Shown here piece by piece: positions 1 through 64,000 of a DNA stretch of 64,000 nucleotides. Under the pieces are notes generated by a model. It was not told the DNA's origin, made no database searches, and saw only the letters and a program-made list of their open reading frames with translations. This stretch comes from Idiomarina tyrosinivorans (GTDB lineage Bacteria; Pseudomonadota; Gammaproteobacteria; Enterobacterales; Alteromonadaceae), in contig NZ_PIQH01000003.1 in assembly GCF_003987475.1 (NCBI RefSeq), positions 62,001 through 126,000 on the forward strand. Reading direction: 5' to 3'. Each line of letters begins with the position of its first letter. Within the stretch, counting starts at the first letter, position 1. The translations under genes and the position numbers were made by a program.

Positions 1-1
1 C

Positions 2-730
2 GAGTTTGCGGCGCGCGTGAGTGGCTACGACGAGCACCATGTAGAGCTGTTAGACCTCGGTTATGAGCGGTTGATGGCCTACGATGCTTGGGGCATCCAC
101 CCGAAAAATATTTATCAGGGCATGGCGTTGCATGCGTTACTCGATACCAGTCTTGATATGGTGATCTTGACGGGGCCGGCGGGTAGCGGGAAAACGTTAC
201 TGGCGCTCTCAGCTGCATTAGAAATGGTGATCGAGCAGGGTATTTATGAAAAAATCATTGTCACTCGAAATACCCCCGAAATCGCCGAATCTATTGGTTA
301 CCTACCCGGAACCGAAGAAGAAAAAATGGCACCTTGGTTGGCGGCTATAACCGACTCGTTGGAGGTGTTGCATAAAAACGACGAGAGCATGGAGTCGAGC
401 CTGAATTACATCATGAAGAAGGCCAACATCCAGTTTAAGTCGCTGAACTTTATGCGTGGCCGCTCTATTCAAAATGCTGTGGTGTTGTTAGATGAAGCGC
501 AAAACTTAACGGCGTCGCAACTTAAGACCATCATCACGCGTTGTGGGGAAAATACCAAATTGGTGTTATCCGGCAACTTGGCACAAATTGACAGTTATTA
601 CCTTACCGCGGTCACATCAGGCTTAACCTATGTGACCGAGCGCTTTAAAGATTATCCTGGTAGCGCCACGGTTAACTTGAATGGTGTGGTACGCAGTTCA
701 CTAGCGCAGTACGCGGAGGAGAATTTATAG
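2..730 (+). CDS. PhoH-family ATPase, C-terminal part (5' end outside window)
   Basis: The reading frame is open from base 2, so the gene begins left of the window; the GTG at 17 is internal and should not be taken as its start. The visible part is the PhoH ATPase domain: Walker A GPAGSGKT, Walker B VVLLDEAQN, and the LSGNLAQID segment typical of PhoH proteins. PhoH2-type proteins carry an N-terminal PIN RNase domain before this ATPase, and the missing part may encode it; that is inference. The stop overlaps the stop of the convergent gene by 6 bp, so the two share a very short 3' junction without a visible terminator. Confidence 0.88.
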   Translation, partial: EFAARVSGYDEHHVELLDLGYERLMAYDAWGIHPKNIYQGMALHALLDTSLDMVILTGPAGSGKTLLALSAALEMVIEQGIYEKIIVTRNTPEIAESIGYLPGTEEEKMAPWLAAITDSLEVLHKNDESMESSLNYIMKKANIQFKSLNFMRGRSIQNAVVLLDEAQNLTASQLKTIITRCGENTKLVLSGNLAQIDSYYLTAVTSGLTYVTERFKDYPGSATVNLNGVVRSSLAQYAEENL

Positions 731-1678
731 TGGCGCAACTTGGTATTGGTTACGGCTAATCGCCAATTTACTGTCTTCGGCAATTTGGCCGGCTGGCATC
801 AGTGCTGGGCCGGCCACTTCGATCAACACATAGGAATAGCCGCTATCATCTAAGGTCTCATCGTCGCTGCGCTGGGTTACGCTAACTGCCACCAGCGCAT
901 GCTTCGGTAGATACACAATAGCAGCGCTAACGTTAGGCATAATCTGCCTCACCAAAGCCAGCATCAATGTTGCTTTGCTGTCGCAATCCCCTTGGTTGTT
1001 GGCAAGCAGTTGTGCTGGCGGCTCATATCCTTGGCCGCGACTTTCGCTGTCGTCGGTCAGTGGGTTATACGGAATGCTCTGCACGAAACTGGCGAGCAAA
1101 TCGAGATAATTACGTTGGGTGTTGTCGCCTAGAATACTATTAAAAGCACGAGCTAATGGAGCAATCTTGGGTGTCACCGCGCGCGCTATGCCTAAATGGT
1201 CGGGAATAATCCCCGGCGCGCTCAATGGCAGATTTAATTGGCGATAATAATTGGCTTCGAGGTAATCTTGCCATTGTTGCTGATAGTAGCTTTGCGCTTG
1301 TTGTAGATGCTCTTTCAGGGTGTCGGTTAAGCGCCCTTGGTATTCAATAGATAACGTCTGTTCGCGTGGTGACAGGGTGGCATAAATGCGGCTCCAACGC
1401 TGTTGCTGAAAATAGCGATTTAACCGATAACGCAATTCCCGGTTAGCGCGCTCGCGCTGGTAACTACGATATTTTTCAAAGGGTTGGAAAAATTCATCAC
1501 GGTCGACAGCAAAACGGATGTCGTAGGACTGCTGGTTGCTGTCACGCCAGCGATAATGAAATTGGTACTGGCCATCATTAAGTTGTTTATCAAAAGCGAG
1601 CTGCTGAGCGCAGACGCTAGGCGCTGCGCTCAGGAGAAGGAGGCACGCCATCCATGTTTGGCGGCGGCATAGCTTCAT
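725..1678 (-). CDS. Secreted transglutaminase-like protein
   Basis: Encodes 317 residues. Residues 1-24 form a signal peptide ending at SVCA-QQ. The C-terminal half has a transglutaminase-like core: Cys232 in GDCDSKA and His260 in PKHALVAV, spaced as in bacterial transglutaminase/cysteine-protease-like domains. The N-terminal 150 residues are rich in Gln, Arg and Tyr and are not recognised. It probably acts in the periplasm, as protease, amidase or structural domain; the substrate is unknown. The start codon overlaps the stop of the upstream 96-residue gene (TAATG), which suggests translational coupling. Confidence 0.7.
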   Translation of the reverse strand: MKLCRRQTWMACLLLLSAAPSVCAQQLAFDKQLNDGQYQFHYRWRDSNQQSYDIRFAVDRDEFFQPFEKYRSYQRERANRELRYRLNRYFQQQRWSRIYATLSPREQTLSIEYQGRLTDTLKEHLQQAQSYYQQQWQDYLEANYYRQLNLPLSAPGIIPDHLGIARAVTPKIAPLARAFNSILGDNTQRNYLDLLASFVQSIPYNPLTDDSESRGQGYEPPAQLLANNQGDCDSKATLMLALVRQIMPNVSAAIVYLPKHALVAVSVTQRSDDETLDDSGYSYVLIEVAGPALMPAGQIAEDSKLAISRNQYQVAPL

Positions 1679-1968
1679 TAGAATTTCATTTCCGTAATCG
1701 GGCTTTCGGTGTATTTCAGGTCAACCTGATATTCCACGCCGCCAGCGCGCACAAAGAAGTAAGTCTTGTCGCGTTTAAACAATTCTTGTAGGGAAATATT
1801 CTTAACGCCAGGACGCCGTTCCGGTTCCCAGTCGCTTAATTCAACCGAATATTTACTAACCAAAATGTTTGGGTAGCGGTCGGCTGTCACCAACAACAAT
1901 TGCTTTGATTCGTCTTTTAGGGTGATGGTGTTACCGGTTACGGTATAAGGTTCTTCATTGCCAAACAA
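1678..1968 (-). CDS. Small conserved-looking protein of unknown function
   Basis: Encodes 96 residues, no signal peptide and no membrane segment. The start is TTG (1966-1968), preceded by AGAGG at a plausible distance; no in-frame ATG would give a comparable product. The sequence looks like a small beta-rich domain (alternating hydrophobic residues, e.g. TITLKDESKQLLLVTA). Its stop overlaps the start of the transglutaminase-like gene, so the two form a two-gene unit and may act together. I do not recognise the family. Confidence 0.55.
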   Translation of the reverse strand: MFGNEEPYTVTGNTITLKDESKQLLLVTADRYPNILVSKYSVELSDWEPERRPGVKNISLQELFKRDKTYFFVRAGGVEYQVDLKYTESPITEMKF

Positions 1969-2037
1969 AATCGGCTACCTCTAAAACTGGCTTAACATTG
2001 GCGATACTATAACCGCTGATGATGGGTTAGCCAATAG

Positions 2038-2454
2038 TCAGTTGGCGTTGTGGCTGAGGTAGTCTTCTAAAATAAGCACCGCGGCTTGGCAGTCCACTTG
2101 ACCTTTACTGAGATTGCGAAAGCCACCGTCAGCAAAAAGTTGTTCTCGCGCAGCGGTGGAGGTCAGACGTTCATCTTGCCAGTCCACGGGCAACCCAAAG
2201 CGACCATGCAAACGGTTGCCAAACTTCCGTGCCCTCACGGTTAGCGGTTGTTCCGTACCGTCCATATTCAACGGTAGGCCTACGACAAGACGTGCAGGCT
2301 GCCATTCTTTTATCAGTTTCTCAATCAGTTGCCAGTCGGGGATACCGTCTTTGGCTTTGAGTGCAGAAAGCGGCGAGGCGGTAGCGGTGAGCGGTTGCCC
2401 AACAGCCACGCCAATGCTTTTGGTGCCGAAATCAAAGCCGAGGATGCAACTCAT
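2038..2454 (-). CDS. ruvX: RuvX/YqgF RNase H-fold nuclease
   Basis: Encodes 138 residues, the usual family length. The N-terminal motif [16 protein letters not shown] with the first catalytic Asp, the central [10 protein letters not shown] and the DERLTS motif are those of YqgF/RuvX, an RNase H-like protein linked to processing of pre-16S rRNA and proposed as a Holliday junction resolvase. Its start ATG overlaps the yqgE stop as ATGA, the same arrangement as in many Gammaproteobacteria. Confidence 0.95.
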
Positions 2455-3008
2455 GCGTGACCCACGTCTGGGCCTAACTGCCAGATGTCAAAACCGAGTT
2501 TCTCGGTGGCTTTTTGCCAGCGCTCAGCAGTCGGTGTGTTAAACAAAATATCAGCATCTGCCGGCAACGTTAGCCAAGCATTTTCGGCGAGCTCTTTTTC
2601 CAATTGACCGGCGTCCCAGCCGGCGTAACCGAGCGTCAGCAAGTAGTGTTCCGGTGCAGCATTTGAGCCTAATGCTTCAAGAATGTCACGCGACGTGGTC
2701 ACCATAATATCGTCGCTGAGCTTAAGGCTACTGCGCCAATTATCTTGCGGCGGATGAATGACGAAACCTCGGTCGCGCGCCACCGGTCCGCCCTGAAACA
2801 CTTGATTGTCGAAGCGTTCATCATTTTCTGGGTAGACAATCTCCAATTGCTTCAACAACGCACTAATTTGCACGTCTGCCGGCTGATTAATGATCAGCCC
2901 CATCGCGCCTTCGTCGTTGTGTTCGCAAACATAGGTGACCGTCCGCTTAAACGTGGGATCATCCATGCTTGGCATGGCAATTAAAAAGTGGTTCTGTAGG
3001 CTTTGCAT
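2451..3008 (-). CDS. yqgE: YqgE/AlgH family protein (UPF0301)
   Basis: Encodes 185 residues matching the YqgE/AlgH family over its full length: [17 protein letters not shown] at the N-terminus, GLIINQP, FQGGPV and the [20 protein letters not shown] block. The family has no settled biochemical role, though it was first named as an alginate regulator in Pseudomonas. It sits between gshB and ruvX, as in Escherichia coli, and overlaps ruvX by 4 bp. Confidence 0.95.
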
Positions 3009-3083
3009 AGGTTATGTCTTACCTTGTGTCGGTTACTGCTGATGCTAAATATCGGGGCAAACCGACAAATTTCAAGCGCCCAA

Positions 3084-4031
3084 TTAACTCAGGCGCTGTT
3101 CAATAGCCTCGAACAGTTGCTCAGCTATATTGATGTCGAAGGCTTTTTCTATTTCGCGCATACAAGTTGGGCTAGTGACATTGATTTCAGTCACTTTATC
3201 GCCGATAACGTCCAACCCAACCAAATATAAGCCGCGCCGTTTCAATTCAGGACCAATGGCCGCCGCGATGATTTTGTCACTCTCGGATAATGGTTGCGCT
3301 CGACCACTGCCGCCTGCTGCTAAATTGCCACGAGTTTCGCCTGCCGAGGGAATTCGCGCGAGGCAATAGGGAACGGCCTCACCGTCGATAATAAGAATGC
3401 GCTTATCGCCGTCTTTAATTTCAGGTAAATATTTCTGCACCATGGCGTAGCGTTGACCTTTTTCGGTCAGTGTTTCAATGATCACGCCGAGGTTGGTGCC
3501 TGCTTCTGGAATACGAAAAATCGACGCACCGCCCATACCATCTAGCGGTTTAGCAATCACGTCTTTGTGTTGCTTGTGAAATTCGCGAATGACTTCGGCG
3601 CTACGCGTGACCACGCAGTCGGTGATCCACTCAGGGAACCATGAGGTAAACAGCTTTTCGTTGCAGTCACGTAAACTCTGAGGTTTATTCACTACCAAGC
3701 TGCCGCGCTGTTCTGCTAACTCCAGCATTTGCGTGGCATACAAGAATTCACGATCGAACGGTGGATCTTTACGCATCATCAATATGTTCATGCTTTCCAA
3801 TGCGACGCTCTGGCGTTCCCCTAGCGTATAAAAATCGGTGGCTTGATCACGCACGGTCACTTCGCGCACGCTGGCTTTAGGTGCGCCATTCACCAACATT
3901 AGGTCAGCCATTTCAATATAAAAACATTGGTAGCCCCGCGCTTGCGCCTCTAGTAGTAAGCGAAAACTGGTGTCTTTGGCGGTATTTACCGCGGCGATGG
4001 GGTCCATCACCATTCCTAAAGTTTTTGCCAT
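3084..4031 (-). CDS. gshB: Glutathione synthetase
   Basis: Encodes 315 residues, the family length. It joins gamma-glutamylcysteine and glycine using ATP, the second step of glutathione synthesis in the cytoplasm. The N-terminal GMVMDPIAAVNTAKDTSF, the central ATP-grasp segment PLDGMGGASIFRI and the C-terminal GLDVIGDKVTEINVTSPT motif with its metal-binding Glu and Asn are characteristic. It lies 17 bp after the rsmE reading frame ends, so it is probably in one operon with rsmE. A glutathione-degrading ChaC gene lies elsewhere in this window at 52523. Confidence 0.97.
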   Translation of the reverse strand: MAKTLGMVMDPIAAVNTAKDTSFRLLLEAQARGYQCFYIEMADLMLVNGAPKASVREVTVRDQATDFYTLGERQSVALESMNILMMRKDPPFDREFLYATQMLELAEQRGSLVVNKPQSLRDCNEKLFTSWFPEWITDCVVTRSAEVIREFHKQHKDVIAKPLDGMGGASIFRIPEAGTNLGVIIETLTEKGQRYAMVQKYLPEIKDGDKRILIIDGEAVPYCLARIPSAGETRGNLAAGGSGRAQPLSESDKIIAAAIGPELKRRGLYLVGLDVIGDKVTEINVTSPTCMREIEKAFDINIAEQLFEAIEQRLS

Positions 4032-4048
4032 CTGTGGTCTCCTATGAC

Positions 4049-4783
4049 TTAGGCAAAGTCGCCAAATGCGTATTGAATGGCGGTTATTGCCGCCAGCGCT
4101 GCTGTTTCTGTACGAAGAATACGTGGGCCCAAGCGGATGGGTTCAAACCCTTGCGTTTGGGTATCGGCAATTTCCGTGTCGGTGAGGCCGCCCTCGGGGC
4201 CAATAACTAACTGTACACCCGCTTTTGCTTGTTGCTGGTAGCTAATGAGTTGCCGTTCGGCAGTTGGATCTAACGTCAGGCGCAAGCCATTAAATTCGGT
4301 TGCCATAAATTCAGCCAGGCTCTGCGGCGGATTGACAGTAGGAATGGTTGCTCGACCACACTGCTCACAGGCAGAAATGACGATTTTTTGCCACTGCCGG
4401 AGCTTCTTTGCTAACCGCTCACCACTCAGTTTGACGCCACACCGCTCGGTAAACAGTGGGGTAATTTGCTGCACCCCGAGTTCGACTGACTTCTGCAACG
4501 CAAAATCCATGCGGTCTCCACGCGAGATGCCTTGGCCCAAATGAATGCTCACCGGGGATTCATTGTTGAGCGTCTCAGCATCAGTAATGTTGACTTCGAC
4601 ATGGCGCTTGTCGACACGGATAATGGTCGCGGCATAGTCTTTTCCGTTACCATTAAATAGTACCAGCGGACTTGATTCACCCAAGCGCAACACGCGTGCC
4701 ACGTGTTGAACGGCGTCATCGGTTAGCGCAATGGACGCGCCAAGGCTGATTGCTTCGGGGTGATAAATTCTCGGAATACGCAT
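4049..4783 (-). CDS. rsmE: 16S rRNA (uracil-1498-N3)-methyltransferase
   Basis: Encodes 244 residues from the ATG at 4783, chosen because the family begins MRIPRIYHPE; an upstream in-frame ATG at 4801 would add only six residues. It methylates U1498 of 16S rRNA using S-adenosylmethionine. The C-terminal SPOUT domain with its knot shows IGPEGGLTDTE and RLGPRILRTETAA, the cofactor-binding loops. It is the first gene of the leftward rsmE-gshB-yqgE-ruvX cluster. Confidence 0.95.
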   Translation of the reverse strand: MRIPRIYHPEAISLGASIALTDDAVQHVARVLRLGESSPLVLFNGNGKDYAATIIRVDKRHVEVNITDAETLNNESPVSIHLGQGISRGDRMDFALQKSVELGVQQITPLFTERCGVKLSGERLAKKLRQWQKIVISACEQCGRATIPTVNPPQSLAEFMATEFNGLRLTLDPTAERQLISYQQQAKAGVQLVIGPEGGLTDTEIADTQTQGFEPIRLGPRILRTETAALAAITAIQYAFGDFA

Positions 4784-4882
4784 CGCCGTTGCGGCTCTCA
4801 ATTGCGGTCACTGGTGGGCTTTAGCTTAGCAAACCGCGGCCTCTAAAAAAACTCCTTGACGAATTTTTCAACTAGGTCTATT

Positions 4883-4901
4883 TGATATCATATTGATATC
4901 A
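4883..4901. promoter_or_regulatory. Twin palindrome TGATATCA-TAT-TGATATCA (candidate operator)
   Basis: Two perfect 8-bp palindromes TGATATCA lie 11 bp apart (4883-4890 and 4894-4901), one helical turn, ending 15 bp before the SPFH start codon. A TTGACG at 4856-4861 could be a -35 box, though a matching -10 is not obvious. Because the operon's second gene encodes an Arc-like ribbon-helix-helix protein, a fold that usually binds short tandem or palindromic sites as dimer pairs, self-regulation through this site is a reasonable inference. Confidence 0.55.
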
Positions 4902-4916
4902 CATGAGGAAGAATCA

Positions 4917-5771
4917 ATGAACCAATATGAAGCGAATACCTACTCTGGCTATATGGCGTTAGTGGTGTTTCCGTTACTGATTATTATGAGCTTATTGGGC
5001 GCAGCGTTATTGCCCGTAGCTGCGGTTAAACTGGTGTTACTGGTGGTGGCGGCTATTAGTGCGTTCTGCTTAATCGGCTTTTTTATGGTGAACCCCAACG
5101 AAGGACGGGTAATTCAGTTATTCGGCGACTATCGTGGCACCGCCACCGTCACCGGTTTACGCTGGGCTAATCCACTTTTTACCAAACGCCGGGTATCGTT
5201 GCGAGTGCGTAACTTCGAAAGCGGGCGACTAAAAGTGAACGATTTCGATGGCAACCCGATTGAGATTGCTGCGGTTATCGTTTGGAAGGTCGTCGATAGT
5301 GCCGAGGCAGTGTTTGAAGTGGATGACTACGAGTCGTTTGTTGCTATTCAAAGTGAAGCGGCTTTACGTAATTTGGCAACAAGCTATCCCTACGACGGCA
5401 ACGGTGAAACTATCGCGTTGCGCTCTCACGCTAACGAAATCTCTGACAAGCTAAAAGACGAAGTCCAAGGTCGGTTGGCAAAAGCCGGGGTGGAAGTTTT
5501 GGAAGCGCGTATTTCCCACTTGGCTTATGCCGCGGAAATTGCGGGCGCAATGTTACAGCGGCAGCAAGCATCTGCGATTGTGGCGGCGCGGGCGAAAATC
5601 GTTGAAGGTGCGGTGGGAATGGTAGAGTCAGCGCTGCAATCGTTAGCAGAAAAGCACGTGGTGGAACTTGATCCAGAGCGGCGAGCGGCTATGGTAAGTA
5701 ATCTGCTAGTGGTATTGTGCGGAGACCAAAAACCGCAAGCGGTCATTAATACTGGTTCGCTTTATCAATAA
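4917..5771 (+). CDS. SPFH (stomatin/prohibitin/flotillin) domain membrane protein
   Basis: Encodes 284 residues from ATG 4917, preceded by GAGGAAGA; the in-frame ATG at 4893 lies in the palindromic operator and lacks a ribosome site. Two hydrophobic segments near residues 12-34 and 36-58 anchor it, followed by an SPFH domain starting at [17 protein letters not shown] and running to about residue 220, with a helical region rich in Ala and Glu ([19 protein letters not shown]). Such proteins oligomerise at membranes and organise partners or proteases. Operon partners are an Arc-like regulator and a secreted aminopeptidase. Confidence 0.85.
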
Positions 5772-5792
5772 CCTAACCCAATAGAGTTATGC

Positions 5793-6005
5793 ATGGCGAA
5801 AAAGAAAGCGTACCCACTGCGGATTAATGCTGAGGTGCTTGAATCTGTTCAGCGTTGGGCGGATGATGAGCTTCGAAGTGTGAACGCACAGATTGAATAT
5901 GTGCTTCGCGATGCCCTGAGGCGTCACGGCCGGTTACCCAAAACGGTCGAACCCTCTCATCCGTCAGCCGCGAAGCCTAACGCAGATCAAGGAGACATCG
6001 AGTGA
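5793..6005 (+). CDS. Arc-like ribbon-helix-helix protein
   Basis: Encodes 70 residues. Residues 1-45 read as a ribbon-helix-helix unit: the strand KKAYPLRINAEV, helix VLESVQRWADDELRS, then the turn and helix SVNAQIEYVLRDALRRHG, closely like Arc-family DNA-binding proteins. The last 20 residues are a disordered Pro/Ser/Ala tail. It lies 21 bp after the SPFH gene and overlaps the next gene (GTGA). Small proteins of this type recur next to SPFH genes; the target here may be the twin palindrome at 4883. Confidence 0.8.
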   Translation: MAKKKAYPLRINAEVLESVQRWADDELRSVNAQIEYVLRDALRRHGRLPKTVEPSHPSAAKPNADQGDIE

Positions 6006-7837
6006 AGTTCGGCAACCTACTCTTATTGGCGAGCGCTTGGCTATGCTTAAGCGTTTCCGCGCAGGCAGAAGACCAACACAGTTATGCCAACCTAACCCAA
6101 GTGAGCACGCCGCACCTGGCGTTAGATATTAATGTGGACTTTGCCAAACAGGTGATCAGCGGTACGGCAACCTATCAACTGCAATGGAAAGACCCAACTG
6201 CCGACGCCATTCATATGGATACCCGTGAGTTAACCATTAAGGATGCGCAAGTGTGGCTGAACGACCATTGGCAAGGCACTACCTTTACCCTCGCGGAGGC
6301 AAATCCGGTACTCGGTAGTGAGCTGACTGTGGCACTGCCAAAAGGTGCCGAAAAGCTCAAGTTGCAGTATCAAACAGCGCCTACGGCGAGCGGATTGCAA
6401 TGGCTAACACCCGCACAAACTGCGGGCAAGAAAAATCCATTTATGTTCAGCCAGTCTCAACCGATTCATGCGCGTAGCTGGATTCCTATTCAAGATACCC
6501 CAGCATTGCGATTAACGTATGACGCCCACGTAACCACGCGGGATGATTTGTTAGTGCTGATGAGTGCGTCTAACGACGGTGCCGCGGAAGTGGATGGGGA
6601 TTACCAGTTTGAAATGCCGCAGCCGATTCCGCCGTACCTGATTGCAATTGCCGCGGGCGACATGAAGTTCAAAGCCATTGATAACAAGGTCGGCGTTTAC
6701 GCAGAGCCTGGCATGGTAGACGATGCTGCTTGGGAATTTGCCGATACCCCGAAGATGATCGATGCCGCAGAGTCGTTATATGGACCGTACCGTTGGGGCC
6801 GTTATGACTTATTGATCTTACCGCCAAGCTTTCCGTTCGGTGGTATGGAAAATCCACGGTTGAGTTTCATTACGCCGACGGTGGTTGCTGGAGACCGCTC
6901 GCTGGTGAATCTGATTGCCCATGAATTGGCGCATTCATGGTCAGGTAACCTGGTAACCAATGCGAGCTGGCGCGATCTATGGCTGAATGAAGGCTTCACC
7001 AGCTATGTGGAGAACCGCATTATGGAAGCGCTGTACGGTAAGCGCCGTGCGGTCATGGAGCAAGTTTTAGGTTATCAAGACTTGCAACGCGATATGGCCA
7101 GCCTCCCAGCAGAAGATACGGTGTTGAACATTGAGTTGGGCCAGCGCAATCCTGACGACGTTTTCTCGAACGTACCGTACGTAAAAGGGCAGCTATTCCT
7201 GATGTATTTAGAGGATAAGTTTGGCCGTGCCACGTTCGACAAATTCTTGCGTAACTATTTTGACAGTTTCGCGTTCCAAAGCATTACCACGCAACAGTTC
7301 CAAGACTTCTTAGCGCGTGAGCTGTTAAACAAGCATCCGGGCAAAGTGAGCATGGCTAAGGTAAACCAGTGGTTGCATGAGCCGGGATTACCAGAGGACG
7401 CGCCGCACCCTACTTCGGACGTGTTTGATAAAGTCGCGCAACAACAGCGAGCGTGGCTGAAAGGCGCGAGTTTAAACACCGCCGATTGGACCACGCACGA
7501 ATGGCTGTACTTTATCAACACCTTGCCGCAAGACCTTTCAACCGACAATATGCGCCGCTTGGATGACAAGTTTGCCCTCACTGAGAGCAAAAATGCAGAA
7601 ATCGCACATGCGTGGTTATTGCTTGGAATTAAAAAAGGTTATGAGCCAGTTAAGACAAGATTACGTAGTTACCTGCAGCACATTGGGCGCAACAAATTAG
7701 TTGTTCCGCTTTATCAGGCGTTAGCGCAAACGCCTGATAACTTGAAGCTTGCACGGCAGATCTACGCGCAGGCGAAAGCGGGCTATCATCCGCTGACCCA
7801 GCACAAAGTGGAAGCAGTGCTACACGCGAAACCATAA
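6002..7837 (+). CDS. Secreted M1-family metallo-aminopeptidase (leukotriene A4 hydrolase-like)
   Basis: Encodes 611 residues from GTG 6002, behind AAGGAG. Signal peptide 1-22 ends SVSAQA-ED. The zinc site is complete: H307-E308-x-x-H311 in HELAHSW and E330 in WLNEGF; the exopeptidase motif GGMEN is at 280-284. Order of domains: N-terminal beta domain, catalytic domain, and a C-terminal helical domain (about 450-611), the architecture of leukotriene A4 hydrolase and cold-active bacterial aminopeptidases. It should remove N-terminal residues from peptides in the periplasm or outside. Its start overlaps the stop of the Arc-like gene. Confidence 0.93.
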   Translation: MKFGNLLLLASAWLCLSVSAQAEDQHSYANLTQVSTPHLALDINVDFAKQVISGTATYQLQWKDPTADAIHMDTRELTIKDAQVWLNDHWQGTTFTLAEANPVLGSELTVALPKGAEKLKLQYQTAPTASGLQWLTPAQTAGKKNPFMFSQSQPIHARSWIPIQDTPALRLTYDAHVTTRDDLLVLMSASNDGAAEVDGDYQFEMPQPIPPYLIAIAAGDMKFKAIDNKVGVYAEPGMVDDAAWEFADTPKMIDAAESLYGPYRWGRYDLLILPPSFPFGGMENPRLSFITPTVVAGDRSLVNLIAHELAHSWSGNLVTNASWRDLWLNEGFTSYVENRIMEALYGKRRAVMEQVLGYQDLQRDMASLPAEDTVLNIELGQRNPDDVFSNVPYVKGQLFLMYLEDKFGRATFDKFLRNYFDSFAFQSITTQQFQDFLARELLNKHPGKVSMAKVNQWLHEPGLPEDAPHPTSDVFDKVAQQQRAWLKGASLNTADWTTHEWLYFINTLPQDLSTDNMRRLDDKFALTESKNAEIAHAWLLLGIKKGYEPVKTRLRSYLQHIGRNKLVVPLYQALAQTPDNLKLARQIYAQAKAGYHPLTQHKVEAVLHAKP

Positions 7838-7846
7838 AATCGCAAC

Positions 7847-7870
7847 GGACTTTTAGACGTCCAGAAGTAG
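7847..7870. promoter_or_regulatory. MetJ-type operator upstream of metK
   Basis: Three adjacent 8-bp units precede metK. The central unit AGACGTCC (7855-7862) matches 7 of 8 bases of the MetJ box AGACGTCT; the flanking units GGACTTTT and AGAAGTAG match 5 of 8 each by eye. MetJ binds tandem boxes cooperatively with S-adenosylmethionine as corepressor, and metK is a standard target, so repression by its own product is likely. Confidence 0.7.
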
Positions 7871-7871
7871 A

Positions 7872-7906
7872 AATGGCGCGCACTTTTCGGTAAAGTACGC
7901 GCCATT
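7872..7906. other. Long hairpin between aminopeptidase gene and metK
   Basis: Arms AATGGCGCG (7872-7880) and CGCGCCATT (7898-7906) pair perfectly; after one mismatch, ACTTT (7882-7886) pairs with AAAGT (7892-7896) around a 5-nt loop. No T-run follows on either strand, so it is not a standard terminator. It may end or stabilise the upstream transcript or lie in the metK leader. Confidence 0.6.
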
Positions 7907-7943
7907 AGCACGTTAAGTTGCATTGTTTAAGGATTACAGCATT

Positions 7944-9089
7944 ATGCCACGTCACTTGTTTACCTCTGAATCGGTGTCAGAAGGACACCCGGACAAAATT
8001 GCCGACCAAATTTCTGATGCAGTATTGGACGCGATTCTCAGCCAAGACCCGAAAGCGCGGGTAGCCTGTGAAACCTACGTAAAAACCGGAATGGTGTTAG
8101 TCGGCGGTGAAATCTCGACGCACGCGTGGGTGGACATTGAAGAGTTGACCCGCCAGACCATCAAGGATGTCGGCTATACCCACTCAGATATGGGGTTCGA
8201 TGGTAGCTCTTGTGCAGTGTTAAATGCCATCGGTAAGCAAAGTGGTGACATTAACCAAGGGGTTGATCGCGAACATCCTGAACAACAGGGCGCCGGTGAC
8301 CAAGGTTTAATGTTTGGCTATGCCTCGAACGAAACCGATGTGCTGATGCCAGCGCCGATTACCTACGCCCACCGTGTGGTACAACGCCAATCGCAAGTGC
8401 GGAAAGACGGCACCTTAGCGTGGTTAAGACCTGATGCCAAAAGCCAATTAACCTTCGTTTATGAAGACGGTAAACCGGTAGCAATTGATACCGTGGTGTT
8501 ATCCACCCAACATGCCGAAGACATTACCCAAGAGCAGTTGAAAGAAGCGGTAATGGAAGAAATTTTGAAGCCAGTCTTGCCACAAGAATGGCTGAGCAAA
8601 AATACCCAATTTCATATCAACCCAACAGGACGCTTTGTGATTGGCGGGCCGATGGGTGATTGCGGCCTAACGGGGCGAAAGATTATTGTCGACACTTATG
8701 GTGGGATGGCACGCCACGGTGGCGGTGCGTTCTCTGGTAAAGATCCATCAAAGGTTGACCGCAGTGCGGCTTATGCGGCGCGATATGTCGCTAAAAACCT
8801 TGTCGCGGCTGGCTTAGCAGAACGCTGTGAAATCCAAGTGTCGTATGCCATTGGCGTGGCTGAACCGACCTCGATTAGCATCGAAACCTTTGGTACCAGC
8901 CGCTACAGCGAAGAGCAGCTGATTGCTCTGGTGCGTCAGCATTTTGATTTACGCCCTTACGGTTTAATTCAAATGCTCGATTTGGAACGCCCCATCTATC
9001 AACAGACGGCAGCCTACGGCCACTTTGGCCGCGAGCAATTGCCGTGGGAGCAGACCGACAAAGCTGAGGCATTAAAAGCCAATATTTAA
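7944..9089 (+). CDS. metK: S-adenosylmethionine synthase
   Basis: Encodes 381 residues from ATG 7944 (TAAGGA just upstream; family start [18 protein letters not shown]), not from an in-frame ATG at 7923. It makes S-adenosylmethionine from methionine and ATP in the cytoplasm. The ATP motif [11 protein letters not shown] and the P-loop-like GGGAFSGKD are intact. A MetJ-type operator lies upstream. The product feeds the several methyltransferases in this window (RsmE, cyclopropane synthase). Confidence 0.98.
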
Positions 9090-9107
9090 CCGCTTAAATT
9101 TGCTTGT

Positions 9108-9168
9108 AACCCCCGAATTGTGGAGAATACGCGCTTTCAGTGCTGGTTTCTTAACGTCGGGGGTTTTT
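9108..9168 (+). promoter_or_regulatory. Long-range stem with U-run directly before the tkt start
   Basis: AACCCCCGA (9108-9116) pairs with TCGGGGGTT (9157-9165), closing a 40-nt loop, and is followed by further Ts up to 9168, one base before the tkt ATG at 9170. The right arm contains the only G-rich stretch that could serve as ribosome site. The structure could terminate metK transcription or hide the tkt ribosome site; the sequence alone does not decide. Confidence 0.5.
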
Positions 9169-9169
9169 C

Positions 9170-11173
9170 ATGTCTGAACGCCAACAATTGGCCAACGCCA
9201 TTCGCGCACTCAGTATGGATGCAGTGCAAAAAGCAAACTCGGGTCACCCGGGTGCACCAATGGGAATGGCGGATATCGCCGAAGTGCTTTGGCGCGATTA
9301 TCTAAAACATAATCCAAACAACCCGAATTGGGCCGACCGTGATCGCTTCGTGCTGTCTAATGGCCATGGCTCTATGTTGATCTATTCGTTGCTACACTTG
9401 AGCGGTTACGACGTCAGCATCGACGATATCAAGCAATTCCGACAGTTACATTCGAAAACCCCAGGCCATCCAGAATATGGTTACACCCCTGGAGTAGAAA
9501 CCACCACCGGACCGCTGGGTCAGGGCATCAGTAATGCGGTGGGCATGGCGTTAGCAGAAAAAATACTCGCCGCCCAATTTAACCGCCCAAACCACGACAT
9601 TGTTGACCACTATACCTACACCTTCTTGGGCGATGGTTGCTTGATGGAAGGTATTTCCCATGAAGCGTGCTCGTTAGCAGGCACGTTGGGGCTGGGTAAA
9701 TTGATCGCGTTCTACGATGACAACGGTATTTCGATTGACGGCGAAGTTGAGGGGTGGTTCACCGACGATACCCGTAAGCGTTTTGAATCTTATGGTTGGC
9801 AAGTGATTGGTCAAATCGACGGCCACGATGCACAAGCCATTACCGATGCGATTGAACAAGCGCGCGCCAATACCGAACAACCGACACTGATTATTTGCAA
9901 AACCGTTATCGGTTTTGGTTCGCCGAATAAACAAGGCAAAGAGAGCTGCCATGGCGCGCCTCTTGGAGACGACGAAATTACGCTCACGCGTGAAAAACTT
10001 GGGTGGAATTACGGTCCATTTGAAGTGCCAGATGCAATCTATCAGCAATGGTCAGCGGTCGATAAAGGTGCGGCGGTAGAAGCGTCTTGGAATAAACGCT
10101 TTGTTGCCTACGAGCAAGAGCACCCAACCTTAGCGAAAGAATTAAAACGCCGTTTAAATGGCGAGTTACCGGCAGATTTTGAACAGAAAGCGCAGGCTTA
10201 CATTGCCGAATGCCAAGCCAATGCTGAAGCTATCGCTACCCGTAAAGCCTCACAAAATACCTTAAACGTATTCGGTGGGTTACTGCCTGAACTGCTGGGC
10301 GGCTCTGCTGACTTGGCGGGTTCAAACCTAACCTTATGGAAAGGCGCCAAGGGTGTGAGCAAAGAAGACGCTAGCGGCAATTATGTCTATTACGGCGTGC
10401 GCGAATTTGGTATGTCAGCAATGATGAATGGCATTACTTTGCACGGCGGCTTTAAAGCCTATGGTGCGACCTTCCTGATGTTTATGGAGTATGCCCGTAA
10501 CGCTGTGCGCATGGCTGCGCTGATGAAGCAGCCAAGCATCTTTGTTTACACTCACGACTCGATTGGTTTAGGCGAAGATGGTCCGACTCACCAACCGGTC
10601 GAACAACTGGCTAATTTGCGCACAACGCCGAATATGAACACATGGCGCCCTTGTGACGCAGTGGAAACAGCGGCAGCGTGGCTAGCCGCAGTAAAACGTA
10701 ACGACGGGCCATCGGCGTTAGTATTTTCTCGCCAGGGTATGCCATTACAAAGCCGCAACGCAGAGCAACAACAGAACATTAGTCGCGGCGGTTACGTGCT
10801 AACAGACTGCCAAGGTACCCCAGAGGTTATCTTGCTAGCGACAGGTTCGGAAGTACAGTTAGCGGTTGCAGCGGCACAACAATTGACCAAACAAGGCAAA
10901 AACGTTCGCGTGGTGTCTATGCCATCGACCGAAGTCTTCGATAGCCAAGATAGCGCATACAAAGCGCAAGTGTTGCCTGCAGAGGTCACCGCGCGCGTTG
11001 CGGTAGAAGCTGGTATCGCTGACTTCTGGTACAAATATGTGGGCCTTAATGGAGAAATCGTAGGTATGCGTAGCTTCGGCGAATCAGCGCCTGCGGCGGA
11101 CCTGTTCAAACATTTCAATATTACCACCGAAGCCGTGGTAGAGGCCGCAACCAAGGCAATGGAGCGGAGCTAA
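9170..11173 (+). CDS. tkt: Transketolase
   Basis: Encodes 667 residues, the normal length. It moves two-carbon units between sugar phosphates in the pentose phosphate pathway, using thiamine diphosphate. Visible motifs: [14 protein letters not shown] near residue 25, the cofactor motif [13 protein letters not shown] followed by DDNGISIDG, and the pyrimidine-domain [11 protein letters not shown]. First of four genes tkt-epd-pgk-fba; its TAA overlaps the epd ATG. A stem with U-run lies immediately before its start. Confidence 0.98.
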
Positions 11174-12204
11174 TGGCGAACTATCGGGTCGCGATTAATG
11201 GCTTTGGCCGAATTGGTCGCAGCGTATTGCGCGCGGTGTTCGAGCGCAAGCTAGAGAGCGACTTCGAGATCGTGGCGATTAATGAACCCGCCGCTAACGC
11301 CGAGGCCATGGCGCACCTGCTGAAATACGACTCCAGCCATGGCCGCTTTGCGTTTCCGGTCAGTCAGCAACCTGGCGAGTTACAGGTGGCACAACAATGC
11401 ATCCAGTTGTTTCACGAAACTGAATTGCGCGCTGTCGATTGGCAGCGTCTAGCGCTCGATTTAGTCATTGATTGTACCGGGGTGTTCGGCAGTAAAGCGG
11501 ATGGCGAGGCCTACCAAGCACTGGGCGTTCCGAAGGTATTATTTTCGCACCCCGGACAGGCGGACGTAGATTTCACTGCGATCTATGGCATTAACCATGA
11601 TCAGCTAACCGATCAGCACCGCATTGTCTCGAACGGTTCCTGCACGACTAATTGCATTGTGCCGGTCATTGATGTGCTGGATAACGCGTTCGGTATTGAA
11701 AGTGGTGCCATTACCACTATTCATTCGGCGATGCACGATCAACAAGTGATCGATGCCTACCATCCTGACCTGCGCCGCACGCGCGCCGCTGGACGGTCTA
11801 TTATTCCGGTGGACACTCGTTTAGCGCGGGGAATAGAACGGATACTGCCGCACTTAGCCGGACGCTTTGAAGCGATCGCCGTGCGGGTACCCACCACCAA
11901 TGTCACCGCCATGGATCTCAGTGTGACGCTGCAAGCTGATGTCACTATTGATGCGGTGAACCGCACCTTGCAGGCGGCTAGCCAAGGTTCATTGGCGGGC
12001 TTACTGGATTATACCGAAGAGCCGTTGGTGTCGATTGATTTTAACCATGACCCTCATTCATCCATTGTTGATGGTACCCAAACCCGCGTGAGTCATAAGC
12101 GCTTAGTCAAGCTACTGGTTTGGTGTGACAACGAATGGGGCTTTGCTAACCGACTGTTAGATACCGCCGCGGTGATGGTTAACGGTAACGCTTTTAACGA
12201 TTAA
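11173..12204 (+). CDS. epd: D-erythrose-4-phosphate dehydrogenase
   Basis: Encodes 343 residues of the glyceraldehyde-3-phosphate dehydrogenase superfamily: NAD site INGFGRIGR, catalytic Cys in SNGSCTTNC. Epd is preferred over GapA because of [23 protein letters not shown], the segment [19 protein letters not shown] and the genomic position between tkt and pgk. It oxidises erythrose 4-phosphate to 4-phosphoerythronate, the entry to pyridoxal phosphate synthesis. Start overlaps the tkt stop (TAATG), implying coupled translation. Confidence 0.93.
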
Positions 12205-12214
12205 GGGGATAAAC

Positions 12215-13396
12215 ATGTCAGTCATTACTTTGTCTGATTTAGACCTTCAGGATTTGCGGGTATTAATTCGCGAAGACCTGAATGTGCCGATTAAAGACGG
12301 CAAAGTCACCTCGGATGCGCGCTTGAAAGCGGCTATTCCGACCATTGAAGAAGCCTTAAAGCAAGGTGGAAAGGTGATGGTAATGTCGCATTTAGGGCGC
12401 CCAACCGAAGGCGAATACGATGCACAATTCTCGTTGCAGCCGGTGGTGGATTACCTTAACCAAGCGCTGGATGTGCCGGTACGCTTGGTAACCGATTATC
12501 TCGACGGTGTCGAGGTTAATGCTAACGAAGTGGTGGTGTTCGAAAATGTCCGCTTTAACGTCGGCGAGAAAAAAGACGACGAAAGCCTAGCGAAAAAGCT
12601 AGCCGCACTTTGTGATGTATTTGTGATGGACGCCTTTGGTACCGCACACCGGGCCCAAGCATCGACCCACGGAGTGGCAAAGTATGCACCGGTTGCTTGT
12701 GCAGGACCGTTGTTGGCGGCAGAGCTAGACGCACTTGGAAAAGCATTGCAGCAGCCAAAACGACCGTTAGTGGCGATTGTTGGGGGTTCTAAAGTGTCGA
12801 CTAAGTTGACCGTGCTGGAGTCTTTGTCGCAAGTGGTTGATCAGTTGATTGTGGGCGGCGGCATTGCCAATACTTTCGTTGCAGCGCAAGGTCACAATGT
12901 GGGTAAGTCGCTTTACGAAGCCGATTTAACGGACGAAGCCTCGCGCTTAATGGCCGCGGCAAAAGCCAAAGGCGGCGATATTCCGATTCCAGTAGACGTG
13001 GTAACGGGGAAAGCATTCAGTGAAGACGCTAAAGCTGAAACCAAAGCGGTTGACGCAGTGGCCGATGACGATATGATTTTTGATATTGGTCCTGAAACGG
13101 CTAAGCAACTCGCAGAATTATTAAAAAGTGCTGGTACGATTGTTTGGAATGGCCCGGTTGGGGTATTCGAATTCGACCAGTTTGGGCATGGCACAGAAGC
13201 GTTAGCGAATGCCATTGCCGATAGCGATGCGTTTTCTATCGCGGGTGGCGGCGATACGCTGGCAGCCATTGATAAGTACGGGATCGCTGATAAAATCAGT
13301 TATATTTCAACGGGCGGTGGCGCATTTTTGGAGTTCTTGGAAGGTAAGAAGCTCCCGGCGGTCGCAGTTTTAGAAGCGCGGGCAGAAAACGGTTAA
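12215..13396 (+). CDS. pgk: Phosphoglycerate kinase
   Basis: Encodes 393 residues. It transfers phosphate between 1,3-bisphosphoglycerate and ADP in glycolysis and gluconeogenesis. Signature elements are all present: [28 protein letters not shown], the hinge segment [21 protein letters not shown] and the nucleotide loop GGGDTLAAI. Starts 10 bp after epd with an AAGGGGA ribosome site and is followed after 30 bp by fba. Confidence 0.98.
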
Positions 13397-13426
13397 GCCC
13401 CCACAAACATTCAAGGAGCACTCAAT

Positions 13427-14491
13427 ATGGCCCTGATTTCTTTACGACAGTTGCTCGACCATGCAGCTGAAAACGATTACGGCGTGCCAGCATTTAACGT
13501 CAACAACCTAGAACAAATGCGCGCCATTATGCAGGCCGCAGACAAAACCAATAGCCCGGTGATTGTGCAAGCCTCTGCTGGCGCACGTAAATACGCTGGC
13601 GCTCCATTCTTACGCCATCTTATTGAGTCGGCGATTGAAGAATGGCCGCATATTCCGGTTGTTGTGCATCAAGATCACGGTACCTCACCAGCAGTATGTC
13701 AGCGCTCTATTCAGTTGGGCTTCAGCTCAGTAATGATGGATGGCTCGCTAAAAGAAGACGGCAAGACGCCGGCGGATTACGATTATAACGTGCGCGTAAC
13801 TCAGCAAACCGTTGCTATGGCTCATGCCTGCGGGGTTTCTGTAGAAGGTGAGTTGGGTTGTTTAGGTTCGTTAGAAACCGGTGAAGCGGGCGAAGAAGAT
13901 GGTGTTGGTGCTGAGGGCAAACTGAGCCATGACCAACTTCTGACTGACCCGGAAGAGGCTGCGCAGTTTGTTGCAGCAACCCAGGTTGATGCCTTGGCTA
14001 TTGCTTGTGGTACATCGCATGGTGCGTACAAATTTACCCGTCCACCAACAGGCGACATTCTTTCGATTGACCGGATCAAAGAAATTCACCGCCGCATTCC
14101 AAATACCCATTTGGTCATGCACGGCTCTTCTTCGGTTCCGCAAGAGTGGTTGAAAATCATCAATGAGTTCGGTGGCGAAATCCCTGAAACTTATGGTGTA
14201 CCTGTTGAACAAATCCAAGAAGGGATCAAAAACGGTGTGCGTAAGGTCAACATCGATACCGACCTGCGTTTAGCTTCAACCGGTGCGATTCGTCGTCATT
14301 TGGCGGAAAACACCAGCAACTTTGACCCGCGTAAATATTTGCAAGCTGCAACGGACGCAATGCAAGCGATTTGCGAACATCGTTATCAAGCGTTTGGCTG
14401 TGAAGGTCAAGCGAGCAAAATCCAACCGATTAACTTGGAAAAAATGTTCCAACGTTATGAAAAAGGCGAATTAGATGCGGTGATTAAGTAA
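13427..14491 (+). CDS. fba: Class II fructose-bisphosphate aldolase
   Basis: Encodes 354 residues. A zinc-dependent aldolase that interconverts fructose 1,6-bisphosphate with the two triose phosphates. The zinc and substrate ligands lie in [32 protein letters not shown] and [10 protein letters not shown], and the C-terminal [10 protein letters not shown] phosphate-binding block is intact. It resembles the CbbA/FbaA-type of longer class II aldolases. Last gene of the tkt-epd-pgk-fba run, preceded by AAGGAG. Confidence 0.97.
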
Positions 14492-14502
14492 TCACTAGAA
14501 GG

Positions 14503-14528
14503 CGCGACATTTCACGGCAAATGCCGCG
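14503..14528. other. Hairpin after fba
   Basis: CGCG-A-CATTT (14503-14512) pairs with AAATG-C-CGCG (14519-14528) around a 6-nt loop, with one mismatch. It has the same plan as the hairpin before metK (CGCG core, one mismatch, five more pairs). No U-run follows directly; the T-rich stretch at about 14563-14571 is too far to make it a standard terminator. Confidence 0.45.
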
Positions 14529-14641
14529 TTCTAACGCGCTTAAACGGGCTTTTAACGTAAATTTTTTTTCTAACGTTAGTCGCTTTTGTTATAGTAACGG
14601 CTGAAAACTCAGTCGGTTAGATGTTTAGAAGAGAGGAATCC

Positions 14642-15427
14642 GTGCGATTTAATTGGATTTTAGCAAGCTTGTTGGCAGTCGGTTCGACTACCGTAAATGC
14701 TCAAACCTTTATGTTTGACGATGTGGACGATATGGATACGTCTACCGTTGAAGAGTGGCAGGCAAGTGCGGAACTCGGTGCGTTGTTTACCTCGGGTAAC
14801 ACAGAGACTCAGACCCTTAAAGGAAAATTGAACGTCTCAAAAGATTTCGAGAATTGGCGTCACAAGGGCGTACTCGACTACTACCGCTCAGAGCAAACAG
14901 ACCCAGACACTAATGAAACCACTACAACGGCGGACCGTTTATTCGTTTCTGGGCAAAGCAACTATAAATTCGACCCGAAAAGTAAATCGTCATTGTTCTT
15001 GTTCGGCTCATACGAAGAAGACAAGTTCAGCGGTTATGCCTACCAAAGCACTGTCGCTGTCGGTTATGGTGCTCGCTATCGTTACAACGAGAAAGTCTAT
15101 GCGGACTACGAAATCGGTCCGGGTTATTCGTGGAAGCAAGAAATTGTTGATGACGTCGAACAACCGACAGATACCTCGGCAATCTTACGTTTAGCCGGTA
15201 ACGTTGTTTGGGATATTACCAAGAACTCACGTTTTACCGCATTGCTAGCATCTGAAGTGGGTGAAGAGAACACCAAAACCCGTGGTGAGGTCTCGATCTC
15301 GGCCAACATTAATAGTTCACTGGCGATGAAGTTCTCCATTGGAGCTACGCACAACACCAAGGTGGCTGACGAAACAATAGAAAACTTAGATACCGAAACC
15401 GCCATCACGCTGGTTTACACCTTCTAA
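14642..15427 (+). CDS. DUF481 outer-membrane beta-barrel protein
   Basis: Encodes 261 residues from GTG 14642, chosen because AGAGGAA precedes it and it gives a clean signal peptide (VRFNWILASLLAVGSTTVNAQT); an ATG at 14621 would put charged residues in front. The mature protein has the DUF481/YdiY pattern: GALFTSGNTETQTLKG at the start, then alternating amphipathic strands ending in an aromatic residue (LVYTF). Family members are salt- or acid-induced outer-membrane proteins of unclear role. A strong terminator follows. Confidence 0.85.
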   Translation: MRFNWILASLLAVGSTTVNAQTFMFDDVDDMDTSTVEEWQASAELGALFTSGNTETQTLKGKLNVSKDFENWRHKGVLDYYRSEQTDPDTNETTTTADRLFVSGQSNYKFDPKSKSSLFLFGSYEEDKFSGYAYQSTVAVGYGARYRYNEKVYADYEIGPGYSWKQEIVDDVEQPTDTSAILRLAGNVVWDITKNSRFTALLASEVGEENTKTRGEVSISANINSSLAMKFSIGATHNTKVADETIENLDTETAITLVYTF

Positions 15428-15443
15428 GCAAAAAGTTACCAGC

Positions 15444-15469
15444 AAAAGCCCGCAGCCGCGGGCTTTTTT
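15444..15469 (+). terminator. Rho-independent terminator after the DUF481 gene
   Basis: GCCCGC and GCGGGC pair around the loop AGCC, flanked by AAAA on the left and six Ts on the right, so it could work in both directions. Confidence 0.9.
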
Positions 15470-15476
15470 GTGCCTG

Positions 15477-15530
15477 CCAGTTCTTTACTGCGACTTATGG
15501 CTTGGGCTCGCGGCATCGTCAGGGTTGGGG
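15477..15530 (+). repeat. Left terminal inverted repeat of the 722-bp element
   Basis: 54 bp, complementary to 16145-16198 with three mismatches; begins 8 bp after the DUF481 terminator. Confidence 0.88.
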
Positions 15531-15645
15531 TTGCTTGTTCTCTACCACGGCGATGAGCTTGGGTGGGTCGGCATCGTGAGGGGCTGGAGAGCGCTTGGTG
15601 TGTAGGCGCTTGTTAGAGTCATTGCACGGCACCCCGCCGGTTCAC

Positions 15646-15732
15646 GAAGCTGGGGAAAAAGCCGCTCGAGCTCATCCATGAGGCGCTTAGTCTCCGGCCG
15701 TCCATGGCCGGAGATACTTTTTCCCCAGCTTC
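15646..15732. repeat. Branched hairpin module, left copy
   Basis: A perfect 16-bp outer stem, GAAGCTGGGGAAAAAG with its complement at 15717-15732, encloses an inner hairpin TCTCCGGCC/GGCCGGAGA (15691-15714) and a smaller CTCA/TGAG hairpin. Segments CGCTCGAGC and ATCCATG inside recur in the right copy on the other strand. Confidence 0.8.
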
Positions 15733-16004
15733 GCGCCCCAACGTTGTGCATTAAATGTAGGTGAAGTCGCGCCTACACCCCAAGCTAAGGGCTACGGAGA
15801 AGCGATGCCGAAGCCACACCGAGCGCGCCGTGGCAGAGAACAACCAACCCCAAGCAGACTGTCCGAAACTAACCGATAAAGACTGATGCTTCTTTACTGC
15901 GGCTTTCCGCGATGGAGGACGGCATCGCTTCTCCGCACCTATTTGGCTCGGGGTGTGGGCGCGTTTTCCTCGATATTGATGGGCGTCTCGTTGGGGCGCG
16001 GGGG

Positions 16005-16083
16005 CTCCGGTAAAATGCATCTCTGGCCAGGGAGGGCCAGAGACTGAGCGGCCATGGATCGCTCGAGCGTCTTTTTACCGGAG
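16005..16083. repeat. Branched hairpin module, right copy
   Basis: Outer stem CTCCGGTAAAA (16005-16015) with TTTTACCGGAG (16073-16083); inner hairpins TCTCTGGCC/GGCCAGAGA (16020-16043) and GAGCG/CGCTC (16046-16064). Read on the minus strand it has the same order of parts as the module at 15646-15732, though the outer stem sequence differs while staying paired, a sign that pairing is conserved. Confidence 0.8.
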
Positions 16084-16144
16084 ACACCGTGAACCGGCGG
16101 GACGCTGAGCACCAATCACCCCAGCGCCCAGACCCCGAGCCTTC

Positions 16145-16198
16145 CCCCAACCCTGACGATGCCGCGAGCCCAAGCCATAAGCCGCTGTAAAGAATTGG
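16145..16198 (-). repeat. Right terminal inverted repeat of the 722-bp element
   Basis: 54 bp, the inverted partner of 15477-15530; ends 13 bp from the stop codon of the TerC-family gene. Confidence 0.88.
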
Positions 16199-16211
16199 TT
16201 CTGCGGCAGCC

Positions 16212-16964
16212 TTATGGTTCGCCTTCGAGTTTCCGGCGTAAGTGTACGGGTTGTTTGGCGCGTTTCTTTCTGACTTTCAGGTTGAGGAGTTCTACGCCTA
16301 ATGAGAAAGCCATGGCGAAGTAGATATAGCCTTTCGGTACATGGAAGTTTAAGCCTTCGCCGACCAAGGCCATGCCTATTAGAATGAGAAAGCTGAGTGC
16401 CAGCATTTTGATGGTTGGATGTTGGTCGACAAATTGGCCGATACTTTTGGCGGCGAATAGCATCACTCCCACGGATAGCACCACGGCAATCACCATTACA
16501 CTTAAGTGCTCGGCCAGACCAACGGCGGTAATAACTGAGTCTAGGGAGAAGACGATGTCTAATATGGCTATTTGGATAATAATTGCCATAAATGATGCAG
16601 CGACTTTGCGGGCAACATGCTCTTCTTCGCCTTCTAACGAGTGGTGAATTTCCAGAGTGCTTTTACCGAGCAGGAATAGGCCACCAAAAAATAGGATAAG
16701 GTCGCGACCAGAAATGGCTTGGTTTAACACGTCAAACAATGGCTCAGTAAGGGTCATTACCCAAGTTATCGAGAACAATAACAGAATCCTAGTACCCATA
16801 GCTAAAAGCAAACCTAAGCGCCGCGCGCTGTCGCGCTGCGCTTCTGGTAACCGCCCAACCAGTATTGAAATGAAGATGATGTTATCAATGCCGAGCACTA
16901 TTTCTAATGCCGTCAAAGTGGCTAGGGCGACCCATGCTTCGGGCATAATGATCCAGTCAAACAT
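16212..16964 (-). CDS. TerC-family integral membrane protein
   Basis: Encodes 250 residues with about seven membrane segments. The TerC signature is clear: LEIVLGIDNIIFISIL near residue 22 and DIVFSLDSVITAVG near residue 135, each with the conserved acidic residues thought to bind metal. Some TerC proteins carry manganese or are tied to tellurite resistance; this one is of the short YgdQ-like type without added CBS domains. A Lys/Arg-rich tail ends the protein. Its 3' end abuts the structured 722-bp element and no separate terminator is seen. Confidence 0.88.
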   Translation of the reverse strand: MFDWIIMPEAWVALATLTALEIVLGIDNIIFISILVGRLPEAQRDSARRLGLLLAMGTRILLLFSITWVMTLTEPLFDVLNQAISGRDLILFFGGLFLLGKSTLEIHHSLEGEEEHVARKVAASFMAIIIQIAILDIVFSLDSVITAVGLAEHLSVMVIAVVLSVGVMLFAAKSIGQFVDQHPTIKMLALSFLILIGMALVGEGLNFHVPKGYIYFAMAFSLGVELLNLKVRKKRAKQPVHLRRKLEGEP

Positions 16965-17078
16965 AATGATTTCCTTGGTTTTTCATCGTCTATTGTGATG
17001 ATAAGTCACAGTTAAGTTGGCTGATATTGTTCGTGCTACTAGTCTGTATGGAAAGTGTGGAAAACACAACATTGGCGA

Positions 17079-17096
17079 CTGTCATCAAACTGTAAC
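17079..17096 (+). promoter_or_regulatory. Pho box 1
   Basis: CTGTCATCAAACTGTAAC: two 7-bp repeats CTGTCAT and CTGTAAC with a 4-bp spacer, the layout bound by phosphorylated PhoB. It precedes the DUF47-PiT phosphate transport genes. Confidence 0.75.
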
Positions 17097-17114
17097 ATTA
17101 GCGTTGTAATGTTT

Positions 17115-17132
17115 CTGTCATGTTTTTGTAAT
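17115..17132 (+). promoter_or_regulatory. Pho box 2
   Basis: CTGTCATGTTTTTGTAAT: first repeat perfect, second (TTGTAAT) degenerate, 36 bp downstream of box 1. Two boxes suggest cooperative PhoB binding; which one activates cannot be told from sequence. Confidence 0.6.
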
Positions 17133-17231
17133 ATTCGCGGCGGGCAAATATCGCAGAAAGCTTTGCATCAGCGTTGCTTTTCGCTACCATTCGCTTCGCT
17201 AATTTTAGCCAGAAACCATAAGGTTATGCTT

Positions 17232-17912
17232 ATGTCAGCTAACTCATTCTTAGGGGTATTTGCAAAATCTCCTATTAAACCCATGATCAATCATATTGAA
17301 CTGGTTCATGACTGTGCCATGGGGCTGAAAGATTTTTTTGCAGCGGTTTATAAAGCCGATTGGGCAGCCGCAGAAATTGCGCGCAAAACTATAGTGACGA
17401 AAGAAAAACAAGCTGACGAATTGAAGCGTGAAATTCGCCTTAACCTGCCCGGCGGTTTGTTCATGCCTGTTGAGCGTACCGACTTATTGGAGTTGGTATC
17501 GCAACAAGATCGCATAGCAAATAAGGCCAAAGACATTTCAGGTTTGATCACCGGTCGTGAGCTTGTTATTCCAGCCGCTTTAGTCGAATCGTTTGATGCC
17601 TACCTAAACCGTTGTTTGGACGCTGCAAGTAAAGCGCGTGACACCATTTCTGAATTTGACGATTTATTAGAAACTGGCTTTAAAGGTCGCGAGCGTGATT
17701 TGGTGAACGGCATGATTGCTGAATTAGACCAAATTGAAGAAGATACCGACCAACTGCAAATTCAGTTGCGCCGCGACTTCCGTAAAATTGAAAGTGAAAT
17801 GAGCGCGTTGGATGCGATGTTCTTATACCGCATTCTGGATTGGGTGGGTGACCTTGCCGACCTCTCTGAGCGTGTTGGTTCGCGCTTTGAACTAATGCTA
17901 GCACGCGTATAA
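17232..17912 (+). CDS. DUF47 (PhoU-like) protein partner of a phosphate transporter
   Basis: Encodes 226 residues from ATG 17232 (AAGG at 17220-17223), matching the usual TIGR00153/DUF47 length and start MSANSFLGVFAKSPI; longer in-frame starts upstream run through the Pho boxes. Helical, PhoU-like, with acidic metal-binding residues (EFDDLLETGF, LDQIEEDTDQLQ). Such proteins accompany PiT transporters and are thought to control them. It lies 12 bp before the transporter gene, under the same Pho boxes. Confidence 0.92.
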   Translation: MSANSFLGVFAKSPIKPMINHIELVHDCAMGLKDFFAAVYKADWAAAEIARKTIVTKEKQADELKREIRLNLPGGLFMPVERTDLLELVSQQDRIANKAKDISGLITGRELVIPAALVESFDAYLNRCLDAASKARDTISEFDDLLETGFKGRERDLVNGMIAELDQIEEDTDQLQIQLRRDFRKIESEMSALDAMFLYRILDWVGDLADLSERVGSRFELMLARV

Positions 17913-17924
17913 CCGGAGGCGACG

Positions 17925-19193
17925 ATGGATATCATTTCTACTTATGGCATGATTCTGATTGCCATGGCGGCCATTTTTGGCTTCTTTATGGCTTGGGGTA
18001 TTGGTGCTAACGACGTTGCAAACGCGATGGGAACCTCCGTCGGCTCAAAGGCGTTGACTATTAAGCAAGCAATTATCATAGCAGCAATTTTCGAGTTCGC
18101 TGGAGCCTATTTGGCGGGCGGTGAAGTCACCGCAACTATCCGTAAAGGCATTATCGATTCGGCGTACTTTATCGATTCTCCAGATTTACTGGTGTTCGGT
18201 ATGATTGCCTCACTGCTAGCGGCGGGCTTTTGGCTGCTAATCGCATCTTATTTAGGCTGGCCGGTTTCAACCACGCACTCCATTGTCGGTGCTATTGTGG
18301 GGTTCGCTGCGGTCGGTGTAAGTGTAGAATCCGTTGCTTGGAGTAAAGTGATTGGTATAGTCGGCAGTTGGATTGTCACCCCGGCGATCTCAGGCTTTTT
18401 TGCCTACCTGATTTTTATGAGCGCGCAAAAGTTGATTTTTGACCAAGCTGACCCGTTGAAAAAGGCCAAGCGTTATGTGCCATTCTATATGGCATTGGCG
18501 GGCTTTGTATTGTCATTGGTTACCATTCAAAAAGGCTTGAAACACGTGGGTTTAAACCTAGCAACCAACGACGGCATTTTGTTGGCTGTTGGCATTGCTA
18601 TAGTGGTGTTCTTTATTGGTAAGTTTGCGATATCTCGTCTCAAATTCAATGAAGAAGCTAACCGCCAGATGCATTACGCCAACGTCGAAAAGGTGTTTGC
18701 GGTACTCATGGTTGTGACGGCTTGCTGTATGGCTTTTGCCCACGGTTCAAACGACGTGGCAAACGCCATTGGTCCGGTAGCCGCGATTGTTAGCGTTGTT
18801 AGCAGCGGTGGTGAGATTGGTAGCAAAGCACAGCTAGCTTGGTGGATATTGCCATTAGGCGGTGTGGGTATTGTTGCGGGCTTAGCGATTTTCGGTAAGC
18901 GTGTAATCGCCACTATCGGTAAAGGTATCACTCACTTAACCCCAAGCCGTGGTTTTGCTGCTGAGCTAGCGGCGGCTGCAACGGTCGTACTAGCCTCTGG
19001 CACAGGTCTGCCAATTTCAACCACGCAAACCCTCGTCGGTGCGGTGTTGGGGGTAGGCATGGCACGTGGTATTGCTGCGTTAAACCTAGGTGTGGTGCGA
19101 AATATCGTTGTTTCATGGGTCGTGACCCTGCCAGCAGGTGCGATCATGTCGATTATTTTCTTCTACATCATCAAAGCAGCCTTCGGCGCCTAA
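17925..19193 (+). CDS. PiT-family low-affinity inorganic phosphate transporter
   Basis: Encodes 422 residues with about ten membrane segments. The duplicated PiT signature is seen twice: AWGIGANDVANAMGTSVGSK near residue 22 and FAHGSNDVANAIGP near residue 270; STTHSIVGAIVG and STTQTLVGAVLG are the matching second motifs of each half. It imports phosphate, probably as a metal-phosphate complex with protons. Expression from the Pho boxes upstream of DUF47 implies induction in phosphate limitation, unlike constitutive PitA of E. coli. Confidence 0.94.
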   Translation: MDIISTYGMILIAMAAIFGFFMAWGIGANDVANAMGTSVGSKALTIKQAIIIAAIFEFAGAYLAGGEVTATIRKGIIDSAYFIDSPDLLVFGMIASLLAAGFWLLIASYLGWPVSTTHSIVGAIVGFAAVGVSVESVAWSKVIGIVGSWIVTPAISGFFAYLIFMSAQKLIFDQADPLKKAKRYVPFYMALAGFVLSLVTIQKGLKHVGLNLATNDGILLAVGIAIVVFFIGKFAISRLKFNEEANRQMHYANVEKVFAVLMVVTACCMAFAHGSNDVANAIGPVAAIVSVVSSGGEIGSKAQLAWWILPLGGVGIVAGLAIFGKRVIATIGKGITHLTPSRGFAAELAAAATVVLASGTGLPISTTQTLVGAVLGVGMARGIAALNLGVVRNIVVSWVVTLPAGAIMSIIFFYIIKAAFGA

Positions 19194-19213
19194 GCCAAAG
19201 CTGCTGTGAAGAA

Positions 19214-19237
19214 GCCCGCTTAACCGCGGGCTTTTTT
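19214..19237 (+). terminator. Rho-independent terminator after the phosphate transporter
   Basis: GCCCGC and GCGGGC pair around the loop TTAACC and are followed by six Ts. The stem sequence is the same as that of the terminator at 15444. Confidence 0.92.
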
Positions 19238-19333
19238 GTGCCTGAACAAAGCCCACCAAAAAAATTTACTTTCTTTCAAACTTTTTTCTGCCCATCATCG
19301 ACTCTGTACACAAATCCATGGAGATGATGACTT

Positions 19334-19882
19334 GTGTTAGCCGCGACTGATGAACATTTAGTCCAGAAGGCCTTAAGCGGAAATAAGAATGCTTGGCTGA
19401 AACTGGTAAAGCGCTACGAAAAGCTGGTGTACCACTATGCCTTTCGAATGGTGTCGAACCGCGAGGACGCATTGGACCTATTACAAGATACCTTTATTTC
19501 GGTATTTCGTAACCTTGCCTCTTGGCGCCAAGATGCCAGTTTTAAAACCTGGTTGTTGACCATTGCTCACCACCGTTGTGTGGAGTTTTATCGGCGCAAG
19601 AAAGATTTCAGCAACGTCGATGAACAAACCGAGGCCGCGTCTGAGGACGAATGGCACGATCCGGAAATGAGTACACATCGGCAGCAACAGGGGCAGCAGT
19701 TAACTCAAGCGATGCAGTTATTGCCTTTAGAACAACGTACGGTGGTTGAGTTGAAGTTTTATCAGCACTTAACCCTAGGCGAAATCGCCGACCAGCTCGG
19801 CATATCAACGAATACGGTGAAATCGCGGCTTTATACCGCGGTGGCGAAGTTACAGCAGCATGTGGAGGTAAGCCATGCGTGA
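19334..19882 (+). CDS. ECF-type RNA polymerase sigma factor
   Basis: Encodes 182 residues from GTG 19334, with GGAGATGA upstream. Region 2 reads REDALDLLQDTFISVFRNL, and region 4 VVELKFYQHLTLGEIADQLG followed by a helix-turn-helix ISTNTVKSRLYTA, typical of extracytoplasmic-function sigma factors. Region 3 is absent, as expected. It overlaps the next gene by 8 bp, which encodes a single-pass membrane protein placed where an anti-sigma factor belongs. I saw no convincing self-promoter of the GGAACTT type in front of it. Confidence 0.92.
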   Translation: MLAATDEHLVQKALSGNKNAWLKLVKRYEKLVYHYAFRMVSNREDALDLLQDTFISVFRNLASWRQDASFKTWLLTIAHHRCVEFYRRKKDFSNVDEQTEAASEDEWHDPEMSTHRQQQGQQLTQAMQLLPLEQRTVVELKFYQHLTLGEIADQLGISTNTVKSRLYTAVAKLQQHVEVSHA

Positions 19883-20594
19883 TTTACAGCAACAATTTGA
19901 TGATTGGCTTGAGGGCCGGTTGGATGATGCGCAAGCGCGCCATCTACACCAACAATTGCTGCAACATGAGCCGGAACTGGCAGAAATGATGGAAAACATG
20001 AGCGCGCTACAACAACACGCGGACGCTTATGCAGAGACCGAAGTGCCGGCTTGGAATCGTGAAGCGACTTTCCAACAGCATTATGTGCAGCGCACTGAGC
20101 CGCTGCTTAGCAAGTGGTTCAGCTTATGGTTACCGGCGGGCTCTATGGCTTTTTCGGTATTAGCACTGGCATTGGTGTTATTGAACGTGCAGGTCAGCAA
20201 TACCGCAGAAGGTTGGCAGGTAGCCTTCGGTGGTGGCGGTAATGAGCTTAGGCCTCAGGCTATACAGCAGCAGATAGACCAGGCGGTCGCTGCACGCTTA
20301 GCGAAATTTGAGGACAGCCAGGATGCCAAGCTGCAGCAATACGCCAGCAACTTAAAGCAAGACTTTACTGACAGCCTGAAAGCTTCGACCACCCAGTTGG
20401 CGAGTTACGTGTTAGCAACCAGCCGCCAAGAACGGCGAGAAGATTTCAGTGACTTTATTCAATATGTAAACGAGCAGCGTGAAGACGACCAAGTGTTTTA
20501 CGCCAACCTCATTAAACAGTTTCAAGAAGACGTGGCGGACCAGACTAGCTATCGCTCGCAGGCGCCCGTTTCAAAGTTAACCCCGAAGGAGTAA
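19875..20594 (+). CDS. Probable anti-sigma factor, single-pass membrane protein
   Basis: Encodes 239 residues. The cytoplasmic N-terminus (about 1-80) is acidic and helical, QQFDDWLEGRLDDAQARHLH, reminiscent of anti-sigma domains although it lacks a visible zinc HxxxCxxC motif. One membrane segment near 88-107 (LPAGSMAFSVLALALVLLNV) is followed by a periplasmic part rich in Gln and coiled-coil heptads. The function is inferred from its 8-bp overlap with the sigma gene and topology; the domain is not certain. Confidence 0.65.
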   Translation: MRDLQQQFDDWLEGRLDDAQARHLHQQLLQHEPELAEMMENMSALQQHADAYAETEVPAWNREATFQQHYVQRTEPLLSKWFSLWLPAGSMAFSVLALALVLLNVQVSNTAEGWQVAFGGGGNELRPQAIQQQIDQAVAARLAKFEDSQDAKLQQYASNLKQDFTDSLKASTTQLASYVLATSRQERREDFSDFIQYVNEQREDDQVFYANLIKQFQEDVADQTSYRSQAPVSKLTPKE

Positions 20595-20598
20595 TACC

Positions 20599-21582
20599 AT
20601 GAACACGACTCGCATTGCCTCAGCATTTATCGCGCTTGGCTTAGCCAGTGTTTTGACCACCGCTGCTTGTGCAACAACAGAGGCTCCGGCTACTCCGGCG
20701 CCGACTGCGGCACCGCAACCGGCTGCCCAAGCCGATGGCCCTTATGCACAGTTGCGTCAGCAATTGGACATTATGACCAGTATTTTTAATACCTCGCTGA
20801 AACACGGCGACGCGAAAATCCGCTTTTCGCCCCTGACATACACGTACTTGCGTGACCAAGGCGTAGTATTCCGTACTCGCAGCCGCAATGTGTTTTACTT
20901 TCAATCGCCAGATGGACCTATGACTGTTGTGCCTCAGATTCCGCCCATGCCTACCGTTAATGGTGTAGACGTACAAGCGGCGGTAGAGCGCGGTATGGCA
21001 GAAGCTCAACAAGCCCTGCAAAACGTGCGGATTGAGTTTAATGGCGAAGACATGGATTTTGATTGGCACGAGCAGTCGGATGAAATCCGCGACTTAGCGG
21101 ATGAGCAACGCGACATTGCTTGGGATATCCGTGACACCGAACGTGAGTTGCGCGATTTGGAATTCCAACAACGCAACGCGCCAAGCGATGAAAAAGATGC
21201 GTTAGCGAAAGAGCAGAAGCAACTGCAGGAGCAATTAGCTGAATTACGTAAACGGGAGCGTAACTACAAGCAGCAAATCGACACGTTGGTAGCCGAGCAG
21301 AAACGCCAAGCGGAACAGCTGAAGCAACAACGCCAACAGCAACGTGATGCGTCATTGCAACAGTTCGAGCAAACACTGGGCACAGTATTGTGCGATTACG
21401 GTGTGACCCTAAGAAATTTGCCGGACGATGAGAATGTGACGGTGATTTTGGAGAATTTTGGCTCACAAACACAACCGAATGCAGATCGTATCTATGTGTT
21501 TAACAAGAAAAAAATAAGTTCTTGTAAAGGAAATTCAGATTCGAGTGAACTGATCAGTGGGGCTGATGCGTATTATTTTTAA
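20599..21582 (+). CDS. Secreted coiled-coil protein of unknown function, in the sigma-factor operon
   Basis: Encodes 327 residues. Signal peptide 1-24 (ALGLASVLTTAACA), then an Ala/Pro-rich linker, a domain of about 100 residues with the strand LRDQGVVFRTRSR, a long coiled coil (about 155-255, rich in Gln, Arg, Glu, e.g. LAKEQKQLQEQLAELRKRER) and a C-terminal domain with two Cys (LCDYGVTL, ISSCKG) that could form a disulfide. Alternatively the N-terminal TAAC could be a lipid-attachment Cys. Lying 4 bp after the anti-sigma gene, it may be the envelope sensor or target of that system. Confidence 0.6.
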   Translation: MNTTRIASAFIALGLASVLTTAACATTEAPATPAPTAAPQPAAQADGPYAQLRQQLDIMTSIFNTSLKHGDAKIRFSPLTYTYLRDQGVVFRTRSRNVFYFQSPDGPMTVVPQIPPMPTVNGVDVQAAVERGMAEAQQALQNVRIEFNGEDMDFDWHEQSDEIRDLADEQRDIAWDIRDTERELRDLEFQQRNAPSDEKDALAKEQKQLQEQLAELRKRERNYKQQIDTLVAEQKRQAEQLKQQRQQQRDASLQQFEQTLGTVLCDYGVTLRNLPDDENVTVILENFGSQTQPNADRIYVFNKKKISSCKGNSDSSELISGADAYYF

Positions 21583-21649
21583 CCAGTAATGAGTTTCCCC
21601 TGAAACGTTCATTGAGAGAAAGGTTGTAATTTGTTGTTCTCAAACTTTC

Positions 21650-21679
21650 ACGCGCCTACCCTCTAGGCGCGTTTTTTTT
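21650..21679 (+). terminator. Rho-independent terminator of the sigma-factor operon
   Basis: ACGCGCCTA and TAGGCGCGT form a 9-bp stem with the loop CCCTC and a run of eight Ts. Confidence 0.92.
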
Positions 21680-21796
21680 GCCTGTGATCTTCGTAATTTT
21701 GGCCATTTTCCAGTACTATTTGCACACTTTTGAAAACGGCGCATGGTATGCGTTGTCGGCAACATAACTGAAACGGTGAAAGGGTGTAGAAAGGCC

Positions 21797-22855
21797 ATGA
21801 GCGATAACGACAGCGGTTTAACCGTCAAAGATTTTTCGTTTGACCTTCCTGATGAATTGATTGCGCGCCACCCGCAGGCGCAGCGCAGTGCTAGCCGCTT
21901 GCTGCATGTGGATGCGCAACAGCAACAAATACATCACGGCCAGTTCACCGACATTGTTGATCATCTGCAAGCCGGTGACTTGCTGGTGTTTAACGATACC
22001 CGAGTGATTCCTGCGCGGCTACTCGGTGAAAAGACCAGCGGCGGAAAAGTTGAAGTTCTGGTAGAACGCATTCTCGATGAACATCGTGTACTGGCGCATA
22101 TTGGTAGTAACCGCTCACCAAAGCCGGGTCAGCAGCTACTGCTAGAAGGTGCGGTTAAGGTAGAAATGGTAGAGCGCCATGATGCCCTGTTTGAACTGCG
22201 TTTTTTACACGATGAACCAGTACTTGAGTTGCTAGAGCGATACGGGCACATGCCTTTACCGCCCTATATCGACCGTCCTGACGAAGATAGCGATAAAGAG
22301 CGCTATCAAACGGTTTATGCCAGCAAGCCAGGCGCGGTTGCCGCACCAACAGCGGGGCTTCATTTCGACCAAGATATTTTGCAACGGCTACAGGATAAAG
22401 GGGTCGAGTTTGCCTATGTGACGTTGCACGTTGGTGCTGGGACGTTTCAGCCAGTAAGAGTAGAAAATATCAAAGACCACCACATGCATAGCGAATACGC
22501 GCAAGTACCAGAACAAACCGTAGAGGCAGTATTGCGCACCCGCGCCAACGGTGGTCGAGTAGTAGCTGTAGGAACGACATCAGTGCGCTCGTTAGAATCA
22601 GCAGCACAGGCGGCACAGCAACAAAACGAAGTGATAGCGCCGTTTTTTGCCGATACCGATATTTTTATTTATCCAGGCTATGAGTTCAAAGTAGTGGATG
22701 CGTTGGTGACCAACTTCCACTTGCCCGAGTCGACCCTCATTATGTTGGTGTCGGCGTTCTCAGGAAAGCCATTGATTATGAATGCGTACCAGCAAGCAAT
22801 AGCTCAGCGTTACCGCTTTTTTAGCTACGGCGACGCGATGCTACTGACACGCTAA
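21797..22855 (+). CDS. queA: S-adenosylmethionine:tRNA ribosyltransferase-isomerase
   Basis: Encodes 352 residues from ATG 21797 (AAAGG upstream); an ATG at 21743 is also in frame but has no ribosome site. It adds the cyclopentene ring precursor to preQ1-modified tRNA, the penultimate step of queuosine synthesis. Family motifs: [49 protein letters not shown] and [16 protein letters not shown]. Next gene is tgt, 20 bp downstream. Confidence 0.97.
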
Positions 22856-22866
22856 GCAAGGAGTGA

Positions 22867-23994
<1,128 letters not shown>

Positions 23995-24006
23995 TAAGGA
24001 CAACAA

Positions 24007-24345
24007 ATGTCAGCGCAAGAAACGATAGAATTTACCATTGCTGAGGGGCCGACGTTACAACCGGAGCAGGCCAGTGTGGTATACGGTGGTAAGGTGGTAT
24101 TCCTGAACACCGCAAACGCCGATGTCGAAGTGCATATAAATGGCTTTGATTCTGACCACAATGTGAATAAAAAAATTACGCCGGTTGGTAATGGCCAAAA
24201 GGTCGTAGTCCCTGTTGCTGAATTCGCCAAACGTGGTGAAACGGTCGCAGTCACCTACCAATTCAGCGTTATGGAACAAGGAGGCGAAGGTGATGGTGAT
24301 TTAGGTGGTGGTAAAGTAAGCGGTGACATAGACGTTACCCCATAG
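24007..24345 (+). CDS. Small protein of unknown function following tgt
   Basis: Encodes 112 residues, no signal peptide, starting 12 bp after tgt with AAGGA upstream. Predominantly beta by pattern (VVYGGKVVFLNTANADVEVHI, KVVVPVAEF, VAVTYQFSVM), ending in a Gly/Glu/Asp-rich tail. The beta sandwich feel recalls cupredoxin-like or immunoglobulin-like folds but no metal ligands stand out. In many Gammaproteobacteria yajC-secD-secF follow tgt; here this gene takes their place. Family not recognised. Confidence 0.6.
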   Translation: MSAQETIEFTIAEGPTLQPEQASVVYGGKVVFLNTANADVEVHINGFDSDHNVNKKITPVGNGQKVVVPVAEFAKRGETVAVTYQFSVMEQGGEGDGDLGGGKVSGDIDVTP

Positions 24346-24374
24346 CTCATCACCGTCTCAGCTTCGACCTGCCA

Positions 24375-27300
24375 TCAATGCGTTGCTGACAGGTCGACTA
24401 ATTTATTGATTAACATAATTTGTGACCAGTGCTGAATGCGGTAGCGCACCGCATTAGCTTGAAAGCGCGAAATTGCTGCTTTACTGGGCGCCAAACGTAT
24501 CGGCTTTTGTTCCCAGTCGATTCTGTGGAACGCGTCGGCGAGCAGATCGATGGCGTAAACTTGATTGGCTTCGCTAAGCGCATCTACCTTTCTTTGTTTT
24601 AACAGCTCAAACCATTGTTGAATGCCGGCTTTATCTGATGATAGATAGCGCTTAATGGCTTCAGCATAAAGCCACGTATCGGTACTGAGAGGCGTTACCG
24701 CAGAGTCGTGCGCTTCATGTGCGCTACCAATAAATGCGGCTAACATGTCATGCTGTTGCTCAGTGTTAAGCACTTCAGCAAGCTCTGCGCCGAGTTTTAT
24801 CGTATTGATTAGTGGCGAAAAGGTGTTTGGTTGAGCCTCAAATTCTGAAATTTTATGACGGTTGCTCGCGCTGAGCGGGCAGCGCGCATCATTGTGCGCA
24901 CAAAACGAGGTTATAAATAGCAGTTCGTTTGTCACGAAAGTCGATTTCGCCATATAGGGCGCAACAATATCAAACGCGCCGTTAAGGTCATAGCGGCTAG
25001 GCTCCAGCGTTTCAGAGCTTGGCGAGTTTGTAATGATATGTCTGACAATTTTTATCAGATAAGCGTTAACCACCCAGTTGTCTGGGTTGAGTTTGTTTGC
25101 TCGTAAAATATGTTGGTAAGCAGCCTCAAGCGTCGCAGTGTTTTCTGGATAACCTTGTTCAAAGCCTGCTTCGAGTAAGAACTTTGCATAGTTCACTTCT
25201 AAACCGAAGCGGCCGGGGGCTAAGTCAACAGCGCGGCGATAATTGGCGTCGGCTAATTTGAAGGTCTTTGCTATTTCAGAGGTGTTTAACCCTCGGCTGT
25301 ATTGGAAATCCAGCAACTGCTGATATTGATTGGCAAGGGTGTAGTAGAAAAAGTAATTCTTTCGCGCTGCTGGAATGTCGGCAGCGACACTCTGCATGCG
25401 TTTTAGTGCTGACAGTGAACTTTTACCAATCATGCCAAGTTTGGACGCAAGCAGACCAAGATCTTTTAATAACTGCAGTCGTATTTCTGTTCCCATGCCT
25501 TGCTGTCCGACCTTTTGCTTGGACAAGCTCAGGGCTTTCTCGTACCACCGTATGGCGCGGCTAAAGTCGTCAATAGTGTTGCCGTAGGTGAGTTCATTTT
25601 GGTCATTGCTTAAACTCACCGCTAGACCTTTGTAGTAAGCGCTGTAGGGGTGTTCAGGCGCAAGCGCGAGCATAGTGTTGGCGAGGTTTTGCATTTTCTC
25701 AACCCACTGCTCGCCAGCAGCCTCACTTTGCTTCGCTTGCAGACCCATTTGCAGCACAATGGCGCCTTCAACGCTATAGCTGTCGAAGTAACTGGGAGCA
25801 ATTTTGTGCAGCCGATCGAATACCGGCGCAATGGCTTGGTAACGCGCCTGCATCTGTTGCCAATCGCTCTCTGCGCGTGCCGCCATAATACGTTCTAATG
25901 CAATGGTGGTGCGTAGTGCCAAGGGTTCATAAAACCAACTGGCAAATTGGCCGCTAGCCAGCGTTTCATCGGCTTTGTCGAGGTTGCCGGCGAGGTATTG
26001 GGCTAACCCGGTTAAGTAGTCTTTTGGCAGTTCGCTTTGCTGTTCACTGGCTAGGCTGCGTTGCAAATAACGCAGCGCGGGTTGCTGGTGCTGTTGCTGC
26101 AACTCAGCAATAAACGCTTGGCGATCTTCTGGGCGCACGATACTGGCAGCCTCGCGTTGTCCGGACCGGTAAAGCTCAGTGTGCGTGCGAGCCAATGCCA
26201 ATGCCATGCGGGCGTCCTGATAACCCGACTGCCAGCCTTTATTAAGCAATTGTAATGCCCGCTCTGGTTGGTTCAACGCCAATGCGGTTTTACCCGCGGC
26301 ATAGTAGGCCGGTCCAGCGAAGAAGGCCGATTTATTATCAGCGGTGCTAACCAGCTCGGTGGCGGTTTGCTGCAATTGTTGGTAATCGTCGCTGATATCA
26401 CTAATTGGCGACATTTGAATAAAGCGCACCCGCGATTCGACGTCTTTTACCTGCTCGACAAATTGCTGCAACGCCGCTTCCCGTTCACTCAAGCGCGACT
26501 GGTAAACGGCAAATCCCACACTCGCCATAATGGCTGCCGCAAATAAGCTGGTAATAACGCCACTGGTCCATGGCGCGCGCTTGTACCATAACCTCAAGCG
26601 TTCACCCGCCCCGCGATTTAACGACGTTGGTAGGCATTGTAACCAGCGTTGCAGATCATCCGCTAACGCGGCGGCGTTGGCATAGCGCGCATTCGGCTCG
26701 CGTTGCAAACAGTGCATGACAATATCGCATAAATCGCTGGGTAATTCTGGGCACTGACGTTGTAACGGCAGAATATCGCTGTGCTGGATTTTGTTAACTA
26801 TTTCGGTGGTCGCTGCTACGGCAATTGCCGGCTCACCACTCAGCATAAAATATAGCGTTGCACCTAGACTGTAGACATCGGCGCTGGGGCCAATAAACTG
26901 CCAAGCATCGGCAATGCCTTCGGCAGCCTCAGGTGCCGCTTGCTCTGGTGCCATATAGAACAGGCTGCCCTGGCCAGGTTGAATACCCAAGCTTGAACGC
27001 TCAGTGTGCGCGGCAATGCCAAAATCGACCAGCGTTGCAGACACCGGTTGTTTGGGTGCCGGAGGGGTGGTTAACAAGATATTTCCCGGTTTGATATCTC
27101 GGTGTACCACGCCGCGTTGGTGCACCTCCCCGAGACCACTGGCGATCTGCGCAATGGCGTCGACTTTCTGTTTCACGCTCATTTGCTCGCGGTATGCATA
27201 GAGGGTATCGCCACCAATATATTGCATCACCATATACAAGGCGTCGCCTTCTTCCGCGACCTCGAACACCTTGACGATACGGTCGTGCTCTACATGGGCC

Positions 27301-27539
27301 AAAAGCCGAGCTTCGTTAATAAAGCGTTCGCGGGCAACCCGAGTCGCTGCATTGACAAACTTGATCGCGACGTCACGTTGCAACTGCGTGTCGTATGCCT
27401 GATATACCGCACCATTACCGCCTTTCCCAAGCAAACGCTGACATTGGTAGCGGCGATTAATTGGGTAGGGAAAGCTGGCGCTGGTGTTGGAGTTATTCTC
27501 TGCGCCTGACGGATCAATTAACGTTTCGTCGTTATTCAT
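24375..27539 (-). CDS. Membrane-anchored Ser/Thr protein kinase with long helical-repeat tail
   Basis: Encodes 1054 residues. Kinase domain about 31-295: Gly loop GKGGNG, Lys60 (VAIKF), catalytic HRDIKPGN with D148, metal-binding D172 in DFG, and APE-like APEQ. A membrane segment follows near 325-347 (SGVITSLFAAAIMASVGFAVY). The remaining 700 residues are helical with TPR-like repeats (PERALQLLNKGWQSGYQDARMAL) and would lie in the periplasm. Hanks-type kinases of this layout sense or recruit envelope partners; the substrate is unknown. It begins 8 bp inside the end of a second kinase gene, so the two are co-expressed. Confidence 0.9.
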   Translation of the reverse strand: MNNDETLIDPSGAENNSNTSASFPYPINRRYQCQRLLGKGGNGAVYQAYDTQLQRDVAIKFVNAATRVARERFINEARLLAHVEHDRIVKVFEVAEEGDALYMVMQYIGGDTLYAYREQMSVKQKVDAIAQIASGLGEVHQRGVVHRDIKPGNILLTTPPAPKQPVSATLVDFGIAAHTERSSLGIQPGQGSLFYMAPEQAAPEAAEGIADAWQFIGPSADVYSLGATLYFMLSGEPAIAVAATTEIVNKIQHSDILPLQRQCPELPSDLCDIVMHCLQREPNARYANAAALADDLQRWLQCLPTSLNRGAGERLRLWYKRAPWTSGVITSLFAAAIMASVGFAVYQSRLSEREAALQQFVEQVKDVESRVRFIQMSPISDISDDYQQLQQTATELVSTADNKSAFFAGPAYYAAGKTALALNQPERALQLLNKGWQSGYQDARMALALARTHTELYRSGQREAASIVRPEDRQAFIAELQQQHQQPALRYLQRSLASEQQSELPKDYLTGLAQYLAGNLDKADETLASGQFASWFYEPLALRTTIALERIMAARAESDWQQMQARYQAIAPVFDRLHKIAPSYFDSYSVEGAIVLQMGLQAKQSEAAGEQWVEKMQNLANTMLALAPEHPYSAYYKGLAVSLSNDQNELTYGNTIDDFSRAIRWYEKALSLSKQKVGQQGMGTEIRLQLLKDLGLLASKLGMIGKSSLSALKRMQSVAADIPAARKNYFFYYTLANQYQQLLDFQYSRGLNTSEIAKTFKLADANYRRAVDLAPGRFGLEVNYAKFLLEAGFEQGYPENTATLEAAYQHILRANKLNPDNWVVNAYLIKIVRHIITNSPSSETLEPSRYDLNGAFDIVAPYMAKSTFVTNELLFITSFCAHNDARCPLSASNRHKISEFEAQPNTFSPLINTIKLGAELAEVLNTEQQHDMLAAFIGSAHEAHDSAVTPLSTDTWLYAEAIKRYLSSDKAGIQQWFELLKQRKVDALSEANQVYAIDLLADAFHRIDWEQKPIRLAPSKAAISRFQANAVRYRIQHWSQIMLINKLVDLSATH

Positions 27540-29085
27540 TGGCAGGCTCCGCGGTAGTGAGTTGTTCTAGTTGTTGCTTGATGGCCTGCAAGATATCCTT
27601 CACATCGCTATTATCTGGATTCAGTTGCGCGGCAGTTTTTGCATAGATTAATGCTTGTTGTAACCACTGTTTTTGACTTTTCTGTGATTGCGAATAATGG
27701 GTTAATACTTGGTACAAATGTGCTCCGTGCCAATATAATCGCCAATCACTCATGCCGTCTTCCATAGCCAATTCCACGGTGGCAATGGCCTTCATAATTT
27801 GGGTTTCTCGTTCTACCGGTAAATGCCAACGTGGCTCGGTGGTGACATAGGTCGCATAAGCCAAATAGGCATCAATATTGTGGGGGTCTATCGCTATCGC
27901 TTTACGGAAAAAGGTCAGCGCTCGTTGTGACGCATCCCAAGCGGCAAAATTATTGCCTCCATGCCCTAAAACATCGGCTTGGCTGGCGAATGCATTAGCA
28001 ATAGTAACCGCTTGTACTGCAGAAATGGTATTCGCCGCGCGCTCCGCGTTGAGTGCTTGCGCTTGATTGGTTCGGGTGTTGCTGCTGGCGGCCAGTGATA
28101 GTGGTTGGTTTACCACAATAGCTCCAATAGCAATAAGGCTAATAAATACGCTGAGTAAACTCACCCCCGTAATGGGGTGCCGGCGCACTGCTAAGCGAAA
28201 ACGATAGAAACCGCGGTCGAACCAGCTCTGCCGACGCAATACTTGCTGTAAAGGGCGGTTTTCCAGCCAACGCTCAAGCTCTTCAGCAAATAATCCCGCG
28301 TTGGCTAAGCGGTGCGATTTCTCTGCAGTAAGTCCGTGCATGATCCACTGGCACAGGTCGCTCGGCAAACTCGGATTCAAGGATTGCAAGGCAATAGGGT
28401 GGCTGGCGCTAGGGCTGTACCCCGAAAGTGCAAAATAAAGTACCGCGAATAGTGAATAAACATCGGTATCAGCGGTAAATTCAGCGTTTTCCGCGAGTTC
28501 GCCAGTAACAATTTCTGGCGCCATATAGCATTCGGTGCCACTTTTCCCGACCTCACCCAAGCTAGAAAAGCTGCTTTGGGCGATACCAAAGTCGACCAAT
28601 ACCGGTTTCGGTTGAGCGTCCTTTTCAGCGCCACCTTCGGGTTGCTGCAAGATAATGTTTTGCGGGGTAATGTCGCGATGCACAATACCGGACTGGTGCA
28701 GCCGGTTAACACCCTCGGCCAATACTTTAAACCATTGCAGTGTGAACTGAACGTCGTTACCACCAATTGACGTTAGGGTAGCAAGTGACGGCCCGGTAGC
28801 ATATTGCATCACCATATATAGATGGCTGTGCTTGTGGCTATCGACCACGTCGGCAACTTCATAGATATGGCAAACGGCAGGATGTTCGAGTTGTGCGAGA
28901 ACACGGGCTTCCCGAACCAATAGGTCGCGGTTAAACCGGCTCGGTTGATGGATAAATTTTATCGCTACGTAACGCGAGAGTTGTTGATCCCACGCTTTGT
29001 AAACACTTCCAAAACTACCCTGACCCACTAGTGCCAAGCATTGGTAACGCTCGGGCAGCGAAGCAGGAAACGACAACGTCGACAT
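27532..29085 (-). CDS. Membrane-anchored Ser/Thr protein kinase, HRD-Thr variant
   Basis: Encodes 517 residues from ATG 29085 (GAGAGGGG upstream); a longer frame reaches 29148 but its added residues look untranslated. Kinase domain about 13-290: GQGSFG loop, Lys43, catalytic H136-R137-D138 and D165FG are all present, but the catalytic-loop Lys is replaced by Thr140 (HRDITPQN), a variant also known among bacterial kinases with HRDxS/TPxN. One membrane segment (about 323-345, GVSLLSVFISLIAIGAIVV), then a TPR-like periplasmic tail. Overlaps the downstream larger kinase by 8 bp. Confidence 0.88.
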   Translation of the reverse strand: MSTLSFPASLPERYQCLALVGQGSFGSVYKAWDQQLSRYVAIKFIHQPSRFNRDLLVREARVLAQLEHPAVCHIYEVADVVDSHKHSHLYMVMQYATGPSLATLTSIGGNDVQFTLQWFKVLAEGVNRLHQSGIVHRDITPQNIILQQPEGGAEKDAQPKPVLVDFGIAQSSFSSLGEVGKSGTECYMAPEIVTGELAENAEFTADTDVYSLFAVLYFALSGYSPSASHPIALQSLNPSLPSDLCQWIMHGLTAEKSHRLANAGLFAEELERWLENRPLQQVLRRQSWFDRGFYRFRLAVRRHPITGVSLLSVFISLIAIGAIVVNQPLSLAASSNTRTNQAQALNAERAANTISAVQAVTIANAFASQADVLGHGGNNFAAWDASQRALTFFRKAIAIDPHNIDAYLAYATYVTTEPRWHLPVERETQIMKAIATVELAMEDGMSDWRLYWHGAHLYQVLTHYSQSQKSQKQWLQQALIYAKTAAQLNPDNSDVKDILQAIKQQLEQLTTAEPANE

Positions 29086-29298
29086 TGCCCCTCTCAAACC
29101 ACGATTTCTACGCAAACCATAGTATCTTCTTGCCCCAGTAACCACCAATTTTGTAAGGGTTTAGCCGGAACAATATCGATACTTGACGTAGATTAACGTC
29201 ATGCATAGGGGTAAATGCACAAATTTTGTGTACCAACATTGCGGAAATTTGTACGCCATCTCATACATATAGAGGGCTATAGCGTTTCTTCGACTTAT

Positions 29299-29313
29299 TG
29301 GCACTGTTCTTGC
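29299..29313 (+). promoter_or_regulatory. Sigma-54-type promoter before the PilZ gene
   Basis: TGGCAC (29299-29304), five bases, TTGC (29310-29313): the -24/-12 elements with exact spacing, preceded by T as in the consensus. Transcription would begin near 29325, about 40 bp before the PilZ start codon. RpoN control would need an enhancer-binding activator, not identified here. Confidence 0.7.
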
Positions 29314-29366
29314 GTTAGCTGTTCCAGAATAACAAAAGTTTAGTGTGGACTGCTGAGGGGGACGGC

Positions 29367-30059
29367 ATGACACAGGTAGCAAATTACTTTGACCAAATGC
29401 CTGGAAATTGCATCGTTACATTACAAATTAATGTTGCGACGCAGCAAATAAAACAGCGGGCGGTAATGATTGGTCACAAGTTAAACGACTATGTGATTTT
29501 AGAATTTGGCCGCGATGCGGATTGGCGCGTTTTGTTGTCGTGTTTAACCGAATCGACCGCAGTCATCATCCGCGCAGTTTTACCCTGTGGTGATGTGATA
29601 GCAGCAAGTTGCTCGTATTTAAGCATGACCCATTATCCGCGCAAGTTGGTGTTTTTAAATTTTCCAAAAGAATTTGAAAAGCGCCATTTACGGGCCAACC
29701 CGCGGGTTAATGTGGAGTTACCAGCAGCACTCACATTCACAGAGCTGAGTGAGCACTTTCCGCAACCGATTGCGAGCTTGATTACCGATCTGTCGGAGCA
29801 GGGCTTGGGATTGCAAACTCGGGAACCCATTACGGTACCGAAAGAGGAGTTGCTCGGCAAAACAGTAGAGCTGGCAGTGCAACATAATCAACAGCGAGAT
29901 CATGCAGTGTTGGAGTGCGAAATTCGCAATCGCCAGCTGATCAGTCCTGAGTTGACACAATTTGGCTTAAAAGTGGTGCGCAGCCACGGTAAGCCTTATG
30001 AATCGCTAATCGACATTTGGGTATCAGAGACCCTACATAATAAAGCAGTAGCGTTATAA
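29367..30059 (+). CDS. PilZ-domain c-di-GMP-binding protein
   Basis: Encodes 230 residues from ATG 29367 (GAGGGGG upstream). The N-terminal 100 residues are a beta domain like the YcgR N-domain; the C-terminal part is PilZ, with the c-di-GMP motif R109xxxR113 (RANPR) and DLSEQG at 141-146 matching (D/N)xSxxG. Such proteins act as flagellar brakes or surface-behaviour effectors. It is translationally coupled (TAATG) to the next gene, a degenerate EAL protein, and lies behind a sigma-54-type promoter, which fits a motility role. Confidence 0.82.
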   Translation: MTQVANYFDQMPGNCIVTLQINVATQQIKQRAVMIGHKLNDYVILEFGRDADWRVLLSCLTESTAVIIRAVLPCGDVIAASCSYLSMTHYPRKLVFLNFPKEFEKRHLRANPRVNVELPAALTFTELSEHFPQPIASLITDLSEQGLGLQTREPITVPKEELLGKTVELAVQHNQQRDHAVLECEIRNRQLISPELTQFGLKVVRSHGKPYESLIDIWVSETLHNKAVAL

Positions 30060-30664
30060 TGAAATTTAATGATTTTTTAAACCAACTTTTGCGGTGCCCC
30101 ATTTTTGATGCAAGAGACAATGTAGTGGGTTACCAACTTGAGTTCTGTCACGGCTTGCGCACAACGTTTCCCTCATTAGATACCGAGGCACGAGAGCGCT
30201 TGTGCAGTGAGTTAGCGGAACAGCTCCCTCGGTTAACGCTTGGCAAGGATGCCATTATTCAATTTAATAGCGATGGTGTGTGTAACGGCGTGCCTAACCT
30301 ATTACCGAAAGAGCAAGTGTGGGTGAGCGTGGTGGACAACGGCGCACCAGATCGCAAGCTGTTAGATGCCTGCAAAGAGTTAGTCGAGCGGGGTTACCGC
30401 ATAGCGTTAACCGACCACGACCCCTATTCGCACTGGGAACCGTTTTACCAAATCGCCGGTGTTATCGAGTTAAGCGTAAGCGCTAATCAAAGCCTCACCG
30501 AGTTAACTAAAAACATTGCTGCGGTTAAACGGCATGGTTGTGAGGTGTTGGTTTACGGTACGCTAGACCGCTTACAGCGCGAGCATTGCCAAGACCTTGG
30601 GGTGAATTATTTTGTTGATCCCGAGTACCGATCGGTAGCCCATGAGCCTCATCGTGCAAGTTGA
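30059..30664 (+). CDS. Stand-alone degenerate EAL-like protein
   Basis: Encodes 201 residues. It follows the pattern of the EAL half of EAL-HDOD proteins: CPIFDARDNVVGYQLEF at the N-terminus, then LLDACKELVERGYRIAL and IAGVIELSVSANQSLTEL. The catalytic E-x-L and metal ligands are missing and no HDOD domain follows, so it is not expected to hydrolyse c-di-GMP. It probably serves as a binding or scaffold protein with the PilZ protein encoded just upstream. Identification rests on pattern only. Confidence 0.6.
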   Translation: MKFNDFLNQLLRCPIFDARDNVVGYQLEFCHGLRTTFPSLDTEARERLCSELAEQLPRLTLGKDAIIQFNSDGVCNGVPNLLPKEQVWVSVVDNGAPDRKLLDACKELVERGYRIALTDHDPYSHWEPFYQIAGVIELSVSANQSLTELTKNIAAVKRHGCEVLVYGTLDRLQREHCQDLGVNYFVDPEYRSVAHEPHRAS

Positions 30665-30737
30665 TCAGAAAGGATCGCCGAAAGGCTTTACAGCGGCTTT
30701 TAGAGTCGGTACAATTCAGCACCAATTTGAATCAATG

Positions 30738-30754
30738 CGGTTAATTTTTAACCG
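30738..30754 (+). other. Small hairpin upstream of rpsU
   Basis: CGGTTAA and TTAACCG pair around TTT, 35 bp before the rpsU start. It may be part of the rpsU promoter or leader; no direct role is visible. Confidence 0.35.
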
Positions 30755-30776
30755 ATTCGCAAAAATAGCATTCTGA

Positions 30777-31004
<228 letters not shown>

Positions 31005-31097
31005 GAAGTTAGCCGCATAGCGGTTAAAGGCGAAACGCAACGCTGAGTTGCGACTTCACTTTCTCGCAAAGACGTGTACAGACAAGTACAGTAAGAA

Positions 31098-31128
31098 CCG
31101 TGTCAGGATCGCCTGACGCGGTTTTTTT
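31098..31128 (+). terminator. Terminator between rpsU and dnaG
   Basis: CCGTGTCAGG and CCTGACGCGG form a 10-bp stem (one G-U pair) with loop ATCG and seven Ts. The E. coli operon has a terminator at the same place, which lowers dnaG expression relative to rpsU. Confidence 0.92.
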
Positions 31129-31190
31129 GTCAGTAGCGCAGTTTGTGTAATATTCATACCCTGTTGAACTAGGAAACGGATACCCTGTTA

Positions 31191-32939
31191 ATGGCTGGAT
31201 TGATCCCAAAAAGCTTTATCCATGATCTGCTCGATCGCGCCGATATTGTTGAGGTGGTTGATAGCCGTGTGCCGCTAAAGAAAGCAGGGAAGAACCATCA
31301 GGCCTGCTGCCCGTTTCACAACGAGAAAACCCCATCGTTTACTGTCAGTGCCGATAAGCAGTTTTATCACTGCTTTGGTTGCGGAGAGCATGGCAACGCG
31401 ATTGATTTTTTGATCAATTACGACGGCTTGAGTTTTCCCGATGCCGTAGAAGAATTGGCTGCTATGTTGGGTTTAGAAGTGCCGCGTGAGGCTTCCGAGA
31501 ATCCGCAGAAAGATGCACAAAAGCGGCAACAGGCAGAAAGTGATTACGAAGTGATGCAACAAGCCACGCGCTTTTTTCAGCATCAGCTAAAGCATCATGC
31601 CCGTGCAGGCGAAGTGATTGATTACTTAAAAGGTCGCGGACTAAACGGCGAAACCGTCAAACAGTTTCAAATAGGCTACGCACCGAGCGAGTGGGATGCA
31701 TTAAAGCAAACCTTTGCGCGCAACCCGCAGACAACGCAACAACTGCTCGATTTGAAGCTGCTTAACCGCAGCGATAATGGCCGCGTGTACGACTTTTTCC
31801 GTGATCGGGTAATGTTTCCGATTCACGACCGACGCGGCCGAGTGATTGGTTTTGGCGGTCGAATTCTCGAGGGTGACGGCCCTAAGTATTTGAACTCACC
31901 CGAAACCAGGGTGTTTCACAAAGGCAGCGAGTTATACGGGTTTTACCAAGTGCGACAAGCGCACCGGCAGCCCGACGTCATTGTGATTGTCGAAGGTTAC
32001 ATGGATGTGGTGGCACTGGCGCAACACGGCATTAACTATGCGGTGGCGTCGTTGGGCACAGCCACTACGACTGAACAACTACAACGCTTGTTCCGCACCA
32101 CGCATCAAGTGGTCTGCTGTTACGACGGTGACCGTGCTGGGCGCGATGCAGCGTGGCGAGCATTAGAAAATGCGTTACCGCTGCTAAAAGACGGGTTGGA
32201 TTTGCGCTTTTTATTCTTGCCTGAAGGCGAGGACCCAGATTCGATTGTGCAAGCGGAGGGCGCGAAAGGGTTTGAGGCGCGCTTGCAGCAAGCGCAGCCA
32301 TTTACTGAGTACTTTTTTGAACACCTTCAGCAAGGCATTGATGTAAAAGGCGATGCTGGCCGCTCGCAGTTATTGCAACGGGCGAAACCGTTGATTGAGC
32401 GTATCGCTAGTGACTTTTATCGCGACACCCTAATGGAGCGTTTAGCGGAAAAGCTACGGCGTGAGAAATCGCAGTTGCAGACCCACTTTCAGCGTCCGCA
32501 GCAAAGCCGCTATCAGCCGGAACAGATTCAAATGACGCCGATGCGGCGAGCGATTGCACTATTGGTGCAATTTCCGCAACTGGGGCAGCAATTGCCATTA
32601 AATGCTGAATTAAAGCGCTTAGGGATGCCTGGTATCGAGGTGTTTTTAACCTTGCACCAACAAACCCATGAGCAAGCCTTCACGACCGCGCAATTATTAG
32701 AAACGTGGCGCGAATCGGCGCATTATAAGCATCTGCAAAAGCTGGCAAGTTGGCAGCATGCAATGGACGAAGAAACGGCACAACAGGAACTTAACGACAT
32801 TATTGTGTTTTTAATCGATAAATACGTTGAACAACGTGCCGATGAACTATTAGAAAAAGAAAAGTCACAGGAATTAAGCAAAGCTGAGCGAAAAGAATAT
32901 CAATTATTGATACAGCATTTGCGCCAAAAGAAAACCTAG
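31191..32939 (+). CDS. dnaG: DNA primase
   Basis: Encodes 582 residues. It makes RNA primers at the replication fork. Domains in order: CHC2 zinc finger (CCPFHNEKTPSF then HCFGCGEHGNAIDF, about 40-65), catalytic core with VIGFGGRIL, the Toprim motif IVEGYMDVVALAQ and YDGDRAGRDA, and a helical C-terminal helicase-binding domain from about 440. A 10-bp direct repeat ATACCCTGTT occurs at 31156-31165 and 31180-31189, the second touching the start codon. Confidence 0.98.
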   Translation: MAGLIPKSFIHDLLDRADIVEVVDSRVPLKKAGKNHQACCPFHNEKTPSFTVSADKQFYHCFGCGEHGNAIDFLINYDGLSFPDAVEELAAMLGLEVPREASENPQKDAQKRQQAESDYEVMQQATRFFQHQLKHHARAGEVIDYLKGRGLNGETVKQFQIGYAPSEWDALKQTFARNPQTTQQLLDLKLLNRSDNGRVYDFFRDRVMFPIHDRRGRVIGFGGRILEGDGPKYLNSPETRVFHKGSELYGFYQVRQAHRQPDVIVIVEGYMDVVALAQHGINYAVASLGTATTTEQLQRLFRTTHQVVCCYDGDRAGRDAAWRALENALPLLKDGLDLRFLFLPEGEDPDSIVQAEGAKGFEARLQQAQPFTEYFFEHLQQGIDVKGDAGRSQLLQRAKPLIERIASDFYRDTLMERLAEKLRREKSQLQTHFQRPQQSRYQPEQIQMTPMRRAIALLVQFPQLGQQLPLNAELKRLGMPGIEVFLTLHQQTHEQAFTTAQLLETWRESAHYKHLQKLASWQHAMDEETAQQELNDIIVFLIDKYVEQRADELLEKEKSQELSKAERKEYQLLIQHLRQKKT

Positions 32940-33093
32940 TCGAGCGATCGAAATTGGCTGAAACGCCGTAGTAATAAGCACATGTAAGCAAATAGCAGGG
33001 TAAGTTAATCACTGGCTAGAACGCGTGCAATCTGCTACAATTTCCGGTCTTGCTCGTTAAACCCATTTAGTCATTCACAGGTGGAAAGTCTGT

Positions 33094-34932
33094 ATGCAGC
33101 AGAATCGACAATCACAGTTAAAAGTTCTTATTGCGAAAGGGAAAGAACAAGGTTACTTGACCTTTTCTGAGGTTAACGACCACCTCCCGCAAGAAATTGT
33201 TGATTCCGATCAGATCGAAGACATTATTCGCATGATCAACGACATGGGTATCCAGGTGTTTGAAAACGCCCCGGATGCCGATGAGTTGATGATGAGCGAA
33301 AGTGCGGCCGATGAAGATGCTGCCGAAGAAGCCGCACAAGCGCTTGCGACTGTAGAAGGTGAACTGGGCCGTACCACCGACCCGGTGCGCATGTACATGC
33401 GTGAGATGGGTACTGTTGAGCTATTGACCCGTGAAGGCGAAATTGACATCGCCAAGCGCATTGAAGAAGGCATTAACCAAGTTCAGTGTTCGGTAGCCGA
33501 ATACCCAGAAGCCATCAACTTTTTGCTTGAGCAATGGGATTCTTACGAAGCCGAAGAAATGCGTTTAACCGACATTATCTCAGGCTTTATTGACCCTAAC
33601 GAAGTGGATGACGCACCAGTGAGTGCCACCCACGTGGGGTCAGAGTTGACTAACGAGCAGCTCGAAGAAGAAGACGAAGACGACGACGATGACGACGAGG
33701 AAGAAGATGAGAACGAAGGCGGTATTGATCCTGAGTTCGCTCGTCAGAAGTTTGGTGAGTTGCGCGACCAATACGAAACCACGCGTAAAGTCATTGCTAA
33801 ACACGGTCGTGACCACAAGAAAGCACGAGTTGAGATCGACAAGCTAAGCGATCTGTTCAAACAATTCCGCTTGGTGCCGAAACAGTTCGACCGTTTGGTC
33901 AAAGACATGCGCGACATGATGCATCGTGTGCGGGTGCAAGAGCGTTTGATCATGAAAGCCTCGGTAGAGCAGGGTGGGATGCCCAAGCGCGTGTTTATGC
34001 GTGCTTTTGCTGGCAACGAGAACAGTCTTGCATGGCTAGATGAACAGCAGGAAAGTGGCGAGAGCTATGCCGAGACGCTGAAAGCGGCACGCCCTGAAAT
34101 CGAACGCTGTGTGAATAAATTACTCGAAGTCGAGAAAGAAACCGGGCTGACCATTGCCAAGGTGAAAGACATTAACCGTCGCATGTCGATTGGCGAAGCC
34201 AAAGCTCGCCGTGCGAAAAAGGAAATGGTTGAGGCCAACCTACGTTTGGTTATCTCGATTGCGAAAAAATATACCAACCGTGGCTTACAGTTCTTGGACT
34301 TAATCCAAGAAGGTAACATTGGCTTGATGAAAGCCGTGGATAAGTTTGAATACCGCCGCGGTTACAAGTTCTCGACCTATGCGACGTGGTGGATCCGGCA
34401 GGCGATCACACGTTCGATTGCCGACCAAGCCCGGACCATTCGTATTCCGGTGCATATGATCGAGACCATCAACAAATTGAACCGTATCTCGCGGCAAATG
34501 CTGCAAGAAATGGGGCGTGAGCCACTGCCTGAAGAATTGGCAGAGCGGATGATGATGCCAGAAGACAAAATCCGCAAAGTGCTGAAAATCGCCAAAGAGC
34601 CGATTTCGATGGAAACCCCGATTGGTGACGATGAAGATTCGCACTTGGGCGATTTCATAGAAGACAACACGCTGGATCTTCCTGTGGATTCGGCTACCTC
34701 GGAAAGTCTACGCAACGCGGTTCGTGATGTGCTCGGTGGATTAACGGCACGGGAAGCTAAAGTATTAAGAATGCGGTTTGGCATAGACATGAACACCGAC
34801 CATACTTTAGAAGAAGTAGGTAAACAGTTCGACGTCACGCGTGAGCGGATCCGTCAGATCGAAGCAAAAGCGCTGCGGAAATTGCGCCACCCTAGCCGTT
34901 CAGAACAACTGAAATCGTTCTTGGACGAATAA
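33094..34932 (+). CDS. rpoD: RNA polymerase primary sigma factor (sigma-70)
   Basis: Encodes 612 residues. Region 1.1 at the N-terminus; region 1.2 [11 protein letters not shown]; a non-conserved insert with a run of acidic residues (about 190-207); region 2 [16 protein letters not shown] and the -10-reading [13 protein letters not shown]; region 3; and region 4 [20 protein letters not shown] with the -35-reading helix. Third gene of rpsU-dnaG-rpoD; 154 bp separate it from dnaG, room for a promoter of its own. Confidence 0.98.
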
Positions 34933-34969
34933 TCGACTCCCCAATCACCGCGCTGAGAAAGGAGGAAAT

Positions 34970-35752
34970 ATGGCAAAAAGTCGTGAGCAATGGCCATCGA
35001 CGATTATCGATTCGCATCTACATATTTATGACGATGCGTTTCCGCTGATTGAGAACCAAGGTCGGCTTCCCGATCCGTTTTCCATCGACGATTATCAGCG
35101 CATGGTTAGAGGGCTGCCCATCGACGGTGGGGTGATTGTATCGGGCTCTTTCCAAGGCTTTGAACAGCGCTACTTGAAAGCCGCGTTGGACAAGTTGGAT
35201 GACAACTTTGTTGGCGTGACCCAGCTACCGGGAAGTGTCAGCGACAAGCAGATTACCGAATTAGCCAAACACCGTATCCGCGGCGTGCGGGTAAACCTTA
35301 AGCGCGGCATTCACCGCGACATTAAAGGTATTGTGGAATTTGGTAAACGGATTTGGGATTTGGCCGGTTGGCATTTAGAGATTTATGTCGATAGCCGTGA
35401 GATCGACGATATGATCGAGACGTTGATTAAATTGCCGAAGTTAAGTGTTGACCACTTGGGAATGTCGAAGTCGGGTTTGTCGCAGATCCGCCGCTTAGCC
35501 GAAAATGGCGTAAAAGTGAAAGCCAGCGGTTTTGGCCGCACTGAAGTGAACGTTAAAGCGGCAGTGAAATCACTTTATGACATCGACCCAAGCTGTTTGA
35601 TGTTCGGTACCGACTTGCCAGGCACCCGCAGTAACCGTTCGTTTGAACCTAGCGATATTGATACCATTGTCGAAGCGCTGGACGGCGACCGCGAAGCAGT
35701 GAATAATGTGTTTTCGGAGAACGCAAAGGCATTTTACCAAATCACTGTTTAA
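34970..35752 (+). CDS. Amidohydrolase-family (TIM-barrel) metal-dependent hydrolase
   Basis: Encodes 260 residues behind a very strong ribosome site (AAAGGAGGAAAT). The amidohydrolase-2 pattern is visible: metal motif HLH at 16-18 (DSHLHIYDD), His in SVDHLGM, and the late Asp in FGTDLPGTRSN. Members hydrolyse lactones or decarboxylate cyclic acids; the substrate is not evident. The next gene starts 18 bp on, so this and the histidine-kinase-like gene are probably co-transcribed. Confidence 0.82.
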   Translation: MAKSREQWPSTIIDSHLHIYDDAFPLIENQGRLPDPFSIDDYQRMVRGLPIDGGVIVSGSFQGFEQRYLKAALDKLDDNFVGVTQLPGSVSDKQITELAKHRIRGVRVNLKRGIHRDIKGIVEFGKRIWDLAGWHLEIYVDSREIDDMIETLIKLPKLSVDHLGMSKSGLSQIRRLAENGVKVKASGFGRTEVNVKAAVKSLYDIDPSCLMFGTDLPGTRSNRSFEPSDIDTIVEALDGDREAVNNVFSENAKAFYQITV

Positions 35753-35770
35753 CGGGCAGGTTGTTTAAAG

Positions 35771-37219
35771 GTGCAGTCACTCTATTCTAAAACGCGTCAG
35801 AACCGCTGGGTCTATTCCGCGGTTTTGGCGTTAGCAATTATCGGCTTAGTATTGACCCTGTGGCAGTCGGAGCCGGTACGCACCGCGCGCTATATCAGCA
35901 ACCTCGAACAAGCCTGCGCTAAAACCAATAACAACATCTTCCAGTTATACCCCGTTGGCGCCCAGCCAGAAGCCGTACCGGTAGACTTTGAAACTCTGCA
36001 AGCCGAAATGAGCCAGACTATTGCCAAACTACCCGGCGTGGAAGGGGGCTTTTGGCATCCACAGACCTCATTTTTCGGCTATGCCTATCCAACTTATGTG
36101 GGCACCGACATCCGCATTGAACTCCCTGAGAGTAACCAAGCCTTAGTCAGCCGAGCTGCAACCGAAGCGTCTAACAGCAATAACGTCGTGAGTGCAAGCA
36201 AGCAGGGTAACGAAGAAAACCTAGTGGTCGTTGCTTGCCCGATTAAAACCCATCAACAGCTAGCAGGCTGGATGATGGTGCATGTAAAGCTGGTACCTCC
36301 CGGCATGATCCTCTCGCTATCGGTATTGTTTGCCGCTATTGCCCTAGTGAGCATCTGGCTGATTGTTAGCCATACCCGTTATAACCGCCGCTGGCATAGA
36401 GAGCGTGACGACATTGTCGAGTCGATTGAAGACGAAGCGACCTTAGTGCCGTTGACGACCGAAATTCAAGAGCTGCAACCGGTATTAATTTTACTGCAGC
36501 GAGCCCGAATGCGAGCTAAGCAATTAGAGCAGCAGTTGCAGCGTGAATCTGAGCTTCAGGACGACGAAAAACGGCTGGTTGAAATTGGCCGCCTAGCCGC
36601 CAGCTTGGCGAACGAAGCGCATGCGCCGCTGTTGCAGTTACAACGCAAGAGCCAACAGTTGTTGACTGTTGTGGCGCGGACGCATAAGCCGCGGGTCGAG
36701 CAACTGCAGTTATTTGGTGACCGGGTTGAACGAACATTGGATGGCTTGCTGTTATTAACCGAGCGCCGTGAATACACCCGCGGAGACGTGGATCTGATGC
36801 CGTGGTTAACCTCCATTGCCCGTAGCCACCATGACAGCGCGCAACGCTATGGCGTGGCGGTTACCGCAATGTGTGGTGACGATGTGACTTTCCAAGCTGA
36901 CGGTCTGCAGTTACGTTATGCCATTGATATGCTGGTATGGAATGCAATGGACTTTGCGCCGAAAGATACTGAGGTTTTGGTGCGTGGCTATGCCAAAGAC
37001 GGCAGCATTGTGATTGAGGTCAGCGATGATAGCAAAGGCATTGAGCCTAAACACCGCAAACACTTGTTTGAAGCTAATTACCACAGTGATAAGCCAAGCT
37101 ACGGCGTGGGTCTAGCGGCGGTACAAACGATTGTTGAAGCGCACCAAGGGACAGTGCATTATGACGCGCTTGAACGCGGGGCAAGATTTGTGATTGAAAT
37201 ACCCATGACAAGCGCCTAA
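35771..37219 (+). CDS. Membrane histidine-kinase-like protein lacking the phospho-acceptor His
   Basis: Encodes 482 residues from GTG 35771 (weak ribosome site). Two membrane segments (about 13-31 and 177-197) bracket a periplasmic sensor domain of about 145 residues. A coiled coil leads to the dimerisation helix, where LASLANEAHAPL has Asn281 at the position normally held by the phosphorylated His (AHELRTPL in active kinases); a His lies three residues on. The ATPase domain is good: N box VWNAMDFAP, G1 DDSKGIEP, G2 GVGLAAV. No response regulator gene is adjacent. It may be a pseudokinase or regulate another kinase. Confidence 0.8.
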   Translation: MQSLYSKTRQNRWVYSAVLALAIIGLVLTLWQSEPVRTARYISNLEQACAKTNNNIFQLYPVGAQPEAVPVDFETLQAEMSQTIAKLPGVEGGFWHPQTSFFGYAYPTYVGTDIRIELPESNQALVSRAATEASNSNNVVSASKQGNEENLVVVACPIKTHQQLAGWMMVHVKLVPPGMILSLSVLFAAIALVSIWLIVSHTRYNRRWHRERDDIVESIEDEATLVPLTTEIQELQPVLILLQRARMRAKQLEQQLQRESELQDDEKRLVEIGRLAASLANEAHAPLLQLQRKSQQLLTVVARTHKPRVEQLQLFGDRVERTLDGLLLLTERREYTRGDVDLMPWLTSIARSHHDSAQRYGVAVTAMCGDDVTFQADGLQLRYAIDMLVWNAMDFAPKDTEVLVRGYAKDGSIVIEVSDDSKGIEPKHRKHLFEANYHSDKPSYGVGLAAVQTIVEAHQGTVHYDALERGARFVIEIPMTSA

Positions 37220-37233
37220 AAAATCCGTATACT
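37205..37233 (+). promoter_or_regulatory. Promoter of the tRNA-Ile(CAU) gene
   Basis: -35 ATGACA (37205-37210, 5 of 6), 17-bp spacer, -10 TATACT (37228-37233, 5 of 6), then a GC-rich stretch as common before stable RNA genes. The -35 lies inside the last codons of the kinase-like gene. Confidence 0.7.
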
Positions 37234-37300
37234 TTGCGCCGCTTAGGGTTATCCAGCGCCGCGGCGCACCACACCCTAACACCTTTCAAATATCCCGCAC

Positions 37301-37376
37301 GGCCCCTTAGCTCAGTGGTTAGAGCACCCGACTCATAATCGGTTGGTCCCCAGTTCAAATCTGGGAGGGGCCACCA
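37301..37376 (+). tRNA. ileX: tRNA-Ile with CAU anticodon (reads AUA after lysidine modification)
   Basis: A 76-nt cloverleaf: acceptor GGCCCCT with AGGGGCC, D arm GCTC/GAGC, anticodon arm with CAT at 37334-37336, variable loop, T arm CCCAG/CTGGG with TTCAAAT, and encoded CCA. The CAT anticodon would suggest Met, but the acceptor and D-arm sequence (GGCCCCTTAGCTCAGTGG) is that of the minor isoleucine tRNA rather than elongator Met, so TilS must convert C34 to lysidine. No terminator is evident behind it. Confidence 0.92.
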
Positions 37377-37394
37377 TTTTAAAAGGCTTCGATG

Positions 37395-37985
37395 CTAATC
37401 GCCTCCACATTTTCCTGAATAGGCCTCCTTATAACTCGCACCGAAGCAGGCAATAAAGCTGTCGACAATATCGAGGTTCATAGGCCATTCAATTTCTACT
37501 GGCTTACCATCTGCGTTAGTCATGTTAAGGCCTTCAGGCATTTTGACGTCTGCCAGCGTCTCGCGGCTTTGCAAAAGCTTTGCTTTGTCTTGTTGAATAA
37601 AAGCAATGGTGGCGTCTACGTAATAGTTCCAGCCGGCGATATCACGCTCAGTGGGCTTATAAGTTTGTTCGAACAACGCTATGGCACGCTGCGATTGTCC
37701 CGCGGTTGCTCGTAATTGCCCCTCGTGCCAGTTGAGCGTTTTGGTATCGCCTTCGGAAAGATCCGACTTAGCGTTGGTATACTGGTGGATAAGATCAGCT
37801 GCTGCTAATTGGCAGCCTTCTTTGTCCGCAACCGCGCGCCACCCGCCGTCTACCGATTGATCAAAGGTTTGATAGTTCATCTGCAGATAGTGTTGATTTG
37901 CATCGATGCATTGCTCCTGCGCATGAACCGCTGTCAATGACAGGCTGAGAGCCAACACCGCTACTGCAAGCATTATCCCTTTCAT
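37395..37985 (-). CDS. Secreted protein of unknown function
   Basis: Encodes 196 residues from ATG 37985, giving a signal peptide MKGIMLAVAVLALSLSLTAVHAQ; an in-frame ATG at 38012 would reach into the upstream gene. The mature part is helical with a TPR-like look (LRATAGQSQRAIALFEQTY) and four Cys (QCID, EGCQ, IACF, GKCGG) that may form two disulfides. It follows the small beta-barrel gene by 16 bp on the same strand, so they are likely one operon. Family not recognised. Confidence 0.65.
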   Translation of the reverse strand: MKGIMLAVAVLALSLSLTAVHAQEQCIDANQHYLQMNYQTFDQSVDGGWRAVADKEGCQLAAADLIHQYTNAKSDLSEGDTKTLNWHEGQLRATAGQSQRAIALFEQTYKPTERDIAGWNYYVDATIAFIQQDKAKLLQSRETLADVKMPEGLNMTNADGKPVEIEWPMNLDIVDSFIACFGASYKEAYSGKCGGD

Positions 37986-38001
37986 ATTTGGAGCCTTGTA
38001 G

Positions 38002-38607
38002 TTACATACCAATAAAGTACACCACGTTCAGGCCTAGCTGCGTATAGTCTTCGCTGGCGCTGAATGAGGCGCTAAGCGCTAATGCATTGCTTACGCTAAA
38101 TTGAACCGAGGTGGTTAAAGCGGCACTGCTGTCAAAATACTCAACGCCGGCATCAACAACGAAAGCATCAGTTAATGCGCGTTTATAGCCAATGGCAGCG
38201 ACAAATTCGTTATCGGTCGATTCGCCTGAGGAACCCATTGCACTGGCCTCAACTTTCGAAAACATATAGCCAGCCTCAAGGTACCACAGCGATGCATTAT
38301 CAATGTCGAGTTGTTTACCAAAGCGTAAGTCGACCCGTTTAAACTCAGTATCGACAGTCACGCCTGACACGTCTATGTCGTCGTTAAGCTCTTGGTAACC
38401 TAGCTGACCGTAGAAATTGTTTTGTAATTGCTGGCCAATGGAGACGCTTAACCCATTAAATGTCGGTTCCATTGTGGAAGAGGAATCGACACTAAGTGAT
38501 GAGTATCCGGCTGTAACTTTGCTTTCGCTGAGTTTGCCCGTATCCATATTCGAAGCATGCGCGGTGGTGGTGCACAGCAGTGCTGCTGCAAGAAGTGTGT
38601 TTTTCAT
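38002..38607 (-). CDS. Small outer-membrane beta-barrel protein
   Basis: Encodes 201 residues from ATG 38607, which AAGGAA precedes at the right distance. Signal peptide to AHASN; then eight or so amphipathic strands in OmpA/OmpX style (FYGQLGYQELNDDI, VDLRFGKQLD, LWYLEAGYMFSKVE, VAAIGYKRALTDAFVVDAGVEYF, YTQLGLNVVYF). Role unknown; may be a small porin-like or adhesion barrel. Confidence 0.7.
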   Translation of the reverse strand: MKNTLLAAALLCTTTAHASNMDTGKLSESKVTAGYSSLSVDSSSTMEPTFNGLSVSIGQQLQNNFYGQLGYQELNDDIDVSGVTVDTEFKRVDLRFGKQLDIDNASLWYLEAGYMFSKVEASAMGSSGESTDNEFVAAIGYKRALTDAFVVDAGVEYFDSSAALTTSVQFSVSNALALSASFSASEDYTQLGLNVVYFIGM

Positions 38608-38790
38608 GGTCATTCCTTAACCTAAAACATATGAGTTATGATTATTTGTGCATTTATTATTATATAAATGTTAACACATTAAAAGTCGCTATCCCCCATG
38701 CTCAGATTAACCCCTTGTTACACTTGGTAACCGCTTTGGCACAATTATCTCTCTACACTGTGGGGTGTTCACTTCACAGAGGTAAAGTGC

Positions 38791-39522
38791 ATGAAAGGTT
38801 TAAAAGTTGGCGTGTTGTTGGGGGTGTCATTACTGATCGGTCAGGCTGTTGCCGGTGAGTTCTCTGGGTTAAAGGCCTCGGACTATCAGCCGGGTACGCG
38901 CAGTTACTTGGTGTATATGCAGAATAACGAGACTGGCGCTATTCGGATGAGCGAAATCTGGCAACGCACGACCGAAATTACCGAACAAGGTGGTAAACCG
39001 GTCGTTAAAATCACTCAGCATTGGACCAGTGCAGATGAGCGTTTTAATCGCGAACTCAAGTCGCTAAACCGCTTAGACGATTTTGCACCGATCTATCATT
39101 GGACGAAAAATTAGCGCGGTATTGCGGCGTTCACTTTTGATGATAAAGGTGTGCATGGCGATCCGTCAGTCGCCAATAATCTCGCCAAAGATACTGATGT
39201 GGCAGCAACCGAGCTGCCGTTGAATTGGGAGCTGGATATCGAGACCTTCCAGTTGCTTGATTTTGCTGAGGGCAAAAGCTTTCAACTTAACTTTTATCAT
39301 CCAGGGTCTAAGACTGGCCCGAAAGATTACACCTATCAGGTTATCGGTTCGGATACGTTGCACTTAGCGGGTTTAGCCGCGATCGATTGTTGGAAGCTAA
39401 AAATCGATTACGGCGAGGGCAATTGCGCCATTTTCTGGATTGCTAAAAGCAACAAGCAAATGCTGAAAATGGAAGAAAAGTGGAACGAATTTACCCGTTT
39501 TAAATACTTACTTGCATCATAA
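38791..39522 (+). pseudogene. Secreted protein gene interrupted by an in-frame TAG
   Basis: A single reading frame of 243 codons, broken only by TAG at 39112-39114. The first part (107 residues) starts at ATG 38791 behind AGAGG and has a signal peptide ending QAVAG; the second part continues without shift in the same frame to 39522, with equally good coding character (LNWELDIETFQLLDFAEG). The intact protein would be an all-beta periplasmic protein of about 240 residues; the family is not recognised with certainty. A CAG-to-TAG change would explain it. It could be a real pseudogene, a read-through gene or a sequence error. Confidence 0.7.
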
Positions 39523-39618
39523 ACTGTGCAAATAATCGAACGAACTGTTGATCCAAACAAAAAATAGCTGAGTAGGAAAAATTGCAGTACAAAATTTCTC
39601 ACTTCACAAGGAGGATTT

Positions 39619-40257
39619 ATGTTACGCAAGATTTTAGCTGTTTCATTGATGTCATTTGCAGCGACTGCCGCAGCAAAAGATTACGAAACAATGAAAGACC
39701 AAACATGGGTATCGCTAACAGGTGAAGTAGCAACTACAAGCGACAGTTCCTTTGTATTGGATTACGGCAAAGGCTACATCACCGTAGAAATGGACGATTG
39801 GCAGTGGTATGACGATGAAGGCGAAGCGCTTCTTACCGGTTACGATGTGACTGTTTATGGTGAAGTGGATAACGATTTAGCCGAGGAAGCAAAAATAGAG
39901 GCTTCGAGTGTTTACGTTAAAAATCTCGATAGCTATTTTTACGCAAGTGCTGCCGATGAAGAGTCAGGTGAAGCCAACGTGAGCTTTGACGTTATTGCGA
40001 TGGACTCAACTGCGCCAATTGATGTCAACGGCACGGTCACGAAAGTGAATGATGTTGCCGATGAGGTTGTTATTGGTAGTGGTAAATCTAAAGTAGTGGT
40101 TGATGTATCGATGCTGCCAACCAACCCCCTAGATAGCATTGGCTTTCAGAAAGTGACAGTCGGCGACTATGTGTCAGTTTCTGGGCAATTCACCGACGAT
40201 CTAACAGGCGGCATGCAATTACAAGCTGAACGCCTCACCACGGCGGAAATTTTCTAA
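39619..40257 (+). CDS. Periplasmic protein with two OB-like domains
   Basis: Encodes 212 residues behind AAGGAGG. Signal peptide MLRKILAVSLMSFAATAAA. Two similar beta domains follow: 29-105 (TWVSLTGEVATTSDSSFVLD ... VTVYGEV) and 130-212 (IDVNGTVTKVNDVADEVVIG ... YVSVSGQF), each resembling the bacterial OB fold seen in small periplasmic stress proteins such as YgiW. The protein is very acidic, as often in halophilic marine bacteria. No specific function can be given. Confidence 0.65.
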   Translation: MLRKILAVSLMSFAATAAAKDYETMKDQTWVSLTGEVATTSDSSFVLDYGKGYITVEMDDWQWYDDEGEALLTGYDVTVYGEVDNDLAEEAKIEASSVYVKNLDSYFYASAADEESGEANVSFDVIAMDSTAPIDVNGTVTKVNDVADEVVIGSGKSKVVVDVSMLPTNPLDSIGFQKVTVGDYVSVSGQFTDDLTGGMQLQAERLTTAEIF

Positions 40258-40280
40258 TAAATAGAAAACCGCTGACTGAT

Positions 40281-40314
40281 AAAAACCGCAGCCAACTCTG
40301 GCTGCGGTTTTTTT
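40281..40314. terminator. Bidirectional terminator between the OB-fold gene and the ammonia-lyase gene
   Basis: ACCGCAGCC and GGCTGCGGT pair around AACTCT, with As on the left and seven Ts on the right; it serves the rightward gene ending at 40257 and the leftward pyp operon ending at 40318. Confidence 0.93.
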
Positions 40315-40317
40315 ATA

Positions 40318-41838
40318 CTATAACGCCAGCGCCCAACGTTGCTGCCGGATGTCTGTTAGTAGTTGCCGCAGGGCTGGTTCCAACGGCCGGTCCTCGGTAA
40401 GTAACGGATGCTCTGCTACCAGTTCATCAACAAATTCTGCGATGGTCGCGGTAACATAGTTGCCGCGCATTTTCGCGCCGTGGGTGGCAATGAGCAATGC
40501 CGCACTGGCCGCCTGTTCGGTCAATTCCAAAACCCGTCGCGCGTCTCGCGCGGCTATGGTGCCCATGCTCACTTTATCTTGGTTGTGGCATTCTGTTGAT
40601 CGGGAAAATACACTGGCGGGCATGGTGTGTTTAAGCGCTTCTGCGGTCCATGCTGAACAACCAATTTGTACGGCCTTAAAACCATGGTGAAGCGCGCGGT
40701 CGTCGCCTTGTGCTGCGCTCAGGTTCGCCGGTAATCCTTGGTTCGCTGTAGCGTCTAGTACTAATGCGACTTGGCGGTCGTGTAAATCGGCTAAGTTAGC
40801 GACTTGGGTCTTCAACAAGTCCATCACCATGGCAATGTGGCCTCCGTAAAAATGGCCGCCATGGTGAATACGACCCGACTCGGCATTCACAATTGGGTTA
40901 TCGTTGGCGCTGTTAAGCTCGTTGTTTACGGTCTCGCTAATAAAGCCAAAGCTGTCTTCTAATGCGCCGATAATGTGCGGCGCACAGCGCAATGAATAAC
41001 GATCTTGCAATCGGGTTTGGGTGGGCGCGCTGTCGGCGTTGCCGAGGTCGGTGCGAATGCTCTGGGCAATTAACTGCTGGCCTTTGTGGGGTTTTACCGT
41101 AAACAGTTCGGCATCGTAATGGTAGGGATTACCGTTTGCGGCTATCACCATTAAGCTACTGATACGCGTTGATAGCCGTGCCAAGTATTGGGCGCGGTCG
41201 AGGTTTAAACAGGCTAATGCGGTCATTACCGCGGTGCCATTCATTAACGCCAGCGCCTCTTTCGGGCGCAAGGTATAGGGCGCTAAGCCAATGTCCTTAA
41301 AGGCGTCAGCGGCGTTAACAATAGTGCCATTGTAGCGCACATCGCGTTCACCAATGATCGCGCCGGCAACATAGGATAACGGGGTAAGGTCGCCACTGGC
41401 GCCGACGCTGCCTTCCGCAGGAATTAATGGCAGGATATCGTGTTGAAGCATTGCCGTTAGGCGTTGTAGTAAGCCATAACTAACCCCGGAATAACCTTGG
41501 CATAGCGATTGTAGCCGCACGGCTAATACTGCGCGGGTTTCTGCTTCAGTTAGGTAATCGCCTAGACCACAGCCGTGGAAACGGGTCAGATTAATCGGCA
41601 ACTGGTGCACGTGCTCAGCAGCCACCCCGACATTGCAACTATCACCATAGCCGGTGGTAATACCGTATATTTTGCCTTCTTGCTCCAGCACCTCGTCAAC
41701 GCGCTTGGCGCCGGCTTCTATATGTTCAACAAAGGCATCTGCCTCGGACAGTCGTACGCCGCAATCGCCGCGGCTGATTTTTGCGATCCATTCAAATCCC
41801 AGAGGCTGGCCGTTAAATAAAATGGTACAGGTGGTCAT
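40318..41838 (-). CDS. Aromatic amino acid ammonia-lyase, probably tyrosine ammonia-lyase for the photoreceptor chromophore
   Basis: Encodes 506 residues from ATG 41838, 17 bp after the ligase stop; the frame extends to 41877 but inside the ligase gene. The self-made MIO cofactor comes from Ala147-Ser148-Gly149 (VGASGDLTPLSY); Tyr58 in YGITTGYG is the usual catalytic Tyr. At the selectivity site of this family, the segment NLTRFHGCG has Phe87-His88, unlike the Ser-His of histidine lyases. With pyp and a coumarate ligase as neighbours, deamination of tyrosine to p-coumaric acid is the likely role; histidine as substrate cannot be excluded from sequence. Confidence 0.88.
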   Translation of the reverse strand: MTTCTILFNGQPLGFEWIAKISRGDCGVRLSEADAFVEHIEAGAKRVDEVLEQEGKIYGITTGYGDSCNVGVAAEHVHQLPINLTRFHGCGLGDYLTEAETRAVLAVRLQSLCQGYSGVSYGLLQRLTAMLQHDILPLIPAEGSVGASGDLTPLSYVAGAIIGERDVRYNGTIVNAADAFKDIGLAPYTLRPKEALALMNGTAVMTALACLNLDRAQYLARLSTRISSLMVIAANGNPYHYDAELFTVKPHKGQQLIAQSIRTDLGNADSAPTQTRLQDRYSLRCAPHIIGALEDSFGFISETVNNELNSANDNPIVNAESGRIHHGGHFYGGHIAMVMDLLKTQVANLADLHDRQVALVLDATANQGLPANLSAAQGDDRALHHGFKAVQIGCSAWTAEALKHTMPASVFSRSTECHNQDKVSMGTIAARDARRVLELTEQAASAALLIATHGAKMRGNYVTATIAEFVDELVAEHPLLTEDRPLEPALRQLLTDIRQQRWALAL

Positions 41839-41855
41839 AGTTATCCGTGTGGTGA

Positions 41856-43082
41856 CTACTTGGCGACTAAGCTCCAATCTTGCTCTTTGCCCAGTGCGTT
41901 AAGCGGAACGTGGTCAGCGAAGGCAAACTGCTGCGGAATTTCATGCGGTGCGAGTTTGTCATGCAGCCACTGCTGTAATTCGGTTTCCAGTAACAAGTGG
42001 CTTTGCGGTGCTGTTAGGTCTGGCACCACCAAGGCGCGTAACACATTCGAACCCGGGTCCGCCGACAGCCGTACTCGCGCATCTTGAACTTGCGGGTGCA
42101 TGGCGAGGATCTCTGCTATACGCTGCGGGTACACGTTATAACCGTTAACTTGAATGGCTTTATCAACACGACCCAGTGGTTTCAGTTGATCGTTGCCGTG
42201 CCAAGTTACGGTATCAGGTAAGTCGAATTCGGTGCCGCTGATGTGGGCTTGCAAGCGAGTGGTAGCCAAACGTTGCCAGCGAGGGAGGAGTTGATACCAA
42301 CCATCACGCTGCTGTCGAAAACCAATACCACCGGTCTCTGAACTGCCGTAAATTTCAGTAATGGGGTTAATACCAGCGTGTTCAAGTGCGCTCAACACAT
42401 GTTGCTTGGCGGGACCACTAGAGCTAACTGCTGCGACGCCTTGGGGAAAACTTGGGTTGTGCTGGAGCAACTGTTCTAACCATTGTGGAAAGCCGATAAC
42501 CAAGTCGCCGCGCTGGAGTTTTTGTTGGCTGGCAATAAACAGGGCTTTAGCGCCTCTAACCACCGGCACGCTGAGCACCTGCGGCAACAAGGCGGAAAAA
42601 ATAAAGCCGTAAATATGGTGTGGGGACACCACGCTAACCACTCTGTCGCGGTTGTGGCCGAGTAAATCCGCGAAGAACTCAGCCTCTGCCACTAACTCGT
42701 GCCAAAGGTGTGAATGTTTCTCGGGTTTGCCCGTTGAACCAGAACTGCTAAAGGTAATGTCTTTCACGCCGAGTTCTCGGCTTTTGCGAACCACCTCTGC
42801 CCAGTCGCCGAGTTTCGAAGAACGTAGTAGATAGTCCTCTATGCCCGAGCTATCGATTTGAAAGAATTCTACCACGCGGCTGGCAATGGCTAACCATTCC
42901 AACGACTCAACCTGAATGCTGCTATCGTCGTCGTTGCTTTGAGGCTTGGTGGAGAGCTGTTGCTCGGCATGCCATTGGCGCGAACGCCAGAGCGTATCGG
43001 GCTGTTTGCGAAGCCGTGTTAACTCATCGGCGATCAGAGCGCCGATGATATCAACAATGGTCTGCTGGTCTAAATCAGCCAT
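41856..43082 (-). CDS. p-Coumarate:CoA ligase (AMP-binding family)
   Basis: Encodes 408 residues, shorter than plant 4-coumarate ligases (about 550) but in line with the compact versions found beside pyp genes. Adenylation motifs: FSSSGSTGKPEK (P-loop), EIYGSSETGGIG, and the C-terminal Lys in NALGKEQDW. It would activate p-coumarate as the CoA thioester for attachment to PYP Cys69. Its start overlaps the pyp stop (TAATG), so it is translationally coupled to the photoreceptor. Confidence 0.9.
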   Translation of the reverse strand: MADLDQQTIVDIIGALIADELTRLRKQPDTLWRSRQWHAEQQLSTKPQSNDDDSSIQVESLEWLAIASRVVEFFQIDSSGIEDYLLRSSKLGDWAEVVRKSRELGVKDITFSSSGSTGKPEKHSHLWHELVAEAEFFADLLGHNRDRVVSVVSPHHIYGFIFSALLPQVLSVPVVRGAKALFIASQQKLQRGDLVIGFPQWLEQLLQHNPSFPQGVAAVSSSGPAKQHVLSALEHAGINPITEIYGSSETGGIGFRQQRDGWYQLLPRWQRLATTRLQAHISGTEFDLPDTVTWHGNDQLKPLGRVDKAIQVNGYNVYPQRIAEILAMHPQVQDARVRLSADPGSNVLRALVVPDLTAPQSHLLLETELQQWLHDKLAPHEIPQQFAFADHVPLNALGKEQDWSLVAK

Positions 43083-43459
43083 TACAGACGCTTCACAAAA
43101 ACCCAGTAGCTGTCGTCCACTAACGCCTTTTTCATGTGAACTTTGACCTTGGTGGGTTTCATTTCGTAATCGAAGGTGTATTCAAACATGGTGTTGAGGT
43201 TGCCCTCTTTTACACCTTGATCAAATTTGCCTTTGAACTCCGGGCTATTAGTGCAAGGCGCCACATCGGTAAAGAAGTTTTTGCCAATCACTTGGTCTGG
43301 GCTGCGGCCAGTGATATCGCCTTCAGCGGCGTTGTATTGCAAGATTTTGCCATTGGCATCAAGCTGAATAGCACCAAACGCGACGTTGTCTAACTGGTCC
43401 TTGTCCATAGAGGCAAGCTTGTTCTCAATATCATTCGAGCCGAATTGTATAATTTCCAT
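43082..43459 (-). CDS. pyp: Photoactive yellow protein
   Basis: Encodes 125 residues, the length of Halorhodospira halophila PYP and alignable without gaps. All chromophore-pocket residues are at their known numbers: Cys69 (APCTNSPEF) for the p-coumaroyl thioester, Tyr42, Glu46, Thr50, Arg52 and Met100. It is a PAS-fold, water-soluble blue-light receptor with a fast photocycle. First gene of pyp-ligase-lyase, read leftwards, with AAAGGA before its ATG. In Halorhodospira it is tied to light avoidance; here the output partner is unknown. Confidence 0.98.
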
Positions 43460-43574
43460 GGTGTTCCTTTCAGTTACGTGTATGAAGCAATTTCTAATAG
43501 CGCGTTAAGGCGAATTAGGATCGCTTTATTGTTCAAAAAAAACGAAATAACTGAAAAGGAGGGAGAACCAATAT

Positions 43575-44209
43575 TTAGTGCAAAAGTGGGGGTAAGGTCG
43601 CGACAACACTGGCTAAATAGACAATCACTAAGGCACTGATTAGCCATTTTTTATTCGATAAATTTTGTGCTTTATACACTAAATACGATTTACCCAATGT
43701 GTTGCCTAACAGGATCAGCAAAAATAACGGCAGTACTTCGGTGGTCGCTGAATTCGCCCATTGCTGTTGGGGTTTAACTGCGGCAGCCACGTTAAGCCAT
43801 AAAATCCACTCAGTGAAACCGCGAAGGGTAGGTAAAAATGCCACGGAGCGGTCGGCGCCAGTGTCGCCAAAATTAGCATGCATTCCAATAGCATGGCGCA
43901 CAGTGCATAGAGCAGTGTACGGCTGAGTAGGGCCGTCGATTGGCCCTTATAACGCTCGCTGTTAAGCAGTTGTACAAAGGTTGCTGTGCTAGAGACTAAA
44001 CCGCCAAGAAACCCCTGAATCGCCATACCGCGTTGCTGGGCAAAGAGGTGAAACAGTACGAAGCTGAACAAATCGATACTGGCCACGATTGCCACAATCT
44101 TCAGCACGGGCCAGCGGCTCGCCAAGGCATATAGCGCGGCTAATAAAAGCACATCCAGCCACACCCTTGGGCGGCTAAATTGCTGCGCTAAATGGGCCAG
44201 AGATTTCAT
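43575..44209 (-). pseudogene. DUF4010-like membrane protein gene with a frameshift
   Basis: Two overlapping frames complete one another. The first, from ATG 44209, has membrane helices and the DUF4010 mark QGFLGGLVSSTATFVQLLN but turns polar after SLSGFYGLTWLP. The second frame takes over at about 43790-43815 (WLNVAAAVKPQQQW) and gives two more helices (EVLPLFLLILLGNTLG, ISALVIVYLASVVATL) to the stop at 43575. The shift lies near the TTTT run at 43800-43804 (minus strand). DUF4010 proteins are MgtC-related multi-pass membrane proteins of unknown role. It may be a dead gene or a one-base sequence error. It lies 15 bp behind the OsmC-YcaO gene. Confidence 0.72.
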
Positions 44210-44224
44210 CGTGATTTTCCGGCT

Positions 44225-46423
44225 TTACTGCGGCTTGCGTTGTTGATGGTTCGCGGCGCGGGCAGCATGAAGCTTTTTATAACTGTCGATTAAGCGCAAG
44301 TGCCGATCAAGACCCTCTAACTTCGTATTAGTCGGTGTCAGGCCGTAAAAACGGACGCTGCCATCTACTGAGCCGATAACGGCTTGCATCGTCTCTTCGC
44401 CAAACATACGGGTGAGGTTGTACTGGTAGTCTTGCAGTACTAGCTCATCACTGAGAGTAATTTCTAACACTGCGCTCATGGCGCGATAGAACAGGCTGCG
44501 CTCTACCGTGTTGTCGTTATATTGCAAAAACTCTTCGACTAATTCGTATGCAGGCTCAAGCTCACCCAATGCCAGATAGATGATTAGCTTCAACTCTAAT
44601 AACGTCAGTTGGCCCCAAACGGTATTTTCGTCGAACTCAATGCCAATTAGGGTAATTATGTCGCCATAATGGTCAATTTCGCTATCTTCGATACGCTCAA
44701 CCAAGGCCCGCAGTTGGTCATCACTAAGGCGGTGCAAATTGAGAATATCTTCACGGAACTGTAATGCCACATTGGTGTTGTCCCAAATCAAATCTTCCAC
44801 GGGGTAAACCTCGGAGTAATCTGGTACTAAAATGCGGCAGGTGGGCGCGCCGAGATCGTCGTATACAGCCATATAAGCTTCTTTGCCAATACTTTCGAGA
44901 ATGCCAAAAAGCGTCGCGGCTTCATCTTCGTTGGTGCCAGAGAAGTCCCATTCAACAAAGTCATAGTCGGCTTTGCTACTGAAAAAGCGCCATGAAACAA
45001 CGCCAGTGGAATCAATGAAATGTTCGACAAAGTTGTTCGGTTCACTAACCGCAAGCTCGCTAAACGTCGGCGGTGGAACGTCGTTTAAGCCTTCAAAGCT
45101 GCGGCCTTGCATGAGCTCGGTTAAGCTGCGCTCGAGCGCTACTTCAAAGCTTGGGTGGGCGCCAAAAGAAGCGAATACACCACTGGTTTTTGGGTTCATC
45201 AGGGTCACACAAGCGACCGGGAATTGTCCGCCTAACGACGCATCTTTTACCAGAATGGGAAAGCCTTGCGCTTCCAATGCTTCAATGCCTTCGACGATAT
45301 CTGGGTACTTCGCCAATACCTCTTGCGGTACGTCTGGCAGGGTGATTTGCTGCTCAATGATTTGGCGTTTAACGGCGCGTTCAAAAATCTCAGAGAGGCA
45401 TTGAACCTGTGCTTCGTGAAGCGTGTTTCCGGCGCTCATACCGTTACTTAAAAACAAGTTCTCAATCAGGTTCGACGGAAAATACACCGTCTCGCCGTCA
45501 GATTGGCGTACATAAGGCAATGCACAAATGCCGCGGTCGCTACGTCCTGAGTTGGTGTCGATCAGGTGGCTACCGCGGAGTTCGCCTTCAGGGTCGTAAA
45601 TGGCGCGACTATATGCATCTAAAATGCCCTCTGGAAGCTGATCGTCAGGGCCCGGTTTGAACCATTTTTCATCTGGGTAATGAACGAAGTCGCTGTGGGC
45701 AATTTCTTCGCCAAAGTACTGGTCGTTATAAAAGAAGTTACAGTTCAAACGCTCAATAAACTCGCCGAGCGCTGAGCATAAAGCTGCTTCTTTGGTGGCG
45801 CCTTTGCCGTTGGTAAAGCACATGGGGGACGCCGCATCGCGAATATGCAATGACCACACATGGGGAACGATATTGCGCCAAGAAGCGATTTCAATTTTCA
45901 TCCCCAACTGCTGAAGAATAGCGGTCATGTTGGCGATGGTTTGCTCCAGCGGCAGGTCCTTACCTTCGATATATGTTTGCTGTTGCGCGGTGGGGTCACC
46001 CATGAGTAAGGCTTGCGCATCTTCATCAATGTTAGTGACTTCTTCAATTTGGAATGCTGGGCCTGTTTGCACCACTTTTTTTACTGTGCAGCGCTCAACC
46101 GCACGCAAAATACCTTTGCGATCTTTTTCGGAAATATCTTCCGGCAGCTCTACTTGGATTTTGAAAATCTGGCTGTAGCGGTTTTCTGGGTCAACAATGT
46201 TGTTTTGTGACAGGCGGATATTCTCGGTCGGGATATTCCGCGAAATACAATACACCCGCACAAAATAGGCAGCGCATAGGGCTGATGATGCCAAGAAATA
46301 ATCAAACGGGCTGGGGGCGGAACCATCACCTTTGTAACGGATGGGTTGATCCGTGATCACTGTGAAGTCGTCAAACTTGGCTTCCAAGCGCAAGTTTTCT
46401 AGAAAATTAACCTTGATTTCCAT
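44225..46423 (-). CDS. OsmC-domain/YcaO-domain fusion protein
   Basis: Encodes 732 residues. Residues 1-135 are an OsmC fold with its two Cys (SSALCAAYF and VERCTVKKV), as in peroxide-reducing OsmC/Ohr proteins. The rest is a full YcaO domain (about 160-580) close to E. coli YcaO (RSDRGICALPYVRQSDGETV, NGMSAGNTLHEAQVQCLSEI) and its helical C-terminal extension. YcaO enzymes activate amide backbones with ATP; E. coli YcaO is linked to RimO methylthiolation of ribosomal protein S12. The fusion is known in marine Gammaproteobacteria. It lies upstream of the DUF4010-like gene and pyp on the same strand. Confidence 0.92.
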   Translation of the reverse strand: MEIKVNFLENLRLEAKFDDFTVITDQPIRYKGDGSAPSPFDYFLASSALCAAYFVRVYCISRNIPTENIRLSQNNIVDPENRYSQIFKIQVELPEDISEKDRKGILRAVERCTVKKVVQTGPAFQIEEVTNIDEDAQALLMGDPTAQQQTYIEGKDLPLEQTIANMTAILQQLGMKIEIASWRNIVPHVWSLHIRDAASPMCFTNGKGATKEAALCSALGEFIERLNCNFFYNDQYFGEEIAHSDFVHYPDEKWFKPGPDDQLPEGILDAYSRAIYDPEGELRGSHLIDTNSGRSDRGICALPYVRQSDGETVYFPSNLIENLFLSNGMSAGNTLHEAQVQCLSEIFERAVKRQIIEQQITLPDVPQEVLAKYPDIVEGIEALEAQGFPILVKDASLGGQFPVACVTLMNPKTSGVFASFGAHPSFEVALERSLTELMQGRSFEGLNDVPPPTFSELAVSEPNNFVEHFIDSTGVVSWRFFSSKADYDFVEWDFSGTNEDEAATLFGILESIGKEAYMAVYDDLGAPTCRILVPDYSEVYPVEDLIWDNTNVALQFREDILNLHRLSDDQLRALVERIEDSEIDHYGDIITLIGIEFDENTVWGQLTLLELKLIIYLALGELEPAYELVEEFLQYNDNTVERSLFYRAMSAVLEITLSDELVLQDYQYNLTRMFGEETMQAVIGSVDGSVRFYGLTPTNTKLEGLDRHLRLIDSYKKLHAARAANHQQRKPQ

Positions 46424-46555
46424 AAGCCACCCATTTTGTGATTAATCGCTCGCTGAGTATGAGCAAGCGCGCGCATTATCGCTTGTTTGTTGGGATTTTT
46501 AAATGAACAAGACGGTTTTTAGGCACTAATGAGGCCGTATCCCACATTGACGGGC

Positions 46556-46583
46556 TAAAGTTTACCTGCTTTTCTTTCGATAA
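46556..46583 (+). promoter_or_regulatory. Sigma-28 (FliA)-like promoter before the chemoreceptor gene
   Basis: TAAA at 46556-46559 followed by GTTT, and TTCGATAA at 46576-46583 (6 of 8 of GCCGATAA), 16 bp apart where 15 is usual. Chemoreceptor genes commonly have such flagellar promoters. The start codon is 33 bp downstream. Confidence 0.5.
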
Positions 46584-46615
46584 CGTCATAAGGAATGTTG
46601 CAAAAAGGTGACACT

Positions 46616-48256
46616 ATGAATTGGTTCAACAATTTGAACTTTCGGTACAAGCTTTTGCTACCGATTGTACTATTGGCGCTCGCGCTCATTGGAACTGCTG
46701 CCGTCAGTATGGTCAATTTTACCCGCGTTTCCAGCAGCGTCGATGCCATTGTGCATGAGCATTTGCCGGGGCTTAATTATCTGCTGCAAGCGGACCGCGA
46801 CCTTCACCAAGCACAAGTTGCTGAACGAACGCTCCTGTCGTTGCCATCCAATTCCAGCAAAATTCAACAGTATGTGGATACCTACAACGAAAATCTAGGC
46901 CAAGCAGAACAACGGGTTGAGCACTTCGCGAATCTGACCAGTAGCGCCAAAGAACAGCAAATGGTGAAAGATTACGTAGAGCGTAACGCCAAGTGGAAAG
47001 AGGTTTCTAGCCGTGTGATTGCGCTGCACCAGCAAGGTAGAACGGCCGAAGCGATTCAGCTTTCAGACAGCACCAGTGGCGAATTATTCCAATCTATGCG
47101 CGGTGTGTTGGACGAACTCGAACAGCGCCAAGAGGAGTCTGCCAATGTTCAATCCGCCGCCATTGGTAGCACTATTACACAAAGTAACGTAACCCAATTA
47201 GTGGTGCTAATTGTAGGGCTTGCTGTGTGTGTGCTGTTGGCGGTGTTTTTTCCAACGTTAATCACTCGTCCGCTGAAAATGATGCTGGCGCGATTTGAGG
47301 ATATGGCGAAAGGCGAAGGCGATTTAACGGCGCGGATTAATTTAGATCGCAAAGACGAACTCGGTCAGGTCGCAGACGCCTTCAACGAGTTTGTTGCGAA
47401 GCTGCAAACCATGATCATTAAAATTAATGAAATGACTGAGCAGTTAGCGACATCGTCAGAACAGCTATCCACCATTTCTGAGCAGTCGAATGTAAGTGTG
47501 AAGGAACAGCACCAAGCTGTCGAACAAGTGGCAACCGCTATTCACGAGATGTCGACTACGGTGGATGAAATTGCGAAAAATGCCAATGATGCTGCCAACG
47601 CTGCACGTTCAGCTAACCAACATACCGATACCGGACGTAAAGAGGTGAACTCAACCGTCGAGGCGATTCAGTCGTTGTCTAAGCAAATTGATGAAATTAC
47701 CGAAACCATCGCAAATGTGGCAGAAGACAGTAATAACATCAGTAAGGTGTTAGACGTTATCGGTGGTATTGCCGAGCAAACCAATTTGTTGGCATTGAAT
47801 GCGGCTATTGAATCTGCCCGCGCGGGTGAGCACGGTCGTGGCTTCTCGGTGGTTGCCGATGAAGTACGTACCCTAGCCAGCCGCACCCAGGCTTCCACGC
47901 AAGAAATTCAGGACATGATCGAACGGTTGCAGCAAGCCAGCACCCGCGCGGTAACGTCGATGCGTGAAGGCCAAGAAAATGCCACTAAAACGGTTAGCCA
48001 GGCTCAGGCCGCTGATAATTCACTGGAAGCCATTACTGGCGCGGTTGCCGAAATCAACGATATGAACAGCTACATTGCTACCGCAGCCGATGAGCAAAGC
48101 TCGGTTACCGAAGACATTAACCGCAACGTTACCACTATTACGGAAATCTCAGAACGTTCGCGGGAAAGTTCGTCTCAGGTCAAAGAAGCCAGTGATGGCT
48201 TAGCGCAGCTCTCGCTCAACTTGCAACGCGAATTACGCCAGTTCCGTATTCACTAA
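46616..48256 (+). CDS. Methyl-accepting chemotaxis protein
   Basis: Encodes 546 residues from ATG 46616 (AAAAGG upstream). Membrane segment 1 (about 11-32), a four-helix-bundle type periplasmic sensor to about 190, membrane segment 2 (about 197-217), HAMP domain ([20 protein letters not shown]), then the long cytoplasmic helical hairpin with the conserved tip [19 protein letters not shown]. No C-terminal tethering pentapeptide for CheR is seen. The ligand is unknown. It is divergent to the OsmC-YcaO and pyp genes. Confidence 0.95.
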
Positions 48257-48271
48257 TCCCACACGTAAGCG

Positions 48272-49393
48272 CTATCGATTCAACCACACGCGGCGAAAGG
48301 CTTTAATGATCAGGTAGAGGAATAAGAGCGGCAGCAGCACCAGCTGGAACAGGAAGATCGTCAGTGCGGTGAGTACGTTATCGACCAATTTGGTGGTGCT
48401 GTCGCTGATATCATCCCACGCCGCTTTGGGGTTACTGCTGTATTTTAACCAACGGCTGTCTGCTGGCGCATAGAGTTGGTTTTCTGCCGCCTTGTAGCGC
48501 TCTTCTATAGCATCTAATTGTTCGGTTTGATTATCGCGTTGTTGCTGCAACACGTTCAACTGTTGCTGCAAGTCATCGCGCTGTTTTGCAAGATCGGCGT
48601 ACGGCGTATCGTCAGTGAAGCGTTCAATCACGCTTTGTTGCGCTTTACGCTCATTAATCTGCTGGCTGAGTTGGGTCATTTGGTACCGCAATTCAGCAAT
48701 CTTGCCACGAGTTTGTGCAAGCGTTTGCATGGCCTGCTGGCGTTGTTCCGTGAGCTTTTCGAGGTCGGTTTCAATGCGCTGTTGGAGCTCTGGCGGAATA
48801 TCGGTTAAACGTTCGCGTTGTTGGGAAAATTTCGCTGACACATTTTCAACTTCACTAACCGCCTGCTGCGCCAATGGTTCGGTGAAGGTATGGTTAAATA
48901 GTGTCACGCTAAGCATTAACACCACAATGGAAAAGCGCACAAAAATCAAACTAAGTAGCACTTTACCCAATAGTTGTTGCTTGGCTACAGATAAGCTGAA
49001 GAGAGAAAATCCCCAAAGCGCCGTCGCGACCGTCAATAGCAGGTTAAAAAACGTGGTACTGACAATTTCAATAATTAAGCGCTGCAGAATAAAAGAAATG
49101 GTGGCGTACTTCATTGCTTCCGACGCAAATTCAACCAAATCGTTGACTGGGTCCAACACCTGACCAATCGCTAATGTTACGGGGAAATTAATCGACAGTT
49201 CCTGCAATACGGAAATGGTGGCATTGAGAAAACGTAGTAGGGCAAAGAAGCCACCGGCTTTCAAAATGCCGTCGGTAGCGTAATCACTGGCCTGAATGTC
49301 GACTGGCCCAAGCCACGCCAGAACGCACAATAGCAACGCGCCCAGCAGTAAGCCGAGTTGTGTTGAGCGATGCGTAAACCAAATGGTAATCAT
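48272..49393 (-). CDS. Membrane protein with central coiled coil, function unknown
   Basis: Encodes 373 residues. Hydrophobic segments near 11-30, 100-135, 140-170 and 338-363, with a coiled coil of about 120 residues between the last two (EKLTEQRQQAMQTLAQTRGK, LQQQLNVLQQQRDNQTEQ). An amphipathic region follows the first helix. The topology would put the coiled coil on one side of the membrane, held at both ends. Convergent with the chemoreceptor gene. Family not recognised. Confidence 0.65.
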   Translation of the reverse strand: MITIWFTHRSTQLGLLLGALLLCVLAWLGPVDIQASDYATDGILKAGGFFALLRFLNATISVLQELSINFPVTLAIGQVLDPVNDLVEFASEAMKYATISFILQRLIIEIVSTTFFNLLLTVATALWGFSLFSLSVAKQQLLGKVLLSLIFVRFSIVVLMLSVTLFNHTFTEPLAQQAVSEVENVSAKFSQQRERLTDIPPELQQRIETDLEKLTEQRQQAMQTLAQTRGKIAELRYQMTQLSQQINERKAQQSVIERFTDDTPYADLAKQRDDLQQQLNVLQQQRDNQTEQLDAIEERYKAAENQLYAPADSRWLKYSSNPKAAWDDISDSTTKLVDNVLTALTIFLFQLVLLPLLFLYLIIKAFRRVWLNR

Positions 49394-49539
49394 GATTCTA
49401 CGCTAGTGTTATTCGGGCCATTGCGCAAGCATTCATGGTGTAAAAATCTCGCAATATAAATCGTTACATTAAACGCGTTTCTAATACGTTCAAGCTGGAT
49501 TACATTAGTTATGTTGATTTAATGTTAAAAGGTTAAAGA

Positions 49540-50751
49540 ATGAATACTCAATCGCAAACACTTACGCAGATACCGCCATCCGAAAGAATTACTCTAATTG
49601 ACACTATTCGTGGCTTTGCGCTGCTTGGTATTTTGCTGGTTAATATGGTGGCGTTTCAAAAAACGCCGTTTGCGGAGCACGTTTATGGTCTAAACGACAC
49701 GTCAAGTATCGGTTTAGCGCTAACTTGGATCGAAGATCTATTAATCCAAGGCAAGTTTTATACGTTGTTTTCCATGCTATTTGGATTCGGCTTTGCGATT
49801 TTTATGCAGCGGGCACAGGCAAAGGGCGCTTCGCCACGTTGGCGATTTTTGCGGCGTACCGTAGGGTTGTTAATTATTGGTTTCGCTCATGCCGTATTGC
49901 TGTGGGGTGGGGATATCTTAATGTCTTATGCCATTACCGCGCTACTGTTATTGTTTTTCAAGAATACGAAGCCGAAACGTCTGCTGGTTATTGCCACAGT
50001 GTTAGTCAGCTTAATGCTGTTGGCAATCTGGATTGGCGTTATCTTTGCTGGACAAGGGCCTGCAGACGAAGGAGCGGAAAGTTTCTCAGCAATGGCCGCC
50101 GGGTTAGTTGCTGATGCTGAAACGATTTATCGTAGCGGGAGCTTCTGGCAAGTGACTGCGTTCCGGTTAAAGGAGTGGCTGGCGTTTTTCCCAACCATTT
50201 TAAACGGTCTACCTATTTATTTGGCGAACTTTCTGATTGGTACGGCTTTGGCTCGTTCGGGAATTTTTAGTGACGTTAAGGGTAATCAAACCTTCTTTAA
50301 AAAGGCTGCGATTCGAGGTTTACTTCTGGGCTTACCTCTCGCCGCGTTTTTTGCCTCTTTCGCTCACCAAGAGGTTATGAACGATAAGGGGCTCAGTGTA
50401 TTGCAAGGCGCTGCTATTAACGCGCAATTTATCAGTAACATTGCCCTGGCATTGGCTTATATTGGTTTATGGGGTTGGCTCAGTCATTCGGACAATGGCT
50501 TAGCACAAAGGTTGGCGCAAGTAGGACGCCTTGGGCTGAGTAACTACTTACTTCAGTCACTCATTTTTACGACCTTTTTCTATGGTTACGGTTTCGGTTT
50601 CTATGGCCAATTTGCGCACTGGCAACTCACCTTGATGGCAGTGGCTTGCTTCCTGTTGCAAATACTGTTGAGCGGTTGGTATTTGCAACGCTTTCAACAG
50701 GGTCCCTTGGAATATCTTTGGCGACGTTTTACTTACGGTCTACGAAGCTAA
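49540..50751 (+). CDS. DUF418-family multi-pass membrane protein
   Basis: Encodes 403 residues with about nine or ten membrane segments. The start RITLIDTIRGFALLGILLVNM is the hallmark of the YeiB/DUF418 family, and the C-terminal DUF418 part has GRLGLSNYLLQSLIFTTFFYG and the GPLEYLWRRFTYG tail. The role is unknown; transport of small molecules has been suggested for relatives. Preceded by AAAAGG. Its end overlaps the convergent gene by 4 bp. Confidence 0.9.
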   Translation: MNTQSQTLTQIPPSERITLIDTIRGFALLGILLVNMVAFQKTPFAEHVYGLNDTSSIGLALTWIEDLLIQGKFYTLFSMLFGFGFAIFMQRAQAKGASPRWRFLRRTVGLLIIGFAHAVLLWGGDILMSYAITALLLLFFKNTKPKRLLVIATVLVSLMLLAIWIGVIFAGQGPADEGAESFSAMAAGLVADAETIYRSGSFWQVTAFRLKEWLAFFPTILNGLPIYLANFLIGTALARSGIFSDVKGNQTFFKKAAIRGLLLGLPLAAFFASFAHQEVMNDKGLSVLQGAAINAQFISNIALALAYIGLWGWLSHSDNGLAQRLAQVGRLGLSNYLLQSLIFTTFFYGYGFGFYGQFAHWQLTLMAVACFLLQILLSGWYLQRFQQGPLEYLWRRFTYGLRS

Positions 50752-51224
50752 TTACTGGTTTGGAGCAAAGCTGCAGGAAGCGGCCATTGACCCACATAAA
50801 CCTCACCGTTCCAGGTTTCGACCGTCACCCAGAGGCTTTGCGCATCGGTCAGTCGTGCTGGGGCGATAGCATGAGCCTCTTGGCTATGGCGGCTACCGTG
50901 CATAATACCGCTGTCACCTTGTTGTAGCTGTTCCAGCGGTAACGGGTGGGTGCCTATATTGACGTAGCCTTGGCGGATTTTGGCAATCTCGCCCGGCGCA
51001 AACAGTAACATAAAGTCTTTTACGTACTCTTCGTGGTGCGCATAAGGAGCGTCCAAGTTATAAGGTGCTGGGGTGATATGAAAAGGCCCTACCTGATGTT
51101 GCTCGAATGCGGCCGGAAAGCTCGGGTTGAGTTGTTGGTAAAGAAAGTACGCGGGGAGTATCAGTAACAATCCGCTCAACCAGTATTTGCTCCGCTGCCA
51201 CAGCGTTGCTTTTTTGCGTGCCAT
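50748..51224 (-). CDS. Membrane-anchored protein of unknown function, partner of a PepSY protein
   Basis: Encodes 158 residues: a basic N-terminus, one membrane segment (about 14-30, YWLSGLLLILPAYFLYQQL), then a soluble domain rich in His (NLDAPYAHHEEYV, IGTHPLPLE, IMHGSRHSQEAHA) that could bind metal. It starts 2 bp after the PepSY gene ends, so the pair is surely co-expressed under the Fur box at 52430. Family not recognised; a role in iron handling is inferred from context only. Confidence 0.65.
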   Translation of the reverse strand: MARKKATLWQRSKYWLSGLLLILPAYFLYQQLNPSFPAAFEQHQVGPFHITPAPYNLDAPYAHHEEYVKDFMLLFAPGEIAKIRQGYVNIGTHPLPLEQLQQGDSGIMHGSRHSQEAHAIAPARLTDAQSLWVTVETWNGEVYVGQWPLPAALLQTSN

Positions 51225-51226
51225 GG

Positions 51227-52384
51227 TTATTGAACTCCTTGCTGAACGGTTTGAACTTGCTCGATCTTACGCTGCTTTCTGGCGGCATTCTTGCTGGCTT
51301 TAAGGGTGCGATTGCCCCACATCATAAAGCCAGTAATCGACATGCCTGAAAGGATTAAACCGAAGATAAACCACAGGCTCTTGGTCCAAAGACCGCCGAA
51401 GGTACCGTAATGCAAGGTATCGGCGACATGCAATACCGTTTCTAGAACCCCCATATCCGCGGGAGACGAGGCTTGTGCAATTTCACCGCTGTAGGGATTC
51501 ACCGCCACCCGGTAAGAATACTGGTCGTAAAACATTTCGCCGCCGCCGCCAATGAGTTGGTACATCCCCCGCGAGTGCTCAGGAAGCATTGAATAGCCAT
51601 TACGGAAGTTTGGGTAGCGTTGTTTAACTTGCTCAAGTGCTTGCGCGAAACTTACTGGCAGTTGCTCTGATGCTTGCGTAGGGACTGCCGAGGCGTCAAC
51701 CAACGGTGCGTGGCCTTCAATGTCAATATCGTTGTGCCAGAGAATTTGCTGCGTGAGGTACCACAGTCCGGTCGCACTCATGATGGCAATAAACCACAAT
51801 GACCAAGCGCCCGCGAGGCGGTGCAAGTCGGCTAGCACGGTCTTTTTGCCTTGCTTGAGGCGTAATTTAGGCTGGGTAAATGCTCTCCAGAAGCGTTTGT
51901 AGATTACTAACCCGGTTATTAATGAGCCTAGCAACAATAACGAAAACGCCGACACCAAGTAATATCCGATGCTGTAACTGCCGTGCCATGGAAACAATAA
52001 CCAGCCGTGGAGTGAACGAATAAAGTTGATAAAGGTTACGCCAGTGTTCACTTCCTGAATTTTACCCGTATAGGGGTTTACATAGGCGAGTGCGTAGGGA
52101 TGCTCTGCATCGCTAAAAGCTATGGCGTTAACCAAGTAGGGCTCAAAGCTTATAACGGTCGTTACGTCTGCTTGCGGATATTCACGTTCAACCACTTCAA
52201 CCAACTCGGCGATGGGTTTTGCTGGCATGTCGGCCGGGTTAGTGGCACGCGCATTCGGGTTAAACAGCCAAGTCAATTCATGGCTAAATACTGCCAGCGT
52301 GCCGGTAATGCAGATAAAGCAAAACAGCAACCACAGCGGCAGGGCAAACCAGCCGTGAAGGTTAAACCAATGGCGTTGCTTCAT
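51227..52384 (-). CDS. PepSY-associated transmembrane protein (PiuB-like), iron regulated
   Basis: Encodes 385 residues from ATG 52384, preceded by AAGGG; a GTG at 52390 is also in frame. Four membrane segments (about 11-32, 140-165, 187-207, 335-357) with PepSY domains between: EREYPQADVTTVISFEPY with ALAYVNPYTGKIQEV, and QRYPNFRNGYSMLP with RVAVNPYSGEIAQ. The N-terminus WFNLHGWFALPLWLLFCFICITGTLAV with its His residues is typical. These proteins are often iron regulated and are proposed to reduce or handle ferric siderophores. A Fur box lies upstream. Confidence 0.9.
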   Translation of the reverse strand: MKQRHWFNLHGWFALPLWLLFCFICITGTLAVFSHELTWLFNPNARATNPADMPAKPIAELVEVVEREYPQADVTTVISFEPYLVNAIAFSDAEHPYALAYVNPYTGKIQEVNTGVTFINFIRSLHGWLLFPWHGSYSIGYYLVSAFSLLLLGSLITGLVIYKRFWRAFTQPKLRLKQGKKTVLADLHRLAGAWSLWFIAIMSATGLWYLTQQILWHNDIDIEGHAPLVDASAVPTQASEQLPVSFAQALEQVKQRYPNFRNGYSMLPEHSRGMYQLIGGGGEMFYDQYSYRVAVNPYSGEIAQASSPADMGVLETVLHVADTLHYGTFGGLWTKSLWFIFGLILSGMSITGFMMWGNRTLKASKNAARKQRKIEQVQTVQQGVQ

Positions 52385-52429
52385 AATCACCCTTGTGCTT
52401 TAACGAGAACAGATAGGTCGAACTATATA

Positions 52430-52448
52430 GGTAATGAGAATCGTTATC
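52430..52448. promoter_or_regulatory. Fur box upstream of the PepSY operon
   Basis: GGTAATGAGAATCGTTATC matches the 19-bp Fur consensus (GATAATGATAATCATTATC) at 16 positions. It lies 46 bp upstream of the PepSY start codon on the minus strand and 75 bp upstream of the divergent ChaC gene, so either could be affected. Confidence 0.82.
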
Positions 52449-52522
52449 AATAGTATTTAAGATTGATTAAGCTGTACCTAGTGCTGTGGTAAACTAGCAC
52501 TTTATATTTTTAGGGAGAAGTT

Positions 52523-53086
52523 ATGTCGCACGATACCATTGCCATCAACCGTCAACGTCAAGATCTCAGTCAACATGAATCGGTGTGGTTATTTGGTTAT
52601 GGCTCGTTGATATTTAAAGCTGACTTTCCTTATATTCAGCGGCAGCCGGCAAAGATTGTGGGCTGGTCACGCCGTTTCTGGCAGGGGTCACACGACCATC
52701 GCGGCACACCAGAGGCACCAGGGCGCGTATTGACGCTTATTGAAACGCCGGGAGAACGTTGCACGGGCATGGCGTATGAGGTTAAACCCGAGGTGTTCGA
52801 GCACCTAGACCACCGTGAAAAAAACGGCTATTTACGCTTTACCACGCCAATGACCTTAGCGGATGCCAGTGTTGTCGACGGTCTGGTTTATATTGCCACG
52901 GAAGATAATGCTGCGTTTTTAGGACCTGCAAGCGATGCGGAGATTGCCGCACACATTGCCAAAGCAAAAGGGCCCAGTGGGCCCAATCGTGAATACCTGA
53001 CGAAACTTTCCGATGCGTTGCGTGCTCTCGGCGTGCATGACCCGCACATCGAAGCGTTACGAGATCATTTGCCTAAGGCCGATTGA
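52523..53086 (+). CDS. ChaC-type gamma-glutamylcyclotransferase
   Basis: Encodes 187 residues behind AGGGAGAAG. The substrate loop FGYGSLIF at about 24-31 and the catalytic Glu in HLDHREKNGYLR are those of ChaC, which splits glutathione to 5-oxoproline and cysteinylglycine in the cytoplasm. It ends inside the last codons of the convergent SnoaL-like gene. The glutathione-making gshB lies at 3084. Confidence 0.92.
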   Translation: MSHDTIAINRQRQDLSQHESVWLFGYGSLIFKADFPYIQRQPAKIVGWSRRFWQGSHDHRGTPEAPGRVLTLIETPGERCTGMAYEVKPEVFEHLDHREKNGYLRFTTPMTLADASVVDGLVYIATEDNAAFLGPASDAEIAAHIAKAKGPSGPNREYLTKLSDALRALGVHDPHIEALRDHLPKAD

Positions 53087-53564
53087 GCTCGCTACAAGCG
53101 TCCGGCTCAACGGTAAAATTGGCGGCGGTAATTTGCCAACCGTTATCGGTTTTGACTAAGAGAAAGTTATCGATACCGCAATGGGTGGTGTTGCCGTCCA
53201 CTAGAAATTCATAGGGCGCCCAGTAACTCGCGATTTTACCGCGCACTTGAATGGTCGGTGTCCATGCGTGTTCACGGTATTGCTTGGTGGCTTTTACTAA
53301 GTTGGCATTGTATTCAGCAAGCGTTTCATGAATCACTCGCCCATCACCAAGTACCGCATAAAAGATAGCGTCCTCACCTTGGCTAAAGAGCGCGGTTAAC
53401 GCTTGCGGATCTTTTTCGCCAATGGCGTTAAAAAGCTTATCAATGGTTGCTGCAACGGCTTGCTTTTGTTCAGCTTGCTCGGCGGTTTGAGCTTGCGACA
53501 CATGGCTAGTGCCAAGCAACATCACCGCCATTAACGTCATGCTTAACGAAGCGTGTTTCATCAT
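53073..53564 (-). CDS. Secreted SnoaL/DUF4440-like protein
   Basis: Encodes 163 residues with a signal peptide ending SHVSQAQ. The mature part has the NTF2-like plan: VAATIDKLFNAIGEKDPQALTALFSQ, then WTPTIQVRGKIASYWAPYEFLVDG and a final strand WQITAANFTVEP. Two Cys (HCGID and DACSEL) may pair. Such cone-shaped folds bind small hydrophobic ligands; no function can be assigned. It overlaps the convergent ChaC gene by 14 bp. Confidence 0.78.
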   Translation of the reverse strand: MMKHASLSMTLMAVMLLGTSHVSQAQTAEQAEQKQAVAATIDKLFNAIGEKDPQALTALFSQGEDAIFYAVLGDGRVIHETLAEYNANLVKATKQYREHAWTPTIQVRGKIASYWAPYEFLVDGNTTHCGIDNFLLVKTDNGWQITAANFTVEPDACSELNRP

Positions 53565-53659
53565 TAGTTCCCCTGTGTTTTTATGTTGTTATATGTCAGC
53601 CTAAGACACGAAGCAAACCGAAAACGTATCTCTTTGTGTCGTTGTTTTGGAGAATCCCA

Positions 53660-54262
53660 ATGAACCAACAATTGTTGCGGCAGGTACGCGCATGCAAATT
53701 ATGCGAACCAAAGTTGCCGCTCGGCGCTAACCCAGTGCTGCAGTGGCACCCGCAGGCGAAAATTTTGATTGCCGGGCAAGCTCCGGGACGCAAGGTTCAC
53801 GCGAGCGGTCAACCGTTCACCGATGCCAGTGGTGAGCGCCTGCGAACTTGGCTGGGCGTAGACGCTGAGAGCTTTTACGACCCTAAAGTCTTTGCCATTT
53901 TGCCGATGGCGTTTTGCTACCCCGGTACTGGAAAAAGCGGTGATCTACCGCCGCCGCCCGAATGTGCGGAAACCTGGCGGCAGCAGTTAATGGCGCCGTT
54001 ACAATCGTTGCAGCTAGTGCTTGCCGTAGGGCAATACGCGCAGCAGTGGCACCTACCTGAATTCGGTGGTTCGGTGGCGGAAAAAGTGCAGCAAAGTTTT
54101 CAGCACGGTACTGGCGGGAAGCCGCACGTTTTTGCGTTACCTCACCCGAGTCCGCGCAATAATCGCTGGCTTAAGCAACATCAATGGTTCGAAGAACAAT
54201 GCCTGCCACAGCTAAAACACGCCGTTGCAAGGGCTATTGACGGGCATTCAAAAAGCGGCTAA
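53660..54262 (+). CDS. Uracil-DNA glycosylase family protein
   Basis: Encodes 200 residues from ATG 53660 (GGAGAA upstream). The family pattern is present: the first Cys pair ACKLCEP, motif 1 IAGQAPGRKVHASGQPF, a central AFCYPGTGKSGDLPPPPECA, and motif 2 ALPHPSPRNNRW. Uracil glycosylases of the 4/5 and related families share these, some with an iron-sulfur cluster; only two of the expected four cluster Cys are clear here, so the cluster may be absent. The protein could act in uracil repair or be a divergent relative. Confidence 0.85.
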   Translation: MNQQLLRQVRACKLCEPKLPLGANPVLQWHPQAKILIAGQAPGRKVHASGQPFTDASGERLRTWLGVDAESFYDPKVFAILPMAFCYPGTGKSGDLPPPPECAETWRQQLMAPLQSLQLVLAVGQYAQQWHLPEFGGSVAEKVQQSFQHGTGGKPHVFALPHPSPRNNRWLKQHQWFEEQCLPQLKHAVARAIDGHSKSG

Positions 54263-54313
54263 ACCTTAAATGTGGTGGTTAAAAAATAACCACGACTTTG
54301 AGGAGTAGGACCC

Positions 54314-54832
54314 ATGAACGTGTTGAACCAGTTTGCCCGTAAAGCGGGTATGTTTGGGCTTTTCGCTTTAACTCTCGGTGCCTTAGGGTGTTCTAGCCAT
54401 AGTGCGTCGTCACAGCTCGTGCAGATGCAACCGGTAACAGGTGTAATGGCTCTAGCGTTGACTAAAGATGCTCAGAGTAATAGAAACATCGAGAAAGCTT
54501 TATGCCATCGTTTTACGAGTTCTTACAGTGTTGAGTGCAAGGCGCTATCCGCAACCCTTCCTCATTTGGAGGGACTACCGGCACATAAAGTTTTTGAGGT
54601 TGCTCAAGAAAATGGCGCAAGTCATATTCTATTCGTAGGCGGAATCGATAAAATAGAAAATTTCTCGCTGAACCGTGTTATTTTCTCTACTGGAGATACT
54701 ACGAGCTGGCCTCTAGGTTTTGAGGCAAACCGCCAAATTTATTTGATTGATTCTACAACAGGACAACAGGTCGTCGCTGGAGTGTTAACAGCGAGTCGAC
54801 CTGTACTGTCAGCGTCGACAATGTCATTTTAG
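54314..54832 (+). CDS. Lipoprotein of unknown function
   Basis: Encodes 172 residues behind GAGGAG. The N-terminus has a basic stretch, a hydrophobic core FGLFALTLGALGC and a lipidation Cys at residue 26 followed by SSHSASS. The mature domain mixes alpha and beta (HKVFEVAQENGASHILFVGGIDK), with two Cys (KALCHRF, VECKALS) that could pair. It has lower GC than its neighbours. Family not recognised. Confidence 0.6.
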   Translation: MNVLNQFARKAGMFGLFALTLGALGCSSHSASSQLVQMQPVTGVMALALTKDAQSNRNIEKALCHRFTSSYSVECKALSATLPHLEGLPAHKVFEVAQENGASHILFVGGIDKIENFSLNRVIFSTGDTTSWPLGFEANRQIYLIDSTTGQQVVAGVLTASRPVLSASTMSF

Positions 54833-54835
54833 AGC

Positions 54836-55351
54836 CTAATATCTGCGTGCGGGGCGATGGCTCCGCACGTAATCTTGCATCTGTTGCTGCAAGTTGCGGC
54901 ATAAACCTAACGCGAACAGTACTTCGGCGACCACAAATAGCGGCCCTATGGCCAAGCCTATCAGGTCATCAACAAAGGCTGGTTTGCGGCCCTCGTAATA
55001 GTGGCCAATAAACTGGAAAATCCAGCCAACCAGAAAAAGTCCAAGACTGATGGTTAACCACGTTGCGGTGCTTTGCATGGCAATACGCTCGCCGGCCATC
55101 AATACCAGTACCAGCAGTACAGTCATTAACATGCCGAAACCTTTATGCAAGCACCAGTAATAGATGAGCACCGCGATGGTCACAAACAGTGCCGGTGTCA
55201 GCGGTAGGGTTGCTACGCTAAACACTGGACGCGACAACAATGCTAATACCGCTACCACTATCATTGGAATCCCAACAAGATGGGTAATGATGTTGCGTTG
55301 ATCTTGGTGGTAACAAGCATAATTGCCTAACTGCTGAGAAAGTGACTTCAT
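54836..55351 (-). CDS. DUF962 (Mpo1-like) membrane protein
   Basis: Encodes 171 residues with four membrane segments. The N-terminal YACYHQDQRNIITHLVGIPMI is the Mpo1/YGL010w signature with its His residues; QFIGHYYEGRKPAFVDD is the second motif. The yeast relative is an iron-dependent dioxygenase in fatty acid alpha-oxidation; a similar role here is inference. Convergent with the lipoprotein gene, only 3 bp apart. Confidence 0.88.
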   Translation of the reverse strand: MKSLSQQLGNYACYHQDQRNIITHLVGIPMIVVAVLALLSRPVFSVATLPLTPALFVTIAVLIYYWCLHKGFGMLMTVLLVLVLMAGERIAMQSTATWLTISLGLFLVGWIFQFIGHYYEGRKPAFVDDLIGLAIGPLFVVAEVLFALGLCRNLQQQMQDYVRSHRPARRY

Positions 55352-55508
55352 ATATGCTGCTCGTGCTTTAGGGGGTTACGGCAAGGGCTAGCGCCTTACC
55401 CTGAGTCAGCAAAAGAGTGCAACCAAATGTCTGCGCTGTCAAGGTGGATAAATCGCTGGGATTCGGCAATTAGAGCCGCTAGGATAGGCTGACTAACAGG
55501 GAGACCGA

Positions 55509-56564
55509 GTGATGCAGGATAAAATCGAAATTCGCGCGTTTATTGCCATGCTAGTGCTGGTTAGCTTGGCTTTTATCTGGGTATTGTTGCCATTTTGGGT
55601 CGCGATATTTTGGGCTGCGGCAATGGCAGTGGTGTTCTATCCGCTACAACGGCGGCTACAGCATAAATTCCCCAATTCCCCCAATCTGAATGCGTTGCTG
55701 ACCCTTAGCTGCGGCGTGGTTATTGTCGTTATTCCGGTGTTATTTATCGCGTTTTCGTTCATCCAAGAAGGGGTCATGCTGTATCAGAAAATCGATTCTG
55801 GCGAACTCGATCCAAGCCAGTTTATGGAAAAAATCCGTAGCGCATTTCCGGTTATTCCGGAAACCTTAGAACACCTCGGCGTAGATACTGAAAATGTACG
55901 CCAGCAGGTGTCCAACTTTGCCGTTTCTGCCAGTCGAAACCTTGCTCAGCAAGCACTGGCGGTTGGTCAAAACGCCTTTGCTTTTGTGATTAATGTTGGG
56001 CTTATGTTGTACCTGACGTTCTTCCTATTACGCGATGGGTCGCAGTTAACTCGGCTGATGGTCCGGGCGTTACCATTGGGCGACGAACGCGAGCACGAAC
56101 TTTTTCAAAAATTTACCGAAGTGACCCGAGCAACCATTAAAGGCAACATTGTGGTGGCGATGGTGCAAGGCGCGTTGGGGGGCCTAATTTTGTGGTGGCT
56201 TGGTATTCCTGCCGCAGTGATGTGGGGCGTTGTCATGGCTTTTCTGTCGCTTATTCCAGCTATAGGCGCTGGCTTAGTTTGGCTGCCTGTAGCACTGTAT
56301 TTGTATGCCACAGGTGATTGGCTGAGTGGTAGTATTCTGATTGCATATGGCGCCCTAGTTATTGGCATAGCGGACAATGTGCTGCGACCTATGTTAGTCG
56401 GGCGTGACACTAAGTTGCCCGATTATATCGTGCTGTTTTCGACCCTCGGCGGTATTGCGTTGATTGGCATTCATGGCTTTGTCGTAGGGCCGTTGGTGGC
56501 AGCCTTATTTATGGTGTTCTGGGATATCTTTATGCGTGAAATCAATGTCGCGAGCTCGGATTAA
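55509..56564 (+). CDS. AI-2E family transporter (YdiK/PerM type)
   Basis: Encodes 351 residues. Two membrane pairs at the N-terminus (LAFIWVLLPFWVAIFWAAAMAV), a middle soluble helical part (about 95-150), then further segments with the family motif GIPAAVMWGVVMAFLSLIPAIGAGLVWLP and DNVLRPMLVGRDTKLPD. Some members export autoinducer-2 or act as sodium/proton antiporters; substrate here is open. Start ATG 55512 is equally possible (GTG-ATG at 55509-55514). Confidence 0.9.
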   Translation: MMQDKIEIRAFIAMLVLVSLAFIWVLLPFWVAIFWAAAMAVVFYPLQRRLQHKFPNSPNLNALLTLSCGVVIVVIPVLFIAFSFIQEGVMLYQKIDSGELDPSQFMEKIRSAFPVIPETLEHLGVDTENVRQQVSNFAVSASRNLAQQALAVGQNAFAFVINVGLMLYLTFFLLRDGSQLTRLMVRALPLGDEREHELFQKFTEVTRATIKGNIVVAMVQGALGGLILWWLGIPAAVMWGVVMAFLSLIPAIGAGLVWLPVALYLYATGDWLSGSILIAYGALVIGIADNVLRPMLVGRDTKLPDYIVLFSTLGGIALIGIHGFVVGPLVAALFMVFWDIFMREINVASSD

Positions 56565-56593
56565 CGAGCCGCGACACTGATCCGACAAAGTAC

Positions 56594-57709
56594 TTAAAGC
56601 ACTGGCCGCTGATAGCCGTCGAGTTGGCCTTGTGGCGATAATACCCATTGCCACAGTTGGATATCGCGAGCGCGGAATGCGCCGGCGCAGGACTGTAAAT
56701 AGTAATTCCACATGCGCTGAAAGCGCTCGTCATATTGACTGGCCAGACTGTCCCAAGCTTGCTGCACATTGTCGTACCAAGCCATTAGCGTTTTATCGTA
56801 ATCGGCACCAAAGTTGTGCAAATCTTCACAAATAAAACGGTTTTCTATGGCGTCCCCAATTTTACTGATGGAGGGTAATTCGCCGTTAGGAAAAATATAT
56901 TTGCTAATCCACGGGTCGGTGCTGGTCTCGCTGGTGTTTTTACCAATACTGTGGAGCAAAAATAAGCCATCGTCAGCTAAGCAACGGCGCGCAACCTTCA
57001 TGTAATCATCATAGTTTTTGTGGCCAACGTGTTCGAACATCCCCAAACTAATAATGCGGTCGAACTTTTCGTCTAACTCTCGGTAATCTTGCAACCGAAA
57101 CTCCACTGGGAGTCCTTGGCAGCGTTTACGCCCCAGCTCGACCTGCTCTTTTGACACGGTGACACCCACACATTCGACATCGTAGTGTTCCGCAGCGTAT
57201 TTCATAAAACTGCCCCAGCCGCAGCCGATATCGAGCACTCTCATGCCGGGTTTCAGCCCGAGCTTTTGGCAACTCAGTTCCAGCTTGGCCTCTTGCGCTT
57301 GGTCTAAGCTTTTTGAATTCCGCCAGTAGCCACAGGTATACACCATATTGCGATCGAGCATTGCCTCGTACAGATCATTGCCTAAGTCATAATGGTGTTG
57401 GCCTACCTCCCAAGAACGGGAACGGCTTTGGAGATTCAGTAAACGGCTTTTAAGGGCGTGAAATATGAGTCGTGAGGGTTGCACTTTGTCGTGAATACGA
57501 GCACGTAACAAGCGAAAGAAAAACTGGTCAAGGGCTTGGCAATCCCATTGTTTATCCATGTAGGCTTCGCCCAGACCCAAATTCCCTTTTGCCAATACGC
57601 GGTCGAACATTCGCTCATCATGCACTTGCATGTCCCACGGGCGTTCGCCATTAATTTTTATATCGGCTTCCGCTAAAAGCTCTTGGGCAAACGCTTTTGA
57701 AGACGCCAT
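56594..57709 (-). CDS. cfa: Cyclopropane-fatty-acyl-phospholipid synthase
   Basis: Encodes 371 residues. It methylenates unsaturated acyl chains of membrane phospholipids with S-adenosylmethionine. The SAM site VLDIGCGWGSFMKYAAEHYD, the TVSKEQVELG segment, FDRIISLGMFEHVGHKNY and FLLHSIGKN are all characteristic; the N-terminal lipid-binding part (MQVHDERMFDRVLAKGNLGLGEAYMDKQW) is intact. It stands alone, leftward, with a 186-bp upstream gap. Confidence 0.96.
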   Translation of the reverse strand: MASSKAFAQELLAEADIKINGERPWDMQVHDERMFDRVLAKGNLGLGEAYMDKQWDCQALDQFFFRLLRARIHDKVQPSRLIFHALKSRLLNLQSRSRSWEVGQHHYDLGNDLYEAMLDRNMVYTCGYWRNSKSLDQAQEAKLELSCQKLGLKPGMRVLDIGCGWGSFMKYAAEHYDVECVGVTVSKEQVELGRKRCQGLPVEFRLQDYRELDEKFDRIISLGMFEHVGHKNYDDYMKVARRCLADDGLFLLHSIGKNTSETSTDPWISKYIFPNGELPSISKIGDAIENRFICEDLHNFGADYDKTLMAWYDNVQQAWDSLASQYDERFQRMWNYYLQSCAGAFRARDIQLWQWVLSPQGQLDGYQRPVL

Positions 57710-57895
57710 CGAGACCTCCCTATAGGTAAAACGTTATGCACTATTGTTAGCAAGCTAGAACGATGAAAACAATGGCTATGGATCAATCTTGTAGAACTAC
57801 TTGGCAATGTAAGGTTCCGCAAAGAAGACGTTGCTAAGCTGGACATTAGACCGCGAAAACCCTAAATTAGCGGTGACTTTCGCGAGGTTTGAACG

Positions 57896-58333
57896 ATGAA
57901 TATTAAGGCGTTATTCACGCTACTATCCCTTATTGTGCTATTCGCCCTTGGTGGCTGCCAATTGGCCCCGAGTGACGGCTCGGCTACAGCCGAACAGGTT
58001 GCGAACGAAACAGCGGATGTGCCGCGGGCAACCTTCTATCGGCCTTATGAAATTCATCATGCCAAGGTTACCGCCACCCGTTTAGCACCAGTGCAAAGTG
58101 TTGCTTGCGACGAGCATGGTGGTGTGCCGAGAGCGCAGTTAGCGTTATTGCGCCAAGCCGATGAAATTGGCGCTAATGGCGTGGTATTAGAACGTTGCGC
58201 CGAAGTCCATAGTGCCGAGTGTGTACTTGCCTATGAATGTCGAGGCCACGCGTACGAAATTGACGACCGCCGCGAGGGTCAGGGTGATGAGTCACAAGGT
58301 TCACCCATTGAGCAACCCGCAATCTGGTTTTAG
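57896..58333 (+). CDS. RcsF-like lipoprotein
   Basis: Encodes 145 residues. Lipobox LGGC with lipidation Cys at residue 21. After a disordered Ser/Ala/Glu stretch, the C-terminal domain has the four-Cys plan of RcsF: SVACDE, VVLERCAEV, SAECVL and YECRGHAYEI, with an ADEIGANGVVL segment like that of RcsF (MKANAVLL). RcsF is the outer-membrane sensor that triggers the Rcs phosphorelay. No Rcs phosphorelay gene is in the window, so the partner is unknown. Confidence 0.68.
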   Translation: MNIKALFTLLSLIVLFALGGCQLAPSDGSATAEQVANETADVPRATFYRPYEIHHAKVTATRLAPVQSVACDEHGGVPRAQLALLRQADEIGANGVVLERCAEVHSAECVLAYECRGHAYEIDDRREGQGDESQGSPIEQPAIWF

Positions 58334-58424
58334 CTTACCGCCGTACTTTTACTAGAAAGTTGTATCACAAGTAGTAACGCAAATGGGCAGAGGGAACACT
58401 CTGCATGCACAGCGAGGAAGCATC

Positions 58425-59477
58425 ATGTTAGTAGGAAATCGCCAAAGTGATTTAATCGGACAAACCGATTTATTAAAAGTCCCTTCACTCTCGCGCTTAA
58501 CCGGTTGCGACATTTATTTGAAATGCGAGTTTCAGAATCCAGGCGGTTCGATTAAAGATCGTGCAGCAAAGCAGTTAATTGATGATGCCATGGAGCGCGG
58601 CGAATTATCGTCTGGCATGACCGTGGTTGAGGGGACTGCAGGAAATACCGGAATTGGCTTGGCGTTGGTTGCCAAGTCTTATGGTTTGAATATGTTAGCG
58701 GTAATGCCGAATGACCAAACCAAAGAAAAAGAGCGGATGATCACCATGCACGGGGGGCAGCTAAAAACCGTTGATCCCGTGCCGTTCAAAAATCCGAACC
58801 ACTTTTACCACACCGCGCGCCGATTAGCTGAGGAAAACGCCGATTATTGGTGGGCAAACCAATTCGAAAATACCAGTAATGCGCGGGCGCATTACTTGCA
58901 CACGGGACCTGAAATTTGGCAACAAACGGCAGGTAAAATAGATGTGCTGGTTTCGGTTGCTGGCACGGGTGGCACCATCGGTGGTAATTCACGTTATTTA
59001 AAAGAACAGAATCCAGATATTGACGTTTGGTTAGCCGATCCGGATGGCTCTGGCATTTATTCGTTCCTTAAAACCGGTGAGTATGTTTCTGAAGGCGGCT
59101 CAATGACTGAAGGCATCGGTATCATGCGTTTGGTCGATAACTTTAAAGAAGCGCAAATTGACCATGCAGTTAACCTACCGGACCAAGATCTGATCAGCTT
59201 GTCGCGTTATGTTCAGCAGCAAGACGGCATTGTGTTGGGCAGCAGTTCGGCATTAAACGTTGCCGGTGCACTGGCGGCAGCACTCTATCACGGCCCGGGC
59301 AAGTGTATAGTGACCTTTGCTTGCGATTTGGGTGATCGTTCGGCAAGTAAGCTATACAACCCAGAATACTTGACTGGACGAGGTCTGAAGCTCGAGCCGG
59401 AGCCGATAGCGTCGCTTTTAGCGCGTTACCGTGAACTGGGTGACGCTATTCTTACCGTGAAGTATCGCGGCGACTAA
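58425..59477 (+). CDS. Cysteine synthase family PLP enzyme
   Basis: Encodes 350 residues from ATG 58425 (GAGGAAG upstream), not from the ATG at 58383. The PLP Lys is K44 in NPGGSIKDRAAK; EGTAGNTGIGLAL and the phosphate loop SVAGTGGTIGGNS are as in O-acetylserine sulfhydrylases. It would make cysteine from O-acetylserine and sulfide, or act as cystathionine beta-synthase-like. The GTAGNTG in place of the usual SGNTG marks a subgroup apart from CysK and CysM, so I leave the symbol blank. Confidence 0.85.
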   Translation: MLVGNRQSDLIGQTDLLKVPSLSRLTGCDIYLKCEFQNPGGSIKDRAAKQLIDDAMERGELSSGMTVVEGTAGNTGIGLALVAKSYGLNMLAVMPNDQTKEKERMITMHGGQLKTVDPVPFKNPNHFYHTARRLAEENADYWWANQFENTSNARAHYLHTGPEIWQQTAGKIDVLVSVAGTGGTIGGNSRYLKEQNPDIDVWLADPDGSGIYSFLKTGEYVSEGGSMTEGIGIMRLVDNFKEAQIDHAVNLPDQDLISLSRYVQQQDGIVLGSSSALNVAGALAAALYHGPGKCIVTFACDLGDRSASKLYNPEYLTGRGLKLEPEPIASLLARYRELGDAILTVKYRGD

Positions 59478-59494
59478 ACGAGCTAGAGGGCGTT

Positions 59495-60511
59495 ATGCGG
59501 CGACTTTTGTGCATTGTATTGCTGAGTTTTTTCGCAGCTAGCGCGCATGCGCAGCAATCTGCCGCACCGTTGGCGGACATCAAGCCGCCACAAATTTTAG
59601 AAATCGCGCACCGTGGTGCATCGGGGTATTTGCCGGAGCACTCCCGTGCGGCATTGGTGATGGCGCACGCGCTTGGCGCTAACTTTATTGAATTCGATGT
59701 GCAATTGAGTCGTGACGGTGTACCCGTGATATTGCACGATGTGATGTTAGATGCGGTGACCAATGTCGCCGCTGTCTATCCGCAACGACATCGCAGCGAC
59801 GGCCACTATTATGTTGTCGATTTCACGGTTGCAGAGTTGCGTGCGCTAGCGTTGCAGCCGCGCCGTAATGCTCAACAACAATTACTTTATCCCAACCGTT
59901 TTGCGCGGACAGATGTAGATTTTGCCATCACAACCTTGGCGCAACAGTTAGCCCTGCTGCAAGAACTCAACCGTGTGCGCGAGCGCGACGTCGGGGCTTA
60001 TATCGAAGTGAAATCCCCGCGCTGGTACCGTGATCAACGTCTTGACCCGACCGCTGCACTGATGACCGTGTTGGAGCAAGCGGGTTATAGTAATCAAGCG
60101 CGACCCACGCCTATTTTTATCGAGTCCTTCGATCCTGAACCCTTGCGTCGAATTCGCACCGAATTCGACTGTGACCTGCCATTAATTCAGTTAATTGGTG
60201 AAAACGCGTGGAATGAGGCACCGGTCGACTTCAGTGCCATGCGAACCTCAGCAGGTTTGCAAGCACTCACTGGCGTTGTTGACGGTGTAGGTGTGTGGTG
60301 GCCGCAAGTTATATTGGGGGTCGATGAACAGCAACAGCCGCGTTACAGTCAGCTAGTGAGCATGGCCCACAAAGCCGGATTGGTCGTGCACGCCTATACC
60401 CTGCGTGAGGAGGGTTTGCCTGACTTCATTGGCAGTTATCGGCAACTACGGCAGTGGTTAAAAAACGCGGGTGTGGATGGCTTGTTTACCGATTACCCTG
60501 GACGTCGCTGA
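59495..60511 (+). CDS. Periplasmic glycerophosphodiester phosphodiesterase
   Basis: Encodes 338 residues with a signal peptide ending SAHAQQ. The GDPD barrel is clear: EIAHRGASGYLPEHSRAAL, GANFIEFDVQLSRDG with metal ligands, VILHD, then YIEVKSPRWY, FIESFDPEPL and the C-terminal GLFTDYPGR. It resembles periplasmic GlpQ, which splits glycerophosphodiesters into glycerol 3-phosphate and an alcohol. Starts 17 bp after the cysteine synthase gene, probably in one operon. Confidence 0.93.
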   Translation: MRRLLCIVLLSFFAASAHAQQSAAPLADIKPPQILEIAHRGASGYLPEHSRAALVMAHALGANFIEFDVQLSRDGVPVILHDVMLDAVTNVAAVYPQRHRSDGHYYVVDFTVAELRALALQPRRNAQQQLLYPNRFARTDVDFAITTLAQQLALLQELNRVRERDVGAYIEVKSPRWYRDQRLDPTAALMTVLEQAGYSNQARPTPIFIESFDPEPLRRIRTEFDCDLPLIQLIGENAWNEAPVDFSAMRTSAGLQALTGVVDGVGVWWPQVILGVDEQQQPRYSQLVSMAHKAGLVVHAYTLREEGLPDFIGSYRQLRQWLKNAGVDGLFTDYPGRR

Positions 60512-60962
60512 ACGTTAAACGCATTCGATAGCCGTCTACGCCATCATCATAATAGCCGGGTAATATATCGACAACGGCAAAGCCTAAATGCTCATAAAGA
60601 CCAATTGCGGCGCGGTTATCACATTTAACTTCTAACGATAACGCAGAGCCGCCGCGTTGCTTCACCAGCGCCATTAACTGCAATAGCAAGCGTTTGCCCA
60701 GGCCAGTTCCCTGCGCCGCTTTAGCGACGGCAATGGAATACAACCGCCAGCGCGTGCTATTACGCCGGCTTAATAACATGCCATAGGCCAGCAATTCACC
60801 GTCGCGTTCGGCTATTTCAATGTGGCAACTGTGGGCATTGAGCAAGTGGCGGAAACTGCGGCGTCCAATTCTGCTGTAATCAAAACTCTCAGCTTCCAGT
60901 TGCAGTAAGGCGGTTAAGTCCTGCAGGGTTGCAGGACGTAACTGTACTTCACTATTTTTCAT
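60486..60962 (-). CDS. GNAT N-acetyltransferase (RimI-like), paired with a RimK-like ligase
   Basis: Encodes 158 residues from ATG 60962; the ATG overlaps the end of the RimK-like gene by 11 bp. The acetyl-CoA motif A is seen in LYSIAVAKAAQGTGLGKRLL (Q/RxxGxG/A), and the C-terminal AIGLYEHLGFAVVDILPGYY is the RimI-type ending. It would acetylate an amino group of a protein or small molecule. The coupling to an ATP-grasp amino acid ligase suggests a shared substrate. Its 3' end overlaps the convergent phosphodiesterase gene by 26 bp. Confidence 0.88.
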   Translation of the reverse strand: MKNSEVQLRPATLQDLTALLQLEAESFDYSRIGRRSFRHLLNAHSCHIEIAERDGELLAYGMLLSRRNSTRWRLYSIAVAKAAQGTGLGKRLLLQLMALVKQRGGSALSLEVKCDNRAAIGLYEHLGFAVVDILPGYYDDGVDGYRMRLTFSDVQGNR

Positions 60963-62406
60963 CGAGGCGCCTTGCAAAATCCGCCATGATAATGCGGTAA
61001 AGCTCGTCGCCTAGGTGCAGATCCTCGACCCCAGATTCAATAGATGGGTTGTCATTGATCTCGATGATCACAGGGCCTTTGTGGGTCATTTTCAAATCAA
61101 CGCCATATAGCCCATCGCCGATTAAACGCGTTGCTTGTAACGCAGTCTTCACCACATCTTTGGGCACTTGGTGCACGCCTTCCGTGGTAAATGAACCACT
61201 CTTTGCGCGGCCTTCGTTGTTGTGGTTGTAAATCTGCCAATGGTTACGCGCCATAAAGTATTTACAGGCGTATATTGGGCGGTTATTTAAAATACCAATA
61301 CGCCAATCAAAGTCGGTCGGCATAAACTCTTGTGCCAACAGAATGGTCGACTTCTCAAACAACCGCGCTGCCACTTTTTCAAATGCCTCTTGGTTCTCGG
61401 CTTTTTCTACACCTATCGAAAACGAACCGTCCGGTATCTTTAACACAATTGGGTAACCCAAGCGGCTGCCGATGCCTTCGTAGTCGATGTCATTTTGGCT
61501 TAACAAAAGCTCCGTACGCGGCGTCGGGATACGATGCTTATCCAACAATTCTTTCAGGAAGACCTTGTTGGCGCATTGCAGTATCGAGTGTGGTGCGTCA
61601 ATCACTACCATGCCATTGGCTTCTGCTTTTTTAGCAAAATGGTAGGTGTAATGGTTTATCCGTGTGGTTTCACGAATAAACAGCGCATCAAATTCGAGTA
61701 AGCGGTTAAAGTCTTTTTGGGTAATGAGTTCCGCTTCAATATCACAGCTCTTGGCCGCTTTAATAAATTGCGCCAACGCTTTTCTATCGCTGGTAGGAAT
61801 GGCCTCGTCCGGGTCGTGTAAAATAGCCAAGTCGTAGCGATATTCTTTCGGCGTTCGAGCTTTTCGCCAAACCCTTTTTGAGAAGGCGTCTAAAGCGTCA
61901 CCGAAAAAGGTTTGCTGTTCATCATTTAGTTCGCTCAACGCACCCGCACGCAGTTGGTTAATAAACCAACGGCCTTCGTTACTCAGTTCCACCCATATAA
62001 TTGGACACGGATAGCGCTCGAATAATTGCCGTGCAAAGCCAGCCATTGCCGGCTGCTGCGTTTGCCCAAAGCAAATTAACACCGTTACTGAAGACTCTTG
62101 GCGTTGGTCGAGCTGTTTACTCAGATTCTTGTCGATGGGCGACATTAACTGGTAGTGCGAGAAGTTCGCCAAATCGTTAATGGTCGATACCGACGGCATA
62201 ATGCGTTGGCCACGGGCTTCGGCTAACAAACTCACGTAGTAACCGGTCGATAAATAGCTTAGATCACCACATAAGTTGAGCGCGTATGAACGGCTTTTCA
62301 GCGGGTTACTTTGCAGGTACTCGCTGGCGGTAATCAATGTCTGGCTGGGGTAATATGGTTGCCAGTCGGCAATGTCATCAACAATTACATGAGCAGATTG
62401 CTGCAT
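60952..62406 (-). CDS. RimK-like ATP-grasp ligase with extra N-terminal domain
   Basis: Encodes 484 residues. The C-terminal part (about 200-484) is a RimK-like ATP-grasp: NKVFLKELLDKHRIPTPRTEL, VLKIPDGSFSIGVEKAE, the metal-binding DWRIGILNNRP and GVDLKMTHKGPVIIEINDNP. The N-terminal 190 residues are an added alpha/beta domain (DLSYLSTGYYVSLLAEARGQR) found in a subset of RimK-like proteins. RimK relatives join amino acids, often Glu, to a peptide or metabolite. It is translationally coupled to a GNAT gene. Substrate unknown. Confidence 0.88.
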   Translation of the reverse strand: MQQSAHVIVDDIADWQPYYPSQTLITASEYLQSNPLKSRSYALNLCGDLSYLSTGYYVSLLAEARGQRIMPSVSTINDLANFSHYQLMSPIDKNLSKQLDQRQESSVTVLICFGQTQQPAMAGFARQLFERYPCPIIWVELSNEGRWFINQLRAGALSELNDEQQTFFGDALDAFSKRVWRKARTPKEYRYDLAILHDPDEAIPTSDRKALAQFIKAAKSCDIEAELITQKDFNRLLEFDALFIRETTRINHYTYHFAKKAEANGMVVIDAPHSILQCANKVFLKELLDKHRIPTPRTELLLSQNDIDYEGIGSRLGYPIVLKIPDGSFSIGVEKAENQEAFEKVAARLFEKSTILLAQEFMPTDFDWRIGILNNRPIYACKYFMARNHWQIYNHNNEGRAKSGSFTTEGVHQVPKDVVKTALQATRLIGDGLYGVDLKMTHKGPVIIEINDNPSIESGVEDLHLGDELYRIIMADFARRLDEK

Positions 62407-62591
62407 AGTCAGCTTAAATCCTTAAAAAAATGAGTTCAGGCAAACGCCGAATGCGTTTTACTCCGAGTTAATGCAATTTACTAGTGTTTTATTTACCTTA
62501 GCAAAAGTTTTCTTAAATTCATTGATCGAAGCGGGGGCCTTTGCGCTATTCTTGAATATCTACCAGAAAAAAAGATAGGGAGATCACGGGG

Positions 62592-63098
62592 ATGCTAACG
62601 CTAATTGCGAAGTTGCTTCGTGCACTAAATTCGGAGACGAGTCCTTGGGCACTGGCTATGGCCGTGGTGCTGGGGATGATAATGGGGCTGACGCCATTAT
62701 GGCGCGTTCATAACGTAATTATTTTATTGGCAGCACTATTGTTCAGAATAAATCTCACCGCATTCTTGCTGTCTTTTGCTGTTTTCTCTGGGTTGGCGTA
62801 TTTGTTCGATCCACTATTCCATGACGTTGGCTTAGCAGTGTTAGAAGCACCGAGTTGGCAAGGCATCTATCAAGCCATTTACCAAACAGCGATTGGTCGT
62901 CTAACCCAGTTTTACCACACTATCACCATGGGTAGTGTGATCTGCTCGTTACTGTTTGCGCCCATCTTAGCGGTTGTGACCTATTTTATTGTGGTGAATT
63001 ATCGCCGCCGAATTCAGGCGTGGTTCAATAAATTGAGAGTGGTGCGCGCAATTCAAGCTAGCCGCATTTGGCAAATTTACACAGGGCTGCGGGGGTAA
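62592..63098 (+). CDS. TIGR03546-type (DUF2062-like) membrane protein
   Basis: Encodes 168 residues with about four membrane segments (SPWALAMAVVLGMIMGLTPLW, VIILLAALLFRINLTAFLL, SVICSLLFAPILAVVTYFIVV) and a basic C-terminus. The pattern and the partner gene identify the small membrane protein that accompanies TIGR03545 proteins. It starts behind AGGGAG and ends 3 bp before the next gene. Function unknown. Confidence 0.8.
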   Translation: MLTLIAKLLRALNSETSPWALAMAVVLGMIMGLTPLWRVHNVIILLAALLFRINLTAFLLSFAVFSGLAYLFDPLFHDVGLAVLEAPSWQGIYQAIYQTAIGRLTQFYHTITMGSVICSLLFAPILAVVTYFIVVNYRRRIQAWFNKLRVVRAIQASRIWQIYTGLRG

Positions 63099-63101
63099 GT
63101 T

Positions 63102-64000
63102 ATGCAACGGAGTGTTATTCGCTGGCCAGGCTTGATGGTCTTTGTCGGCATTATTGTTCTACTCACGGCGTTTTCATGGTTATTCCTCGATAATCTGTTG
63201 CGCTGGGGAATGGAACGCACATTAGGACGCTTAAACGGCGCGGAAGTAAATATTGCAAAAGTAGAGCACCATTGGGTGCCTTTAGGGCTTAAAGTTTCGG
63301 GCGTACAAATCACTGACCCCGCCCAACCGCTACAAAACCGTTTAGTGGTGGGTGAATTAGAAGCCAACATTGAAGCTGATCAACTGCTATTGGGGCGGGT
63401 GGTGATCGACCAAATGACCGCTGCTGGTATTCGCATTGCGCAACCGCGGCAGAGTGAGGGTGAAGTTTACGCGCCAGTGTCTGAACAGGCCAGTGATCTC
63501 GCTGGCGCGGGTTGGGAACAGCTGAACGCGACGCTACCCTCGGTCGAGGAAATCGTTGCCAAAGTTGGCTTACAAACCGATACGGTAGTGAGTGAAGCGA
63601 AGCAAAAGCTGGAAGCACAAAAAACAGCATTCAATGAAGCGAAGCAAGCATTACCGAGCAAAGAAAAAATCCAACAGTATCAAGAAAAGATTAAAGCAAT
63701 CACGTCCGGAAAAATTAGTGGTGCCGAAGACTTGGCTAAACGTAAACAAGCGTTGGATGATCTGAAAGCGGAGATCAAACAAGACAAGCAAGCGGTTAAG
63801 ACGTTTAAAGAGGAAGTTGGCAACAGTAAGGATCTGCTGCAGCAGCAATTGGCCGCGGTTAAGAATGCGCCGGGCAACGACATCGATCGGATTAAGCAGT
63901 TTTTTAATCTCGACGGTAGCGGCTTAGGCAATATCACTGGCTTACTGTTTGGTGACCAAGCCCAGCAGTGGAGCCAGTATGTACTCCTGGCTTATGAACA
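63102..64000 (+). CDS. TIGR03545-type AsmA-like envelope protein (3' end outside window)
   Basis: The frame is open from ATG 63102 to the window end (299 codons seen). One membrane anchor near residues 8-30 (GLMVFVGIIVLLTAFSWLFLD), then an AsmA-like beta segment (VNIAKVEHHWVPLGLKVSGVQITDP, GELEANIEADQLLLGRVVIDQM) and a long charged coiled coil from about 160 (EAKQKLEAQKTAFNEAKQAL). AsmA-like proteins bridge the envelope and may move lipids. Its start lies 3 bp after the TIGR03546-type gene, its constant partner. Confidence 0.85.
   Translation, partial: MQRSVIRWPGLMVFVGIIVLLTAFSWLFLDNLLRWGMERTLGRLNGAEVNIAKVEHHWVPLGLKVSGVQITDPAQPLQNRLVVGELEANIEADQLLLGRVVIDQMTAAGIRIAQPRQSEGEVYAPVSEQASDLAGAGWEQLNATLPSVEEIVAKVGLQTDTVVSEAKQKLEAQKTAFNEAKQALPSKEKIQQYQEKIKAITSGKISGAEDLAKRKQALDDLKAEIKQDKQAVKTFKEEVGNSKDLLQQQLAAVKNAPGNDIDRIKQFFNLDGSGLGNITGLLFGDQAQQWSQYVLLAYE

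Follow-up and report, generated by a model that had tools for sequence, protein, structure and literature searches.

The 722-bp non-coding element in the window (the whole 64,000-nucleotide stretch of DNA analyzed here) is best read as a composite double Y, a novel form of YPAL-kind repeat that bears bivalent CsrA-type hairpins. Its building block is very probably a structured, constrained and strand-specific module of the YPAL kind. This module probably works as RNA, and the odds that it binds CsrA, as predicted from its loops, appear about even. The whole explanation, in which a dispersed, outward-facing double Y acts through RNA as a CsrA decoy or as a regulated 3' structure, has in our estimate a probability of roughly 0.55; transcription at the host locus, CsrA binding, the decoy role and the means of spread are what we infer.

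In the proposed scheme, each module would fold on one strand into a long stem leading to a junction and two short hairpins with ANGGA in both loops, and these loops, 24–26 nt apart, would form a bivalent site of the CsrA/RsmA type. Transcripts reading through gene ends would fold into this Y, which might bind a CsrA dimer, either to titrate the protein as a decoy or to provide a regulated structure at the 3' end. In the host species, a pair of modules would have grown into a nested palindrome of 730 bp, which may have spread as a unit or been copied from one site to another; most of these sites are where convergent genes end, and many adjoin a terminator.

Structure of the element and its copies in the host genome

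The features are listed below in window coordinates (R1 is a covariance model of the module, introduced in the next section; its E-values, like those of the second model R2, are rough).

15477–16198, no strand assigned: whole composite element, defined by inverted-repeat analysis and genome nucleotide search
15477–15530, plus strand: left terminal inverted repeat, 54 bp
16145–16198, minus strand: right terminal inverted repeat, 54 bp
15648–15731, minus strand: left Y-module (two-hairpin tip and inner stem), R1 58.6 bits, E 3.9e-11
16003–16084, plus strand: right Y-module, R1 29.8 bits, E 1.5e-4
15700–15705, minus strand: loop of hairpin 1 in the left module, AUGGAC
15674–15679, minus strand: loop of hairpin 2 in the left module, AUGGAU
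16029–16034, plus strand: loop of hairpin 1 in the right module, AGGGAG
16054–16059, plus strand: loop of hairpin 2 in the right module, AUGGAU
15593–15785, no strand assigned: outer stem of the left module, arms 15593–15609 and 15769–15785
15945–16141, no strand assigned: outer stem of the right module, arms 15945–15962 and 16124–16141
15444–15476, plus strand: intrinsic-terminator-like hairpin with a T run and a GTGCCTG tail, abutting the element
14621–15427, plus strand: left flanking gene, DUF481 protein, convergent
16212–16964, minus strand: right flanking gene, TerC family protein, convergent

An earlier sequence-only reading had described the element as two opposed, diverged copies of a structured unit, and this architecture was borne out, as both halves are matched by R1, a model trained without the host genome. 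The 54-bp terminal inverted repeats (15477–15530 and 16145–16198) are 94% complementary, with three mismatches. That reading had also noted inverted blocks common to the two halves; we measured four, of 12–24 nt and 79–100% identity, namely 24 nt at 83% (15623–15646 and 16088–16111), 19 nt at 89% (15653–15671 and 16061–16079), 19 nt at 79% (15692–15710 and 16049–16067) and 12 nt at 100% (15732–15743 and 15989–16000). The inverted ends ascribed to the right half correspond to an 18-nt repeat (15945–15962 and 16124–16141, 94%), and the left half is framed likewise by two repeats absent from that reading, one of 17 nt (15593–15609 and 15769–15785, 94%) and one of 28 nt (15525–15552 and 15826–15853, 93%). 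When each half was folded alone, the result was a long stem ending in two hairpins, in agreement with the claim of one branched hairpin per half. The entire element folded at -439 kcal/mol on the plus strand (z -14.6) and at -420 kcal/mol on the minus strand (z -17.7), and on either strand 0 of 20 shuffles was as low. The non-coding character was also supported: the element contains six ORFs of 53–93 aa, none of which had a Pfam match at E up to 1. Its placement between a terminator and the 3' end of terC was seen as described, with DUF481 (plus) and TerC (minus) convergent and the hairpin adjoining the element.

By eye, the end repeats and the inner stem arms resemble diverged copies of a single unit of ~50 bp. 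Positions 15481–15518 and 15890–15927 are 71% alike over 38 nt, which suggests that the stems may have grown by duplication of this unit. Some copies in the host genome carry extra end-repeat units past the right end. A third R1 match in the window (1600–1638, 12.8 bits, E 1.1) was judged to be noise.

A nucleotide search of the host genome (G000; 2.43 Mb in 21 contigs, an incomplete assembly) showed that the element is multi-copy, with 12 near-full copies, 90–93% identical to the window copy, and five partial copies, all at or near contig ends. Some of the latter could be two halves of one element that the assembly divided. Contigs C2, C16, C18, C20 and C21 end at or near these partial copies, and therefore the element is probably the cause of the assembly breaks. 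Flanking genes are convergent in 9 of the 10 near-full copies having both neighbors resolved; copy L012 lies between co-directional genes, and copies L002 and L006 touch contig ends. In this incomplete assembly, at E<0.2, neither matches to the element ends away from copies nor a full-length IS sharing these ends were seen. The 722-bp element had no match in plasmid and phage collections, an exact 37-nt pattern did not occur in the genome contigs collection and, among the matches listed in a nucleotide search of 147 family genomes (E up to 1e-4), the element was found in its own genome only.

The last 17 nt of the terminator tail occur 14 times in G000 (allowing one mismatch). Twelve of these occurrences lie no more than 52 bp from a copy or fragment, one is alone and one is near a contig end; counted by copies, 9 of the 12 near-full ones have this tail within 52 bp. 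The window itself contains a second terminator-like sequence (19226–19244), located 3' of the gene at 17925–19193, which has the same tail, GCGGGCTTTTTTGTGCCTG, and no adjoining element; it is the only clearly solitary tail among the 14.

A related genome that has no modules (G159) was used for comparison of the locus. Here, genes for DUF481 and TerC proteins are convergent and ~80 bp apart, the element is absent, and a terminator-like hairpin ends in the same TTTTTTGTGCCTG as in the host. Within 280 kb of G159, TTTTTGTGCCTG occurs once, at the DUF481/TerC site. Judged by sequence, this gap is the empty orthologous site. The GTGCCTG tail, at first considered part of the element, is present at the empty site too and might therefore be either a target sequence or flanking DNA that was captured. 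By eye, no clear target-site duplication was evident at the copy ends or between host and G159. The proposal of a non-autonomous mobile repeat family is thus supported by a dispersed family and by an orthologous site that is empty in a relative, while mobility itself is something we infer.

The Y-module beyond the host species

Nucleotide-level matches in 10 of 18 other genus genomes cover only a core of ~40–50 bp. These cores were found to be Y-modules, in which a long stem of variable sequence is capped by two hairpins with GGA motifs 24–25 nt apart (the reported range for modules is 24–26 nt). Alignment A2 and model R1 were made from 26 of the 29 modules found in ten other genus genomes and contain no G000 sequence. 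In A2, stem pairing was 97.9%, the covariation score was 0.673 versus 0.197 when shuffled, and 14/14 stem pairs changed on both sides. R1 matched 24/24 halves of the 12 G000 copies and was positive in 14 of 19 genus genomes (including G000 and the ten training genomes), with 8 to 32 matches each; it had zero matches in the remaining five. Thus, the module covaries and recurs across the genus. Of the two outcomes that the sequence-only reading had named as refuting it, a single-copy unit lacking covariation contrasts with the multi-copy, strongly covarying one observed, and a remnant of a coding gene was not found.

In several genus species, many modules were clustered within tens of kb, in one region per genome (loci L107–L126, on G147:C6, G151:C17, G150:C1, G132:C1, G104:C21, G153:C8, G152:C1, G158:C1 and G154:C3).

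In wider scans, R1 matched, among the matches listed, 47 of 147 sampled family genomes and 64 of 369 sampled class genomes, and copy numbers from these scans are to be read as "at least". Alignment A4, with 54 matches from 44 of 54 family and class loci, was used to build model R2. Its covariation score was 0.930 (0.217 when shuffled), and two extra covarying pairs lengthen hairpin 1 across a U.Y mismatch. R2 matched 13 of 22 chosen genomes, with 142 matches in G424, 78 in G448, 54 in G249 and 29 in G000; no match came from G201, G262, G321, G333 or any of the five module-less genus genomes. In G243, equal-scoring matches were spread over many contigs.

A strand that folds as RNA tolerates G.U pairs but not A.C mismatches. 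We oriented modules by their asymmetric tip and tallied distinct isolated stem mismatches. On the ANGGA strand, G.U:A.C was 183:46 in other genus species, 19:1 in the G000 copies and 217:70 in 210 class modules, whereas composition predicts a G.U share of ~0.5; these events were separated by sequence context alone, and some shared ancestry remains among them. Outside the modelled positions, the corresponding ratios were 148:45, 19:0 and 147:54, and one class subset (17:9, p 0.12) was not significant. On the strength of this excess, the ANGGA strand appears to be one that folds as RNA or single-stranded DNA, and G.T pairing in single-stranded DNA could be its source instead of RNA. Replication-strand mutation bias was considered as an origin of the excess and is disfavored because paired modules are oppositely oriented at the same place. 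The suggestion of a large structured RNA or cruciform can therefore be retained in part: the single-strand structure covaries, whereas a symmetric cruciform is disfavored by the strand-specific G.U excess.

Among the 12 G000 copies, modules vary at 5 of 166 columns and the rest of the element at 105 of 520 (Fisher 4.7e-9). Because the aligned ranges of four copies begin in or near the left end repeat, this repeat (18 of 67 columns) was excluded from the test. ANGGA motifs are intact in 48/48 loops of these copies; the opposite strand of the tips has no such motif. In the class set (A4), GGA is kept in 53–54 of 54 rows and the linker (RAGC) and tail (UUYACRGCGU) are likewise conserved, with the reservation that copies were selected by the model, which inflates conserved positions. 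ANGGA is all that CsrA requires; conservation of the linker and tail therefore leaves room for a ligand other than CsrA or for a role at the DNA level.

Relation to known repeats and RNA families

Among the closest known relatives is YPAL/RU-2, the Yersinia palindromic sequence: by eye, the RU-2 sequence given in PMC2759123 contains the same Y-module. Four Yersinia loci (Y. similis and Y. pekkanenii), which were found using a module-derived pattern, were all matched by R2, at 60.2–66.5 bits. YPAL is described as intergenic, multi-copy and MITE-like, with targets at or beside dyad symmetry and target duplications of 3–26 bp (PMC2229807). A comparable placement beside terminator-like sequence is seen here in the nine near-full copies close to a terminator tail, and the empty site has the same tail. 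However, YPAL/RU-2 is 168 bp long and has one module, whereas the host element is 722 bp long, with two opposed modules, a nested palindrome and 54-bp ends. That the sequence-only reading could match the element to no named class is borne out for its 722-bp composite form, which is new, but not for the repeat unit, which belongs to the YPAL/RU-2 kind and has a relative in TwoAYGGAY.

TwoAYGGAY (RF01731), a predicted CsrA binder (PMC4333381), resembles the host module in having a stem that closes two hairpins with AYGGAY loops and in being dispersed and multi-copy. It was detected in 12 of 185 class genomes (10 above cut-off, with at least 14 matches in the top genome) and in 0 of 14 control genomes. 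The window copy scored 29.2 bits, below the gathering cut-off of 43 bits, and hairpin 2 is longer in TwoAYGGAY than in the host module. Both loops of the left tip are of the AYGGAY type (AUGGAC, AUGGAU), but only one of the two in the right tip (AGGGAG, AUGGAU). Matches to R2 and RF01731 coincide at 2 of 10 RF01731 loci fetched, L206 in G249 and L210 in G228, and each of these genomes has modules matching R1/R2 and RF01731. On the other hand, G201, G262, G321 and G333 are rich in RF01731, yet had zero R2 matches; given these genomes and the sub-threshold window score, TwoAYGGAY and the host module may be distinct families. Locus L182 scored 45.2 bits with RF01731 in one scan and was unreported when a 211-base stretch was rescanned at the gathering threshold.

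Ysr224 (RF02770) matches the opposite strand of the module at 9 of 16 loci in the genus and 3 of 20 in the class, with scores of 23.5–31.8 bits against a cut-off of 70, and an Rfam scan of the window gave no RF02770 match. Ysr224 thus reads as the module in reverse. It is among the 20 most prevalent sRNA annotations according to PMC9029176, and several copies are transcribed in Y. ruckeri with differing profiles, the strand being left unstated (PMC12112432). Matches to Rfam microRNA families (mir-3926 and others) were below cut-off and were judged to reflect chance similarity of stems.

CsrB/RsmY-type decoy RNAs are sRNA genes with their own promoters. The host modules, unlike these, are dispersed repeats, although both carry series of GGA-bearing hairpins (PMC7652899). 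The same source gives ANGGAN as the loop pattern of CsrA/RsmE and RUACARGGAUGU as the SELEX consensus, a pattern that the module loops fit. A csrA gene was present in 21/21 genomes searched, G000 among these.

REP/BIME and CGTC/GTAG repeats (PMC3733652) are also dispersed intergenic palindromes, often in inverted pairs and mostly outside divergent gaps, as here. They differ in having units of 20–40 bp and, for GTAG, a tie to RAYT genes, whereas the host element has no RAYT link. CGTC-tagged REPs were considered in view of the CGUC tail and rejected, as size and layout differ.

We tentatively suggest, with somewhat less than even confidence, that YPAL, Ysr224, TwoAYGGAY and the host modules form a mobile-like repeat superfamily which has spread bivalent CsrA hairpins in gammaproteobacteria, with up to ~140 modules per chromosome, such that repeats would partly set the CsrA load; the host double Y would then have been copied between conserved convergent junctions. 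Through this module YPAL, a MITE-like repeat, is connected with the sRNA family Ysr224 and, at certain loci, also with TwoAYGGAY, an orphan motif in Rfam. Should CsrA indeed bind the loops, the titration of a global regulator would depend on repeats whose numbers rise and fall from one species to another. A whole-word literature search, which covered few subscription papers, found no paper joining YPAL with TwoAYGGAY, Ysr224 or CsrA; it did find TwoAYGGAY and CsrA, and Ysr224 and CsrA, named together.

Gene junctions and competing explanations

Gene context was derived from simple ORF-based gene calls. In the genus, 0 of 87 resolved units (own copies included) are located between divergent genes, versus 74 of 253 background gaps. 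Outside the genus, 10 of 68 units in one set and 10 of 56 in another are in divergent gaps, with backgrounds of 27/101 and 64/215, respectively. Module pairs face outward in 12/12 G000 copies and in 31/31 cases in other genus species, many at orthologous places. Among two-module units outside the genus, 7 of 10 in the first set are outward (one inward, two tandem) and 4 of 5 in the second (one tandem). A rule that single modules in co-directional gaps lie antisense to the genes was tried and dropped: antisense to sense was 14:7 in the genus and then 24:12 and 12:14, for a total of 50:33 (p 0.08). As there is no sense-strand bias in these counts, plain 3'UTR transcription fails to explain the single modules.

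Five copy junctions were testable, and at four of these the relative has a module of its own, a rate that is biased upward by the choice of relative stretches for having modules, although the coincidence of junctions is not. The junctions of L003, L004 and L012 carry modules in G028 (for L012, with one flanking gene only), the L011 junction has own modules in nine species, and the L004 junction is empty in G159. The simplest reading is that old modules occupied fixed junctions and were overwritten or joined by the composite as it spread in the host species.

This coincidence bears on the view that the element is a purely selfish miniature transposable element without a host role, whose fold is a signal for a transposase acting on a single DNA strand and which accumulates at gene ends merely because insertions are tolerated there. 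We consider this unlikely, although it would account for the multiple copies with terminal inverted repeats, the terminator tail near most of them, the empty site in a relative, the equal-scoring matches across many G243 contigs and the tandem module arrays in G122, and it agrees with the MITE-like nature and target duplications of YPAL. It fits less well with modules of different species at the same gene junctions, with tips that stayed conserved while the rest of the copies diverged and with the transcription of Ysr224 copies in Y. ruckeri, and an autonomous partner was not found when the ends were searched in G000 (E<0.2). The absence of genus units from divergent gaps would also be expected of a bidirectional 3'-end device, in which stems stop or stabilize transcripts at convergent ends and the ANGGA loops are incidental, and YPAL might affect the stability of the upstream transcript (PMC2229807). 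Such a device seems improbable: the gene on the left is already followed by a terminator-like hairpin, visual inspection of the window showed no module with a long U run after it, the ANGGA and GGA motifs are kept almost without exception in the G000 copies and class rows, and divergent gaps are used outside the genus.

Two further explanations have still lower probability. The first, a DNA cruciform whose palindrome is maintained by template switching and which has no role as a single strand, would explain the long near-perfect palindromes, and correction between arms could, by our reasoning, mimic covariation; it is very unlikely given that the G.U excess is strand-specific in the genus, own-genome and class sets and that the conserved tip is asymmetric. 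Mobilization of a REP/BIME-type repeat by a RAYT (Y1) transposase we regard as scarcely credible. The dispersed inverted pairs do resemble REP dimers (PMC3733652), and G000 has one Y1 gene, but no module lies in the 3.5-kb stretch around this gene (L235), and a Y1 match is absent in 8 of 19 genus genomes, seven of them module-bearing. That is, Y1 is lacking in 7 of 14 module-bearing genus genomes and found in 4 of 5 module-less ones. In addition, unit size and layout are unlike the GTAG and CGTC families as described.

With regard to module arrangement, locus L150 (G122:C1) was observed to contain, at 1154–2103, six modules in direct tandem, ~174 bp apart. A transcript of this locus would bear a dozen ANGGA hairpins consecutively.
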